NCBI GenBank assembly: GCA_903913865.1
Contig: CAIWMU010000090.1
Location: 1-46,480 of the forward strand
Length of the DNA: 46,480 nt
Direction: 5' to 3'
Source of the DNA: an uncultured Verrucomicrobia subdivision 3 bacterium
GTDB taxonomy: Bacteria > Verrucomicrobiota > Verrucomicrobiia > Limisphaerales > UBA8199
The notes below the pieces were generated by a model. That model was not told where the DNA came from and ran no database searches. It worked only from the letters and a program-made list of their open reading frames with translations. Positions 1 to 46,480 of this stretch are shown piece after piece. How positions within the stretch are numbered: the first letter of the stretch is position 1; each line of letters opens with the position of its first letter. Both the position numbers and the translations under genes were made by a program.

Positions 1-136
1 CACTTTTCGATTTAACCGCCGGACATCGAAGTCCCGCGGGTTGCTCTTTTACCGGTTGATCACGCAGGCAGTCCATTTGGAACCTGTTCTGGACATCGAA
101 CCGAGCAAAGATTAACAAGCGTCAAGTGCATAGCCC
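1..136 (+). mobile_element. Right end of an IS1595/ISXO2-like insertion sequence (partial)
   Basis: The left edge holds the 3' end of a transposase gene followed by about 20 bases of non-coding DNA ending in tagccc at 131-136. Read from outside, this end begins GGGCTATGCA, which resembles IS1595-family terminal inverted repeats. The next eight bases (137-144, tatattgt) are A+T-rich, as expected of the 8-bp target duplications of this family. The left end lies outside the window, so neither the inverted repeat nor the duplication can be confirmed here. Confidence 0.5.
2..115 (+). CDS. IS1595/ISXO2-like transposase, C-terminal fragment (5' end outside window)
   Basis: An open frame runs from the window edge to a TAA at 113-115 and encodes about 37 residues. 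It contains FRFNRR followed by SKSRGLLFYRLITQAV, which matches from memory the typical C-terminus of ISXO2-like (DDE/DDN, IS1595 family) transposases, where an FRFNRR motif precedes a SRGxxFYRLL helix. These enzymes act with a zinc-ribbon N-terminus to cut and paste the element. Only the tail is visible, so whether the gene is intact is unknown. The identification rests on motif recognition over a short stretch. Confidence 0.6.
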   Translation, partial: TFRFNRRTSKSRGLLFYRLITQAVHLEPVLDIEPSKD

Positions 137-252
137 TATATTGTTTTTCCGGGGCGGTTTGACCGCTCACATGGGGATAGACGATGCATCACCGTGGAAG
201 GTTACGACCTTTGAGCGGCAAATTTTGAACTGAAACGGGTGTGCGTGGTGCT
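137..252. other. Non-coding stretch between IS end and helicase stop codon
   Basis: No open frame of note. It contains a GCGGTTTGACCGC inverted repeat (arms about 155-159 and 163-167) and no clear rho-independent terminator for the minus-strand helicase gene that ends at 253. Confidence 0.4.
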
Positions 253-2301
253 TCAGCCGCAGGCGGCCCGCATCGCATCGAAGAGGCTTTTTCCAGCCTC
301 AGGCGTGACCGGTTTTGCAGCCTTTTCATCCGGATATTCCACCAGATCGATGGGAAGTTCCTTCAGGAATGGGGAGGGGCGGGCGGGCACCATTTTCCCG
401 TATTTCTTGCGCCCGCCGCTGTGGCTGAGGGTGAGCGTGTGCATGGCCCGGGTGATGGAGACATAGAACAGGCGCCGCTCCTCGTCCAGGGTGTTTTCCA
501 CCTTGGACCGTTCATGCGGGAGCAACCCGTCCTCCATGCCGACGATGTAAACATGCGGGAACTCCAGCCCCTTGCAGCTGTGCATTGTAATGAGGGTGAC
601 TGTGTTTTCGGGAGCGTCATCCTCCTGATTGTGCCGGTTGTCGAGAGTGACTTCACAGAGAAAATTCTCCAGACGTTCGGATGCGGGGAGGGATGGATCC
701 TTTCCATCCATGGAGGGGAAAAGGTCCTTGAGGTTCTGTATGCGCGCCTCAGCCACCTCCGGATTTTTCTCAAGCCGGCGCAGTTCGTCCAGGTAGCCGG
801 TTTCGGCGAGGAAACGCTCGGCCCATTGCCGGAGGCAGGTGGGATCGCAGGGGTGGCCGTGGGACTGAATCGTCTGACGGGTCTTTTCGATGAAGGCCAC
901 AAAATGTTCAACGCTCTCCCGGGCTTTGGATTGGAGGGTTGTTGTGACCATCGGATTCTTCATGACCTCAAAGACGCTGCATTTGCGCTCTTGGCTCGTG
1001 GTGAGCAGACGCTCCATGGTGGCGTCGCTCAGACCCCGGGCGGGGACGTTTGCAATGCGCAAAATGCTGATGTCATCATCGGGGTTCAGGAAGGTCTTGA
1101 GGAAGGCGAGGAAATCCCGGATTTCGCGCCGGTCGAAGAAGCTCTGACCGCCGATGATCTGGTAGCGGACGTTCATTGCACGCAGGGCGGTTTCGAGGGG
1201 GCGCGATTGGGCGTTCGTGCGAAAGAGGATCGCCTGGTCACCCCAGGGAATCCGTTGCGTGAGCCGCAGCAATTCGATTTTGCCGACGATCCCCTGGGCC
1301 TCCTCCTCATCGTCCTTGTAGGCATGGAGGGCGATCAGCTGGCCCTGACCCTTGTCGGACCAGAGCTGTTTTCCGCGCCGGAGGGTGTTCCGCTTGATGA
1401 CCGCGTTGGCGGCGGTGAGAATGGTGTTCGTTGAACGGTAGTTTTGCTCCAGCTTGACGACCTTGACGCCCGGGTAGTGCTTCTCCATGTCGAGAAGGTT
1501 CGAAATCTCAGCCCCCCGCCAGCCGTAGATGCTCTGGTCATCATCACCCACGACGCACAGGTTGCGATGTTCCCCCGTCAGGTGGTGGATCAATTGAAAC
1601 TGGGATCCGTTGGTATCCTGATACTCATCCACCATGACGTAACGATATTTTCTGCGGCAGGCATCCAGAGCATCCGGATGCTGCCGGAAGAGCCGGAGGG
1701 TGAGGAGGATCAAGTCATCGAAGTCCACCGCGTTGCAGGCCCGGAGGGCGGATTCGTATTTGGGGCGGATGTGCGCGGCGATGCCGAGCGCCTCGGCACT
1801 CTCCCCGGTTGCCCGGAGGGCGCTGATGCCGGAGGTCTTGAGTTTGCTGAGTCCTGCAAGGATGGCGGAGGGCTCGACGTTTTTTCCCTGCATGTTGAGG
1901 TGGGAGAGGACCTTCTTTACAGCGCCCAACTGTTCCGATTCATCGTAGATCACGAAACTCCTCTTGTATCCGAGCTTTTCGATGTGCTGACGAAGAATCC
2001 GGACGCACAGGGAATGGAATGTGCAGATCGTGGGTCTTTTGTCCTTATCCTGCGGGGTCGGTTTATGGCGGGGTTTTGGGATGATCTTGTTTACCCGCTC
2101 CAGCATTTCCCGGGCTGCCTTGTTGGTGAACGTGACTGCCAGAATGTGCTCCGGCTCGACGCCGCTTTCGATGAGGTGGGCGATGCGGAAGGTGATGACG
2201 CGGGTCTTCCCTGTGCCTGCTCCAGCCAGGATCAGCACCGGGCCCTGGTGGGTCACAACGGCCTGGCGTTGCTGGGCGTTAAGGGAAGCGAGGTTCAGCA
2301 T
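253..2301 (-). CDS. pcrA: UvrD/PcrA/Rep-type ATP-dependent DNA helicase
   Basis: This is a 682-residue superfamily 1A 3'-5' DNA helicase of the UvrD/PcrA/Rep group, which unwinds DNA during repair and replication restart. Visible motifs in order: Walker A AGAGTGKT near residue 26, the TFTNKAAREM motif, Walker B VDEYQDTN near 224, motif III GDDDQSIYGWRGA, QNYRST, motif V TMHSCKGLEFPHVY and motif VI EERRLFYVSITRA. The protein ends soon after motif VI and appears to lack the long C-terminal RNA-polymerase-binding extension of Bacillus PcrA, so Rep or UvrD are equally good names. The gene is divergent from rpsB, with about 350 bp of regulatory DNA between them. Its start at 2301 puts the LNxxQxxAV Q-motif in the usual place at the N-terminus. 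The helicase call is secure; the subfamily name is not. Confidence 0.93.
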   Translation of the reverse strand: MLNLASLNAQQRQAVVTHQGPVLILAGAGTGKTRVITFRIAHLIESGVEPEHILAVTFTNKAAREMLERVNKIIPKPRHKPTPQDKDKRPTICTFHSLCVRILRQHIEKLGYKRSFVIYDESEQLGAVKKVLSHLNMQGKNVEPSAILAGLSKLKTSGISALRATGESAEALGIAAHIRPKYESALRACNAVDFDDLILLTLRLFRQHPDALDACRRKYRYVMVDEYQDTNGSQFQLIHHLTGEHRNLCVVGDDDQSIYGWRGAEISNLLDMEKHYPGVKVVKLEQNYRSTNTILTAANAVIKRNTLRRGKQLWSDKGQGQLIALHAYKDDEEEAQGIVGKIELLRLTQRIPWGDQAILFRTNAQSRPLETALRAMNVRYQIIGGQSFFDRREIRDFLAFLKTFLNPDDDISILRIANVPARGLSDATMERLLTTSQERKCSVFEVMKNPMVTTTLQSKARESVEHFVAFIEKTRQTIQSHGHPCDPTCLRQWAERFLAETGYLDELRRLEKNPEVAEARIQNLKDLFPSMDGKDPSLPASERLENFLCEVTLDNRHNQEDDAPENTVTLITMHSCKGLEFPHVYIVGMEDGLLPHERSKVENTLDEERRLFYVSITRAMHTLTLSHSGGRKKYGKMVPARPSPFLKELPIDLVEYPDEKAAKPVTPEAGKSLFDAMRAACG

Positions 2302-2363
2302 TGTGTGGGAATTTTAGGCCGCAACGGCCACATGGCAAGCCGAGAGGTGAATGGATCCTGAAT

Positions 2364-2388
2364 GGTTGCAAGTTATTCCCTTGCAACC
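2364..2388. promoter_or_regulatory. Perfect 9-bp inverted repeat between divergent pcrA and rpsB
   Basis: GGTTGCAAG (2364-2372) and CTTGCAACC (2380-2388) are perfect complements around a 7-nt spacer. The site lies about 60 bp upstream of the pcrA start codon and 70 bp upstream of the rpsB -35 box. The arrangement fits a dimeric repressor operator; with no T-run it is unlikely to be a terminator. No known regulator is recognised. Confidence 0.4.
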
Positions 2389-2458
2389 ACTAAGACGATC
2401 ACGCAGTCCGTCAGGCCAGGGGTTTTCGGCGGGGTGATCAATTTTGGCAAATTATGGG

Positions 2459-2486
2459 TTGTCAAACCCGTCCTCGCTGGTATGAT
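2459..2486 (+). promoter_or_regulatory. Sigma-70-type promoter for rpsB-tsf
   Basis: A TTGTCA -35 box (2459-2464) and a TATGAT -10 box (2481-2486) are separated by 16 bp and match the housekeeping consensus well. Transcription would begin near 2493, giving a leader of about 160 nt before the rpsB start codon. Confidence 0.6.
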
Positions 2487-2490
2487 TCCT

Positions 2491-2653
2491 GACTCTTTTC
2501 CGGGGTGGGCGTGAAGCCCGGTCTGGAAAGGGAATAACGGCCTGAAGAGTTCCGCATCACGTTTGCGGGCGGCCATAACAACATCAAAATAAATCCCGAT
2601 TTTCCTAGGGATGGTTCACGAGAGTGGATCGACAGCCAGGGAAACAAAGTAAA
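2491..2653 (+). promoter_or_regulatory. Structured 5' leader of rpsB
   Basis: The predicted leader contains a GGGC-gtgaa-GCCC hairpin (2507-2519) inside a longer-range pairing of ACTCTT (2492-2497) with AAGAGT (2545-2550). This is the layout of an autoregulatory ribosomal-protein leader, where S2 binding could repress its own mRNA. Such leaders are known for rpsB in other bacteria; that this one works the same way is inference. A GTG at 2624 in frame with rpsB lies inside the leader. Confidence 0.35.
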
Positions 2654-3430
2654 ATGATCAGTATTGGACTTAAAGAATTGCTGGATGCCGGTGTTCATTT
2701 TGGACATCAGACCAAGAGATGGAATCCGAAGATGAAGCCCTATATCTTCGACGCCCGGAATGGCATTCACGTGATCGACCTGAGCAAGACGCTCAGCCAG
2801 TTGGACGCCGCGTGCACATTCCTGTCGGAGACCGTCCGCAAGGGCGGGAGGGTTCTGTTTGTCGGCACCAAGAAGCAGGCGCAGCTTGCAGTGCGGGAAA
2901 CCGCGAAGGAGTGCGGCCAGTTTTATGTCACCGAGCGCTGGCTGGGCGGCACACTCACGAATTTCGCCACCATCAAACGTTCCATCCAGAGGCTCAAGGA
3001 AATTGAGAAGATGGAAGCTGATGGCAGCATCAACGTTTACGTCAAGCAGGAGCAGTCGATGATCCGTCGCGAGGCTGCCCGTCTTGTGAAGTTTTTCGAC
3101 GGCATTCGCACGATGGACAAGAACCCGGGCGCGATGTTCGTGGTGGATGTCAAGCGTGAGCATAATGCCGTTGCTGAGGCCCGCCGGTTGAAGATACCGG
3201 TTGTGGCGATTGTTGACACAAACTGCGATCCTGATCTCGTTGATTATCCCATCGCCGCCAACGACGATGCCATCCGTTCCGTCCGCGTGATTCTCGCGAC
3301 CATCGGTCAGGCGGTGACCCAGGCCCAGGCAGAGCATGAGGCCCGGTTCGCACGGCGCAAGTCCGTTGATGAGGCTGCTCCGGCCGCCGAGGCCCCCGCC
3401 CCGGCTCCCGTGGTCGCTCCGGCGGCTTAA
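2654..3430 (+). CDS. rpsB: 30S ribosomal protein S2
   Basis: This encodes ribosomal protein S2, a small-subunit assembly and S1-binding protein. The family hallmarks are all present: LKELLDAGVHFGHQTKRWNP at the N-terminus, FVGTKKQAQ, ERWLGGTLTNF, and the nucleotide-binding-like PVVAIVDTNCDPDLVDYPI-type segment near residue 190. The ATG at 2654 gives the standard N-terminus MISIGLKELL; an upstream in-frame GTG at 2624 would add ten non-conserved residues and is rejected. After the core comes an Ala/Pro/Glu-rich tail of about 25 residues, a common variable extension. The protein is about 258 residues long. tsf follows, as in most bacteria, and the two are probably cotranscribed from the promoter at 2459-2486. 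Confidence 0.98.
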   Translation: MISIGLKELLDAGVHFGHQTKRWNPKMKPYIFDARNGIHVIDLSKTLSQLDAACTFLSETVRKGGRVLFVGTKKQAQLAVRETAKECGQFYVTERWLGGTLTNFATIKRSIQRLKEIEKMEADGSINVYVKQEQSMIRREAARLVKFFDGIRTMDKNPGAMFVVDVKREHNAVAEARRLKIPVVAIVDTNCDPDLVDYPIAANDDAIRSVRVILATIGQAVTQAQAEHEARFARRKSVDEAAPAAEAPAPAPVVAPAA

Positions 3431-3451
3431 GTTCAGGGTCGAATACAGCTT

Positions 3452-3488
3452 CGGAAGTGGCGGTTCGCCACTTCCGGAACACCTTTTT
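3452..3488 (+). terminator. Intercistronic hairpin with downstream T-run between rpsB and tsf
   Basis: A perfect 10-bp stem, GGAAGTGGCG (3453-3462) with CGCCACTTCC (3466-3475), closes a 3-nt loop. A TTTTT run follows eight bases later at 3484-3488. The gap between stem and T-run makes it a weak terminator. It may be an attenuator or an RNA-processing barrier that sets S2:EF-Ts ratios. Confidence 0.6.
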
Positions 3489-3514
3489 AACCTTTAACAA
3501 TACAGAATAATTTT

Positions 3515-4357
3515 ATGGCTGAAATTACTGCTGCCGCCGTGGCCAAGCTGCGTGAGCTGACCAACGCCGGCATGATGGATTGCAAAAAAGCTCTCACTGA
3601 GTCGAGCGGTGACATTGCTGCGGCTGTGGACATCCTCCGCAAGAAGGGCGCTGCCACAGCGACCAACAAGGGCGGTCGTGAGGCCCGCGAGGGTTTGATC
3701 GCCCAATACATCGCCCCCGGCGGCCGGCTGGGCGTGCTGGTGGAAGTCAATTGCCAGACTGATTTCGTGGCCCGGAACGAAATGTTCCTGAGTTTCACGG
3801 ATGGTGTGGCAAAGCGTCTCGCTGCCGAGGACAAGCCCGATTTCGAAGCCGACCGGATCCAGATGGTTGCCGCGATTCGCGAGAATATCCAGATCCCGAG
3901 AAGCGCTAAGATCGAGGTTGTCGGGAACGGCCTTGTGGCTGCCTATATTCACACCGGTGCCAAGGTTGGCGTGCTGGTTGAAGTGGGCGCCGGGAAAGAG
4001 GCAACGGTTGGCACCGATGAATTCCGCCAGCTGGTTCGGGACATCACCCTGCAAATCGCGGCCGGGAGTCCGACAGCCGTCACGCGGGACGAGGTCTCTG
4101 CTGACGTGGTCACCAAGGAAAAGGAGATCGCTGCGGAACAGGTCAAGAACAAGCCCCCGCAGGCCATCGCCAAGATTGTCGAAGGGAAGATGGAGAAGTT
4201 CTTCCAGGGTTGCTGCCTCGTTGATCAGGGTTTCGTGAAGCGGAATTCCGAGATTTCCGTGAAGGAGCATGTGGCATCCATCGCCAAGCAGCTGGGCGAC
4301 GAGATCACCATCCGCCGGTTCGTGCGGTTCCAGGTCGGTGAAGTGGCCGCCAGCTAA
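3515..4357 (+). CDS. tsf: Translation elongation factor Ts
   Basis: EF-Ts is the guanine-nucleotide exchange factor that recycles EF-Tu-GDP during translation. The N-terminal UBA-like domain carries the signature LRELTNAGMMDCKKAL near residues 12-27, followed by DIAAAVDILRKKG. The core has EGLIAQYI and the EVNCQTDFVARNE motif near residue 75, with TDF being the EF-Tu-contacting element. It ends with the usual KEHVASIAKQLGDEITI and FVRFQVGE segments. At 280 residues it is the normal single-copy bacterial length. It lies 84 bp downstream of rpsB, separated by a hairpin, and is closed by a terminator at 4380-4418. Confidence 0.98.
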   Translation: MAEITAAAVAKLRELTNAGMMDCKKALTESSGDIAAAVDILRKKGAATATNKGGREAREGLIAQYIAPGGRLGVLVEVNCQTDFVARNEMFLSFTDGVAKRLAAEDKPDFEADRIQMVAAIRENIQIPRSAKIEVVGNGLVAAYIHTGAKVGVLVEVGAGKEATVGTDEFRQLVRDITLQIAAGSPTAVTRDEVSADVVTKEKEIAAEQVKNKPPQAIAKIVEGKMEKFFQGCCLVDQGFVKRNSEISVKEHVASIAKQLGDEITIRRFVRFQVGEVAAS

Positions 4358-4379
4358 ATTCCGGATACATTTATCAGGC

Positions 4380-4418
4380 ACAGGGCACCTTTCGAAAGAG
4401 GGTGCCCTGTTCCATTTT
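4380..4418 (+). terminator. Rho-independent terminator after tsf
   Basis: ACAGGGCACC (4380-4389) pairs perfectly with GGTGCCCTGT (4401-4410) around an 11-nt loop that contains a TTTCGAAA sub-palindrome. It is followed by tccatttt. It sits 22 bp after the tsf stop, between convergent genes, and could also slow transcription from the minus side. Confidence 0.7.
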
Positions 4419-4440
4419 ACGGCAGGGGGGCGCGGCTGCG

Positions 4441-4935
4441 TCAGGGGATGCTGGCCAGAAGATATGTCTTCGCCGCCTGCAAATCCCTGCCCAATTGATC
4501 CAGTTCATTGTTCAACGGATCAAGGATGGTCTTCGGTATGTTGGGTTCAGGGAAAAGCAGGGAGGTTACCAATTGCGTTTGGGTGGTGGTTGATGTGGTG
4601 TGCAGGCGGGGTCGGGGGATGGCTGAGGGTTGGGCCATTTGCAGCGCTACGATCAGCACAAGCAGGCAGCTTGCGGCAGCGGCCAACCATTTCCAGAGTG
4701 GGATTGCATGGGGTCTGGGCTGGGGGCGGTTGCCTGCCCGGACACGGGCCATGATGTGCTCATGCAAGCCCGGGGGGCTTTGGACGGGGGGGGTGGGTCG
4801 CCGTAGGAGCCGGTCAAGCTCCACCGCTTGTTTGGTGTAATGGGCCACATCGGGGCTGTTGGATTTCCGGTCGGCCGGATTTCCATCTTCAATCGTGGAC
4901 CAGACTCTGAATTGGGATAGCCAGGAGAGTTTCAT
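4441..4935 (-). CDS. Membrane-anchored anti-sigma-like protein
   Basis: This encodes 164 residues with a cytoplasmic N-terminal part of about 80 residues, one transmembrane helix (WLAAAASCLLVLIVALQ, near residues 84-100) and a short extracytoplasmic C-terminal part. It starts 10 bp after the ECF sigma factor gene ends. Size, topology and position match a trans-membrane anti-sigma factor that sequesters the upstream sigma factor. No HxxxCxxC zinc motif is seen, so it is not a classical ZAS-type anti-sigma. The function is inferred from context; no sequence family was recognised. Confidence 0.6.
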   Translation of the reverse strand: MKLSWLSQFRVWSTIEDGNPADRKSNSPDVAHYTKQAVELDRLLRRPTPPVQSPPGLHEHIMARVRAGNRPQPRPHAIPLWKWLAAAASCLLVLIVALQMAQPSAIPRPRLHTTSTTTQTQLVTSLLFPEPNIPKTILDPLNNELDQLGRDLQAAKTYLLASIP

Positions 4936-4945
4936 GGGATCGGTT

Positions 4946-5569
4946 TTATCTGGCGGCTTGGGTTGGAACCATTTTGGCCGGATCGAGCGAATTTCTTTCC
5001 GCCCCGCCCGACGTTTCGAAGTCGGGGGCGTTGGAGAGCTTGAGCGCCATCGTGCATCTCGCCCGGAAGGCGATGACCTTGGTGTGGGTTTGAGTCCTGC
5101 CCAGGATCTGCGCGATCTCTCTGAAATCCATTCCCTCGACGTATTTCAGATACAACACCTGAAATTGATCGGGTGAAAGGTGTTTTCGGGCCAGATTCCA
5201 CAGGTTGGAGATTCCCTCCCGGCGCTCGAGATCCTCTGAGGGATTTCCATCCACCGGGGTTTCCGGATCCAGCGGTTCCGAGGGGGGCGGTGAACTGCGA
5301 TGGTGGTCAATGCAGCGGTTACGGGCGATGGTGAAAATCCAGGCGGCGAACGACCGCCCGGTGCGAAATTGGCCTATGGATTGGAAGGCCCGGACAAAAC
5401 TGTCCTGAGTGATCTCCCGGGCATCCTCCGGGCTTCTCGTGAGGGTGATGCAGAGCCGGAAAATTCGGCCCTCATAGCGGGCGACCAACTCCTCAAAGGC
5501 ATCCATGGAACCGGCCCGGGTTTTCCAGGCCAGTTCATCGTCGGTGCAGGATTTCAGAGGTTCACCCAC
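4946..5569 (-). CDS. RNA polymerase ECF-type sigma factor
   Basis: This is a 207-residue extracytoplasmic-function sigma-70 factor with regions 2 and 4 only. Region 2 contains DAFEELVARYEGRIFRLC, then ITQDSFVRAFQ and FAAWIFTIARNRCIDHHR, the DNA-melting and -10-recognition part. A Pro/Glu/Asp-rich linker follows. Region 4 has LSPDQFQVLYLKYVEGMDF and an REIAQILGRTQTHTKV helix-turn-helix for -35 binding. The end of region 4 departs from the common VKxRLxRAR pattern, with VIAFRARCTMALKL instead. It lies 12 bp after a secreted-protein gene and 10 bp before a membrane protein that is probably its anti-sigma factor, so the three minus-strand genes look like one operon. Confidence 0.93.
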   Translation of the reverse strand: MGEPLKSCTDDELAWKTRAGSMDAFEELVARYEGRIFRLCITLTRSPEDAREITQDSFVRAFQSIGQFRTGRSFAAWIFTIARNRCIDHHRSSPPPSEPLDPETPVDGNPSEDLERREGISNLWNLARKHLSPDQFQVLYLKYVEGMDFREIAQILGRTQTHTKVIAFRARCTMALKLSNAPDFETSGGAERNSLDPAKMVPTQAAR

Positions 5570-5581
5570 GCGGAGACCAGT

Positions 5582-6526
5582 TCAGTTGGGTTTGGCTGCC
5601 TTATTGGCTTCCGACTTGACCTGAATCTGAATGAGGTCCTTGGCGGGCAGGGAGAGTGTGACCACCAGTTTCTCAGCATCCTGCTTGAGCGTAAGAGATT
5701 CCGCCAGTTGCGTGACTTCCGGCTTGCCCTTCTGGAACTTCAGCAGCGCGAGCAGCCCGTTCGCGATGGTCGAAATCTGTGAGGCCACTTCCGGGGTTTC
5801 GGCGGAAAGGACCAGCACTGCTTTGGCGTTTCCACCGGATTCACCCAATTGAAAACGGACGGTTTTTGTCAGGCGTAAAACCGCTGCGCTGGGATCGGAT
5901 TCGGGAAGTTCCAGTTTGCGCGTGTAGGCCTGCAGGAAGTCGGCATCGGTGCTCTGGAAGGGCCAGGATGTGGAGGTGTCCAATGCAGGGGTTTGTTTGG
6001 TGAGGACGTCCAAAGCCAGCCCGACCTGGGCCTCCGACTGTCCAAAGGCGATGATGTTGCTGCTGTAGGTGGCCGCGAAGGTGCGTTGGGGGTTTCCATC
6101 TTTGCCCACCTTGTTGTCATCCAGCCAGTTGTGAATTTTGCCCTTCTTGTGGGGGGTCACATGATGGTCCTTGGCCCCGCTGACGAAGGTTTCGAGGCGG
6201 GCGGTATCGACATCGGCGTAAACCAGCAGAATGCCGTCCTCGGGCTTGGTGCTTGTCCCATAGAGGGTGACACCGTGCAGTTGCTTCCTTGGGTCGAAGT
6301 TGAAGATCGTTGAGAAGGCGGCCAGTTTCTCCTGGGCTTCAGGTTTGTTCATTTCTGCGAGGACATGCTGGCCCAAAACGGTGCTTTTGAGCTTGTCGCA
6401 GTCCAAGTGCACCGCCCAGTGGGGGGAGGCCGGGACATGCGCTTTTTCGATCGGGGCGGCAAAGGCGGAAGCTGTGGCAATTGCAAGGGCCGCAACCGCC
6501 ATAAGGGGACTTGGAATTCGTTTCAT
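5582..6526 (-). CDS. Secreted hypothetical protein, first gene of the sigma/anti-sigma operon
   Basis: This encodes 314 residues with a clear Sec signal peptide (MKRIPSPLMAVAALAIATA, cleavage expected after SAFA near residue 23). The mature part looks globular and soluble, rich in alpha/beta segments, with no transmembrane helix and no motif that I can name. Lys- and Ala-rich helices occupy the C-terminal third. Being first in an operon with an ECF sigma factor and its likely anti-sigma suggests a periplasmic sensor role or a product under that sigma factor's autoregulated control; this is inference. Two GTTACA/TGTAAC elements lie just upstream. Confidence 0.75.
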   Translation of the reverse strand: MKRIPSPLMAVAALAIATASAFAAPIEKAHVPASPHWAVHLDCDKLKSTVLGQHVLAEMNKPEAQEKLAAFSTIFNFDPRKQLHGVTLYGTSTKPEDGILLVYADVDTARLETFVSGAKDHHVTPHKKGKIHNWLDDNKVGKDGNPQRTFAATYSSNIIAFGQSEAQVGLALDVLTKQTPALDTSTSWPFQSTDADFLQAYTRKLELPESDPSAAVLRLTKTVRFQLGESGGNAKAVLVLSAETPEVASQISTIANGLLALLKFQKGKPEVTQLAESLTLKQDAEKLVVTLSLPAKDLIQIQVKSEANKAAKPN

Positions 6527-6649
6527 AATAAATGTCGGTCTGATAATGGGATGTTTCCCGTTACATTGAAAGAAACGGATTTTTCGTCTGGAAGGTTACA
6601 ACAAAGTGCAGGAGCCCGGTCGTGTTGTTCCAGTCCCGGCGTTGAGCCC

Positions 6650-6682
6650 AAAAAAAGTGGTGCAGGAAAACCTGCACCACTT
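6650..6682 (-). terminator. Strong rho-independent terminator of the ilvE-mcsA-mcsB-clpC operon
   Basis: Read on the minus strand, a perfect 12-bp stem (6671-6682 with 6655-6666; core AGTGGTGCAGG) closes a TTTT loop. A run of seven T follows (the complement of 6650-6656). It starts about 50 bp after the clpC stop. Confidence 0.88.
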
Positions 6683-6733
6683 CACTGGTCAAAATGTGGG
6701 TTTGGGCCTTTGATGGCTCAAACCAAACGGAGA

Positions 6734-9247
6734 CTATCCGGAAATCGCCGTCTCCGTCGTGGCTTTTTGGTTGAACACAAGGCGGTCTCCCTCTGCGGAG
6801 ACATGAACCGGTTCGCCATCGTGGAAAGATCCCTTGAGGATTTCCTCCGCGAGAGGATCCTCCAGGAACCGTTCCACCGCGCGGCGCATGGGGCGGGCCC
6901 CATACTGCGGGTCGTAGCCCTTGCTGATCAGGAGATCCTTGGCCTTCTCGTCCAGGTGTAGCAAAATTTTGCGGGACTGGAGTCGGAGCATGACCTTGGT
7001 GATTTCCAGATCGAGAATGGAGATGAGATCCGGCTTGGTTAGCGAGCGGAACACCACGATATCGTCCAGACGATTGAGAAACTCCGGACGGAACGTCTTC
7101 TTCGCCTCGTCCATCGTCTTGTCGCGCATCCTCTCGTAGCTGGTCTCATCGGAGATCGGCGAAAAGCCCATGGAAGTCTGGCGCTTGATCGTGTCCGATC
7201 CAACGTTGGAGGTCATCAGGATGATCGTGTTCCGGAAGTTCACGACACGTCCGATGTTGTCGGTGAGTTTGCCCTCTTCAAGAATTTGAAGAAGCATGTT
7301 CCAGACATCGGGATGAGCCTTCTCGATTTCGTCAAAAAGCACGACGCAGTAGGGCTTGCGGCGCACCTGCTCTGTGAGTTGACCACCCTCCTCGTAGCCC
7401 ACATATCCCGGCGGGGAACCGACGAGGCGGGACACGTTGAACTTCTCCATGTATTCGCTCATGTCCAACTGGATGAGCGACTTGGAATCCCCGAACATCT
7501 GCTCAGCGAGAGTCTTTGCGAGCAGCGTCTTGCCAACACCTGTGGGACCGAGCAGGAGAAAGGTTCCAATGGGACGGCGTGGATCCTTGAGATCGGCGCG
7601 GGAGCGGCGCAGTGCCTTGCACATCGCTGAAACACCCTCTTTTTGGCCGATGACGACCCGGCTCATCTCGTTTTCCACCTTGAGCAGACGTTCCATTTCA
7701 CCCTGCTCCATGCGCTGGAGGGGAATGCCGGTCCACTTGGAAACCACGTGGAGGATATCATCCTCGCCAACGGTGACCCGCTTTTCCTCGCGGGAAGTGC
7801 GCCAGGCGGTGAGAAGGTTCTCGAGCTTCTCCTTGGCCTGCTTTTCCTTGTCGCGCAGGGCTGCTGCACCTTCGAAATCCTGTTCCTTGATGGCCTGTTC
7901 CTTCTGGAGCTTGACCTTCTCAATCTCCCCCTCCAGATCCTTGACCTCAGGAGGGCGGGTCATGGTGCCAATGCGGGCGCGGGAACCGGCTTCGTCCATG
8001 AGATCAATCGCCTTGTCCGGCAGGAACCGGTCGGTGATGTAGCGGTCACTCAACTTCACCGAGGCCTCGATCGCGGCATCGGTGAACTCAGCCTTGTGAT
8101 GGTCCTGATACTTCGGGCGGAGTCCCTTCAGGATGAGGACAGCCTCCTCAACCGACGGGGCCTCGACGCGGACCGATTGGAAGCGGCGCTCAAGAGCGGC
8201 ATCCTTTTCGATGTATTTGCGGTATTCGTTCAGGGTGGTGGCGCCGATGCACTGGAGTTCGCCACGGCTCAGGGCGGGCTTGATGATGTTGGAGGCATCC
8301 ATCGTCCCTTCCGCTGATCCGGCACCGACGATCGTGTGCAACTCGTCGATGAAGAGAATCACGTTTTTAGCGCGGCGGATTTCATCCATCACGGCCTTGA
8401 TGCGCTCCTCGAACTGGCCACGATATTTGGTCCCGGCCACCATGAGGGCGAGATCCAGGGTGATGACCCGCTTCTCACGGAGCAACTCGGGAACGTTGCC
8501 AGACGAAATCTCCTGAGCCAGACCCTCGACGATGGCCGTCTTGCCGACTCCAGCCTCCCCCAGCAAAACCGGGTTGTTCTTGGTCCGGCGGCAAAGAATC
8601 TGAATGACCCGCTCAATTTCGCTTTTGCGGCCGATGACGGGATCCATCTCCCCCTTGCGGGCGATTTCCGTCAGGTCGCGGCCGAAGGCCTTGAGTGCGG
8701 GGGTCTTTACGTCCCCCTTTTTGTCGGGACCCACCTGCTTTTCCTGAGGATCAGTCCCGGGTGCAGCCCCCGGCTGCTGCTCTTCATGGGCTGCAAAATT
8801 GGGATCGAGCTCCTTGAGAATTTCCTGACGGGTCAACTCGATGTCCACATCCAGATTTTTCAGCACCCTGGCGGCGATTCCATCCCCTTCACGGAGAAGA
8901 CCGAGGAGAATGTGCTCCGTGCCGATGTAGGTGTGGCTCAGGGTTTTGGCCTCTTTTCCGGCCAGTGCGAGCACCTTCTTGACGCGCGGGGTGAATGGCA
9001 GGGCGCCCAGCTGCTTCTGGTCAGACCCGGGGCCCACCAGTTTTTCAACCTCCATCCGAACTGTTTCAAGGTCGAGACCCAGCTTCTGCAGCACATTCAC
9101 AGCCACACCCTGGCCGAGTTTGATCAGGCCGAGGAGCAGGTGTTCAGTGCCGAGGACGTTGTGATTAAAACGTTCGGCCTCCTTGCGGGCCAGGGAGATC
9201 ACCTGCTGGGCGCGCGGAGTAAAATTGTTCAAGGCATCTTCACTCAT
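6734..9247 (-). CDS. clpC: ATP-dependent Clp protease ATPase subunit ClpC
   Basis: ClpC is the HSP100 unfoldase that feeds substrates, including arginine-phosphorylated proteins, to ClpP. In order: a double Clp N-domain (residues 1-150, two EHLLLGL/EHILLGL repeats), AAA+ module D1 with Walker A GEAGVGKT at 230-237 and Walker [10 protein letters not shown], a middle domain with a UVR-type coiled coil ([20 protein letters not shown], roughly residue 440), and D2 with Walker A GPTGVGKT and [12 protein letters not shown]. The UVR-bearing middle domain separates ClpC from ClpA and ClpB. At 837 residues it is typical. It is the last gene of ilvE-mcsA-mcsB-clpC, 29 bp after mcsB, and is followed by a strong terminator. 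No clpP is in the window. Confidence 0.97.
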
Positions 9248-9276
9248 ACTTCGATGGGAATAAAATGCTACGCTTT

Positions 9277-10389
9277 CTAGGTTTTGTCCACTTCAGGTCC
9301 CGCCGGGGGTGGCGTAGGTGGGGCGGCCGTGGGACGGCTGACGGTTGAAAGGCGGTCCCTTACCATATCGGACCGGAGGAAATCCCGCTCCTCTGCGGAG
9401 AGCTTCTCTGAGTGCTGCTTCTGGAGGTGGGCGGGTTGGGTGAGGACGAAGAGTTCGTCCACGATTGCCCGATCAACCCCGGGGAACAGCCCCAGATCAA
9501 TTCCGAGTCGCATCAGCGAGAGGAGGTTCATCGTCTCCTTGGAGGTGATGCTGTGGGCGTTGGCGAGGGTGCCATAGGCCCGGCCGATATGGTTGTAAAC
9601 CACCTTGGGCTTTTTCTCGACGAGGGAAGCGCGTGCATTCTCCTCATGATCAATGATTTGCGCGAGAACCTTCTCGAGCCGCTCCACGATGGCACTTTCA
9701 GATTCTCCCAGAGTCATCTGGTTGGAAACCTGGAAGACATTCCCGAGGGCTTCGGTGCCCTCTCCGAACAGGCCGCGCACGGCCAAACCCAGTTTGTTCA
9801 CCGATTGAACGATCGGGTTGATTTGTTCGGCAAGAACCAGTCCGGGAAGGTGCAGCATCGCACTGACGCGGATGCCGGTCCCCAGATTTGTCGGACAGGC
9901 GGTCAGGTAGCCCAGATCGGAGCTGAAGGCGTAATCGAGCTTTTTCTCGAGGGCGGAATCGACCTGATTCAGGGCGGTCCATGCCTGGCGCAACTGCAAG
10001 CCCGGTCGCAGCGACTGCATCCGGAGGTGGTCCTCCTCGTTGATCATCACGCACAGGGATTCATCCTGGGTGAGCACCAGTCCGCTGCCTGCCGCCTTGG
10101 CGGCATGTTCGCGGCTGATGAGGTGCCGTTCCACCAGGATCTGCTTGTCCAGAGCGGGCAGGCGGTCCATGGCCTCGGAAAAGGAATTCTGCATCTCCGG
10201 CAGGGACTCGACGGCTGGCTGGATCAGCTCGAGGACGCGCACCCGCTCCGGCTTTTTGGCCCAGCCGGGGAAGGCGGCATCGCGGATGTTGCGGGCAAGG
10301 CGGACCCTGCTGGACAACACGATGCGATCATGCGGCCCCTTGCGGCGCGCCATTACGGCCGGGGGGGTGAGAAATTTATGGATATCCAT
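9277..10389 (-). CDS. mcsB: Protein-arginine kinase McsB
   Basis: McsB phosphorylates arginine residues on damaged proteins and so marks them for ClpC-ClpP. It belongs to the phosphagen (guanidino) kinase fold. Visible catalytic features are SSRVRLARN near residue 26 (ATP binding), the guanidino-binding NEEDHLRMQ at 117-125, and CPTNLGTGIR at 165-174 with the reactive cysteine. All key residues appear intact, so it should be active. The ATG at 10389 gives MDIHKFL and 370 residues, slightly longer than Bacillus McsB because of a Pro/Ala-rich tail. An open frame continues upstream to 10734, but that part overlaps mcsA out of frame and is rejected. It lies 10 bp after mcsA. Confidence 0.95.
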   Translation of the reverse strand: MDIHKFLTPPAVMARRKGPHDRIVLSSRVRLARNIRDAAFPGWAKKPERVRVLELIQPAVESLPEMQNSFSEAMDRLPALDKQILVERHLISREHAAKAAGSGLVLTQDESLCVMINEEDHLRMQSLRPGLQLRQAWTALNQVDSALEKKLDYAFSSDLGYLTACPTNLGTGIRVSAMLHLPGLVLAEQINPIVQSVNKLGLAVRGLFGEGTEALGNVFQVSNQMTLGESESAIVERLEKVLAQIIDHEENARASLVEKKPKVVYNHIGRAYGTLANAHSITSKETMNLLSLMRLGIDLGLFPGVDRAIVDELFVLTQPAHLQKQHSEKLSAEERDFLRSDMVRDRLSTVSRPTAAPPTPPPAGPEVDKT

Positions 10390-10399
10390 GGCAGTTGGG

Positions 10400-10909
10400 T
10401 CAGGAAGTCGGCGCCGGGCTGGTGCCCGCATTGATCTGCTTGATCTCATCCCGCAGGACGGCTGCCTGCTCGAAATCCTCAGTCTCGATCGCCTTTGCGA
10501 GTTTTTTCTGCAGGAGCTTGAGGCGGTCTGCCATATCCCGGTTCTGGCGCAGGGATTCGGGCACCTTGCCGGTGTGGCGCGTGCCCTTGTGCATCGTCTT
10601 GAGCAGCCCCCCGAGTGCCTCGGAGAAGGTCTGGTAGCAATCGCTGCAGCCGAGCCGGCCGGTCTTTTTGAAATCCGCCTGTGTGAAACCGCAGCGCTTG
10701 CAAGTGAGTTCCCCGCCCCCGCCCGCCTGCTCAATTTCCTGGGAGGCGCCCAGCCCCAGAAGGAGATCGGCCAGGCTGAAACCCGTGGCGTCGTTGACGC
10801 CCTTGGTCTTCGCGCACTCTTCGCAAAGGTCCACCTTTTGCATCTTGTCCCCGGTGATCTGGGTCAGGTGCACGGTGGCCTGCTTGTCCTTACAAACGCA
10901 GCACAACAT
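10400..10909 (-). CDS. mcsA: McsA, activator of protein-arginine kinase (zinc-finger/UVR protein)
   Basis: McsA binds and activates McsB and helps present substrates to ClpC. The 169-residue protein has four paired-cysteine motifs: CCVC and CEEC in the N-terminal zinc module, and CKRC and CSDC in the second. They are followed by a C-terminal UVR motif (TEDFEQAAVLRDEIKQI, about residues 140-157). This is the standard McsA layout. The gene starts 7 bp after ilvE stops and ends 10 bp before mcsB, so all three are cotranscribed. The usual first gene of this operon in Firmicutes, ctsR, is absent. Confidence 0.95.
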   Translation of the reverse strand: MLCCVCKDKQATVHLTQITGDKMQKVDLCEECAKTKGVNDATGFSLADLLLGLGASQEIEQAGGGGELTCKRCGFTQADFKKTGRLGCSDCYQTFSEALGGLLKTMHKGTRHTGKVPESLRQNRDMADRLKLLQKKLAKAIETEDFEQAAVLRDEIKQINAGTSPAPTS

Positions 10910-10916
10910 ATAAATG

Positions 10917-11789
10917 CTAATCGTATATCGGCTCGCCGGACACTTTCGTCAAGGCGTGGTATCGAACAACCAGATCCCGGGTGACTGGTCCCGGAACCCC
11001 GGATCCGATCACGCGGCCGTCGATTTTCACGACCGGCACCAGTTCCGCCCCGGTGCCTGTGAGGAAGCATTCATCCGCGTTGAACAGGTCGTAGCGGGTC
11101 AGGTTCGGCTCCGTCACCGGCATGTTCGATTCCCGGGCCATGTCAATCACCACTTTGCGGGTGATGCCGTAAAGGGCGCCTGCGGAGAGGGGGGGGGTGA
11201 ACATCTGGCCATCCTTCACGATGAAGATGTTGTCCCCGGTGCATTCCGCCACATAGCCCTCGGAATTGAGCATCACAGCCTCTTCGCAGCCGGAATTATT
11301 GGCTTCGATCTTGGCGAGGATGTTGTTCAGGTAGTTGAGGGATTTGATGGCCGGGTTCACCGCATTGTGCAGGTTGCGGGTGGTCGGCACGGTGATGATC
11401 TCCAGGCCCTTGTCATAATACTCGGGCGGGTAAAGCTGGATCGTGTCGGCAATGATGATGATTGAGGGGTTTTTGCACCGGTTGGGGTTCAGCCCCAGGG
11501 TCCCCTTGCCACGGGTGACGAGCAGCCGGATGTAGCCTTCCCGCAGGTTGTTCTGGCGGCAGGTCTCCACCGTGGCCTTCATCAAATCCGCGTGGGTCAT
11601 GGGGATGTCCAGCAGAATGGCCTTGGCGGAGTAAAAGAGCCGGTCAATGTGCTCCTTGAGCCGGAATACCCGACCGTGGTAGATCCGGATCCCTTCAAAG
11701 ATGCCATCGCCATAAAGCAGCCCATGGTCAAAAACCGAGACCTTGGCGTCCTGCTCGCTGTAGTAGTTTCCGTCAACGTAAATTTTCAT
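10917..11789 (-). CDS. ilvE: Branched-chain amino acid aminotransferase (class IV)
   Basis: This is a fold-type IV PLP aminotransferase that interconverts Leu/Ile/Val and their 2-oxo acids. Motifs: DHGLLYGDGIFEGIRIY at residues 21-37, RLLVTRGKGTLGL near 88, the PLP-binding lysine in AIKSLNYLNN (K149), and AECTGDNIFIV near 184, where the glutamate binds the cofactor. The EGIR motif and the 290-residue length favour IlvE over D-alanine aminotransferase or aminodeoxychorismate lyase, though substrate calls within class IV are never certain from motifs alone. It is the first gene of an operon with mcsA, mcsB and clpC, 7 bp ahead of mcsA. Confidence 0.88.
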   Translation of the reverse strand: MKIYVDGNYYSEQDAKVSVFDHGLLYGDGIFEGIRIYHGRVFRLKEHIDRLFYSAKAILLDIPMTHADLMKATVETCRQNNLREGYIRLLVTRGKGTLGLNPNRCKNPSIIIIADTIQLYPPEYYDKGLEIITVPTTRNLHNAVNPAIKSLNYLNNILAKIEANNSGCEEAVMLNSEGYVAECTGDNIFIVKDGQMFTPPLSAGALYGITRKVVIDMARESNMPVTEPNLTRYDLFNADECFLTGTGAELVPVVKIDGRVIGSGVPGPVTRDLVVRYHALTKVSGEPIYD

Positions 11790-11838
11790 GCCTCAACGTT
11801 CCAGCAAACTACGTAACCGGCGCTCCATAAGCAAGCAT

Positions 11839-12373
11839 GGGGTCAGGTCAGAAATTTTTTGGGTGTGATTAAATTGGGGATGCGGGGATTGGGAGGGAAA
11901 AAGGACGGGAGTTCCGGCTGGTCATGAGGCGGGACTGCGGGGATGTCTCACACGAAGTCACGAAGCCACGAAGGAAAAAGGTGGATCGGCGAAAAATAGG
12001 AAGATCTTCGTGCGAGGCATCAGGGTCAGGCACGATTTACATCCGCATCGGGCTGGCCGACCCCGGTCTTGGTCGCAGCCGGAGAAATCCTGGCTGCGCT
12101 CATAATTTGGGGGATAACCTGCCCAGGCCTGTTCTCAGGGCCAACGGCCCGGCGAGATCCCAGCCTGGGCCACCGGCCCAGGAATTGGGGGTTGGAAGGG
12201 ATGGAGGGCTGAAGGCCCGACACCATCCTTGGGATTTCCCTGGAACTGGATGGTTCAGGCCTGGATCCTGCCGGTAAGGTAATTATTCCGCTAATCGAGC
12301 ACGGGATTGAGGTCCCCGCCACTCGCCGGAACTGATGTGGCCCTGACAACTGTCAATAGTGAGGACTGACCCC
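11839..12373. mobile_element. Putative non-autonomous element bounded by GGGGTCAG/CTGACCCC
   Basis: A 535-bp gene-free segment begins with GGGGTCAGGTCAG (11839-11851) and ends with GACTGACCCC (12364-12373), so its ends are short inverted repeats. Inside are a triple 8-nt CACGAAG repeat and G+C-rich palindromes (for example GGGCCAACGGCCC, 12139-12151) of the type that recurs at 13.5-14.5 kb. The ends resemble short sequences that I associate with IS200-like/REP-associated transposase debris in environmental bacteria. No transposase frame is visible, so a MITE-like or decayed element is inferred. Confidence 0.35.
11951..11974. repeat. Triple 8-nt tandem CACGAAG-N
   Basis: CACGAAG occurs three times in a row at an 8-nt period (11951, 11959, 11967). 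It belongs to a class of short degenerate triple repeats found elsewhere in this window with other unit sequences (GCGAATGGAC, CGCAGATTAA). Confidence 0.7.
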
Positions 12374-12383
12374 TTTTGCCGGG

Positions 12384-13358
12384 CTACATCACCCGGTCTT
12401 TGAGGGGTTCGCCTTGGGTGAACCGGGCGAAGTTGTCCACAAAATGATGCACGAGGGTGAGGGCTTCGTTGGTGTGGCCACCCGCGACGTGGGGGGTGAT
12501 GTGGCAGTTGGGTTGGAGCCAGAGCGGATGGCTGTCGGGGAGCGGCTCGGGGTCGGTGACGTCCAGCCAGGCGGCGGAAACCTGCCGGGAACTGAGGGCA
12601 TCCGCGAGGGCGGTCTGGTCCACGGTGGATCCCCGGCCGATATTGTAGAAGACCGATCCGGGTTTGGCGGTGGAGAACCGGGCGGCGTTGAAATAGCCTC
12701 GCGTTTCGACACTGTCCGGAAGGATGTTGATGATGTGATCGGCGGAACCCAAGGCAGCGTCCAGAGAATCGGGGCCGACCACGGGGACGGTTTCATCCCC
12801 GCGTGGATGCCGACGGAACGCGATGACCTTCATGCCAAGGGGGCTTAGAAGCTCCACGAGGCGCCGACCGATGGCTCCATAGCCGAGGATGAGAACGGTC
12901 TGACCTTTGAGCGGAACACAGGAGGCGCGGAGGGCATGCCAGGCAGGTGAGCCGTTGGCGGCGCGGGTGGCCAGGGCGAGGGGCAGGCTGCGGGCCTGGG
13001 CCAGGATGAATCCCAGCGTATGCTGTGCGCAGGCCTCCTGATAGACACTGGCGCTGTTGGACACGGGAATGCCGCGCCCGGCCATCAAACCGCGAAATTC
13101 CGGGTTGTCATAGCGGGTGATGCCGGAGGTGCTGATGTGAATCCATCGGAGGCGCTCAGAATCGCGGATGGCCTGGATATCCGGCTGGCCAAAGGCGATG
13201 TCCGCACTCGGGAATTGGGGGTCCGCTTCGGCTTTGGCCAGAACGCTGGTGACCGGCTTTTCCGGGAAGACCAGATCATGCCCACGGGTTCCTTCGCGCA
13301 GGATGGCCAGCACCTCGGGGGTGGTGGCGAGATCGACAAAAATTCTGAGCTTGTTCAT
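12384..13358 (-). CDS. D-isomer-specific 2-hydroxyacid dehydrogenase
   Basis: This is an NAD(P)-dependent dehydrogenase of the D-2-hydroxyacid family (phosphoglycerate/glycerate/hydroxypyruvate type), 324 residues from the ATG at 13358. The Rossmann dinucleotide motif VLILGYGAIGRRLVELL lies near residues 145-161. The catalytic triad of the family is visible: Arg in YNIGRGSTVD, Glu in DVTDPEPLP and His in HITPHVAGGH. The substrate-domain start MNKLRIFVDL supports this ATG over one 42 bp upstream. The C-terminus (HHFVDNFARFTQGEPL) is typical. The physiological substrate cannot be told, and neighbours do not help because the gene is isolated among repeats. Confidence 0.9.
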   Translation of the reverse strand: MNKLRIFVDLATTPEVLAILREGTRGHDLVFPEKPVTSVLAKAEADPQFPSADIAFGQPDIQAIRDSERLRWIHISTSGITRYDNPEFRGLMAGRGIPVSNSASVYQEACAQHTLGFILAQARSLPLALATRAANGSPAWHALRASCVPLKGQTVLILGYGAIGRRLVELLSPLGMKVIAFRRHPRGDETVPVVGPDSLDAALGSADHIINILPDSVETRGYFNAARFSTAKPGSVFYNIGRGSTVDQTALADALSSRQVSAAWLDVTDPEPLPDSHPLWLQPNCHITPHVAGGHTNEALTLVHHFVDNFARFTQGEPLKDRVM

Positions 13359-13451
13359 CGCTATGGATGCAAGTCTCCGGATGCTCCGGCGGGGCGTCAA
13401 CTGGATTCATCCGGTGGGGATGCCGGTTTTGCCGGAGGGGGGGGGGGCGAC

Positions 13452-13613
13452 GGGGGGCGAGGTGAAAAATCGAAGCCGAGGGTCATGGGGGTGGCGGGAT
13501 AGATCCTCCCAGGGTGACGCTGGTGGAATGGCGTTGACCCGACTCTGCAACCGGTGTCATCGGGTGGGGCCCCGTCCCCCAGGCCAACGGCCTGACCTGA
13601 GACAGCCCAGGGC
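13452..13613. repeat. Long direct repeat A, copy 1
   Basis: About 162 bp beginning ggggggcgaggtgaaa, nearly identical to 13695-13856 at an offset of 243 bp with only a handful of substitutions. The unit contains CCCAGGCCAACGGCCTG, an imperfect palindrome, near its end and a G-run at its start. Confidence 0.85.
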
Positions 13614-13694
13614 GTTGCCATGGGCTCACATCGGATGCGCCGTTGGCGCGGTCGGAGGGGTAATGGGCATCCCCGTTGTCGGGGGAGCGGGGGG

Positions 13695-13856
13695 GGGGGG
13701 CGAGGTGAAAAATCGAAGCCGAGGGTCATGGGGGTGGCGGGATAGATCCTCCCAGGGTGACGCTGGAGGAATGGCGTTGACCCCACTCTGCAATCGGTGT
13801 CACCGGGTGGGGCCCCGTCCCCCAGGCCAACGGCCTGGCCTGAGACAGCCCAGGGC
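13695..13856. repeat. Long direct repeat A, copy 2
   Basis: Second copy of the unit at 13452-13613. Here the palindrome is better preserved (CCAGGCCAACGGCCTGG). Unit 2 continues into cagggcaacgccctggg (13851-13867), a further inverted repeat that is altered in copy 1. Confidence 0.85.
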
Positions 13857-14106
13857 AACGCCCTGGGTAATAGTCCCAAAATATAAAAAAGCCCTGAAGG
13901 GGCGTCCCAGGCAGCCTTCGCATCCACACGCATTACCGAATCGGACATCGCCTTTGATGAAACTCCTGGGGGCAAGGTAGTTTGCCCCTTCAGGGCATGC
14001 TGTATCTTTTTCCGGTTAACCCAGGCCGCTGGCCTGGGCTCACATAGGTCAGGCCGGTGGCCTGTAGGCGGACGCCCCATTCGCACATCGGGCGCGTTCC
14101 GGATTG

Positions 14107-14208
14107 CCGGAACCGATGGATCGGGCCTTCAGCCCTTGGAAGGTTTCAATGTCGCAATTCCTGGGGCTGTACCCCAGGCTGGTATGGATCGCACCTTTGG
14201 TGCTGGGG
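14107..14208. repeat. Direct repeat B, copy 1
   Basis: About 102 bp, nearly identical to 14344-14445 (offset 237 bp). It contains the palindrome CCTGGGGCTGTACCCCAGG and the GGGCCTTCAGCCC inverted repeat. Confidence 0.85.
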
Positions 14209-14343
14209 TCGGAAAGGGCCAACCACCCGGTTTGTTCGAGGGCCAACGGCCCGGCCCCATACCAGCCTATGGCATCGCCATAGGAATTGGGTTTTGGAAC
14301 AGCCGGAGGGCTGAAGGCCCGGTGTCATTTCGAGGATTGGTGG

Positions 14344-14445
14344 CCGGAAACGATGGATCGGGCCTTCAGCCCTTGGAAGGTTTCAATGTCGCAATTCCTG
14401 GGGCTGTACCCCAGGCTGGTATGGATCGCACCTTTGGTGCTGGGG
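14344..14445. repeat. Direct repeat B, copy 2
   Basis: Second copy of the unit at 14107-14208, with one or two differences at its start. The sequence between the copies (14209-14343) holds further palindromes, including GGGCCAACGGCCCGGCCC and a GGCTGAAGGCCC repeat. Confidence 0.85.
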
Positions 14446-14453
14446 AAGGGGGG

Positions 14454-14487
14454 AACCGCGAATCGACGCCGATGGACGCGAAAGGGG
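14454..14487. repeat. Short triple repeat, GCGAATGGAC family, copy 1
   Basis: Begins AACCGCGAATCGACGCC and has a roughly 10-nt period. Related copies lie at 32338, 33534, 41624 and 42484. Confidence 0.7.
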
Positions 14488-14516
14488 ATGGTAGGATGGG
14501 GCTGGGGAGGGTTATC

Positions 14517-14544
14517 CGCAGATGGCGCAGATTAACGCAGATGG
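14517..14544. repeat. Short triple repeat, CGCAGATTAA family
   Basis: Three CGCAGAT units in a row with 9-10 nt period (14517, 14526, 14536). A partial copy (gcagattaacgcag) overlaps the addA stop codon at 15487-15500. Confidence 0.7.
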
Positions 14545-14554
14545 GGGGAGGGCG

Positions 14555-14836
14555 TCATTGGGGGATGTAATTTACACTGTGGAGCTTCTGGTCATCCGCT
14601 CCGAATGTCAGCTCGACTTGCATGGGGCGCTTCATTTCCGGCAGGCTGAACTCTGCGAGCAGGAGATCCGGCTTGTCCTTGAGTGTCGTGGCATGCATCA
14701 CCTCCAATTGTTTCACGATGGCGTCGCGCCCCGTCCCCAGCTTGAAGCCATGTTTGGAATTTTCTGAGTGCGACGCCTGCTTTCCGCAGCCGAAGAGGAA
14801 CAGGGAAGATACAATGATGATGATAAGATGTTTCAT
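14555..14836 (-). CDS. Small lipoprotein of unknown function
   Basis: This encodes 93 residues from the ATG at 14836. The N-terminus MKHLIIIIVSSLFLFGCGKQ is a lipoprotein signal peptide with the lipobox Cys near residue 17, so the product should be membrane-anchored outside the cytoplasm. The mature part is short, with a segment GTGRDAIVKQLEVMHA that resembles the small BLIP/SmpA-like outer-membrane lipoprotein pattern (a turn, then a helix beginning after G-T-x-R-D), but this is only an impression. It stands alone between repeats. A longer start at 14863 would place nine residues before the signal peptide and is rejected. Confidence 0.6.
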   Translation of the reverse strand: MKHLIIIIVSSLFLFGCGKQASHSENSKHGFKLGTGRDAIVKQLEVMHATTLKDKPDLLLAEFSLPEMKRPMQVELTFGADDQKLHSVNYIPQ

Positions 14837-15491
14837 AGGCTTGTGATGCCGACCACCGGTCAAGTGGAGGACAGTATTGTTTGTTGTCTTGTCGTTGTTT
14901 GGCTAACGCAACGATTGTTGAGTGGTTTTACAGTGTGCGGCAAGCATTATTTTGTAATATGCAAATACCCTAGGGGCCACGTTGCCCTTTTGCCAGGAAC
15001 ATCGCCGACTGCTACGACGGCACAAGCCGTTCCGGGGTGTTGGATTATCCACCATTTACCCATGGCAACATTTTGGCGGTGCAACCAGAGGCTTTGGGGA
15101 AGAATCTCCTTGGAATTTCGGGAGGGGGGTGAGCCCATTCTCGAAAACACAACCCTCCCGGAGTTTCCGGACGGAGAATCGCGGCTGGGTGACCGTATCA
15201 CGACGGGAATTCGTTTGTTGCAAGGGACGTGAACCCATTTAACCACATGGATTTACGAACAACAGTTCTGGTCCCACCTTGATAAGCCGTAACCCCGAAG
15301 GTCAGGCGCACCGAAGGGAAGTTATCGCGCAGAGAAGCTGAGACGCGGAGAACCCGAATGCTTTCTCTCTGCGTCTCAGAAATCTCTGCGCGACATTTTT
15401 CCGGGTCCCATTTTTGCGCGGTATTATACCACCTACCAGATTGATCGCCTGCCCACCCAACCGCCCGGGGGATACCTGCGGTGCAGGCAGA
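14837..15491. other. 655-bp non-coding region upstream of addA 3' end
   Basis: No convincing gene on either strand. The open frame on the minus strand at 14947-15246 has no start context or recognisable domain. The region contains a long interrupted inverted repeat at 15326-15392 and a fragment of the CGCAGATTAA repeat at its right edge. A TTTTGTAATATGCAAATA stretch near 14949 is unusually A+T-rich for the window. Confidence 0.6.
15326..15392. repeat. Long interrupted inverted repeat with CTGAGACGC arms
   Basis: Outer arms CGCGCAGAGA (15326-15335) and TCTCTGCGCG (15383-15392) are perfect complements. Inner arms CTGAGACGC (15338-15346) and GCGTCTCAG (15371-15379) are also perfect. A T-run follows on the plus strand (15396-15400), so the structure looks terminator-like for rightward transcription, though no gene is being terminated there. 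It may also act on addA transcripts from the other side. Confidence 0.75.
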
Positions 15492-18400
15492 TTAACGCAG
15501 AGGGGGTTGGCGGGTGTGCAGGGGAACCGATTGGCGCAGGGTGAGAAAGTGGAGCCAGCAGCGGGTGACGGGCCTCCGGTAGATCTGCTCCAGAGCCCGG
15601 GAGTAAAGGGCGAGCTGGGGTTCGTAATGGTGGATGCGGGAATCCAAGTCATCGGGTTTGACATGGTCCGTTTTAAAGTCCAACAGCCAGATTTCCCCGG
15701 GTAGCAGGACGACCAGGTCTGCGGCCCCTTGAACCACGACAAACTCCTGATGTTGGCCGTTCGTGGAGATGTCTTCCATGCCTGGCAGGGGAAGGGGTGG
15801 TTTTGGCCTTGAATCGTTGGATTGAGGCTCGAACAGGGGAATGTCACCCAGCGGGATCCGGCATGTAAACGCCAGCTCGCGGCGGACCTTTGCAGCCTCG
15901 GCCCGGATGGCGATGCCTAGTTCCGATGTGAAGAAGTGGAGGACGTTTTCCATGGGCAGCCAGGTGGACTGCTCCTTCGTGAGAGTCCCATTCTGAACGA
16001 GCCGGGAAAGTTCCTGATCGAGCAACTCGCCGGTGTGGCACGAATCCAGCCGCAAGTGCTGCATGAACAGGTGGAGGGCTGACCCGGCCTCCGCTGCGGT
16101 TGGTTTTGACGCAGAACTGGATGGAGCCTCAGGCCAGCGTGTGGCGACGGAGCGGATGGGGCGGGCCAGGTCATCCTCCTGCTGGAGGGTTCTGCGGCGC
16201 AGGGCGGAGACGGAGGCCTTGGCCGGCTCGCGCATGGCCCGGGGGAATTGATATTTCCAGTCGAGAATCCGCCGGAGTCTTTCCAGTTCCATGCCTGACA
16301 TGGGCGGAGGTTCCACACCGGGCCGGGTTTCGGCATCGACCGATTCCGAAGGGGTGGCTCCGGGGGCTGCCCCAGGGGTGGATTCCTCGTGCAGTTCCCA
16401 GGTCAGGAGGCTGGTTTGGCCGGAACCAAGGGGCTTGCCCACATTCGCGGCGAACCAGAGCGCGAGCCAATCGAGGTAATTGCCGGCTTTCGCCAGATCG
16501 GCATCCGGGATGGTCCCGGGTGTTGGCGTCTCGAATTGCGTGATTTTCTTCTCCGCGATGGTCGCAGAGAGGATCAGGAGATCCCTGGCGCGGGTGAACG
16601 CGACATAGAGGAGGCGGATTTCATCGCCCAGCAGTTCCAGCTTGTTCTTTCTGCGGGCCAGCCAATGGGGAAGGCTGGGGTAGCGGGCGCGGGAGCCGGG
16701 CTGGCAAACGATGGGGCAGATGCCCAATTGTTTATCCAATATGATTTCGCTTTTTAGATCATCCTGGTTGAACGGTTTTTCCAGATTGGGCAGGGCAACC
16801 ACGGGGAATTCGAGGCCCTTGCTCTGGTGGATGCTCATCAGCCGGACGGCATCCTGCTCCACCGTGGGCGGGGTCTCGGGTTCGGCGTTTGCCTCTTTCT
16901 GGGCCTCCACGAACCTGAGGAACCGGAACAGGCCCTGCCTTTGGAACTGGCCGAACTGGCGGGCCAGACTGATGAACCGTTTCACGTTGATGGCCTTTTG
17001 TGGTCCCCGGGGCTGGGATTCCAGCCAGAGGTCGTAGCGGGTCTCTGCCAACACATTTTCGAGGCAGCGATCCATGGATCCCTGGCGGGCGAGCCGGCGC
17101 CAGGTGGCGAACCGGCGGAGGAAAGTGGCGACCGTTTCCGCCGTTTTTGCATGGCAATCCCCGGCTCCGGCCTGTGGCTTCCACCGGGTGAGGGCGGTCC
17201 AGAAAGGTCCCTTGCCGACCATGCGGATGGTGGCGAGTTCGGTGAGATCCAGACCGCAGAGGGGTGAGCGCAGGACGGCGAGCAGCGGGACATCCTGAAT
17301 GGGGTTGTCGAGAATCTGCAGGAGGTTCAGCAGGTCGCACACCTCCAGGGCGTCGTAAAACCCGGGACGATCCACCAGCAGAGGGACCCCCATCCTGGCA
17401 AATTCCCGGGCATAGATCTCGGACTTTGTGGAGGGGGCGCGGAGCAGCACGGCCATGTCCTTCCAGGCCACGGGCAGGGATTTTCCATCCCTCCAGACCT
17501 TGAATTCCTGCTCTTTGAGCTCGCGCAGGCGTGCGGCCACGATGCGGGCCTCCCTGGCTGATTCCTCGATGTTCTCCGGTTCCTCCGCCTGACCCTCATC
17601 CACCCGATGAGGCTGGGCTTCCTGTTTCGCAGTGCGTCTGCGGAGGTGGAGTTCAACGCGGGGGGAAGGATCGTTCGCGCATGAAAGATCGGCGCGTGTC
17701 GCCGCCGAGCCGAAGACCAGCCGTGCCCGGTCATCATAAGCCACCCCGCCGATGTGGGGCCGCATCAGATCCCCGAAGACCGAGTTGACGAAGCCGAGGA
17801 GGCTTTCATGGGAACGGAAGTTGTCCACAAGCGGGATGCTGTGGCTCCCGGCGGCTTGCCACCGGGTTGAATAATCCTGGAAGATCGTGGGGTCCGCGAG
17901 GCGGAACCGGTAGATGCTTTGTTTCACATCGCCGACCAGGAAGCGGTTTGCAAGCTCCGCATCCCGGCTCAGCGCGGTGAGGATGAGGTCCTGTGCGGCG
18001 TTAATATCCTGGTATTCATCCACGAAAACATGCTTCAGGCGGTCCCGCCAGTGCCGGGCGATTTTGGTGGGCTCCTTTTCCTTGCGGTCCCACAGGAGGG
18101 TGAGGGTGTGCTGCTCCAGATCGTGGAAGTCGAGCATGCCGGTCTCCCGCTTGGCCCGGGCGAACCGTTCGCCGAACTCGACCGTCAAATCCAGCAGGGC
18201 GGCGATGCCGGGCCGGGTCCAATCCCAATCCTCCTGCAGGGGGTTTTTGCCCCCCGTTGTTGGGAGGAGGGAGGCGAGAAAGGCGGCATCCTTGAAAAAC
18301 GCTTCCAGTGGATCCACGCACCTGCCCCTTATCCCTCGGGGAGCATCTTTTTGGATGAGTTGAATGGCTGCGAGTGCCTTTGCAATGTCCCCACGCGGGC

Positions 18401-19151
18401 TATTCCGGGTGATGCTGTTGAGTTCAGCCCAGCAGGGATCGCCGACCTCATTTTGGTGTGCCGGGGAGGAGAGCACAATCAACTGCTCCTGCCGCCACGC
18501 TTCGAAACCGGTTAGGAACAGATTTGTCCATTCTGCAGGAGCGGTTTCTGCCGTGGCAGCTTTGTGACCGGCCAGCCAGCCGTCCGGATCCGGGAGGGTT
18601 TGGGTGAAATTGTGCAGCTTCAGGACCATTGCGCGGATGGTGGCATCCCCGTTCCTGCCGTGGGCGCGCACCAGTTCGGTGACATTTGTGGAGCTGGCGC
18701 TGGTGGCGGTGTAGTGCTCCTCCAGGAGCAGTTCGAGGGTTTCCTCTGAAAGAAGCTGGGCCTCCTCCTTGGGCATGACCGCGAGTTGGGGATCGAGCGA
18801 GAGCGTGTGGAAATGCTGGCGAACCAGTTCCAGACAGAAACCGTGCAGGGTCCCGATGTGGGCGGTTTCGAACAGGGCCAGTTGCTCCTGCCAGTGGCGG
18901 TTGGCGGGGTCGCCTTGGGCCTCCTTTTCGAGCCGTGCCCGGATCCTGTGCCGCATCTCGGCAGCGGCGGCCTCGGTGAAGGTGACCATCAGGATTTCCT
19001 GGATGGAGGCGGGGGGGGATCCGGTTCCGGCGGTGAGGCAGCGCAGGCAGCGCTCCACGAGGGTGTGGGTTTTGCCCGTGCCGGCGCCTGCCGTGAGCAG
19101 GATGTTGCCGGTGGAAGTGATGGCCTTTTCTTGTGCGGCGGTGAAACTCAT
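15492..19151 (-). CDS. addA: AddA-type helicase-nuclease subunit
   Basis: AddA is the helicase/nuclease subunit of the AddAB complex, which resects double-strand breaks for RecA loading (the functional counterpart of RecBCD). The 1219-residue protein shows UvrD-like motifs: Walker A TAGAGTGKT near residue 21, VTFTEAAAAEMRHRI, VDEYQDINAAQD, GDVKQSIYRFRLADP, VDNFRSH, SIHQSKGLEFPVV and EIRLLYVAFTRARD. The C-terminal PD-(D/E)XK nuclease appears as GSALHLFMQHL, AADLVVLL, LLDFKTD and QLALYSRAL, so the nuclease looks active. It starts 24 bp after addB. Its stop codon and last codons overlap a dispersed CGCAGATTAA-type repeat. Confidence 0.94.
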   Translation of the reverse strand: MSFTAAQEKAITSTGNILLTAGAGTGKTHTLVERCLRCLTAGTGSPPASIQEILMVTFTEAAAAEMRHRIRARLEKEAQGDPANRHWQEQLALFETAHIGTLHGFCLELVRQHFHTLSLDPQLAVMPKEEAQLLSEETLELLLEEHYTATSASSTNVTELVRAHGRNGDATIRAMVLKLHNFTQTLPDPDGWLAGHKAATAETAPAEWTNLFLTGFEAWRQEQLIVLSSPAHQNEVGDPCWAELNSITRNSPRGDIAKALAAIQLIQKDAPRGIRGRCVDPLEAFFKDAAFLASLLPTTGGKNPLQEDWDWTRPGIAALLDLTVEFGERFARAKRETGMLDFHDLEQHTLTLLWDRKEKEPTKIARHWRDRLKHVFVDEYQDINAAQDLILTALSRDAELANRFLVGDVKQSIYRFRLADPTIFQDYSTRWQAAGSHSIPLVDNFRSHESLLGFVNSVFGDLMRPHIGGVAYDDRARLVFGSAATRADLSCANDPSPRVELHLRRRTAKQEAQPHRVDEGQAEEPENIEESAREARIVAARLRELKEQEFKVWRDGKSLPVAWKDMAVLLRAPSTKSEIYAREFARMGVPLLVDRPGFYDALEVCDLLNLLQILDNPIQDVPLLAVLRSPLCGLDLTELATIRMVGKGPFWTALTRWKPQAGAGDCHAKTAETVATFLRRFATWRRLARQGSMDRCLENVLAETRYDLWLESQPRGPQKAINVKRFISLARQFGQFQRQGLFRFLRFVEAQKEANAEPETPPTVEQDAVRLMSIHQSKGLEFPVVALPNLEKPFNQDDLKSEIILDKQLGICPIVCQPGSRARYPSLPHWLARRKNKLELLGDEIRLLYVAFTRARDLLILSATIAEKKITQFETPTPGTIPDADLAKAGNYLDWLALWFAANVGKPLGSGQTSLLTWELHEESTPGAAPGATPSESVDAETRPGVEPPPMSGMELERLRRILDWKYQFPRAMREPAKASVSALRRRTLQQEDDLARPIRSVATRWPEAPSSSASKPTAAEAGSALHLFMQHLRLDSCHTGELLDQELSRLVQNGTLTKEQSTWLPMENVLHFFTSELGIAIRAEAAKVRRELAFTCRIPLGDIPLFEPQSNDSRPKPPLPLPGMEDISTNGQHQEFVVVQGAADLVVLLPGEIWLLDFKTDHVKPDDLDSRIHHYEPQLALYSRALEQIYRRPVTRCWLHFLTLRQSVPLHTRQPPLR

Positions 19152-19175
19152 AATTTGTGATTCCGGGGTTGAAAG

Positions 19176-22100
19176 TTATTGGGTCGGGCGGAGTGCGCGG
19201 TAGCTGTGCGTCCAGGGATCAATCCGGCACAGGGACTTGTAACTGCACTGGTCGCAGGCGGTTTCCTTGCTTTTGCGGTAGGGGGAGACATCCGCCTTTC
19301 CCGCAAAGATGGACCGGCCCATCTCCGTGATGATCTGCTCGATGGAATCGAGCAGGTCTTCGAACGCCTCCGGAAGAACGATTTCGGTGCTGTTTGCGTA
19401 GGGCATCCCATCCTTTTTCAGCCGGTAGTTGAACTGGTCACCCTTTTTCGCATCCCGCCTGGTGTCCAGAGATGGCAGAAATTCCATGCTAAACCGCCCC
19501 CTATGGCCGTAGGCCTCACGCTGTTGGATGGGGGCATCTGCAAGGGCTTCGCTGCGGTTGTCGGCCCGCGCAAAGCTACCCTGGAGATTCACATAGAAGG
19601 CACCGGCGGGCTGGAGTTCATCCACACCGAACGTCTTCTCCACATCCCGCCAGTGGCGCAGGACGTTCAGGTAGCCCAGCAATTGGAGTTGCAGCCCGTT
19701 TTCGATCCGGATGCGCTCCAGTTTCTTCTCGCTCGACTTGTAGTCGATAACCACACAGGCGGCCGACTTGCCATCCCCGGAGGGGAGCAGGTCGATGCGG
19801 TCAATCCGGCCCCGCAGCTCAAGGGAGTGGTTGGCATCCAATTGCAGTTTCCATGGGGGGGCATCCTGCGGGTCGGGGGTGGTGCCGGAGGCTGTGGCGC
19901 CACCCGGTGCCGGGGATGACTGCGAGGGCATGCCGAACGGAAGCTCCACCACCGCTGGCTGGAACAGGTATTGGCTTTGCATCCATTCCACAATCATGAA
20001 GATGAAGTCCTCGAGTGAGGCGGTCAGGATTTTTGCGAGGAGCCGGTTCTGCTCGGTGTCCTGCCACAGGGTGCCGCTGGCGGCGAGTTCTGCGGCGATT
20101 TTCCCGATGAGATCGCGTGCCTCGTTGGGTTTGAGGGACTTCCATTCGAGACCCTTCTTTTTGATGGTTTCGTGGAAGGTGGCCAGCACCTGGTGCTGGA
20201 AGTTTCCCTGTTCCCGGTAGTCGGCCTCGAAAAACTGCCTGTCCTCAGCCCGCAGGCCGGAGTGTGCGAAGAAACGGAACGGGCACATGGCAAACTGCTC
20301 AAGACGACTGACGGAAGTGCGGAGGGTTTCCCGATAGAGCTGGGTTGCCAGGTCCGGGGGGATAGAGAGCTCCGTGCCCGGTTCCACGAAGTCGGGCAGC
20401 CATTCGCCCGAATTTTTGAGGAACGGCGGCAGGGCGGGGGCTCCCGGATTGGCAGCCGGGGTTGATTCCAAGCCGGGCAGGGGAGGTGTGGAACGGTCCG
20501 TGGCACCCGGGTTGCAGGACCTGCCCGATTTGCGCAGGGCCATGAGGATATCCCTCGGGTGGAGTGCGGAGGCCAGATCGGGTTCGGGCGAAAATGCCAC
20601 AGGCTGCAACGCAGGAAACAGCCGTTGCAGCAGGGCGAGGATGGGGGAAGGGTGCAGGGCGGTGCCGTCATCCGCGTGGTTCGAATGGGTGAGAACCAAC
20701 CGCTGGCTGGCCCGGGTGAGTGCCAGGTAGGCCATGTGCCGCTCCCGGCTCAACTGGCCGCGGAGGGTCCAGGCTGAGAACAGATTTTGATTGGAGAGGA
20801 ATTCACGATCGGCCTCGCTCAGGATGGAACTGGTCTGTGGCCGTGCGGGGAACAGCCCCTCGTTCATCCCCAGCAGCAGGACGATGGGGGTCTCCAGACT
20901 GCGGGAACGATCAATCGCCCCCACCACCACCTGATCCAGTGCGGGGGGAATGACGCCAACGCTCAATCCGGCCAGACCGGCCTCCAGAATGGGCAGCCAA
21001 TCCCGCACCGGCAGCGCTTCTGCCGCAAAGGCGAGATCGACGGTTTCGAGCCAGCTGTTCATCTGCGTCCAGACGGTCGCATGCACCGCGCCGGCAGGCC
21101 GTGCGCCCGGTTGTTCCTGCTCCTGCTCCGCCCATTTGCGCATCTGATCCTCCACGTCCAGATCGGCCCAGAGCTGCCGGATGGCGCCGGTCAGGGCATG
21201 TCCCGGCAAGGGTTGGCCTTTGGGATTGAGACGGGTTTCGAGTTTCAGGAAGGCGGGCATGAGCTTTACGCGGAGTTTCTCCAACTGCTCCACGCTGCCG
21301 GCACCCGGTTCCTGGGGCAGGGGATTCTTCCAGGCAGAACCACGCCATCCCCGGGCCAGCGCCTCATTCTCCAGGTGGTCGATCTGGTCCTCATCCTCCT
21401 TGATCAGGCCCGATTTGAGGGCGGCAAACCAGTCTTCAGTGTCCCACCCGTTCACCACGGTGCGGAGGGCATTCCGGGTCAATTCAGCCAGGGGGTGATG
21501 GGAAACCGACTCACGCTGATCCAGAAAGAACGGGATGCCGTAGCGGGAGAAAACCCGCTCGATGCCGTGCTGATGGTGGGAGAGATCCCGCAGCAGCAGG
21601 GCCACGTCCCGGAAACGCCCGCCATTCCGGACATGCTCCAGGATGATGCGGGCGGCGCAGACGGCCTCGGATTCCGGGTCTGGACAGGCGATCCAACTGA
21701 CCACCGGTTTGGCGCCCTCCTGCTGCTCCGGGGGGGTGAATTTGGGGGCGGCTTGCGGGAATGCACAGCCCTGTTCCAGGAAAGTCAGGACCGGGCTCGA
21801 CCCGAACCGCCCGGCCGGATGGCGGGAAAGGAGTTTCGTCTGCACCTGGACTCCCTCCAGTTTTACCAGGCGATCCCGGGCCCTCAGAAAATTGCGCTGC
21901 ACCACCAACTCCTGAGATAGCCAATCACACGGGGTGGCCGTGGTTGAGTCGAGGCAGAAGGTGAGTGTCGCAGCCGGGCAGAGGGGGACGATCGCCTCGA
22001 TCAGGTCCCACTCCTGGCTGGACCAGTCCATGAACCCATCCACCCACAGGCTGGCACAGAGCGTGGAGCCGGATTGTGATGGGGGGGTGGAATGGCCGGC

Positions 22101-22739
22101 ACGGGCGGCCTCTGCGGCGACGGTCAGGAGTGATCCGGCATCGATCAGGTTGTGAGAGCCAAGCCATGCCTGGTAACGTTCCAGCAGAAGGGCCAGGTCC
22201 ATTAGTTTGGGGCCCACCCCCTCGCTGCCGGAGGCTTTGGAGGCGAGGTCCCTGAGGCTTTCCGGGGTGAGTTGCTCCCTTTGGAGTTCATGAAGGGCAA
22301 GGCTCAACTGCCGGGCGAAGCCATTCAGCCGGGCACTGGCGCGAAAGAGATGCAGTTCTCCATGGAGGCGGCCCAGCAGGTTGCGCAGGACCATGCAACG
22401 GCCATCCTCCCCAAGCAGTTGCGGGGCGGGAACGCCGAAGTGGGCGAGCAGGAATGCCGCCAGCCGCTCGAAGGAGAGGATATGGAGACGGGTGTAGCCC
22501 GGGATGGAGGGGTCGGCCAGGATCTGGCGCTCCAACTGGAAGGTGGACTGCTTCGGCGCCAGCCAGATCAAGGGGGGACCATCGGGGGCGGTTCTCAATT
22601 CCGCCTTTACCGCTTCCAGGCAGTGATACGTCTTCCCCGACCCGGCGGGGCCACACAACAAGAGGGTTTGCACGGTCGATTTTGTGCCATCCACCGCCGC
22701 CGGGGCAACGGAATTCCGACTGTGCGAAGATTCATTCAT
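19176..22739 (-). CDS. addB: AddB-type subunit (helicase-like/nuclease with Fe-S cluster)
   Basis: AddB pairs with AddA; its helicase-like domain recognises Chi sites and its own nuclease cuts the other strand. The ATG at 22739 (MNESSHSRNS) gives 1187 residues; an open frame extends 67 codons upstream without conservation. Visible features: Walker A CGPAGSGKT near residue 33, VVVGAIDRSRSLETP, a C-terminal nuclease with GRIDRIDLL, VVIDYKSSEKK and QLQLLGYLNVL, and four cysteines positioned like the AddB iron-sulfur clamp (one in FAMCPFRFFAH, three in CDQCSYKSLC near the end). The Walker A and nuclease both look intact. It is followed by addA after 24 bp, so the pair forms an operon. Confidence 0.9.
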   Translation of the reverse strand: MNESSHSRNSVAPAAVDGTKSTVQTLLLCGPAGSGKTYHCLEAVKAELRTAPDGPPLIWLAPKQSTFQLERQILADPSIPGYTRLHILSFERLAAFLLAHFGVPAPQLLGEDGRCMVLRNLLGRLHGELHLFRASARLNGFARQLSLALHELQREQLTPESLRDLASKASGSEGVGPKLMDLALLLERYQAWLGSHNLIDAGSLLTVAAEAARAGHSTPPSQSGSTLCASLWVDGFMDWSSQEWDLIEAIVPLCPAATLTFCLDSTTATPCDWLSQELVVQRNFLRARDRLVKLEGVQVQTKLLSRHPAGRFGSSPVLTFLEQGCAFPQAAPKFTPPEQQEGAKPVVSWIACPDPESEAVCAARIILEHVRNGGRFRDVALLLRDLSHHQHGIERVFSRYGIPFFLDQRESVSHHPLAELTRNALRTVVNGWDTEDWFAALKSGLIKEDEDQIDHLENEALARGWRGSAWKNPLPQEPGAGSVEQLEKLRVKLMPAFLKLETRLNPKGQPLPGHALTGAIRQLWADLDVEDQMRKWAEQEQEQPGARPAGAVHATVWTQMNSWLETVDLAFAAEALPVRDWLPILEAGLAGLSVGVIPPALDQVVVGAIDRSRSLETPIVLLLGMNEGLFPARPQTSSILSEADREFLSNQNLFSAWTLRGQLSRERHMAYLALTRASQRLVLTHSNHADDGTALHPSPILALLQRLFPALQPVAFSPEPDLASALHPRDILMALRKSGRSCNPGATDRSTPPLPGLESTPAANPGAPALPPFLKNSGEWLPDFVEPGTELSIPPDLATQLYRETLRTSVSRLEQFAMCPFRFFAHSGLRAEDRQFFEADYREQGNFQHQVLATFHETIKKKGLEWKSLKPNEARDLIGKIAAELAASGTLWQDTEQNRLLAKILTASLEDFIFMIVEWMQSQYLFQPAVVELPFGMPSQSSPAPGGATASGTTPDPQDAPPWKLQLDANHSLELRGRIDRIDLLPSGDGKSAACVVIDYKSSEKKLERIRIENGLQLQLLGYLNVLRHWRDVEKTFGVDELQPAGAFYVNLQGSFARADNRSEALADAPIQQREAYGHRGRFSMEFLPSLDTRRDAKKGDQFNYRLKKDGMPYANSTEIVLPEAFEDLLDSIEQIITEMGRSIFAGKADVSPYRKSKETACDQCSYKSLCRIDPWTHSYRALRPTQ

Positions 22740-22899
22740 GGGGCAAGTATGCCATGGAGGGTGTGACAAATACTGTCCCATCCCGAAAATTCGCAAAGAT
22801 TTTTTGGCCGGCCGGGTTGGCGCTTTTTTTGGGATGCGGGGGTGGGAAGTAACGGCGCTTGAGTTATCCCGGTCGCTTGGTATTAAACACTGCTGTTGT

Positions 22900-23430
22900 A
22901 TGAGTTCGCAAATGAGTCCGATCATTGGGGTTGGGGTCATCCTTCTGGGGATACCCCTGGCGCTGCTTCTCCTCAGGGACTGGCTGAAGAAGCCCTCCAG
23001 GAAGGAATTGGATGAGTATTCGAGGAAGTTTGTTGAGCGTTTGAAGAATCCGGATTTCGGGGCGGTGGAGAAACATTTCGAGCGGCCGTTGCCCGCCAGC
23101 GTGCTTGCGCTCTACCGGAACCCGGAAGAGTTGATGCGGGGGGATTTTGAGGTGTGGGCATCCAGGGAGGCCCGGAGGGAGGAGCGGTGGTATGTGGGAT
23201 TTTACCAACCGGCTGATGCTGAAGCAGTTAAGGACATGCCTGAGTCCCTGGAACGGTTCTTTGCATTCGCGGATGACGGGTGTGGGAACGCTTACCTGAT
23301 CGATCCCAGGCAGGAGGACCCAGTGGTTTTGTTCCATGACCATGAGACAGATGAAATTTCCCGGGTTTGTGGATGTTTCTCAGAATTCATGCGCTGGCCA
23401 AGGGTCCCGCCGGGGAAATCCCCGGCATGA
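22900..23430 (+). CDS. Membrane-anchored SUKH (SMI1/KNR4) domain protein
   Basis: This encodes 176 residues. The N-terminus MSSQMSPIIGVGVILLGIPL continues into a single hydrophobic helix, after which a basic stretch (RDWLKKPSRKELDEY) would face the cytoplasm. The rest matches the SUKH-1 pattern: KHFERPLPASVLALYRN (LP-x-x-[LI]-x-x-[LF]), a central FFAFADDGCGNAYLID strand pair and a C-terminal FSEFMRW helix. SUKH proteins are common immunity proteins of toxin systems but also occur as regulators. No toxin gene is adjacent here. It runs divergent from addB and is 62 bp upstream of dapF. The start was chosen so the transmembrane helix is N-terminal. Confidence 0.7.
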   Translation: MSSQMSPIIGVGVILLGIPLALLLLRDWLKKPSRKELDEYSRKFVERLKNPDFGAVEKHFERPLPASVLALYRNPEELMRGDFEVWASREARREERWYVGFYQPADAEAVKDMPESLERFFAFADDGCGNAYLIDPRQEDPVVLFHDHETDEISRVCGCFSEFMRWPRVPPGKSPA

Positions 23431-23492
23431 ACCGCGGGTGCGGGATCAATTGAAACTTGAAGTTCGCCGGTTGGACGGTAGGTTTCAGCGCC

Positions 23493-24305
23493 ATGTTTTT
23501 GGAATTTACCAAGATGAACGGTGCCGGGAACGACTTCATTCTGATCGATGATCGGATGGGGGCCCTGCATTTGACCACGGAGCAGATTGTCCGGTTGTGC
23601 GACCGTAACCGGGGGATTGGGGCAGATGGGTTGATCCTGCTCAAGGCTTGCAGTTCGGGGAAGGCCGATTGGGCGTGGGATTTTTACAACAGCGACGGCA
23701 GCACGGGGGAAATGTGCGGTAATGGCGCCCGTTGCTTTGCCCGGTTCGTTCAGTCCAGGACCTCGATGGACGGGGGCAGCACCACGTTCGAGACCGGGGC
23801 GGGGGTGATCACCGCCCAGTTCCACGGGGAACGGGTGGCGGTGAATCTGACCGATCCGAAGGATCTGCGGGTTGGCGACAGTGTGCGGCTTTCCACGGGT
23901 GTTGAGACCATCCATTCCATCAACACCGGGGTGCCGCATGCGGTGATTTACGGTGCGGCATTTGAAAAGGGGACGGTGTTGAAGACCGGTGCCGAGGTCC
24001 GGAGGCATGCCCATTTTGCCCCCCGGGGAACGAACGTCAATTTTGTGCAGATCACCGGCCCGAACGAGATTCGTGTGAGGACGTTTGAGCGTGGGGTCGA
24101 GGGGGAGACGCTGGCCTGCGGGACCGGGGTCACTGCCTCGGCACTTATCTCCGCCTGCGTGCATGGGTTTACATCACCCGTCCGGGTGCTGGTTTTGGGC
24201 GGGGATGTCCTGGAAGTGAGCTTCGGCGGGAGCGGTGGGCGGTTCGATTCGGTGAAGCTGACCGGTCCGGCCGATTTTGTGTTCACGGGCCGGGTGGAGA
24301 TCTGA
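23493..24305 (+). CDS. dapF: Diaminopimelate epimerase
   Basis: DapF converts LL- to meso-diaminopimelate, the last step before peptidoglycan and lysine synthesis. The ATG at 23493 gives MFLEFTKMNGAGNDF, the conserved N-terminus. The two catalytic cysteines are visible in GEMCGNGARCFARF (near residue 76) and LACGTGVTAS (near residue 209), with RGTNVNFVQ and RTFERGVEGET between them. The 270-residue length is normal. It leads a plus-strand run dapF-dapA-dapB-folK. Confidence 0.96.
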   Translation: MFLEFTKMNGAGNDFILIDDRMGALHLTTEQIVRLCDRNRGIGADGLILLKACSSGKADWAWDFYNSDGSTGEMCGNGARCFARFVQSRTSMDGGSTTFETGAGVITAQFHGERVAVNLTDPKDLRVGDSVRLSTGVETIHSINTGVPHAVIYGAAFEKGTVLKTGAEVRRHAHFAPRGTNVNFVQITGPNEIRVRTFERGVEGETLACGTGVTASALISACVHGFTSPVRVLVLGGDVLEVSFGGSGGRFDSVKLTGPADFVFTGRVEI

Positions 24306-24370
24306 TTGTAATTCCTCTTTGCAAAACCTTGGAATAAAGACCAAACTCGGGGCGTCTCGGTAAAAATCTC

Positions 24371-25273
24371 ATGTTCACTGGAACCTACACTGCAATAGTT
24401 ACCCCGTTTAAGAACGGGAAGATTGATTACGACGCTTTGGAGCGCATTGTCCGGATGCAGATCAAAGCGGGGGTTGACGGCATTGTGCCTGTCGGCACCA
24501 CGGGGGAGTCGCCCACGGTCAATTACGAGGAGCACATCCAGATCATCGAATCGGTGGTCAAGATCGCGGCAGGCCGCGTGAAGGTTGTGGCGGGCACCGG
24601 CGGGAACTCGACCACCGAGGCTGTTTACCTGACGGAGGAAGCGGAGCGGGCCGGAGCCGATGGCTCGCTGCAGGTGGCCCCCTATTACAACAAGCCCACC
24701 CAGGAAGGCATGTATCAGCACTTTCGGGAAGTGGCCAGCAGGACCCGGCTGCCGCTGATACTCTACAGCATTCCCGGACGGTGCGGGGTTGAGATCGGGA
24801 TCGACACCGTGAAGCGACTGGCAGCCGATTGCAAAAACGTGGTGGCCATCAAGGAGGCGGGCGGGAATGCCGACCGTGTGAGCCAGCTGAGAGAGGCTCT
24901 GGGGCCGAAGTTTGTGATTTTGAGCGGTGACGATGCCCTGACACTGCCGTTCATGGCGCTGGGTGCGCAGGGGGTGGTCAGTGTGGCGTCGAACATCATT
25001 CCCCGGCAGGTCAGCCGCATGGTGAAGGCCTTTGCCGCAGGGGACATCAAGACCGCCCAGCAACTGCACCGGAAGTATTACGGGGTGTTCAAGGATTTGT
25101 TCATTGAGACCAACCCGGCGCCGGTGAAGGCTGCGATGGCGATGATGGGGTTGGTTGAGAATGAGTTCCGGCTGCCGATGGTTCCCATCACGAGCAAGAG
25201 CGAGCAGGTGCTGCGCAACACCCTGGTGAAGTGCGGCGTGCTGCCGGAGGCGAAATCCGAACCCCAGGCGTGA
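24371..25273 (+). CDS. dapA: 4-Hydroxy-tetrahydrodipicolinate synthase
   Basis: DapA condenses pyruvate with aspartate semialdehyde, the first committed step to diaminopimelate and lysine. The TIM-barrel lyase motifs are clear: PVGTTGESPTV near residue 43, APYYNKPTQEGMYQHF near 108 (with the catalytic tyrosine of the relay) and the Schiff-base lysine in VVAIKEAGGN near 163. At 300 residues it is typical. It lies 65 bp after dapF and 4 bp before dapB. No lysine riboswitch is evident in the 65-bp gap, which is too short for one. Confidence 0.96.
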   Translation: MFTGTYTAIVTPFKNGKIDYDALERIVRMQIKAGVDGIVPVGTTGESPTVNYEEHIQIIESVVKIAAGRVKVVAGTGGNSTTEAVYLTEEAERAGADGSLQVAPYYNKPTQEGMYQHFREVASRTRLPLILYSIPGRCGVEIGIDTVKRLAADCKNVVAIKEAGGNADRVSQLREALGPKFVILSGDDALTLPFMALGAQGVVSVASNIIPRQVSRMVKAFAAGDIKTAQQLHRKYYGVFKDLFIETNPAPVKAAMAMMGLVENEFRLPMVPITSKSEQVLRNTLVKCGVLPEAKSEPQA

Positions 25274-25277
25274 CACC

Positions 25278-26012
25278 ATGACGAGGGTTATCATTGTCGG
25301 TTCCAAGGGGCGGATGGGCAGGGCACTGGTCGCCAGTGCGGCGAATGATCCCGAGTTGTTCGTTGCGGCGGAGGTGGACCAGGGGGATGACCTTCGCAGT
25401 GTGATCGATCTGTGCGATGCGGTTGTTGATTTCAGTTCCCATTCAGCCACCGCCGGCGTGGCGGCCCTTTGTGCCGAGAAGGGCAAGTCCCTCGTGATCG
25501 GAACGACCGGCCATTCCAACGAGGACCGGTCCGGGATCATCCGTCATGCCGAGCGCATTCCGATGGTGCTTTCCTCGAACTACTCCACTGGCGTCAACAC
25601 CCTGTTCTGGCTGACCCGCAAGGCTGCGGAGATTCTGGGGCCTGATTTTGATCTGGAAGTGGTGGAGATGCATCACCGCCTCAAGAAGGATGCGCCCAGC
25701 GGCACTGCGAGGTCCCTGGCGGAGGTGCTCGCCGAAGTGCGACAGGAGCAGTTGGACGAAGTGATGCGCCACGGGCGTGAGGGGATCGTCGGGGAGCGGA
25801 CATCCCGGGAGATTGGCATGCACTCCATCCGGGGTGGGGACGTCGTGGGGGACCACACAGTGATTTTTGCGGGCATCGGCGAGCGGGTGGAGTTGACCCA
25901 TAAAGCCTCAACCCGGGAGACATTCGCCAAGGGAGCGTTGCGGGCTGCAAAGTGGGCCTCGACTCAGAAGCCGGGTCTGTATGACATGCGGGACGTGCTG
26001 GGACTGAAATAG
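25278..26012 (+). CDS. dapB: 4-Hydroxy-tetrahydrodipicolinate reductase
   Basis: DapB reduces hydroxy-tetrahydrodipicolinate with NAD(P)H in the diaminopimelate pathway. The N-terminal Rossmann motif GSKGRMGRAL is present and the catalytic signature E-x-H-H-x-x-K-x-D-x-P-S-G-T-A is intact in VEMHHRLKKDAPSGTA (near residue 134). Later motifs SIRGGDVVGDHTV and GERVELTHKASTRETFAKGA are the usual ones. At 244 residues it is slightly short but complete. It starts 4 bp after dapA, so the two are translationally linked. Confidence 0.96.
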   Translation: MTRVIIVGSKGRMGRALVASAANDPELFVAAEVDQGDDLRSVIDLCDAVVDFSSHSATAGVAALCAEKGKSLVIGTTGHSNEDRSGIIRHAERIPMVLSSNYSTGVNTLFWLTRKAAEILGPDFDLEVVEMHHRLKKDAPSGTARSLAEVLAEVRQEQLDEVMRHGREGIVGERTSREIGMHSIRGGDVVGDHTVIFAGIGERVELTHKASTRETFAKGALRAAKWASTQKPGLYDMRDVLGLK

Positions 26013-26035
26013 TCCGGCAGACCAGGGGATCCCGC

Positions 26036-26548
26036 TTGCAACCCTCATCAGCCAGTTCGCAGTGGGCGGTGGTTGCCCTGGGGTCCAATTTGGGGGATGG
26101 CCCGTCCATTATCCGGCAGGCGCAGGAGCGGCTGAAGGGACTCTCGCAGGGGGAGATCCTGGCCTCCTCCCTTTGGATCTCCAGCCCTGTGGATTGCCCC
26201 CCCGAGTCCCCCCCCTTCCTCAATGCCGCCGTGGCCTTTACGGTCCTACCGCAGGAAACCCCCGAAGCGCTGCTCAGGAAACTTCAGCAGATCGAGAGGG
26301 AGTTCGGGAGGATTCCGAAGAAGGTGCACAACGAACCGAGACCGCTGGATCTCGATCTGGTGGCCTTTGGCAGGGAGATCAGGAGCAAAGGTCCCCTGGT
26401 TCTGCCACACCCGAGGGCGCATCTGCGGAGGTTTGTTCTGGCACCCCTTGCCGAGATCCTGCCCGAGTGGAGGCTTCCGGGATTTGAATCCTCGATCAGC
26501 GAACTGCTCAGCCAATCCCCTGAAGACCCGGCCCTGAAACGGCTTTGA
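26036..26548 (+). CDS. folK: 6-Hydroxymethyl-7,8-dihydropterin pyrophosphokinase
   Basis: FolK (HPPK) transfers pyrophosphate from ATP to the pterin in folate synthesis. Motifs: WAVVALGSNLGD at the N-terminus, ASSLWISSPVD, FLNAAVAF, the signature RPLDLDLVAFG near residue 102 and LVLPHPRAHLRRFVLAPL after it. There is no suitable ATG. The TTG at 26036 has a good AGGGG Shine-Dalgarno site 7 nt upstream (26023-26027) and gives 170 residues, so it is chosen. It lies 23 bp after dapB. It ends in a hairpin region that terminates the convergent gene. Confidence 0.92.
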   Translation: MQPSSASSQWAVVALGSNLGDGPSIIRQAQERLKGLSQGEILASSLWISSPVDCPPESPPFLNAAVAFTVLPQETPEALLRKLQQIEREFGRIPKKVHNEPRPLDLDLVAFGREIRSKGPLVLPHPRAHLRRFVLAPLAEILPEWRLPGFESSISELLSQSPEDPALKRL

Positions 26549-26552
26549 TGTA

Positions 26553-26583
26553 CAAAAAAAGGGGGGGAGAAAAGTCTCCCCCC
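26553..26583 (-). terminator. Rho-independent terminator of the nucleoside permease gene
   Basis: On the minus strand a 9-bp stem (GGGGGGAGA with TCTCCCCCC; plus-strand arms 26562-26570 and 26575-26583) closes a 4-nt loop and is followed by a T-run (complement of the A-run 26554-26560). It begins about 18 bp after the permease stop at 26602. Confidence 0.85.
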
Positions 26584-26601
26584 GCGCGTGCCAGAGTTGG
26601 A

Positions 26602-28035
26602 TCAGGCTTTTACGCCTGTTTTGCCAGAGTCATCCTTGAATCGGAACATGAAGGCAAACAGTGCCAGAATCGCGACCGCCCCCACTGCGGGCAGCAGCCA
26701 GATCTTTTCCCAGAGCGGCAGCGGTTTGCCGAGGGACTTGATGGGCTGGGTGACGGTCTCACCGGAGAGAACAAACCCGGCCGATTCCTTCTTGTAAACC
26801 TCGATACTGGCCGAGGAGTCCGGTTGCGAGATCGTCTTGACCTTCCCGAACGCCGATTTGCCCGCCGCTTCCCAGCGCACGATGTTTCCTTCCGCCAGAC
26901 CGGCGGCATCCTGCACCATGGCATACTTGTTGGGTTCGATTTTCGGGAAGCTGTATTGCTCGACCACGATCCCGGAGATGGTGGCCCCGACGAACATGCC
27001 CGCACCGAGGGTGACGAAGGCGATGAAGCCCTGAGCCTTTCCACGGATGGTTTCGGGCGCCTTCTTGTCCACGTAGATATAGGCGGTGACGAAGAAGAAG
27101 TCGTAGCAGATGCCGTGCAGGATCAGGCCCAGGTAAAGCGGCCACAGGGTGCCGGTGTTGTAGCCCTGAACGAACAAGAGGTAGCGGGCGGCCCAGCAGC
27201 CCATGCCGGCGATCAGCATCCACTTCACGCCAAGCCGGGCAAAGAACCAGGGCATGACGAGCATGAAAAAGATCTCGGAGGCCTGCCCCATCGTCATCTT
27301 TCCAGCGATGTTCGCGACATTGCAATCGCCGAGGAAGGTGCCGGTGAAGCTGAAGTAGAACGTCAGCGGAATGCAGATCAGGAAGGCCGCCGTCACGAAG
27401 ATCGCGAACGACTTTTCCTTCATGAGCTGGAGGGCATCCAGACCGAGGACATCGCGGGCCGTGACGGCTCCGGTGGTCCTGGGCGGGGTGTGGGGAAGGG
27501 TGAAGCAGTAAAGGCCCATCAGGAAGGAGACCACACCGGCCATCTGGAATGGCAGGGGGGTGGTTGTGGCTTTTGCGCCGAAAACAGAGCCAACCGTGAG
27601 GCCGGCCACGATCCAACTGATGGTGCCCATCACCCGGATGCTGGGGAATTCCTTGCCCGGATCCTTCATCTGGGCGAACGAAAGGGAGTTCGTCAGTGCC
27701 AGGGTGGGCATGTAGCAGAGGGTGTGTCCGATGAGCAGGGGATAAAAGGTTCCGAACGATTTCGCCTGAGCGGCGGCAAAGAGCAGGACGCCGCCCGCCA
27801 GATGGAGAACGCCCAGGATCTTCTCGGTCGCAAAGAAGCGGTCCGCCACCATGCCGACGAAGAAGGGGGAGAGGATCGCCGCAATGGCGGTTGAATTATA
27901 GGCAAAGCCGATCTGCTGCGCGGTGAAATTGAGGGTTCCGCCGAGGTAGGGGCCCATGGTGACATACCACGAACTCCAGATGAAGTACTCGAGGAACATC
28001 ATTATCGAGAGTCGGAGTCGGAATTGGAGGTTCAT
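26602..28035 (-). CDS. MFS transporter, nucleoside:H+ symporter (NupG/XapB-like)
   Basis: This is a 477-residue major facilitator with about 12 hydrophobic helices. The N-terminus (LRLSIMMFLEYFIWSSWYV, then MGPYLGG) and FVGMVADRFFATEKILGVLHL match the nucleoside-H+ symporter (NHS) subfamily. VGKW/GKAQG-type loops (VDKKAPETIRGKAQGFIAF) sit in the second half. A soluble insert of about 80 residues precedes the last helix (roughly residues 370-445), which is larger than in E. coli NupG and common in PVC-group homologues as I recall them. Substrate specificity is not proven by sequence. It is monocistronic with its own terminator. Confidence 0.82.
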   Translation of the reverse strand: MNLQFRLRLSIMMFLEYFIWSSWYVTMGPYLGGTLNFTAQQIGFAYNSTAIAAILSPFFVGMVADRFFATEKILGVLHLAGGVLLFAAAQAKSFGTFYPLLIGHTLCYMPTLALTNSLSFAQMKDPGKEFPSIRVMGTISWIVAGLTVGSVFGAKATTTPLPFQMAGVVSFLMGLYCFTLPHTPPRTTGAVTARDVLGLDALQLMKEKSFAIFVTAAFLICIPLTFYFSFTGTFLGDCNVANIAGKMTMGQASEIFFMLVMPWFFARLGVKWMLIAGMGCWAARYLLFVQGYNTGTLWPLYLGLILHGICYDFFFVTAYIYVDKKAPETIRGKAQGFIAFVTLGAGMFVGATISGIVVEQYSFPKIEPNKYAMVQDAAGLAEGNIVRWEAAGKSAFGKVKTISQPDSSASIEVYKKESAGFVLSGETVTQPIKSLGKPLPLWEKIWLLPAVGAVAILALFAFMFRFKDDSGKTGVKA

Positions 28036-28333
28036 GCTGGTTGTCTGTTGTTTATGGTTGAGCCGTTGGTGTCATCATGCTGTCAGCCGCCGGGCAGCGC
28101 CACCCGCTTTTCTCATTCGACAAAAAAAGCCGGAACCGCTCCCGATCCATCGGTTGACCCCGCGCATCAAGCCCTCCCGGTCCACTACCGTGGGCGGATA
28201 AGCAGGGTTCAATACGGCGGTCATTGCGATGACGGGGAGGCTAGTGGAATCCACGATGGGCCGCAAGCGTGAGTTCTTGGACGCAATGTGATTTGAATCG
28301 TCACCCGTGCGCGGGTGCTATAGGTTTTTGGGA
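28036..28333. other. Non-coding region between divergent permease and CPBP protease genes
   Basis: No gene is seen. A CACCCG-tgcg-CGGGTG hairpin (28302-28317) lies just upstream of the CPBP start, and an alternative GTG start at 28307 falls inside it, which argues for the ATG at 28334. No convincing -35/-10 pair was found. Confidence 0.4.
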
Positions 28334-29227
28334 ATGCAATCCCGACCGGTCTGGATGCCAAACGCGATCATACGCTTGTTAATCAGCGTATTCATCTGCG
28401 TTTACTGCGGGTCGCTGATTCTGACGATGGTGGATCCGCAACTCGCTGCAAAGGTGCAGTTGAGGGTGCGCGTGACGGGTGGGGCGGCCTTGTTATGCCT
28501 TGGAGTGTCATTGGTGCTTTTGCGCCGATCATGGACTCTGGAAGACATGCTTCGACGTGCGGGAGTGACCCTGGCCTTTTTTTATCTTGGTTTCGCCTTC
28601 GGGGCCGTGGCCCAAAAATGGGCCGGTGTTTCCGGAGGGGGCGTGTCGCAGATGGTCATCTCCGCGATGGCTTTCCAGGGGTCGATTCTGGTATTGGTTT
28701 GGCTCCTTCTACTTGAGCACGGGGCGGGGTGGTGCGATTCATTTGGTTTGGACAAGGACTGGCAGCGGGCCGTGATGACCGGAATTTTGACAGCCCTCCT
28801 GTTTCTGCCGCTGGCGTGGCTTTTGCAGAAGGCTTCCATGCTGGCACTCGACTATCTGCCGATCCCATCCCTGAAACCGGAGGAGCAGCAGGCGGTGCGC
28901 ACGATCCGGGATGCGGCGGGCTTTGGGGACCGGTTGACGCTCGGGGTGATCACCATCCTGCTGGCACCGGTGGCCGAGGAGTTGCTTTTCCGGGGTGTGT
29001 TGTTTCCGGGCATCAGGGATCTGGGCTTCCCGCGTCTGGCGGTCTGGGGGAACTCCCTGTTGTTTGCGGGGGTGCATCTGAATCTCGCAACGTTTCTGCC
29101 GCTCCTGCTGCTGGCGCTGGTGCTGACCCGGCTTTACGAGAAGACGGGAAATCTGGTCTCGTGCATCACAGCACACAGCCTGTTCAATGCCCTGAATTTC
29201 CTCTTGTTGTTTTTGACTTCGGCGTGA
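28334..29227 (+). CDS. CPBP family intramembrane metalloprotease
   Basis: This encodes a 297-residue membrane protein with about eight hydrophobic segments. The conserved glutamates and arginine of the CPBP (CAAX protease/bacteriocin-processing, ABI) family are in APVAEELLFRGVLF near residue 215, and histidines follow in FAGVHLN (near 248) and ITAHSLFNALNF (near 281). These form the zinc site of the Rce1-like fold. It ends 13 bp before thiL and may be cotranscribed with thiL-tsaE-tsaB. The substrate is unknown; some family members give immunity to bacteriocins. A second member lies at 39722. Confidence 0.85.
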   Translation: MQSRPVWMPNAIIRLLISVFICVYCGSLILTMVDPQLAAKVQLRVRVTGGAALLCLGVSLVLLRRSWTLEDMLRRAGVTLAFFYLGFAFGAVAQKWAGVSGGGVSQMVISAMAFQGSILVLVWLLLLEHGAGWCDSFGLDKDWQRAVMTGILTALLFLPLAWLLQKASMLALDYLPIPSLKPEEQQAVRTIRDAAGFGDRLTLGVITILLAPVAEELLFRGVLFPGIRDLGFPRLAVWGNSLLFAGVHLNLATFLPLLLLALVLTRLYEKTGNLVSCITAHSLFNALNFLLLFLTSA

Positions 29228-29240
29228 CCATGGACTTTTG

Positions 29241-30179
29241 ATGGTGATGAAGGAATTTGAATTAATAGAGCGTTTGACCGCCGGGTTGCCGGCCCACCCG
29301 GCCGTGCTGACCGGGGCGGGGGATGACTGCGCCGTTCTGGATCTGGGTGCACCGGATGCGTTGACGCTGTTCAAGACCGATGCGGTGGTGGAGGGGATCC
29401 ACTTCACTGCCGATTGTCCGCCTGAAAAGATTGGCTTCAAGGCTTTGGCCCGCTGCTTGAGCGATCTAGCCGCGATGGGGGGAACACCTGTGGCGGCACT
29501 GGTCACTTTGGGGCTGAAACGGGATTTCGATCCCGCGTTTGTGGAGGCGATCTACTCCGGCATGAACGCGCTCGCCACCAGGGTGGGGATGGCGATCGCC
29601 GGGGGGGAGACCACAACGAACCCGGAACGGCTGCTGATCTCCATTTCCATGATCGGCTCTGTGCCGCGCGGCATGCAGGTGCTGCGCTCCGGCGCCAAAC
29701 CGGGGGATGCGATCTTTGTGACCGGTGAACTGGGCGGATCACTTCAGGGGAGGCACCTCGAATTTGAGCCACGCCTCGCGGAGGGACGCTGGCTGGCCGG
29801 GAATTTCAAGATTCACGCGATGATGGATCTGAGCGATGGACTGGCGGGGGATCTGCGCCACATTTTGAAGGGTAGCGGGGTGGGGGCTGAGTTGCTCGGC
29901 AGTGCGATCCCCATCAGCCGTGCGGCCCGCCTCCATGCGCGGGCGGAGTCCTCCGCCAAGCCGCCGCTGCTGGCGGCCCTGACGGATGGGGAGGATTTTG
30001 AGCTGCTCTTCACGCTGCCTTCCAGGGATGCAGTGGGTTTGCTGGATGCCTGGAAGGGACAGTTTCCAGGCGTCAAACTCAGTTGCATCGGCAAAATCAC
30101 TTCCCGGCAGGGCATTACCCTGAGGGACAAACACGGCATGCGCCAGCTAAACGCGGATGGCTACGTTCATTTCTCATAA
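29241..30179 (+). CDS. thiL: Thiamine-monophosphate kinase
   Basis: ThiL makes thiamine pyrophosphate from thiamine phosphate with ATP. N-terminal FELIERL, the Mg/ATP motif GAGDDCAVL (near residue 25), KTDAVVEGIHF, ALARCLSDLAAMGG and AGGETT are the expected PurM-like motifs. MDLSDGLAGDLRHI near residue 195 is the second nucleotide/Mg element. The ATG at 29241 (MVMKEFEL) is used; 29247 is also possible. At about 312 residues it is normal. Its 3' end overlaps tsaE by 23 bp. Confidence 0.94.
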   Translation: MVMKEFELIERLTAGLPAHPAVLTGAGDDCAVLDLGAPDALTLFKTDAVVEGIHFTADCPPEKIGFKALARCLSDLAAMGGTPVAALVTLGLKRDFDPAFVEAIYSGMNALATRVGMAIAGGETTTNPERLLISISMIGSVPRGMQVLRSGAKPGDAIFVTGELGGSLQGRHLEFEPRLAEGRWLAGNFKIHAMMDLSDGLAGDLRHILKGSGVGAELLGSAIPISRAARLHARAESSAKPPLLAALTDGEDFELLFTLPSRDAVGLLDAWKGQFPGVKLSCIGKITSRQGITLRDKHGMRQLNADGYVHFS

Positions 30180-30606
30180 TCCGCAGGAGACAGAGGCGTT
30201 CGGGAGGCGACTCGGCGAACGGCTGGAGGCTGGGGCGGTCCTGGCGCTCTCTGGCGATCTGGGGGCTGGAAAGACCCGTCTGGTGCAGGGGGTGGCCCTC
30301 GGGTTGGGCATCAGCGGCAGGGTGCAATCCCCGACCTTTGCGCTGGTGAATGTGCATGAGGGTGGGCGGCTGCCGCTGTATCATATTGATGTTTACCGGC
30401 TCGACACGGTGGCGCAGATCCAGGGGGCCGGTTTGGAGGATTACCTCCAGACGGACGGGGTCACCATGATCGAGTGGGCCGAGCGCTGGTTTGGAGATGG
30501 GGCGGGGGGTGGAACCGGGGATGGGGCGCGGTTTTTCAAGACCATCCGGTTGGAAGTGGTGAGCGAAACAGTGCGGCGGATCATTTATGAAGGTTTTGGC
30601 GATTGA
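30157..30606 (+). CDS. tsaE: tRNA threonylcarbamoyladenosine biosynthesis ATPase TsaE
   Basis: TsaE is the P-loop ATPase of the TsaBDE complex that makes t6A37 in ANN-decoding tRNAs. The 149-residue protein has Walker A SGDLGAGKTRLVQG near residue 32, SPTFALVNVHE (switch-like) near 58, HIDVYRLD near 76 and VTMIEWAERW near 100. It overlaps thiL by 23 bp and tsaB by 20 bp, so the three are translationally coupled. A Gly-rich loop (GDGAGGGTGDGAR) near residue 112 is a small local expansion. Confidence 0.94.
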   Translation: MATFISHNPQETEAFGRRLGERLEAGAVLALSGDLGAGKTRLVQGVALGLGISGRVQSPTFALVNVHEGGRLPLYHIDVYRLDTVAQIQGAGLEDYLQTDGVTMIEWAERWFGDGAGGGTGDGARFFKTIRLEVVSETVRRIIYEGFGD

Positions 30607-31234
30607 AGTTTCAAGCCAGCGTCGGAGTGTGGCGGTGGGGTGCGATGGCGCGGCCCCTGTGGAAAGGGCGCAGAGCGGCGGCCGCGCGGTGGACCTGTTT
30701 GCCCTGATCGAGAGTGCCCTGGCGGAAGGGGGATTGGAACGGGAGGGGATTGAATGCATCGCGGTGGGGATCGGGCCGGGGTCCTATACGGGGCTTCGCG
30801 GTGCCATCGCCCTGGCCCAGGGCTGGGAACTGGCCCGGGATGTGCGGCTGCTCGGCATCAGCAGTGCGGAGGTGATTGCGGCCGAGGCGGCGGGGATGGG
30901 GATTGCGGGGAGGGTCTGCGTGGTGATCGATGCGCAGCGGGGGGAGTTTTACATCGCCACCTATGAGCTGGCGGAGGGTGGCTGGAAGGCCCTGGATGTG
31001 CTGAGACTCGCCGGGCGGGAGGCCGTGCTGGCGGAGCTGAGGGGCGGGGCGCTGGTGATCGGGCCGGAGGTGGGGCGGTGGTTCCCGGAGGGCCGGGAGG
31101 TGATTCCCGGCGCGGCCACGTTGTGCCGGATGGCACGGAACCGGACCGACTTCCGGCCAGGGCAGGAACTGGAGCCGATTTACCTGCGGGAAACCACCTT
31201 TGTGAAGGCGCCGCCATCCCGGATTGTGGACTGA
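30587..31234 (+). CDS. tsaB: tRNA t6A biosynthesis protein TsaB
   Basis: TsaB is the non-catalytic ASKHA-fold partner of TsaD in t6A37 synthesis. The hallmark GPGSYTGLRGAIALAQG lies near residue 58, with MKVLAIEVSSQRRSVAV at the N-terminus and VVIDAQRGEFYIATY near 109. At 215 residues it is typical. It overlaps tsaE by 20 bp. tsaD is not in the window. Confidence 0.94.
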   Translation: MKVLAIEVSSQRRSVAVGCDGAAPVERAQSGGRAVDLFALIESALAEGGLEREGIECIAVGIGPGSYTGLRGAIALAQGWELARDVRLLGISSAEVIAAEAAGMGIAGRVCVVIDAQRGEFYIATYELAEGGWKALDVLRLAGREAVLAELRGGALVIGPEVGRWFPEGREVIPGAATLCRMARNRTDFRPGQELEPIYLRETTFVKAPPSRIVD

Positions 31235-31292
31235 TCTGCGAATGCGGGCGGGATGACAACCGGGGTTGTTTGAATTGAACTGGATTTGAGCC

Positions 31293-32339
31293 ATGAAAAA
31301 AATGAAGGCAGCGGTTTTGTATGGGAAGGAGGATGTGCGGGTTGAGCATGTCTCCCTTCGCGATCTCGGGCACGGGGAGGTGCGTGTGCAGATTGGGGCG
31401 GCCCTCACCTGCGGGACGGACCTGAAGGTGTATCGCCGCGGGTATCATGCCCGGATGATCGTGCCGCCGGCAGTGTTTGGCCATGAACTGGCGGGGACGA
31501 TCAGTGAAGTGGGGCCGGGTGTGAAGGGTTGGCGGGTGGGGGACCGTGTGGTGGCCGCAAACTCAGCTCCGTGTGGCGGCTGTTTCCACTGCCGCGAGGG
31601 ACAGGAGAATCTTTGCGACGATCTGCTGTTTTTGAATGGGGCCTATGCGGAATCCATTGTGATCCCCGGGCGGATTGTTGAGAAAAACCTCCTCCATCTC
31701 AAGCCGGGCACCGAGTTCCGGGATGCCGCACTGGCTGAACCTCTGGCCTGTGTGGTCCAGGGGGTGGAGGATACCCGGCTGCGAAAGGGTCAGCGTGTTC
31801 TGGTGGTCGGGGCGGGCCCGATTGGGTTGATGTTCGCAGTCCTTGCCAAACACCTGGGATGCGAGGTGACGGTGGCGGGGCGGCGTGCGGGGCGGCTGGA
31901 GGCGGCCCGGCGGCTGGGGGCGGATCATGTGGTGGATGTCGGGCATGGCGGCAGCCTGGATGAAACGATCCGCAAAAAGACGGCTTCGCCGTTTGATGCT
32001 GTGATTGAGGCGGTGGGAAAGCCGGAGGTTTGGGAGGCGGGGGTGCGCCTGGTGCGCAAGGGGGGGACTGTGAACTTTTTCGGGGGGTGTCCCTCCGGCA
32101 CGAGCATCAGCCTGGATACCACTTTGATCCATTACTCGAACCTGACATTGCTGGCGAGCTTCCACCATACGCCGCGGACGATCCGCCGGGCTCTGGAATA
32201 CATCGAGGCGGGAATTGTCCGGGCGGCCGATTTTGTGGATGGGGAGTGTGGATTGGATGAACTTCCCGCCCTGCTGGCGCAGATGACGGCAGGAAATCAG
32301 GCTGTGAAAACGCTCATCCGGGTGCGGGGAGGGGGGTAA
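31293..32339 (+). CDS. Zinc-dependent medium-chain alcohol dehydrogenase
   Basis: This is a 348-residue MDR-family oxidoreductase. Catalytic-zinc residues appear as TCGTDLKVY (Cys near residue 40), GHELAGTI (His-Glu near 63) and the Glu of LAEPLACV near 148. The structural zinc loop CGGCFHCREGQENLC is complete. The NAD(P) site is VVGAGPIGLM near residue 171. The pattern is closest to sorbitol/threonine-dehydrogenase-type members; the substrate is not determinable. It lies 58 bp after tsaB, so linkage to that operon is possible but not tight. Its TAA is the first bases of a dispersed repeat. Confidence 0.9.
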   Translation: MKKMKAAVLYGKEDVRVEHVSLRDLGHGEVRVQIGAALTCGTDLKVYRRGYHARMIVPPAVFGHELAGTISEVGPGVKGWRVGDRVVAANSAPCGGCFHCREGQENLCDDLLFLNGAYAESIVIPGRIVEKNLLHLKPGTEFRDAALAEPLACVVQGVEDTRLRKGQRVLVVGAGPIGLMFAVLAKHLGCEVTVAGRRAGRLEAARRLGADHVVDVGHGGSLDETIRKKTASPFDAVIEAVGKPEVWEAGVRLVRKGGTVNFFGGCPSGTSISLDTTLIHYSNLTLLASFHHTPRTIRRALEYIEAGIVRAADFVDGECGLDELPALLAQMTAGNQAVKTLIRVRGGG

Positions 32340-32376
32340 CCGCCAATGGACGCGAACGAACGCCCATGGGGCGGGG
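32338..32376. repeat. Short triple repeat, GCGAATGGAC family, copy 2
   Basis: Starts AACCGCCAATGGACGCG and runs into CCCATGGGGCGGGG. Its first two bases are the last two bases of the alcohol dehydrogenase stop codon. Confidence 0.75.
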
Positions 32377-32563
32377 CGTTGGATGGGGCTGTGGCCCAAT
32401 CCAGGCGGTGCGTTTGTGGATCGGTGGATGGGCGCAGGGTAAACGATCAGGAAATGATGCCTGCCATGAGGATGGATGGCCTCCCACCTTGGGGCCCCTG
32501 TCGCAATCGGCGTGTCGCGGGGCTCCCGTCGGCGGGCTTCGGGGGTTCTGAGCCATCGCGCTT

Positions 32564-33112
32564 GTGATCACCCTCTTCCATGTCCTTCCGGTAATCGGTT
32601 GTGCTTTCGGCAGCCTGGGGGGTTTTACGCTTGGCTCCCGTCTTGGAACGATTCCCGGAATCATGGGCGGCATTTTGGGCGGTGGGGTTGGTCTGGTTTG
32701 TGGCCGGATGCCCCTCGCCCTTGTTCTCAAATCGATGAAGCGGGATTTCAGCGGCAAGACCCCGAACGACCTGCGTGCCACGTTGCGCAGCCCGGGCGTC
32801 CTTGCGCCAAATGTGTTGTTGCTTGAGCTTCGTGCCCGTGGCGAGAACGTGGAGTGTGAACTGCCGATAGTCCTGGACATGCTGACAGCCCCGGCACGGG
32901 AAGTGCGGATTCGCGGCTGGCACGCACTGGTGTCAGCCTTTCCGGAGCAGGCCAGAAGCATCAACGATTACCGCATCGACGACCCGCTGGACGAATCGAG
33001 ACGGAAGATCCAAAAACTCCGGATCGTCGAACCCGGTGAAGCACCGGCCCACGGCTCCGCCATGCAGCCCGGCAACCCGGGAGCCGTGGACGGGCTGCCG
33101 CCCGCCAGCTGA
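32564..33112 (+). CDS. Small membrane protein of unknown function
   Basis: This encodes 182 residues from a GTG at 32564; no ATG gives the same frame earlier. Two hydrophobic, Gly-rich segments (LFHVLPVIGCAFGSLGGFTL and GIMGGILGGGVGLVCG) occupy residues 3-50 and look like a hairpin of transmembrane helices. The remaining cytoplasmic part has a helical segment LDMLTAPAREVRIRGWHALV reminiscent of a HEAT-type repeat, then a Pro/Gly-rich tail. I do not recognise the family. It follows the alcohol dehydrogenase after a 224-bp gap that holds a dispersed repeat. Confidence 0.55.
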   Translation: MITLFHVLPVIGCAFGSLGGFTLGSRLGTIPGIMGGILGGGVGLVCGRMPLALVLKSMKRDFSGKTPNDLRATLRSPGVLAPNVLLLELRARGENVECELPIVLDMLTAPAREVRIRGWHALVSAFPEQARSINDYRIDDPLDESRRKIQKLRIVEPGEAPAHGSAMQPGNPGAVDGLPPAS

Positions 33113-33132
33113 TCCTTTACCATGGTTCCATC

Positions 33133-33432
33133 ATGATTGCATTTGAGATCTTCGTGAACGGGGGGAAACGGCTCACCGTTGGCGGTCAGGAATATTCATC
33201 CCTGAACGCGCTGCTTGGCCTCATCCGGCTCCCGTTGCCCAAGCCCGACGATACGGCCATCACATTGGCCGCGTCCGGTGTCACCCCGGATCAGGTTCGG
33301 GTTGGGATGTGGCCCAGTTTGCTGTTGGAGGTCGGGGACCGGATTGAGATTCGAGTCGTGGACGTTGAGACTGTTGATGCGCCCGAGTCGGTCGTGTCCC
33401 TGGAGCAGGGAGATGACAATGTTGGTGTCTAA
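33133..33432 (+). CDS. Small hypothetical protein
   Basis: This encodes 99 residues starting MIAFEIFVNGGKRLTVGG. The pattern alternates beta strands: a first strand pair, then a central region with DDTAITLAASGVT, and GDRIEIRVVDVETVDAPE near the end. No signal peptide or membrane helix is present, so it should be cytoplasmic. It lies 20 bp after the preceding small membrane-protein gene, which suggests cotranscription. I recall similar short proteins annotated only as hypothetical; no function is proposed. Confidence 0.6.
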   Translation: MIAFEIFVNGGKRLTVGGQEYSSLNALLGLIRLPLPKPDDTAITLAASGVTPDQVRVGMWPSLLLEVGDRIEIRVVDVETVDAPESVVSLEQGDDNVGV

Positions 33433-33702
33433 CCCGGAAGATCCAGGGAGCCGCCGGGTCAGCGGGCTTTGGAATGTGGCCCGGCACAGGGAAAGGAATG
33501 CGAATTCGAAATGTGGAATTGGCAGGGATGGGTAACCGCTCATGGACACGAATGCACGCCAATGGGGCGGGGCGGTGGATGGCCCCGCATCCCAGCCCTG
33601 GCAGGTTACGAGAGGATTGCCTGCCCGGCGCATAATGAATCGCGAAGATTGGGGGACGATTTGGCTTGCTGCGATACCCAAGTCTACTACATTGGTGGTG
33701 TT
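33433..33702. other. Non-coding leader region of the accessory array, with a dispersed repeat
   Basis: The frame of the next gene stays open through this stretch (to 33469), but the translation is Cys/Trp-rich and consists of repeat DNA, so it is not taken as coding. The promoter of the downstream array must lie here, but no convincing -35/-10 pair was found. Confidence 0.5.
33534..33572. repeat. Short triple repeat, GCGAATGGAC family, copy 3
   Basis: Starts AACCGCTCATGGACACG and ends ccaatggggcgggg, sharing its distal GGGGCGGGG with copy 2. It lies 130 bp upstream of the start of the accessory array. Confidence 0.75.
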
Positions 33703-35676
33703 GTGCAACGAGCGGGTAAATTGCTGTTTGTCGCCGGTCTAACGCTTTGTTTGAGCGCAGGCGTTCCGCTCGCAGTTGGGCAACCCACCAACACGCCGGT
33801 TCCACCCACCGAGTCAACGGCCAAGACGGATGCGTTCATTCCTCCGAAGAGTCTTGCAGAACTGCTGGCCTTGGCACCGGACCAGCTTGAGAAGGTAGAC
33901 ATCGCGATCATCGATCTCCTTTGTGCCGAAGGCCTGCGCGGTTCCGAGGACCTGAACGTGCAGAAATGCCTAGACACACTCAACACCTGGGTGCGATACG
34001 TCGAAGCTGAAACCAAGCGCAACCAGCATCTGTTCGAGGAGCACCCGGAGCGGTACAAAAATTCGCTCGCCTATTACCGCATGGCGATGGTGGCAACCGT
34101 TCTTTGCGAGGATTTGCGAATGCGTTACAACCCTGAGCGGGAGAAGCAGCTTGAGAACGGGCACAGAATCCGCTCGGACGATGAGCAGAAGAAGTTCTTT
34201 GAGGACTCGAAGGATGTCTTTATCCATGGCCTGATTGGCGGCAAGCATTACGGCACGTGCGCTTCGATGCCCTTCCTCTACGCTGCGGTTGCCAGGCGGT
34301 TGGGGTATCCCGTGACGCTTGCCACCACCGCCACGCATTTTTACGTGCGTTATGAGGAGGGCGAGGGCAAACACCTGAACGTCGAGGCAACCGAACATCG
34401 GGCGTTCCTCACCCCTTCGGACAACGAATACAAGAATCCCTGGGAGCTCCACGTGAGCGATGAGGAGGTTAGCGGGATGCGCTATCTCCAACCCTTGAGC
34501 AACAAGGAAATCCTTGGGCATTCGCTTCTCACGCGGGCGGAGGTCCTGCGAAGCATGAATCAATACGAGAAGCAGGCCGAGACTTGGGAGACTGCCGCCC
34601 GATATTTGCCAGACACCCCGATGTGGAGAGGCATCGAGCATGACATGCAGCAAATGGCCAAGAACGAGGGTGAGCAGAGGCGGCGCAACGCCATGTGGAA
34701 TAAGATCGCCCAAATCTACATTCCGCACGGTGCTGGCTACGCCTACTTTCAGGACAGGAAGGTTCGGCTGCACCTGGTGATGAACTACAGCACCGATACA
34801 GCGGCCATCGAGAGGGCCAGGAAGCAGCTCGAGGATGACCTTCGGGCTTACGTCAAACACTTCATTGAGCCTGGCGACCGTCTAATCGGCGCGGAAATCC
34901 CGCTGTCCGGCATGTCAGATGGGCAAACCGTGCTTCGCTATTCAACCGCGTCTGGCAAAGACGTCAAAATTCCAGCCGATTTTTTGCCTCCCTTTGAACG
35001 GCGAATCATCCCGCCGGAAGTCTGCCAGCGGGTTGCCGACAAAAAGCTGGAGGATGGAGAATCCATTCTGGCGGAGTTTTGGGCCTTCTATGATGAGACC
35101 GCGCAAGCTCGGCAGGCAGCCAGCCAGAGGGCCAGCCGGCAGCGGGCCATTCAAAACGGAAACGGCACCAGCGCGATTCTCGTTGCCCGAGAGCAGTTAC
35201 CACTTGACTACTGGGAAGGCATCCCACCTGAACTCGAAACGAGGCTGCAGGGTATCAACGACCCTCAAGCAGCCGTCGCCGAAATCAACGCTTACTACAC
35301 GGCTGACTACGTTCGCAAACATGGCCATGCGCCCCCCGACGAAACGGCCGCCAAGCAATTGGCGGCGGCGCCAGGATACGACGGCTTACCCGCGAACATG
35401 AGAAATGCACTCGTGCGTGACCCGGCTTTCGGATACCAGAAGCTTAATCCGCCGGGTGATGACGAGGGTCGAAGGGGTTGGGCGCAGGAGCAGAGCCAAG
35501 CCACCATGCGGGAGTACCTGCAACGGGTCAACGCTTCACAATCCCGCATTCGGATTGTGCCCTCCTCCACAGTCAATGGCGGCTCAGCGGAACCTTCTGT
35601 ACCCCAAGTTGCGCCGTTGACGGCGCCTGCGGAATTTGAGGTAAATTCGCAAGTAAACGGGAAAGGAAAGCAGTGA
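33703..35676 (+). CDS. Secreted transglutaminase-like (SirB1-like) protein, first gene of the mini-RHS array
   Basis: From the GTG at 33703 the protein has 657 residues with a Sec signal peptide (QRAGKLLFVAGLTLCLSAG, then a Thr/Pro-rich mature start). A papain-like transglutaminase core is visible: Cys186 in HYGTCASMPFLYAAVARRLG, His212 in THFYVRY, and Glu228 in LNVEATEH, 16 residues after the His as in the usual C-H-D/E triad. The second half is helical and charged (many EK/AR pairs) and ends in a Gly/Pro/Ser-rich tail of 38 residues. An open frame extends back to 33469 through repeat DNA and is rejected. Its TGA overlaps the next gene's GTG (GTGA). The tail recurs at 36968-37084. The activity is inferred from the triad only. 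Confidence 0.65.
   Translation: MQRAGKLLFVAGLTLCLSAGVPLAVGQPTNTPVPPTESTAKTDAFIPPKSLAELLALAPDQLEKVDIAIIDLLCAEGLRGSEDLNVQKCLDTLNTWVRYVEAETKRNQHLFEEHPERYKNSLAYYRMAMVATVLCEDLRMRYNPEREKQLENGHRIRSDDEQKKFFEDSKDVFIHGLIGGKHYGTCASMPFLYAAVARRLGYPVTLATTATHFYVRYEEGEGKHLNVEATEHRAFLTPSDNEYKNPWELHVSDEEVSGMRYLQPLSNKEILGHSLLTRAEVLRSMNQYEKQAETWETAARYLPDTPMWRGIEHDMQQMAKNEGEQRRRNAMWNKIAQIYIPHGAGYAYFQDRKVRLHLVMNYSTDTAAIERARKQLEDDLRAYVKHFIEPGDRLIGAEIPLSGMSDGQTVLRYSTASGKDVKIPADFLPPFERRIIPPEVCQRVADKKLEDGESILAEFWAFYDETAQARQAASQRASRQRAIQNGNGTSAILVAREQLPLDYWEGIPPELETRLQGINDPQAAVAEINAYYTADYVRKHGHAPPDETAAKQLAAAPGYDGLPANMRNALVRDPAFGYQKLNPPGDDEGRRGWAQEQSQATMREYLQRVNASQSRIRIVPSSTVNGGSAEPSVPQVAPLTAPAEFEVNSQVNGKGKQ
35560..35676 (+). 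repeat. Module-border repeat, copy 1 (3' end of the transglutaminase-like gene)
   Basis: The last 39 codons of the gene, from ccctcctccac to the TGA, are about 70% identical (estimate by eye) and exactly equal in length to 36968-37084. Both end in AACGGGAAAGGAAAGCA-TGA and run straight into a mini-RHS start codon. Confidence 0.9.
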
Positions 35677-36440
35677 AGATGATTTGGAAGATTGGTCTGG
35701 CCCTTGTTGGTGTAGTCTTTCTGACTGCCGACGCCCGCGCCGGGCGCTGGCTCTTGCGCGATCCGATTCAGGAGGGGGCAGGTTTTGTGGCGCGCGACCC
35801 CGTCCCGCAGTTCGATATCACTCAGATTCAGGAGGTAAACGAACCCAACCTCTACGCGTTCGTGGTCAATGACCCGCTGAACTCTGTTGACCCACTCGGG
35901 CTTGTGACAGTCGGCTTTTATGGCGCCGATACGCCCTTCACCTTTCCCAACGAGGGTAACGTCAAGATGAAGGAAATCGCAAACGAGTTGGGTGCGCCGA
36001 TATACCGCTCCACGGCAATCTATCCGGCGTATGAGTACTTGCTGAAGTACTTCCGGAACCAACCGGGTTGCACAAACGACGAACCAATTAAAATATTCGG
36101 TCACAGTTGGGGCGGCATCTCGGCAGTGAAGTTGTCCCGCTGGATTGGTCGTTCTGAGCTGCGAAACCACAAGGTCGTTGTAGCAGTGATTGACCCGGTT
36201 CGCACACTGCGTCTGCCGCCGACGAGTGTCCCAAGCAACGTGGCGTTCTTTTGGAACCGCTATCAGACGCACGGGAATGGAGTTGTCATCCTGGGCCGCC
36301 CGGTCCACGGCAGGAGTCTCACCAGCTACGCGCAGAGCAGCGACCAGCTCGATCTTAACCCTGGGCCGGAAGATAATGGCATCGACCACTTCAGCATCAT
36401 AGAGGTGGTTAAGCCCGACATCATTCGCGTTCTAAGGTAA
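35673..36440 (+). CDS. Mini-RHS protein 1: signal peptide + RHS core end + alpha/beta-hydrolase-like domain
   Basis: This encodes 255 residues from a GTG that overlaps the upstream TGA; the GTG is supported by the ATG at the same place in paralogue 37081 and by the GGAAAGGAAAG Shine-Dalgarno site. Residues 1-23 are a signal peptide (MIWKIGLALVGVVFLTADARA). Residues 24-77 are the end of an RHS-associated core: GRWLLRDPIQEG, NEPNLYAFVVNDP and SVDPLGL. None of the upstream YD/RHS repeats exist. The C-terminal domain has a nucleophile elbow GHSWGG (Ser145), Asp174 in VAVIDPV and His239 in GIDHFSI, an intact serine-hydrolase triad, so a lipase/esterase-like effector is likely. A lipoprotein gene follows after 9 bp. 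Substrate unknown. Confidence 0.8.
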   Translation: MKMIWKIGLALVGVVFLTADARAGRWLLRDPIQEGAGFVARDPVPQFDITQIQEVNEPNLYAFVVNDPLNSVDPLGLVTVGFYGADTPFTFPNEGNVKMKEIANELGAPIYRSTAIYPAYEYLLKYFRNQPGCTNDEPIKIFGHSWGGISAVKLSRWIGRSELRNHKVVVAVIDPVRTLRLPPTSVPSNVAFFWNRYQTHGNGVVILGRPVHGRSLTSYAQSSDQLDLNPGPEDNGIDHFSIIEVVKPDIIRVLR

Positions 36441-36449
36441 CCGCACCTC

Positions 36450-36887
36450 GTGGGCTCCGCACGGCATCTTAACATTTTGCTCTCCTTAGCGGTTGTGGCC
36501 GCTGCCACGGTTGGGTGTGCCCACACATTGCGCCTCAGACTCGTGGACGCCGGAAGCGAGCAACCGCTGGCTGGTGTTGAAACCTCATGGAGAGAGGACA
36601 AGATCGATTTGCTGCTAGGGGCGTACCACAACGGTCCGACCAACCTCCAACCGTCAACGGGGGAGGGCATCGTCACAGTTGGAAAGGTGCATCCAAGGTG
36701 GGTCGGCAGGTTCGAGTTTACAGCCCCGGGATATACCCAGCTCTATGGAATTTACAGCCGAGGTGGGCTCGCTCTCGGCACAAAGACCAACGCAAATATC
36801 CGGGGCGAACGGTTCGTGCTGGAAGGTCCGGTGACCACCGCCGCTAGTTCCAACGGTACCTTCACTGTGCCGATGTCACGGAGGTGA
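36450..36887 (+). CDS. Lipoprotein A, candidate partner or immunity protein of mini-RHS 1
   Basis: This encodes 145 residues from a GTG at 36450. The N-terminus (ARHLNILLSLAVVAAATVGC) is a lipoprotein signal with the lipobox Cys near residue 23. The mature part begins AHTLRLRLVDAGSEQPLAGV, continues through beta-rich sequence and has FEFTAPGYTQLYG, the pattern of a carboxypeptidase-regulatory-like Ig fold. Position directly after a secreted effector-like gene, and the outward-facing lipid anchor, suggest protection or retention of mini-RHS 1; this is inference. No RBS is strong, so translation may depend on coupling. Confidence 0.6.
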   Translation: MGSARHLNILLSLAVVAAATVGCAHTLRLRLVDAGSEQPLAGVETSWREDKIDLLLGAYHNGPTNLQPSTGEGIVTVGKVHPRWVGRFEFTAPGYTQLYGIYSRGGLALGTKTNANIRGERFVLEGPVTTAASSNGTFTVPMSRR

Positions 36888-36913
36888 GCCCCTCCGACAA
36901 GGAGAAATGAGCC

Positions 36914-37084
36914 ATGTTGGTATTGGGTTGGGGGCCGCGTGCCCAAAACCCGCAAGCTGGGCTCGTGCCCTCGTCCGCAATCAGTGGCGGTTCAATCGAG
37001 TTTTCTGTACCCCAAAATTCGCCATTGACGCCATATCTAAGGTTTGAGACAAACTTGCCAGGTAACGGGAAAGGAAAGCAATGA
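36914..37084 (+). CDS. 56-codon leader ORF made of a duplicated gene tail, overlapping mini-RHS 2
   Basis: An ATG at 36914 has a good AAGGAG site 9 nt upstream (36899-36904). The frame is open for 56 codons and its TGA overlaps the ATG of mini-RHS 2 (ATGA at 37081-37084). The last 38 residues (GGSIEFSVPQ, LTPYLRFETN, GNGKGKQ) are homologous to the C-terminus of the transglutaminase-like protein at 35560-35676. The first 18 residues are unrelated. It looks like a duplication scar kept because it couples translation into the next cistron. A protein function is unlikely. Confidence 0.65.
   Translation: MLVLGWGPRAQNPQAGLVPSSAISGGSIEFSVPQNSPLTPYLRFETNLPGNGKGKQ
36968..37084 (+). repeat. Module-border repeat, copy 2
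   Basis: 117 bp equal in length to 35560-35676, in the same reading frame, with the same TGA placement directly before a mini-RHS start codon. Divergence is mostly at codon positions that keep the frame open. Confidence 0.9.
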
Positions 37085-37968
37085 AGACGATTTGGAAGGT
37101 TGGTCTGGTTCTTTTGGGTGTTATCATGCTGGCTGCTGACGCCCGCGCCGGTCGCTGGCTTTCACACGACCCCATTCAGGAGGGGGTTGGCTTTGTGGAC
37201 CGGGATGCGATCCCGGACTTCGACCCCGTCTTTGAGCCGAGGAACGAACCCAACCTGTACGCGTTCGTTGGCAATGACGGCATCAGCTACCTTGACCCGC
37301 TGGGCCTGTGGAAAATTGACCGCAATGGCAGCGCGAAGGCCCCAGTGCTCGCAGAACCAGGCGACACCATTGGCAGCCTCGCCGGTCTGATTGGTCTGAG
37401 CGCGAGCGAATACCAGCGGTGGCTAACACTTTCCTCGGGGACCGCGATGCCCGGCTCGTCCAGCCAGAGGCTTGGAGGCTGTGAGAAGTTCGAAATTCCG
37501 AATACAGTAGTCGCGTATTGGGCTGGGTGGGGTGGTGGCATTGGCAGGTGGTACGTGACTTGGAATTCGAGCGTCAATTACCTCCGTGCGCGGGGTTTCA
37601 ATGTTGATAACCACCACCATCAAGCCGGCGACACCATGGGCCTACAGAAAATGTTCACCTCCAAGTCGATGGCAAAAGAGCTCCAGGGCGTATTCTTCTG
37701 GGGTCATGGCGGTCCGTACCCGTATCCTGCGCAGTACTTGGTGAGCCAGAGCGGTGACGCTGTCCTTGCGTTCTCAAGTCCTGGGCTTTATTACCACATG
37801 GCTTTGGGCCTGGTCTTCGCCTGCGATTCAAATAGCGGGAAGAGCGCCCTTATGAGCGGCAGCGGGGGCGAGATTTGGCACGGCTACACCGGCACACTCT
37901 ATCCCGTGCCCTTTAGGCGCTATCACGCAAAACACTTCATCAAGCCTGGACAGCAGGCGACACATTGA
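37081..37968 (+). CDS. Mini-RHS protein 2: signal peptide + RHS core end + LysM-like and His/Cys peptidase-like region
   Basis: This encodes 295 residues; the first 76 are paralogous to mini-RHS 1: signal peptide (MKTIWKVGLVLLGVIMLAAD), then GRWLSHDPIQEG, NEPNLYAFVGND and LDPLGL. The rest is unrelated. Residues 88-116 (APVLAEPGDTIGSLAGLIGL, SASEYQRWL) resemble a LysM-like motif. Further on, WGHGG (His209) after a hydrophobic strand and GLVFACDSNSG (Cys248) match the His-Gly and Ala-Cys pattern of clan CD (caspase/CHAT-like) peptidases. The protein ends KHFIKPGQQATH, a tail also found on the next gene. It overlaps the leader ORF by ATGA and lies 4 bp before lipoprotein B. Peptidase activity is a hypothesis. 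Confidence 0.78.
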   Translation: MKTIWKVGLVLLGVIMLAADARAGRWLSHDPIQEGVGFVDRDAIPDFDPVFEPRNEPNLYAFVGNDGISYLDPLGLWKIDRNGSAKAPVLAEPGDTIGSLAGLIGLSASEYQRWLTLSSGTAMPGSSSQRLGGCEKFEIPNTVVAYWAGWGGGIGRWYVTWNSSVNYLRARGFNVDNHHHQAGDTMGLQKMFTSKSMAKELQGVFFWGHGGPYPYPAQYLVSQSGDAVLAFSSPGLYYHMALGLVFACDSNSGKSALMSGSGGEIWHGYTGTLYPVPFRRYHAKHFIKPGQQATH

Positions 37969-37969
37969 G
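37930..37969 (+). repeat. 40-bp junction repeat, copy 1
   Basis: AAACACTTCATCAAGCC then a variable middle and ACACATTGAG. It spans the 3' end of mini-RHS 2 and its TGA, three bases before the ATG of lipoprotein B. The same unit lies at 38438-38477 before lipoprotein C. Confidence 0.85.
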
Positions 37970-37972
37970 TGT

Positions 37973-38476
37973 ATGGGGAGCAAGATTGCATGCGTCCTCC
38001 TTGGGCTGGCGATGACACTCGCCACAACCGGATGCTACACCACAATCTCAGTCAACTTTGGAAATGGCACGCCGTCCAGCGTGAACGTTCAAAGCCTTGA
38101 GAATGGTCGCCACGAGACCATTGCACCTGGGAGTTTCAAGAAGATTCCCAACGGCACTGGGGACCTGATGGTCAAAACGGAGACGGGTCAGAAGTACGTG
38201 TTTTCGCGCGTTGCCCCTTTTGACGTTGATAAAAAGTTTCTGGTGGTTGGCCACAGCATCTTTGGCCCCAATTCCGTCACTCTGAAAGTCCTGGTTGAGA
38301 CCAATATGGAACTCTACGTCCTTATGCCTGACCAGGCGGCAGCCCGTACCGAAATCGCACAGCCTGGCGGGTATCCAAAGCGCGCGCAAAAAGCAACGAC
38401 TGAACTGGAAATCCCCAGTTCTGTCTCCATGCCCCCCAAACACTTCATCAAGCCGGCGCAGCAACAAACACATTGA
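37973..38476 (+). CDS. Lipoprotein B, paralogue of lipoprotein C
   Basis: This encodes 167 residues from the ATG at 37973. The signal MGSKIACVLLGLAMTLATTG precedes a lipobox Cys at residue 21, then YTTISVNFGNGTPSSVNVQS. The mature part is beta-rich and close in pattern to lipoprotein C (GN/NGT, then AP-x-x-F-x-K-x-P, then GDLMV, then the SIFGP segment). It differs by a longer C-terminus that ends KHFIKPAQQQTH, the same tail as mini-RHS 2. It starts 4 bp after mini-RHS 2. A role as an immunity or tethering protein for that effector is plausible; the family is not recognised. Confidence 0.7.
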   Translation: MGSKIACVLLGLAMTLATTGCYTTISVNFGNGTPSSVNVQSLENGRHETIAPGSFKKIPNGTGDLMVKTETGQKYVFSRVAPFDVDKKFLVVGHSIFGPNSVTLKVLVETNMELYVLMPDQAAARTEIAQPGGYPKRAQKATTELEIPSSVSMPPKHFIKPAQQQTH

Positions 38477-38477
38477 G
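38438..38477 (+). repeat. 40-bp junction repeat, copy 2
   Basis: Same unit as 37930-37969 with a changed middle (ggcgcagcaacaa). It encodes the last 12 residues of lipoprotein B and ends just before the ATG of lipoprotein C. Confidence 0.85.
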
Positions 38478-38478
38478 C

Positions 38479-38919
38479 ATGAGGCAGGCATTGAGGCTTT
38501 TCTTTGTTTGCGCATTCATCGCGATGCTGACGACGGGGTGCTACACGCTTTCGACCGTCCGTTTTGCAAACGGAACCACCGCGAAGGTCAAGGTGAGAAG
38601 CTCCCAAACCGGCCAAGAGATTGAGGTTGCACCAGCGCGGTTTGAGAAACTGCCTCATGCTTGCGGCGACCTCATCGTGACGACGACAAATGGGCAAAGG
38701 TTCAGGTTCTCAGGCATCGACCCGCCGAGGGTCGATGGTAGTTCTGGTGGCTACCTCGAAAGACGGAGCAGTATTTTCGGCCCTGGATACATCACCCTCA
38801 GCCTCCTGCTTGGAGCCAATTCGGAGCTTCACGCGCTTTTGCCGGGTAAGAAGACGGTAGAGTCAGCCGTGCCGCAGCCCGATGACTACCCGAAGACCGG
38901 CCAGAGGATGGCTGACTGA
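38479..38919 (+). CDS. Lipoprotein C, paralogue of lipoprotein B
   Basis: This encodes 146 residues from the ATG at 38479, 2 bp after the preceding stop. The signal MRQALRLFFVCAFIAMLTTG precedes a lipobox Cys at residue 21. The mature protein repeats the pattern of lipoprotein B: CYTLSTVRFANGTTAKVKV, VAPARFEKLPHACGDLIV, RSSIFGPGYITLSLLLG. It lacks the KHFIKP tail. It is the last gene of the array; no terminator is evident after it. A TTG at 38473 is a possible earlier start but adds only two residues. Confidence 0.7.
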   Translation: MRQALRLFFVCAFIAMLTTGCYTLSTVRFANGTTAKVKVRSSQTGQEIEVAPARFEKLPHACGDLIVTTTNGQRFRFSGIDPPRVDGSSGGYLERRSSIFGPGYITLSLLLGANSELHALLPGKKTVESAVPQPDDYPKTGQRMAD

Positions 38920-39183
38920 CCGCGTTGGGCCTTGCTATACGCTTTCGGTGTTCCCGAACCCCCGCCGATTCTGGTTTCCATCATGGATTGGTTTTTCCTC
39001 GTTGGTTTGCCTGTTCTGTTGTATTTCCTGAGTTGAATGAACGCCAGGACGCCCAAGCACAGGACCACAGCCAGCGCCGAATGTCGCACTCAGGTCCGCC
39101 CAGGCCGATCGCGTCATCGGTTCGGCGTGGCTGGATTCTGGCTCTAGTCAACAGTCACATCCGCAACAAAAAAGGAATACACA
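38920..39183. other. Non-coding gap after the accessory array
   Basis: 264 bp with no supported gene. A 17-codon frame at 38983-39036 (MDWFFLVGLPVLLYFLS) is hydrophobic but has no RBS and is not called. No terminator-like hairpin was found. Confidence 0.4.
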
Positions 39184-39555
39184 ATGATCCCGGACAAGCT
39201 GCAGCAAATCATGAAAAAAGATGGTGTGGTTGCCATCGCAACCCTTGGGTCGGATGGGCCACACATGGTGAACACGTGGAACAGCTACCTCAAAGTCTCG
39301 CAGGATGGGCGTTTGTTCATCCCCGCCGGATACATGCACAAGACGGAGGCGAACATTGCCCATAATCCGGAAGTGCTGATCACATTGGGGAGCAGCCAGG
39401 TGGAGGGTCTGCATGGGATGGGCGCCGGGTTCCTGATCAAGGGAAAGGCGAAGTTCGTGGCGTCCGGGCCGGATTTTGATTTTATGAAGGAGAAGTTCAG
39501 CTGGCTTCGTGCCACGCTGGCCGTCACGATCGAAACAGCCACTCAAACATGGTGA
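39184..39555 (+). CDS. Pyridoxamine 5'-phosphate oxidase-like FMN-binding protein
   Basis: This encodes 123 residues with the split-barrel flavin fold. MKKDGVVAIATLGSDGPHMV at the N-terminus (residues 10-29) and NTWNSYLKV, then RLFIPAGYMHKTEANIAHNP and VLITLGSSQVEG are the typical strand order, in which the region GYMHKTEANI contacts FMN. It is single-domain and shorter than PdxH, so PLP synthesis is unlikely. Its role is not known; small members act on diverse substrates. RBS GGA lies 8-10 nt upstream. The gene stands alone. Confidence 0.8.
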   Translation: MIPDKLQQIMKKDGVVAIATLGSDGPHMVNTWNSYLKVSQDGRLFIPAGYMHKTEANIAHNPEVLITLGSSQVEGLHGMGAGFLIKGKAKFVASGPDFDFMKEKFSWLRATLAVTIETATQTW

Positions 39556-39721
39556 TGAAGCGATTAGTGGTGTCAGCTTTCCGCCCTGGAACATCACCGG
39601 GGCGAACGCTGGCACGGGCTGAGGGTATAATGGAGGAGGCTCATTTCCGCCGCCATGGGCCTTGGGGTGACAGGCACCCGGGGCTTGGTTTGGCTCAGGA
39701 GCATCCAGAGGACGATAGCAT

Positions 39722-40696
39722 ATGGGATCATCCGAAACTTCCACCCGGTCCGTTGTGCGGTCGCCGTCAGTTTGGGGGCTCGCCCTTGAAGGTTACGTTG
39801 CCCTGATAGTCTCGGTCGTTCTGGGGGTGCTGGCGTCTGCGCCAGTGATCAACTCGCAAGTGCGTTACTTTGCGGAGATGAACTACGTTCTTGGGGCCCG
39901 CCCGGCAAACGACACACAACTCAAGACATGGGCATTGGCACGGCCCGGCGTGGTGTCCTTCGCCACTGAGCGTCGTGGCGACGACTTGTTTATTCGTTCA
40001 GAGTATCGTGGCTCGGTGAACCAGCAGCCCTCCACGACCGAACTCCTGGCTGAGCTGCGCCGGCTTGGTTATGAGTTTCGCGGGATGAATGGCGGTTCGA
40101 CGGGCATGACGGGTGGCTTCCGCGAGATTTTGGCCAATGCCTTCACGTTGACGGTGCTGCTTGCAGCCATGCAGGTGGCCTTTGGCGCAGTGGGACTGAA
40201 CCGGATTCGCGCGGCGGATCGCAGGGCCGGGGCGATGGGTTCGTTGTTCCTTGGAAACCCGGGTCGGGGGCTGGTTCTTGGCGCGCTGGGTGGTCTGGGT
40301 TTGTTGGCGCTGGGCTTGCTGAACCAGAGTGTCCTGACAGCCTTGCTCGGGCATGCGCCTCCCAGCCCCTGGGAATCCACCGGCGCGATGACAGCCCAAA
40401 CCAAACTGGCATTCCTGCTGTTCGGCGGGCTGGGTGCGCCAATTGCAGAGGAGATTTTCTTTCGTGGTTATCTGGTCGGGAAATTCAAGCGGGCCGGATA
40501 CGTTGGTTTCGGCATGGCGTTTTCGTCCATCCTGTTCGCCGTGGTGCATTTCTCCGACCCTTACAACGTGCCGGTTATCTTTCTCTTTGGCGCTTGTCTG
40601 GGATGGTTGTATCACCGAACCGGATCCCTTCTGGCCCCGATCACCGCGCACGTCGTGAACAATGGTGTCGCAATCCTTTGGATGATGCTAACGTGA
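39722..40696 (+). CDS. CPBP family intramembrane metalloprotease (second copy)
   Basis: This encodes 324 residues with several transmembrane helices. The CPBP signature is PIAEEIFFRGYLV (Glu-Glu at 243-244, Arg near 248), followed by SSILFAVVHFSDP (His276) and ITAHVVNNGVAIL (His310). Between the first and second helices lies an unusual soluble insert of about 80 residues (residues 50-130, including DDLFIRSEYRG and ELLAELRRLGYEFRG), which is not in the other copy at 28334. It shares only the catalytic motifs with that protein. The substrate is unknown. It is transcribed alone and followed by small membrane genes. Confidence 0.85.
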   Translation: MGSSETSTRSVVRSPSVWGLALEGYVALIVSVVLGVLASAPVINSQVRYFAEMNYVLGARPANDTQLKTWALARPGVVSFATERRGDDLFIRSEYRGSVNQQPSTTELLAELRRLGYEFRGMNGGSTGMTGGFREILANAFTLTVLLAAMQVAFGAVGLNRIRAADRRAGAMGSLFLGNPGRGLVLGALGGLGLLALGLLNQSVLTALLGHAPPSPWESTGAMTAQTKLAFLLFGGLGAPIAEEIFFRGYLVGKFKRAGYVGFGMAFSSILFAVVHFSDPYNVPVIFLFGACLGWLYHRTGSLLAPITAHVVNNGVAILWMMLT

Positions 40697-40778
40697 GGCA
40701 CAAGCAGCCAAGCAAGCTCGATGGACCGAACGGGTCCGGGTGGCGCGGTTTTATGAACAGGAAACAGCAGATGGAATT

Positions 40779-41015
40779 ATGAATCAAACACTTCAGACCA
40801 TCGGACATTGGACGCCAGCAGCTTTTTGCGCGTTCATTTCATTCACGGCACTCTCAGCATACGCATCCGGCGGTCCTGATGCCGGTTGGTGGAAGCCGGC
40901 GTTCTTTTCGTTCCTGCCGATGTGCTTTGTTTTTGTTGGTGCCTCGACATGGCAGATGCAAAAAGAAATCCGCGTGTTGCGAAAGCAGGTCACTGACTTG
41001 CAGGCCAAAAAGTGA
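40779..41015 (+). CDS. Small two-helix membrane protein
   Basis: This encodes 78 residues from the ATG at 40779. Two hydrophobic segments (WTPAAFCAFISFTALSAYAS and AFFSFLPMCFVFVGAST) are followed by a basic amphipathic helix (MQKEIRVLRKQVTDLQAKK) that could form a coiled coil. No family is recognised. It lies 82 bp after the CPBP gene. Confidence 0.55.
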   Translation: MNQTLQTIGHWTPAAFCAFISFTALSAYASGGPDAGWWKPAFFSFLPMCFVFVGASTWQMQKEIRVLRKQVTDLQAKK

Positions 41016-41141
41016 ATTTGCATGCTTCGGCCTGACCCAGGCGCTTCAACGGGCGGCGGCCTGTTGCGCCTGCGAGGGATGCCACCCGGGAGCAGGAGTT
41101 GACCCCGGGGCGGCAGGTGACGGATTGGGCACCTTCGCATT

Positions 41142-41516
41142 ATGAAGAGCATCTATCTGGCACTCGTGGTCATGGTGGCTGGCTGTGCAGGTTGTCGGAC
41201 ATCCGATGCCTCGCGGAGCGAGTGGCTGCGGTCGATCGTAGCTGAAGTTTTCACTGAGCACCATTTTACACCACCCAGGATGATTCGTGGGGCGGATGGC
41301 ATCCTGTGGGCCGTTGCAGCCAGGCCCCGGTCGGAGTCCACTGTTGAGTTTGTTCAGGTGGAGATCGGTCCTGATCGTCGGGCAAGCATCGAGATTTTTA
41401 GCTACCACTACGGCCCAAGCGATTGGGCGCTACTTGGAACTTTGTTTACGGGTGCCGATCCGAAGCAGGAGGCGTTGGTGATGCAGAGCGCCATCAACCG
41501 GAGGGCGGCACGTTGA
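41142..41516 (+). CDS. Small lipoprotein
   Basis: This encodes 124 residues. MKSIYLALVVMVAGCAGCRT is a lipoprotein signal with the lipobox VAGC and the lipid Cys at residue 15. The mature part contains WLRSIVAEVFTEHHFTPPRM and an alternating strand region (ESTVEFVQVEIGPDRRASIE). No family recognised. A start further upstream would extend before the signal peptide. Confidence 0.6.
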   Translation: MKSIYLALVVMVAGCAGCRTSDASRSEWLRSIVAEVFTEHHFTPPRMIRGADGILWAVAARPRSESTVEFVQVEIGPDRRASIEIFSYHYGPSDWALLGTLFTGADPKQEALVMQSAINRRAAR

Positions 41517-41883
41517 ACGTGATAATCGGGTGGAGCCGGGCGAATCAAAATCGGTCACTCCGGGGGGGTAGGAATTGGCTGTTTGTGATGGTCGATGTGG
41601 TGGGTTCGGGGAGGGGAGGAGCAACCGCGAATGGACACGAATGGACGCCAATGGGGATGTGGGGCACTTGTGCAGGAGGAGCGTTTGATTGCATAGGGCG
41701 ACATTTCGGGGTGGCGAAACAGCGAAGTGAGCTTACCTTGTTTCTGATATCTAACCGGGCAGAGCAGCGAACGGTGGAGGGTGGTCGCTGTTGCAGCCCG
41801 TGCGTCCCATGAGCCGGGGCGCTGAGCTTGGTGCGTTGGGCGGCATGGAAAGATTCGACAATAATACGCCCACCATTTGAGTT
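41517..41883. other. Non-coding 367-bp stretch with a dispersed repeat
   Basis: No gene is supported. The GCGAATGGAC-family repeat at 41624-41657 lies in its middle. The rest is unremarkable G+C-rich DNA with no hairpin that looks functional. Confidence 0.5.
41624..41657. repeat. Short triple repeat, GCGAATGGAC family, copy 4
   Basis: Starts AACCGCGAATGGACACG and is the least degenerate copy together with 42484; the units are 10 nt long. Confidence 0.75.
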
Positions 41884-42057
41884 ATGCTGGGAGATCTTAT
41901 CGAACTTATAGCACGCTTGTGGCAGGCGGATTCCAGCCTTGGGGAATCCGAGATGGACAGGCGGTCTCGACGATTCCTTGGGTGGATCGTCGCCGTGATC
42001 ATTGCGCTACTGGTGCTTGCGGTCATCGCTCTGTTGTGGGAGACCAGAGAGATATGA
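41884..42057 (+). CDS. 57-residue single-helix membrane protein
   Basis: An ATG at 41884 opens a 57-codon frame ending with TGA at 42055-42057. After a charged N-terminal part (MLGDLIELIARLWQAD, then EMDRRSRRF) comes a strongly hydrophobic helix (GWIVAVIIALLVLAVIALLW) and a short tail ETREI. A basic cluster before the helix predicts N-in topology. It is shorter than common gene-calling cutoffs. No family is recognised. Confidence 0.5.
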   Translation: MLGDLIELIARLWQADSSLGESEMDRRSRRFLGWIVAVIIALLVLAVIALLWETREI

Positions 42058-42175
42058 TATCCCATGCCTTCCTATCAGGCGCAGCGACGCATCGGGTCAG
42101 ACAGCGCCCGTTTCAATTCGACACTCTTGTGGGTCCGGTTGCGGGGCTTGGGTCGGTAGGCACCATTGCCACTTT

Positions 42176-42439
42176 ATGAAGAGATTCCTCGTTATCATCG
42201 CTTGTTCGTTGTTCCTTGCCGGTTGTTCGGAGTCACCCAAGCCGTTGGATTCCGGGACGGCGGTTTCAGGCATGGTTTGGAAGAACTCCCGTGTGGCTGC
42301 GGTAAGCGAAAACTCCGGTGCACCGATCCCGCAGGATTCGAAGGTGGATGTTTACGAGAACCTGATCATTATCCGCCATGCGGATGGCACCCGACAGGTC
42401 GTGCCGTTGGATCATGTCACCGACCTGAAGATCAGATGA
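42176..42439 (+). CDS. Small lipoprotein
   Basis: This encodes 87 residues from the ATG at 42176. MKRFLVIIACSLFLAGCSES is a canonical lipoprotein signal with lipobox LAGC and lipid Cys at residue 17. The mature part has SGMVWKNSRV, a Ser/Pro linker and beta strands DVYENLIIIRHADG and RQVVPLDHVTDLKI. No family recognised. An upstream extension in the same frame is Cys- and Arg-rich and rejected. Confidence 0.65.
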   Translation: MKRFLVIIACSLFLAGCSESPKPLDSGTAVSGMVWKNSRVAAVSENSGAPIPQDSKVDVYENLIIIRHADGTRQVVPLDHVTDLKIR

Positions 42440-42483
42440 TCGAGGATGTGACGCGGGGTGTTTCGCCCGGAAATGGGGATGGC

Positions 42484-42517
42484 AACCGCGAATGGACGCG
42501 AATGGACGCCAATGGGG
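42484..42517. repeat. Short triple repeat, GCGAATGGAC family, copy 5
   Basis: AACC followed by GCGAATGGAC, GCGAATGGAC and GCCAATGGGG: three 10-nt units, the clearest copy in the window. Confidence 0.8.
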
Positions 42518-42578
42518 AGCGGGCCTGCGGAGTTTTTTTGGGCAGGTGGTTTGGCTTTGATCGTCCGGGTTGGGGACG

Positions 42579-43214
42579 TTAGCTTTTTGGGGACGCGGCT
42601 TTGGTTTTGCCCATGTGGCGATGGACGAAGAGGTAATACATGGCGGCCAGGACGAGCATTGCGCCTCCGAGCCAGAGGGAGATGCGGTGGAGTTCGCCTT
42701 TGAGGAGTTTTTCATCCTGGCCCATTTTCACTCCGAGATAGCAAAGCACGCCACACCAGATGCCCGAGCCGAGGAGGGTGTAGATTGAGAACTTGAGATA
42801 ATCCATCCGCACAATTCCGGCCGGGATGCCGATCAGGTGGCGGACGACGGGAAGCAGGCGGGAGATGAAAATGCCGAGGGACCCGTAATGGGTGGCCCAG
42901 CGCTCGGCCCCTTCCACCTTGGAGGGGGAGATGAGAAAGTATTTCCCGTAGCGCATGACGAGGGGTCTTCCCGCCAGGCGGGAGGCCCAATACATGACCG
43001 TGGCACCAAGCCATGATCCGATGGTTCCGGCGAGGATGATGCCGGCCAGACTCAGGGGTATCTGCCCCGTGTAGGCGAGATGTGCGGCCGGGGGGATGAC
43101 CACTTCGCTTGGGAGCGGCACGATGGAGCTTTCAACGGCCATCAGCAGGGCAATCAACCCGTAGCCACCCTTTGCGAGTGCTCCCAGATACCAGTCTATC
43201 AATGGTTTGAACAT
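42579..43214 (-). CDS. DedA family membrane protein
   Basis: This encodes 211 residues with about five hydrophobic segments. The DedA motifs VESSIVPLPSEVVIPPAAHL near residue 27 and SRLLPVVRHLIGIPAGIVRM near residue 118 are present, with the conserved Glu and Arg residues that support membrane-potential and lipid-scrambling (undecaprenyl phosphate or phospholipid) roles in this family. The C-terminus is basic. It lies 30 bp after the uracil-DNA glycosylase gene. Confidence 0.9.
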   Translation of the reverse strand: MFKPLIDWYLGALAKGGYGLIALLMAVESSIVPLPSEVVIPPAAHLAYTGQIPLSLAGIILAGTIGSWLGATVMYWASRLAGRPLVMRYGKYFLISPSKVEGAERWATHYGSLGIFISRLLPVVRHLIGIPAGIVRMDYLKFSIYTLLGSGIWCGVLCYLGVKMGQDEKLLKGELHRISLWLGGAMLVLAAMYYLFVHRHMGKTKAASPKS

Positions 43215-43244
43215 TAAGGGCTGGAGTGTGCCGCAGGGGCCGCT

Positions 43245-44159
43245 TTACTTCAAGAAATAGCCGCGCTGCCGGGTGCTGATGGGGAGGCCCAGTTTGGCCA
43301 TGACCAGCAGCATGTCCTCCCAAAGGCGGCGCTTTTCAGCGAGATCGTTGTTGTGCAGGAGGTAGGAGGGGTGGAAGGTGGGCATCGTGGGGATGTCCCG
43401 GTAGGTTTGCCAATTCCCGCGCAACCGGCTGATGCCGGTCAGGTGCAGGAGGCCCTCGGTGGCGGTGGCTCCGAGCGTGACGATCACTTTGGGACGGATC
43501 AAATCGATCTGCTCCTGCAGATAGGGGATGCAGGTTTGCATCTCGGCAGGGGTGGGCTTGCGGTTTCCGGGCGCTCCGGGGGCTGTATCGGGCCGGCATT
43601 TAAGAATGTTCGCGATGTAAACCGTCTCCCGGGAGAGGCCCATGGTCTGAATGATTTTGGTGAGCAGTTGTCCGGCTGCCCCGACGAATGGTTCCCCTAG
43701 CCGATCCTCATCCGCCCCGGGAGCTTCCCCGACGAACATGAGATCGGCGTGGATACTCCCGACACCAAAAACGACCGTTTGCCTTGAATTTGCCAGGTGG
43801 CTGCAGGTGGTGCAGGGAAGGACGCGTTGGCGGAGGTTTTCGATGGCAGCCGCTTTGGCTTCCGGAGAGAGGGTGGGGGCGGCTGGCGGAGCAGGCGTGG
43901 GAGGAGCCACTGGCCGGGGTGCAGGTGCGGCGGGGGCGGGCCTTGCCAGCGGAGTGGGGGCGATCGGGCGGGGAGCGGCTGCTGGTGCAGGGGCTGGTCT
44001 GGGAGCCGGTTGCGGACGGGCTGCGGCGGCCGGTTTTGAGGTCTGGGTGAGTGCGCTTACGGCCTCCGGACTGACGGGCACAAAACGAACTCCCCGGGAC
44101 TTGAGGTCCTCCAGGTGTTGAATGGTGGCGTCCAGCAGTTGATGGTAAAGCTCCGACAT
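43245..44159 (-). CDS. Family 4 uracil-DNA glycosylase with a Pro/Ala-rich linker
   Basis: This encodes 304 residues. The catalytic part (from about 105) has motif 1 [17 protein letters not shown] at 144-160, NILKCRP, and motif 2 HPSYLL at 263-268. Four cysteines (116, 119, 188, 210) are placed as the 4Fe-4S ligands of family 4 enzymes, so it should excise uracil from DNA. The N-terminal 30 residues form a helix, and residues 42-97 are a Pro/Ala/Arg-rich linker not found in minimal family 4 enzymes. It starts 1 bp after the heparinase-like gene stops and ends 30 bp before dedA. Note that N-terminal parts of DNA polymerases also carry such domains; no polymerase is fused here. Confidence 0.92.
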
Positions 44160-44160
44160 T

Positions 44161-46035
44161 TCAGTTTGCAGGGCTGATTGTTAGGGTGATTGTTGCGGCT
44201 TTGACGGGGGCAGTCAAGGTAATGGCCAGACGCACAGGTTTTTCAGGTGTGGAAACGTCCTCATCCAGAGTCTCGGAGGAGACCTTGAAGTCGAGTCCGC
44301 CGGTCTCGATGTCCACCCGGATCTCGTCTTCCCCCTGCCTGATGGTGAGTTCCCTTGGGGAAACCTGTTTCCACTTTCCCCAAGTGATCAATGCGCCCTC
44401 AAACGTGCCACTCTGCGAATACTCCACGGTGTCCGTGACGATCAGCCGGGGTGAGGCACCGCGCTCAAAGCGGAAGGACCGGTTCAGTTTCTGGAGTTGC
44501 GGGGCGGCGTAGGCCGATTTGAGATCGAGGGTCAGGGTGTCCGATTTGTCGGAGAACTCCGTCTTCAGCACGACCGCTTTGGCTTCGGCCCCGGTGCTTT
44601 GCAACCGGCCATCCACCACTGGAACAGCGTGGCCGATGGAACTTAGGACCTTGCTGTCGTAGCGTTTGCCGCTGAAGGTGCGTGCGGTATAAACCTCTGC
44701 CCCGGGGTCGCAGACCAGCATGGCGCGACCGGAGATGACGCTGAAACTGCCGACGTCGTTGTGATTGTGGTGTTCCGCATTATGTCCACCCTTGAGGACT
44801 GCGGCGAAGCTGCGGGTGCCGGGTTCCGGTCGGCAAATCAGCACACCGCCCTCTGAAAACCATGTATGAAGGGGGAGATCCGAGGCCTGTGCAGCCCCCT
44901 GGATGCGGGGCAGGGGCGTATCCAGAAAGGCGAACATCATCAGCGGTCCGACGTTGTTCGCCGGTGTTTTGAATGAGATATCTTTGACCCGGGAAACATT
45001 GAGACCGAACCGTTCGGCGATGAACTTGAGCAATTGCCCATCCGGAGCGCTTCCCGGGTGGCAATCGGCGATGGACGGGTAGAGGCCATTGATCACTTCG
45101 GACTGGAGAGCATAAAGGGCCGGGGCTCTTGCCGTGGGGGAGGCAAGGAGATCAATCCGGCCGCCTGTGGCCTGACGTACCCCTTCACCCAGCATGATGA
45201 ACCGGCCGAAGCCGTAATTCCAGTAACCCATGCCCTCGCTGCAGTAGCCATCCGGGGTGAACCCGCTGAGGAAGTTTTTGATGTAGTGCTCTGAAGCGGC
45301 CACAAACCAGGCCCGGTCCTGCGCCTTCGGTTCCAGTGCCAATGCGGCACAGGTCACACCGGCCAGACAGACTGAATTCCAGTTGTGGGTGGCATTCATC
45401 CAAAACGCGCCACGCTGACGACCCTCGACCATCGCGCGGAACGGCACCAGAACCCTCCTGCGGACCTCCGTCTCGATCAGAGTCCTAGTCGCGGGTGGGA
45501 GACGGTCCTCAAGGAGGTAGCGGATGGTGGACAGTTCCCACGCAATCAGTGTGGCCCGCAGATCCATGTCGATAGCCCGACCGTTGAAGGAATCGAGTTT
45601 GCGGTCGTGTGCGGGCATCATCCAGGTGCGTTCGGAGCAGATGGCCTGAATGGTCTGTGACAGTGGCTCGATGAACCGCCCTTTTGCCTCCAGACATTCG
45701 GCCAGAGCGAGAGTGGACATACGGCCATCCCGCTGGGAAAGCACCTTTTGACAGCGGGTGCGGTTGCCCGTTTTTGAAAAATCGAGATAGAGACTGTCGG
45801 GAAGATCCGGGCAGGGGACCTTGGAGAGCTTTTGCGCATCCGTGATGATTTTGGCCCATTTGGGGTCGGCGGCGAGGGCGGTCCAGGCCTGCCGGTTGGT
45901 CGCGGGAAGGCCGAATCCGGCGGGTTGAGCGGGGAGCCAGGAGGAGATTTCCTTCACCCGATCTTCTTTGATGGGACTGGCAGCAAAGCTCGTGAGTTCG
46001 AGCGTAATCCCAGCGAGTAGGAAAAGCAGGATCAT
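44161..46035 (-). CDS. Secreted heparinase II/III-like polysaccharide lyase
   Basis: From the ATG at 46035 the protein has 624 residues with a Sec signal peptide (MILLFLLAGITLELTSFA). The alginate-lyase/heparinase (alpha,alpha)-toroid part contains FWMNATHNWNSVCLAGVTC near residue 220 and DGYCSEGMGYWNYGFGRF; the beta-sandwich heparinase II/III domain has HTWFSEGGVLICRP and KGGHNAEHHNHNDVGSFSVI near residue 420, with the HNDVGSF motif of the family. Polysaccharide lyases of this kind act on glycosaminoglycans, alginate or similar acidic glycans. The frame stays open for 96 codons upstream; the segment there is Pro/Ser-rich and rejected, though M at 46119 is an alternative. It is followed 1 bp later by a uracil-DNA glycosylase gene, an odd partner. 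Confidence 0.8.
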   Translation of the reverse strand: MILLFLLAGITLELTSFAASPIKEDRVKEISSWLPAQPAGFGLPATNRQAWTALAADPKWAKIITDAQKLSKVPCPDLPDSLYLDFSKTGNRTRCQKVLSQRDGRMSTLALAECLEAKGRFIEPLSQTIQAICSERTWMMPAHDRKLDSFNGRAIDMDLRATLIAWELSTIRYLLEDRLPPATRTLIETEVRRRVLVPFRAMVEGRQRGAFWMNATHNWNSVCLAGVTCAALALEPKAQDRAWFVAASEHYIKNFLSGFTPDGYCSEGMGYWNYGFGRFIMLGEGVRQATGGRIDLLASPTARAPALYALQSEVINGLYPSIADCHPGSAPDGQLLKFIAERFGLNVSRVKDISFKTPANNVGPLMMFAFLDTPLPRIQGAAQASDLPLHTWFSEGGVLICRPEPGTRSFAAVLKGGHNAEHHNHNDVGSFSVISGRAMLVCDPGAEVYTARTFSGKRYDSKVLSSIGHAVPVVDGRLQSTGAEAKAVVLKTEFSDKSDTLTLDLKSAYAAPQLQKLNRSFRFERGASPRLIVTDTVEYSQSGTFEGALITWGKWKQVSPRELTIRQGEDEIRVDIETGGLDFKVSSETLDEDVSTPEKPVRLAITLTAPVKAATITLTISPAN

Positions 46036-46352
46036 GCGACCGCGCCACTGCAGACCGTCAGGACGGGGCGCGGTTTGTGGTTCCTGAATCCGGCTGGCAT
46101 GGGAGACGGCGAAACGCATGGGTGGAGGTTGACAGGAATACGGATAAAATGAAAGTGCCTCTTGCATGGAAACCAGGGGGTAGGAATAACGAGTTGAAAA
46201 TTGAGAATTGGGGTGGGGGTCGACGGGGAATCCGGGGGGGAGGGAAAATTTGGGGCAGGGCCGATTCATCTGGGAAGACCAGGATGAACATGGGACGAGT
46301 GGGTATGAGATTTGACGGGACAATCGCCGGCTCCTTTTCCATACTCCGGCGC

Positions 46353-46480
46353 ATGATTTTGAACATTTCAGGCACCGAAAGCAACGTTTTGGACCGTGTC
46401 ACAGTCCGGCTTCTCGATGATTCCGAGATTGGCCGGTTCAACCTTCTCCTTGAGGAGAACCACTACATTGAGAGCATCCG
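46353..46480 (+). CDS. DUF4338-like protein, N-terminal fragment (runs off window)
   Basis: An ATG at 46353 opens a frame that continues off the window edge, giving 42 residues. It contains VTVRLLDDSEIGRFNLLLEE and then NHYIESI. This matches from memory the start of DUF4338 proteins, where an [LV]-x-x-E-x-x-R-[FW] helix is followed by an EENHY motif. Those proteins are found in transposon-like elements in many bacteria and, as DruA, in the Druantia defence system. Only a fragment is visible, so a database check is decisive. Confidence 0.55.
   Translation, partial: MILNISGTESNVLDRVTVRLLDDSEIGRFNLLLEENHYIESI

What the first reader, a model, noticed from the sequence alone, without database searches (positions are those of the whole stretch)
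33703..38919. Coupled array of mini-RHS effectors, a transglutaminase-like protein and lipoproteins
Seven plus-strand ORFs (one of them a 56-codon leader ORF) are packed with gaps of 2-26 bp or with GTGA/ATGA overlaps: a secreted transglutaminase-like protein, mini-RHS 1, lipoprotein A, a leader ORF, mini-RHS 2, lipoprotein B and lipoprotein C. Each mini-RHS has its own signal peptide joined directly to the terminal RHS-core motif and then a different C-terminal domain, and each is followed by lipoprotein gene(s). This is the order of effector-immunity cassettes, but with Sec export and no RHS shell. I am not aware of a described system with this layout.
Basis: partly seen in the sequence, partly recalled or inferred. 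Interest (0 to 1): 0.88.

Follow-up and report, generated by a model that had tools for sequence, protein, structure and literature searches.

The report
Shell-less Sec-exported RHS toxin-immunity operon
This is one example of a recurring, apparently undescribed bacterial operon in which tiny secreted proteins, each carrying only the tail of an RHS toxin shell plus a different enzyme-like end, are encoded with a matching small envelope protein that probably protects the maker.

Summary
It is not debris. The same genome has a second such operon (contig C146), and a TGase-like query found 24 of 320 genomes of the order. In 22 of 27 TGase-like genes with contig room, a short protein follows directly: signal peptide, last ~35-45 residues of the RHS core, then a variable domain. 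In 14 of 20 measured junctions the genes overlap by exactly 4 nt. Fifty C-terminal domains form 39 families; heads within a locus are 66% identical while their C-termini are always unrelated. All 53 heads keep both RHS autoprotease aspartates. The next gene is small, in 41 of 51 cases with an N-terminal export or membrane signal, and homologous C-termini carry homologous partners (5/13 pairs versus 1/1163). C-termini look like lipase, phospholipase A2, M35 peptidase and a Cys-His hydrolase. Best reading: Sec-exported, shell-less RHS polymorphic toxins with envelope immunity proteins, coupled to a TGase-like enzyme. Toxicity is not shown; the route across the outer membrane is unknown. New variant of a known kind.

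The parts
33703..35676 (+). Secreted transglutaminase-like protein (Transglut_core2); Cys186, His212, Glu228 (E/D) and Asp240 conserved
   Evidence: PF13369 E 5.5e-6; Cys 33/33, His 32/32, Arg216 32/32, Asp240 32/32 in relatives; dN 0.42 with dS about 2.0 against the C146 copy
35673..36440 (+). mini-RHS 1: signal peptide + RHS-core end + alpha/beta-hydrolase-like domain (GHSWGG, IDPV, DHF)
   Evidence: TIGR03696 partial match; GTGA overlap with TGase-like gene; C-terminal domain homologue in G040; weak thioesterase match in PDB, E 0.039
36450..36887 (+). Lipoprotein A, candidate immunity protein for mini-RHS 1
   Evidence: Homologue follows the only close relative of the mini-RHS 1 C-terminal domain, E 1.8e-9, there in three tandem copies; lipobox-like TVGC
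36914..37084 (+).
   Evidence: DNA alignment; HMM match to TGase-like model positions 635-685
37081..37968 (+). mini-RHS 2: signal peptide + RHS-core end + LysM-like segment + Cys-His (caspase-like?) domain
   Evidence: TIGR03696 partial match; same C-terminal domain at 78% in C146 and 62% in G114; invariant His133 and Cys172 across 10 relatives
37973..38476 (+). Lipoprotein B, candidate immunity protein for mini-RHS 2; tail duplicated from mini-RHS 2
   Evidence: Homologues follow the same C-terminal domain in C146 and G114 (E 4.6e-37 and 7.5e-41)
38473..38919 (+). Lipoprotein C, paralogue of B
   Evidence: 40% identity to B, E 2e-34

Best explanation
The locus is a polymorphic toxin-immunity operon whose toxins have dispensed with the RHS shell. 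Each mini-RHS protein is exported by Sec (shown only as a sequence feature); after signal-peptide cleavage the mature protein begins at the last ~35-45 residues of the RHS core, which hold both autoprotease aspartates and the DPLGL-type cleavage site, followed by a variable effector domain. The effector domains that can be recognised look like envelope-acting hydrolases (lipase, phospholipase A2, M35 peptidase, Cys-His hydrolase), which fits their partners being lipoproteins or membrane-anchored proteins that would protect the producer's own envelope (inferred from conserved pairing). New specificities arise by duplicating the head and exchanging the C-terminal domain plus its partner, drawing on the same pool as full-length RHS proteins (shown by sequence). 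The translationally coupled TGase-like enzyme is exported too and most likely processes or surface-links the mini-RHS head (inferred; activity unknown). How the toxin leaves the producer and reaches a target is unknown.
For: Second operon in the same genome with the same gene order and coupling. TGase-like genes in 24 of 320 genomes of the order; a mini-RHS lies directly downstream in 22 of 27 with contig room (L073 and the in-frame case L075 counted), 14 of 20 measured junctions with an exact 4-nt overlap. Four of five mini-RHS loci found by head alone elsewhere in the phylum also have a TGase-like neighbour. 50 C-terminal domains fall into 39 clusters; all 28 within-locus pairs have unrelated C-termini while heads average 66% identity, versus 41% between loci. 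C-terminal domain and downstream partner co-vary: 5 of 13 homologous pairs versus 1 of 1163. 41 of 51 downstream genes have a lipobox or N-terminal hydrophobic segment versus 25 of 246 control ORFs. 53 of 53 heads keep both aspartates, matching RhsA D1324/D1346 (PMC8765631). C-terminal families: phospholipase A2 3.1e-6 and M35 6.8e-6. The mini-RHS 2 domain also sits on full-length RHS proteins. Purifying selection on all parts. No T6SS sheath gene in the genome; the full-length RHS proteins inspected in the order begin with signal peptides.
Against: No functional data. Two structure predictions from single sequences failed (mean pLDDT 38), so domain folds rest on motifs and weak profile hits. 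Some mini-RHS loci lack a TGase-like gene (L119, L120 and others) and some weak TGase-like hits lack a mini-RHS (L081, L082, L083, L085). About 10 of 51 downstream genes look cytoplasmic. Homologous C-termini do not always carry homologous partners (8 of 13 do not). No outer-membrane export component was identified. The control for export signals includes spurious ORFs, so its rate is too low as a baseline.
Confidence: 0.7

Rival explanations
1. Storage cassettes: the mini-RHS genes are orphan RHS C-terminal modules kept mainly as a recombination reservoir for full-length Sec-exported RHS proteins, and their own secreted products matter little.
For: The mini-RHS 2 domain is found on full-length RHS proteins in other genomes; L119 has a full-length RHS gene followed by five mini-RHS genes; orphan rhs modules are known in Salmonella (PMC7043789).
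Against: Each module has a start codon, a signal peptide joined at a fixed point of the RHS core and, where a TGase-like gene precedes, usually a 4-nt coupling to it; all parts are under purifying selection; the Salmonella orphan lacks the delivery part and acts inside the cell.
Confidence: 0.17
2. Secreted digestive or surface enzymes: the variable domains are nutritional hydrolases and the lipoproteins are their anchors, chaperones or foldases.
For: The recognisable domains are lipases, phospholipases and peptidases; some lipases need a dedicated foldase and environmental Verrucomicrobiota degrade polymers (established knowledge).
Against: Extreme turnover of C-terminal domains and partners (39 clusters of 50), exchange with full-length RHS proteins, duplicated partner genes after one enzyme; the window partners match no Pfam family, foldases included.
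Confidence: 0.1
3. T6SS-type RHS effectors degraded to fragments.
For: RHS core motif and C-terminal diversity are shared with T6SS effectors.
Against: No VipB in the 95% complete genome; signal peptides instead of PAAR; recurrence across classes with conserved order and purifying selection.
Confidence: 0.03

Closest known systems
Sec/T2SS-exported RHS polymorphic toxins (Zhang et al. 2012, PMC3482391)
   Same: Signal peptide, RHS core, variable C-terminal domain, downstream immunity gene; transglutaminase domains reported at the N-terminus of some RHS toxins; alpha/beta-hydrolase, PLA2 and caspase-like toxin domains listed
   Different: No RHS repeat shell here; the TGase-like protein is a separate, coupled gene and keeps Cys, His and Asp/Glu, whereas theirs is an inactive fused domain; partners are mostly lipoprotein or membrane-type
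Orphan rhs-CT/rhsI modules (Salmonella, PMC7043789)
   Same: Begin shortly before the PxxxxDPxGL motif, carry toxin domain and immunity gene, lack the delivery part
   Different: The described orphan lacks the delivery part and acts in the cytoplasm; mini-RHS have Sec signals, their own heads and often a coupled enzyme, and occur also without a full-length RHS nearby
MafB/MafI (Neisseria, PMC4287609)
   Same: Secreted by signal peptide, polymorphic toxin with immunity gene directly downstream, multiple cassettes
   Different: Different N-terminal domain (DUF1020), not RHS core; no TGase-like partner described; distant lineage
SitB-SitA-SitI (myxobacteria, PMC5562445)
   Same: Three-gene layout: accessory gene overlapping the toxin gene, exported polymorphic toxin, immunity gene; no dedicated secretion machine
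   Different: SitA is a lipoprotein with a different N-terminus and nuclease domains; SitB is of unknown function; delivery by outer-membrane exchange

Membership tests
Polymorphic toxin systems | Conserved N-terminal part with exchangeable C-terminal domains | tested here: met
   28 of 28 within-locus pairs have unrelated C-termini while heads average 66% identity; 39 clusters among 50 C-termini
Polymorphic toxin systems | Specific immunity gene directly downstream | tested here: met
   Small gene at -58 to +125 bp (mostly within 40 bp); partner homology tracks C-terminal homology, 5/13 versus 1/1163. Met as gene arrangement only; protection itself not tested
Polymorphic toxin systems | C-terminal domain is toxic | not testable with these tools
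   Enzyme-like domains only
RHS toxins proper | YD-repeat shell | tested here: not met
   Only positions ~40-76 of the RHS core model are present behind the signal peptide
RHS toxins proper | Terminal core motif with both autoprotease aspartates | tested here: met
   53 of 53 heads; 27 with spacing 23, compared with RhsA D1324/D1346
Orphan rhs-CT modules | No export signal of their own | tested here: not met
   Signal-peptide-like N-termini, in the window (V/M)KMIWKIGLALVGVVFLTADARA and MKTIWKVGLVLLGVIMLAADARA; the wider set was selected for this feature
MafB | DUF1020 N-terminal domain | tested here: not met
   No Pfam hit in the window mini-RHS proteins
SitA | Toxin is a lipoprotein | tested here: not met
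   Window signal peptides end in ARA|GRW without a lipobox cysteine; most others in AxA
T6SS RHS effectors | T6SS in genome and PAAR domain | tested here: not met
   No VipB hit in own genome; no PAAR hit in Pfam
Transglut_core2 (PF13369) | Family profile match and conserved Cys-His-acidic residues | tested here: met
   E 5.5e-6, above the curated cut-off; Cys and His invariant, acidic residue E or D

The most novel reading that the evidence does not exclude
A distinct, phylum-wide class of shell-less RHS toxins in Verrucomicrobiota-type bacteria in which the leftover autoprotease tail of the RHS core serves as a tag that a dedicated, co-translated and catalytically intact TGase-like enzyme cleaves or covalently attaches to the cell surface, giving an RHS delivery route that needs neither shell nor contractile injection system.
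Probability: 0.3. Interest if true: 0.82.

Novelty: new variant of a known kind. Interest (0 to 1): 0.68.

Why it matters
The RHS shell is thought to cage and deliver the toxin. A recurring family that keeps only the shell's last ~35-45 residues, with both autoprotease aspartates, and adds a Sec signal would show that RHS toxins can be deployed without it, and isolates the autoprotease tail in a testable 30-kDa protein. It also opens an unannotated toxin and immunity repertoire in a phylum with few characterised antagonism systems, with envelope-acting enzymes paired to lipoprotein partners, and gives a conserved partner enzyme whose role can be tested directly.

Tried and rejected
Structure prediction of both mini-RHS proteins (single sequence) gave mean pLDDT 38; no fold search was run on them because matches would be meaningless. 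PDB sequence searches with the C-terminal profiles gave only weak hits (thioesterase E 0.039; bile salt hydrolase E 0.024 and caspase-6 E 0.099), so the folds are leads. The promoter scan found nothing and the terminator scan only chance-level sites. GC content of the island (0.55-0.60) differs little from its downstream flank, so recent import is not indicated. Rejected: the leader ORF as a true leader peptide; debris pile; T6SS effectors. Literature searches for short signal-peptide RHS proteins found no description, within open-licence PMC papers only.

Full report
Observation. The TGase-like product matches PF13369 (E 5.5e-6). Both mini-RHS products match only the final part of the RHS core model, joined behind a signal peptide. 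Their heads are 63% identical and their C-terminal domains unrelated. The 56-codon leader aligns at DNA level with the end of the TGase-like gene and matches positions 635-685 of a TGase-like profile; it keeps the ATGA overlap with mini-RHS 2. So the second cassette probably arose by duplicating the TGase-like 3' end plus the mini-RHS head, with a different C-terminal domain. Lipoprotein B carries a copy of the mini-RHS 2 tail at its end, so lipoproteins B and C also look like the product of local duplication (and sequence).

Recurrence. The window is a whole contig (C90) of a 6.27-Mb draft genome. Contig C146 of the same genome has a second operon: mini-RHS with a phospholipase C-like domain (weak, E 0.083), a membrane protein, a TGase-like gene (50% identity), a mini-RHS with the same C-terminal domain as mini-RHS 2 (78%), and a lipoprotein of the B/C family. 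Heads of the two loci are only about 37-40% identical while this C-terminal domain is 78% identical, which is the signature of C-terminal exchange. A TGase-like search of the 320 genomes of the order found 24 genomes. Of the TGase-like genes with contig room, 22 of 27 are followed directly by a mini-RHS, and 14 of 20 measured junctions have the same 4-nt overlap. With the head profile as query, mini-RHS loci appear elsewhere in the phylum, and four of the five inspected have a TGase-like neighbour. Taxonomy is inferred: one relative in the same order is Verrucomicrobia bacterium Prado240 and another relative is Lentisphaerae bacterium RIFOXYC12_FULL_60_16.

Polymorphism and pairing. I collected 53 mini-RHS proteins. 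Fifty C-terminal domains form 39 BLAST clusters; in all 28 within-locus comparisons the C-termini are unrelated although heads average 66% identity, against 41% between loci. The gene after a mini-RHS begins mostly within 40 bp and is small; 41 of 51 have a lipobox or N-terminal hydrophobic segment, against 25 of 246 for a mechanical control that includes spurious ORFs. Where C-terminal domains are homologous (E at most 1e-8), 5 of 13 pairs also have homologous partners, against 1 of 1163 other pairs (Fisher p 4e-10; the pairs are not independent, so the p-value is too small). The window provides two of these cases: mini-RHS 2 with lipoprotein B/C, also in C146 and G114; and mini-RHS 1 with lipoprotein A, also in G040, where the lipoprotein is tandemly triplicated.

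Domains. The mini-RHS 1 domain has GHSWGG, IDPV and a late His conserved in its relative except that the relative reads GWSWGG, with a weak thioesterase match: alpha/beta hydrolase. The mini-RHS 2 domain has a GDT..LA...GL LysM-like start and an invariant His and Cys across ten relatives, suggestive of a caspase-like or related Cys-His hydrolase, but profile support is weak. Elsewhere: phospholipase A2, M35 metallopeptidase, protein-glutamine glutamyltransferase-like. The mini-RHS 2 domain family also occurs at the end of full-length RHS proteins, so both draw on one pool. The full-length RHS proteins of the order that I inspected begin with signal peptides and the window's genome lacks the T6SS sheath gene: Sec export seems the rule here.

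Head and enzyme. All 53 heads keep both aspartates equivalent to RhsA D1324 and D1346, which are needed for C-terminal autocleavage (PMC8765631), most often 23 residues apart. Whether a ~40-residue tail can cleave itself without the shell is unknown. The TGase-like protein keeps Cys (33/33), His (32/32), an acidic residue (Glu 22, Asp 10) and Asp240 (32/32), unlike the inactive transglutaminase domains reported at the N-terminus of some RHS toxins, proposed to anchor them (PMC3482391). The exact translational coupling suggests that enzyme and toxin act together; processing or surface attachment of the head is my inference.

Selection. Third codon positions are near saturation while amino acids are conserved: dN 0.15 for the mini-RHS 2 domain with dS saturated; 0.42 with dS 2.0 for the TGase-like gene; 0.24 with dS 0.70 between the two window heads. 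These look like working genes.

Verdict. It works like a polymorphic toxin-immunity system; it meets the sequence criteria for one, fails the shell criterion of RHS toxins proper, the no-export criterion of orphan modules, and the defining domains of MafB and SitA. Toxicity, immunity and delivery remain untested. I found no published description among open-licence papers.

Noticed in passing
L075:6293-7912: TGase-like protein and mini-RHS lie in one uninterrupted reading frame with an internal signal peptide, either a fusion or a start inside the frame.
   Followed up: partly
L119:596-7794: A full-length RHS gene is followed by five tandem mini-RHS genes with similar heads and unrelated ends, without a TGase-like gene.
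   Followed up: partly
L182 (G436:C1:515500-533500): Twelve tandem short RHS-core ORFs that keep more of the RHS core upstream of the end motif and show no mini-RHS-type signal peptide match, a different style of orphan array in the same phylum.
   Followed up: no
L069:3458-4162 and L066:2994-3590, downstream genes: Two unrelated mini-RHS ends are followed by homologous partner genes (E 4e-14), the one exception to the pairing rule at that threshold.
   Followed up: no
L018:1141-1578: Transposase-like remnant directly upstream of the second operon of the same genome (judged by eye from the translation).
   Followed up: no
L067, L070, L072, L065 heads: Some heads carry two RW-x-RD-like motifs with an insert between the two autoprotease aspartates; the window heads have a shorter insert at a similar place.
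   Followed up: no
window:28307-29224 and 39722-40696: Two CAAX-type Rce1-like membrane proteases lie on either side of the region; the flanks otherwise look like ordinary chromosomal genes (ADH, AIRS, PNPOx, UDG).
   Followed up: no
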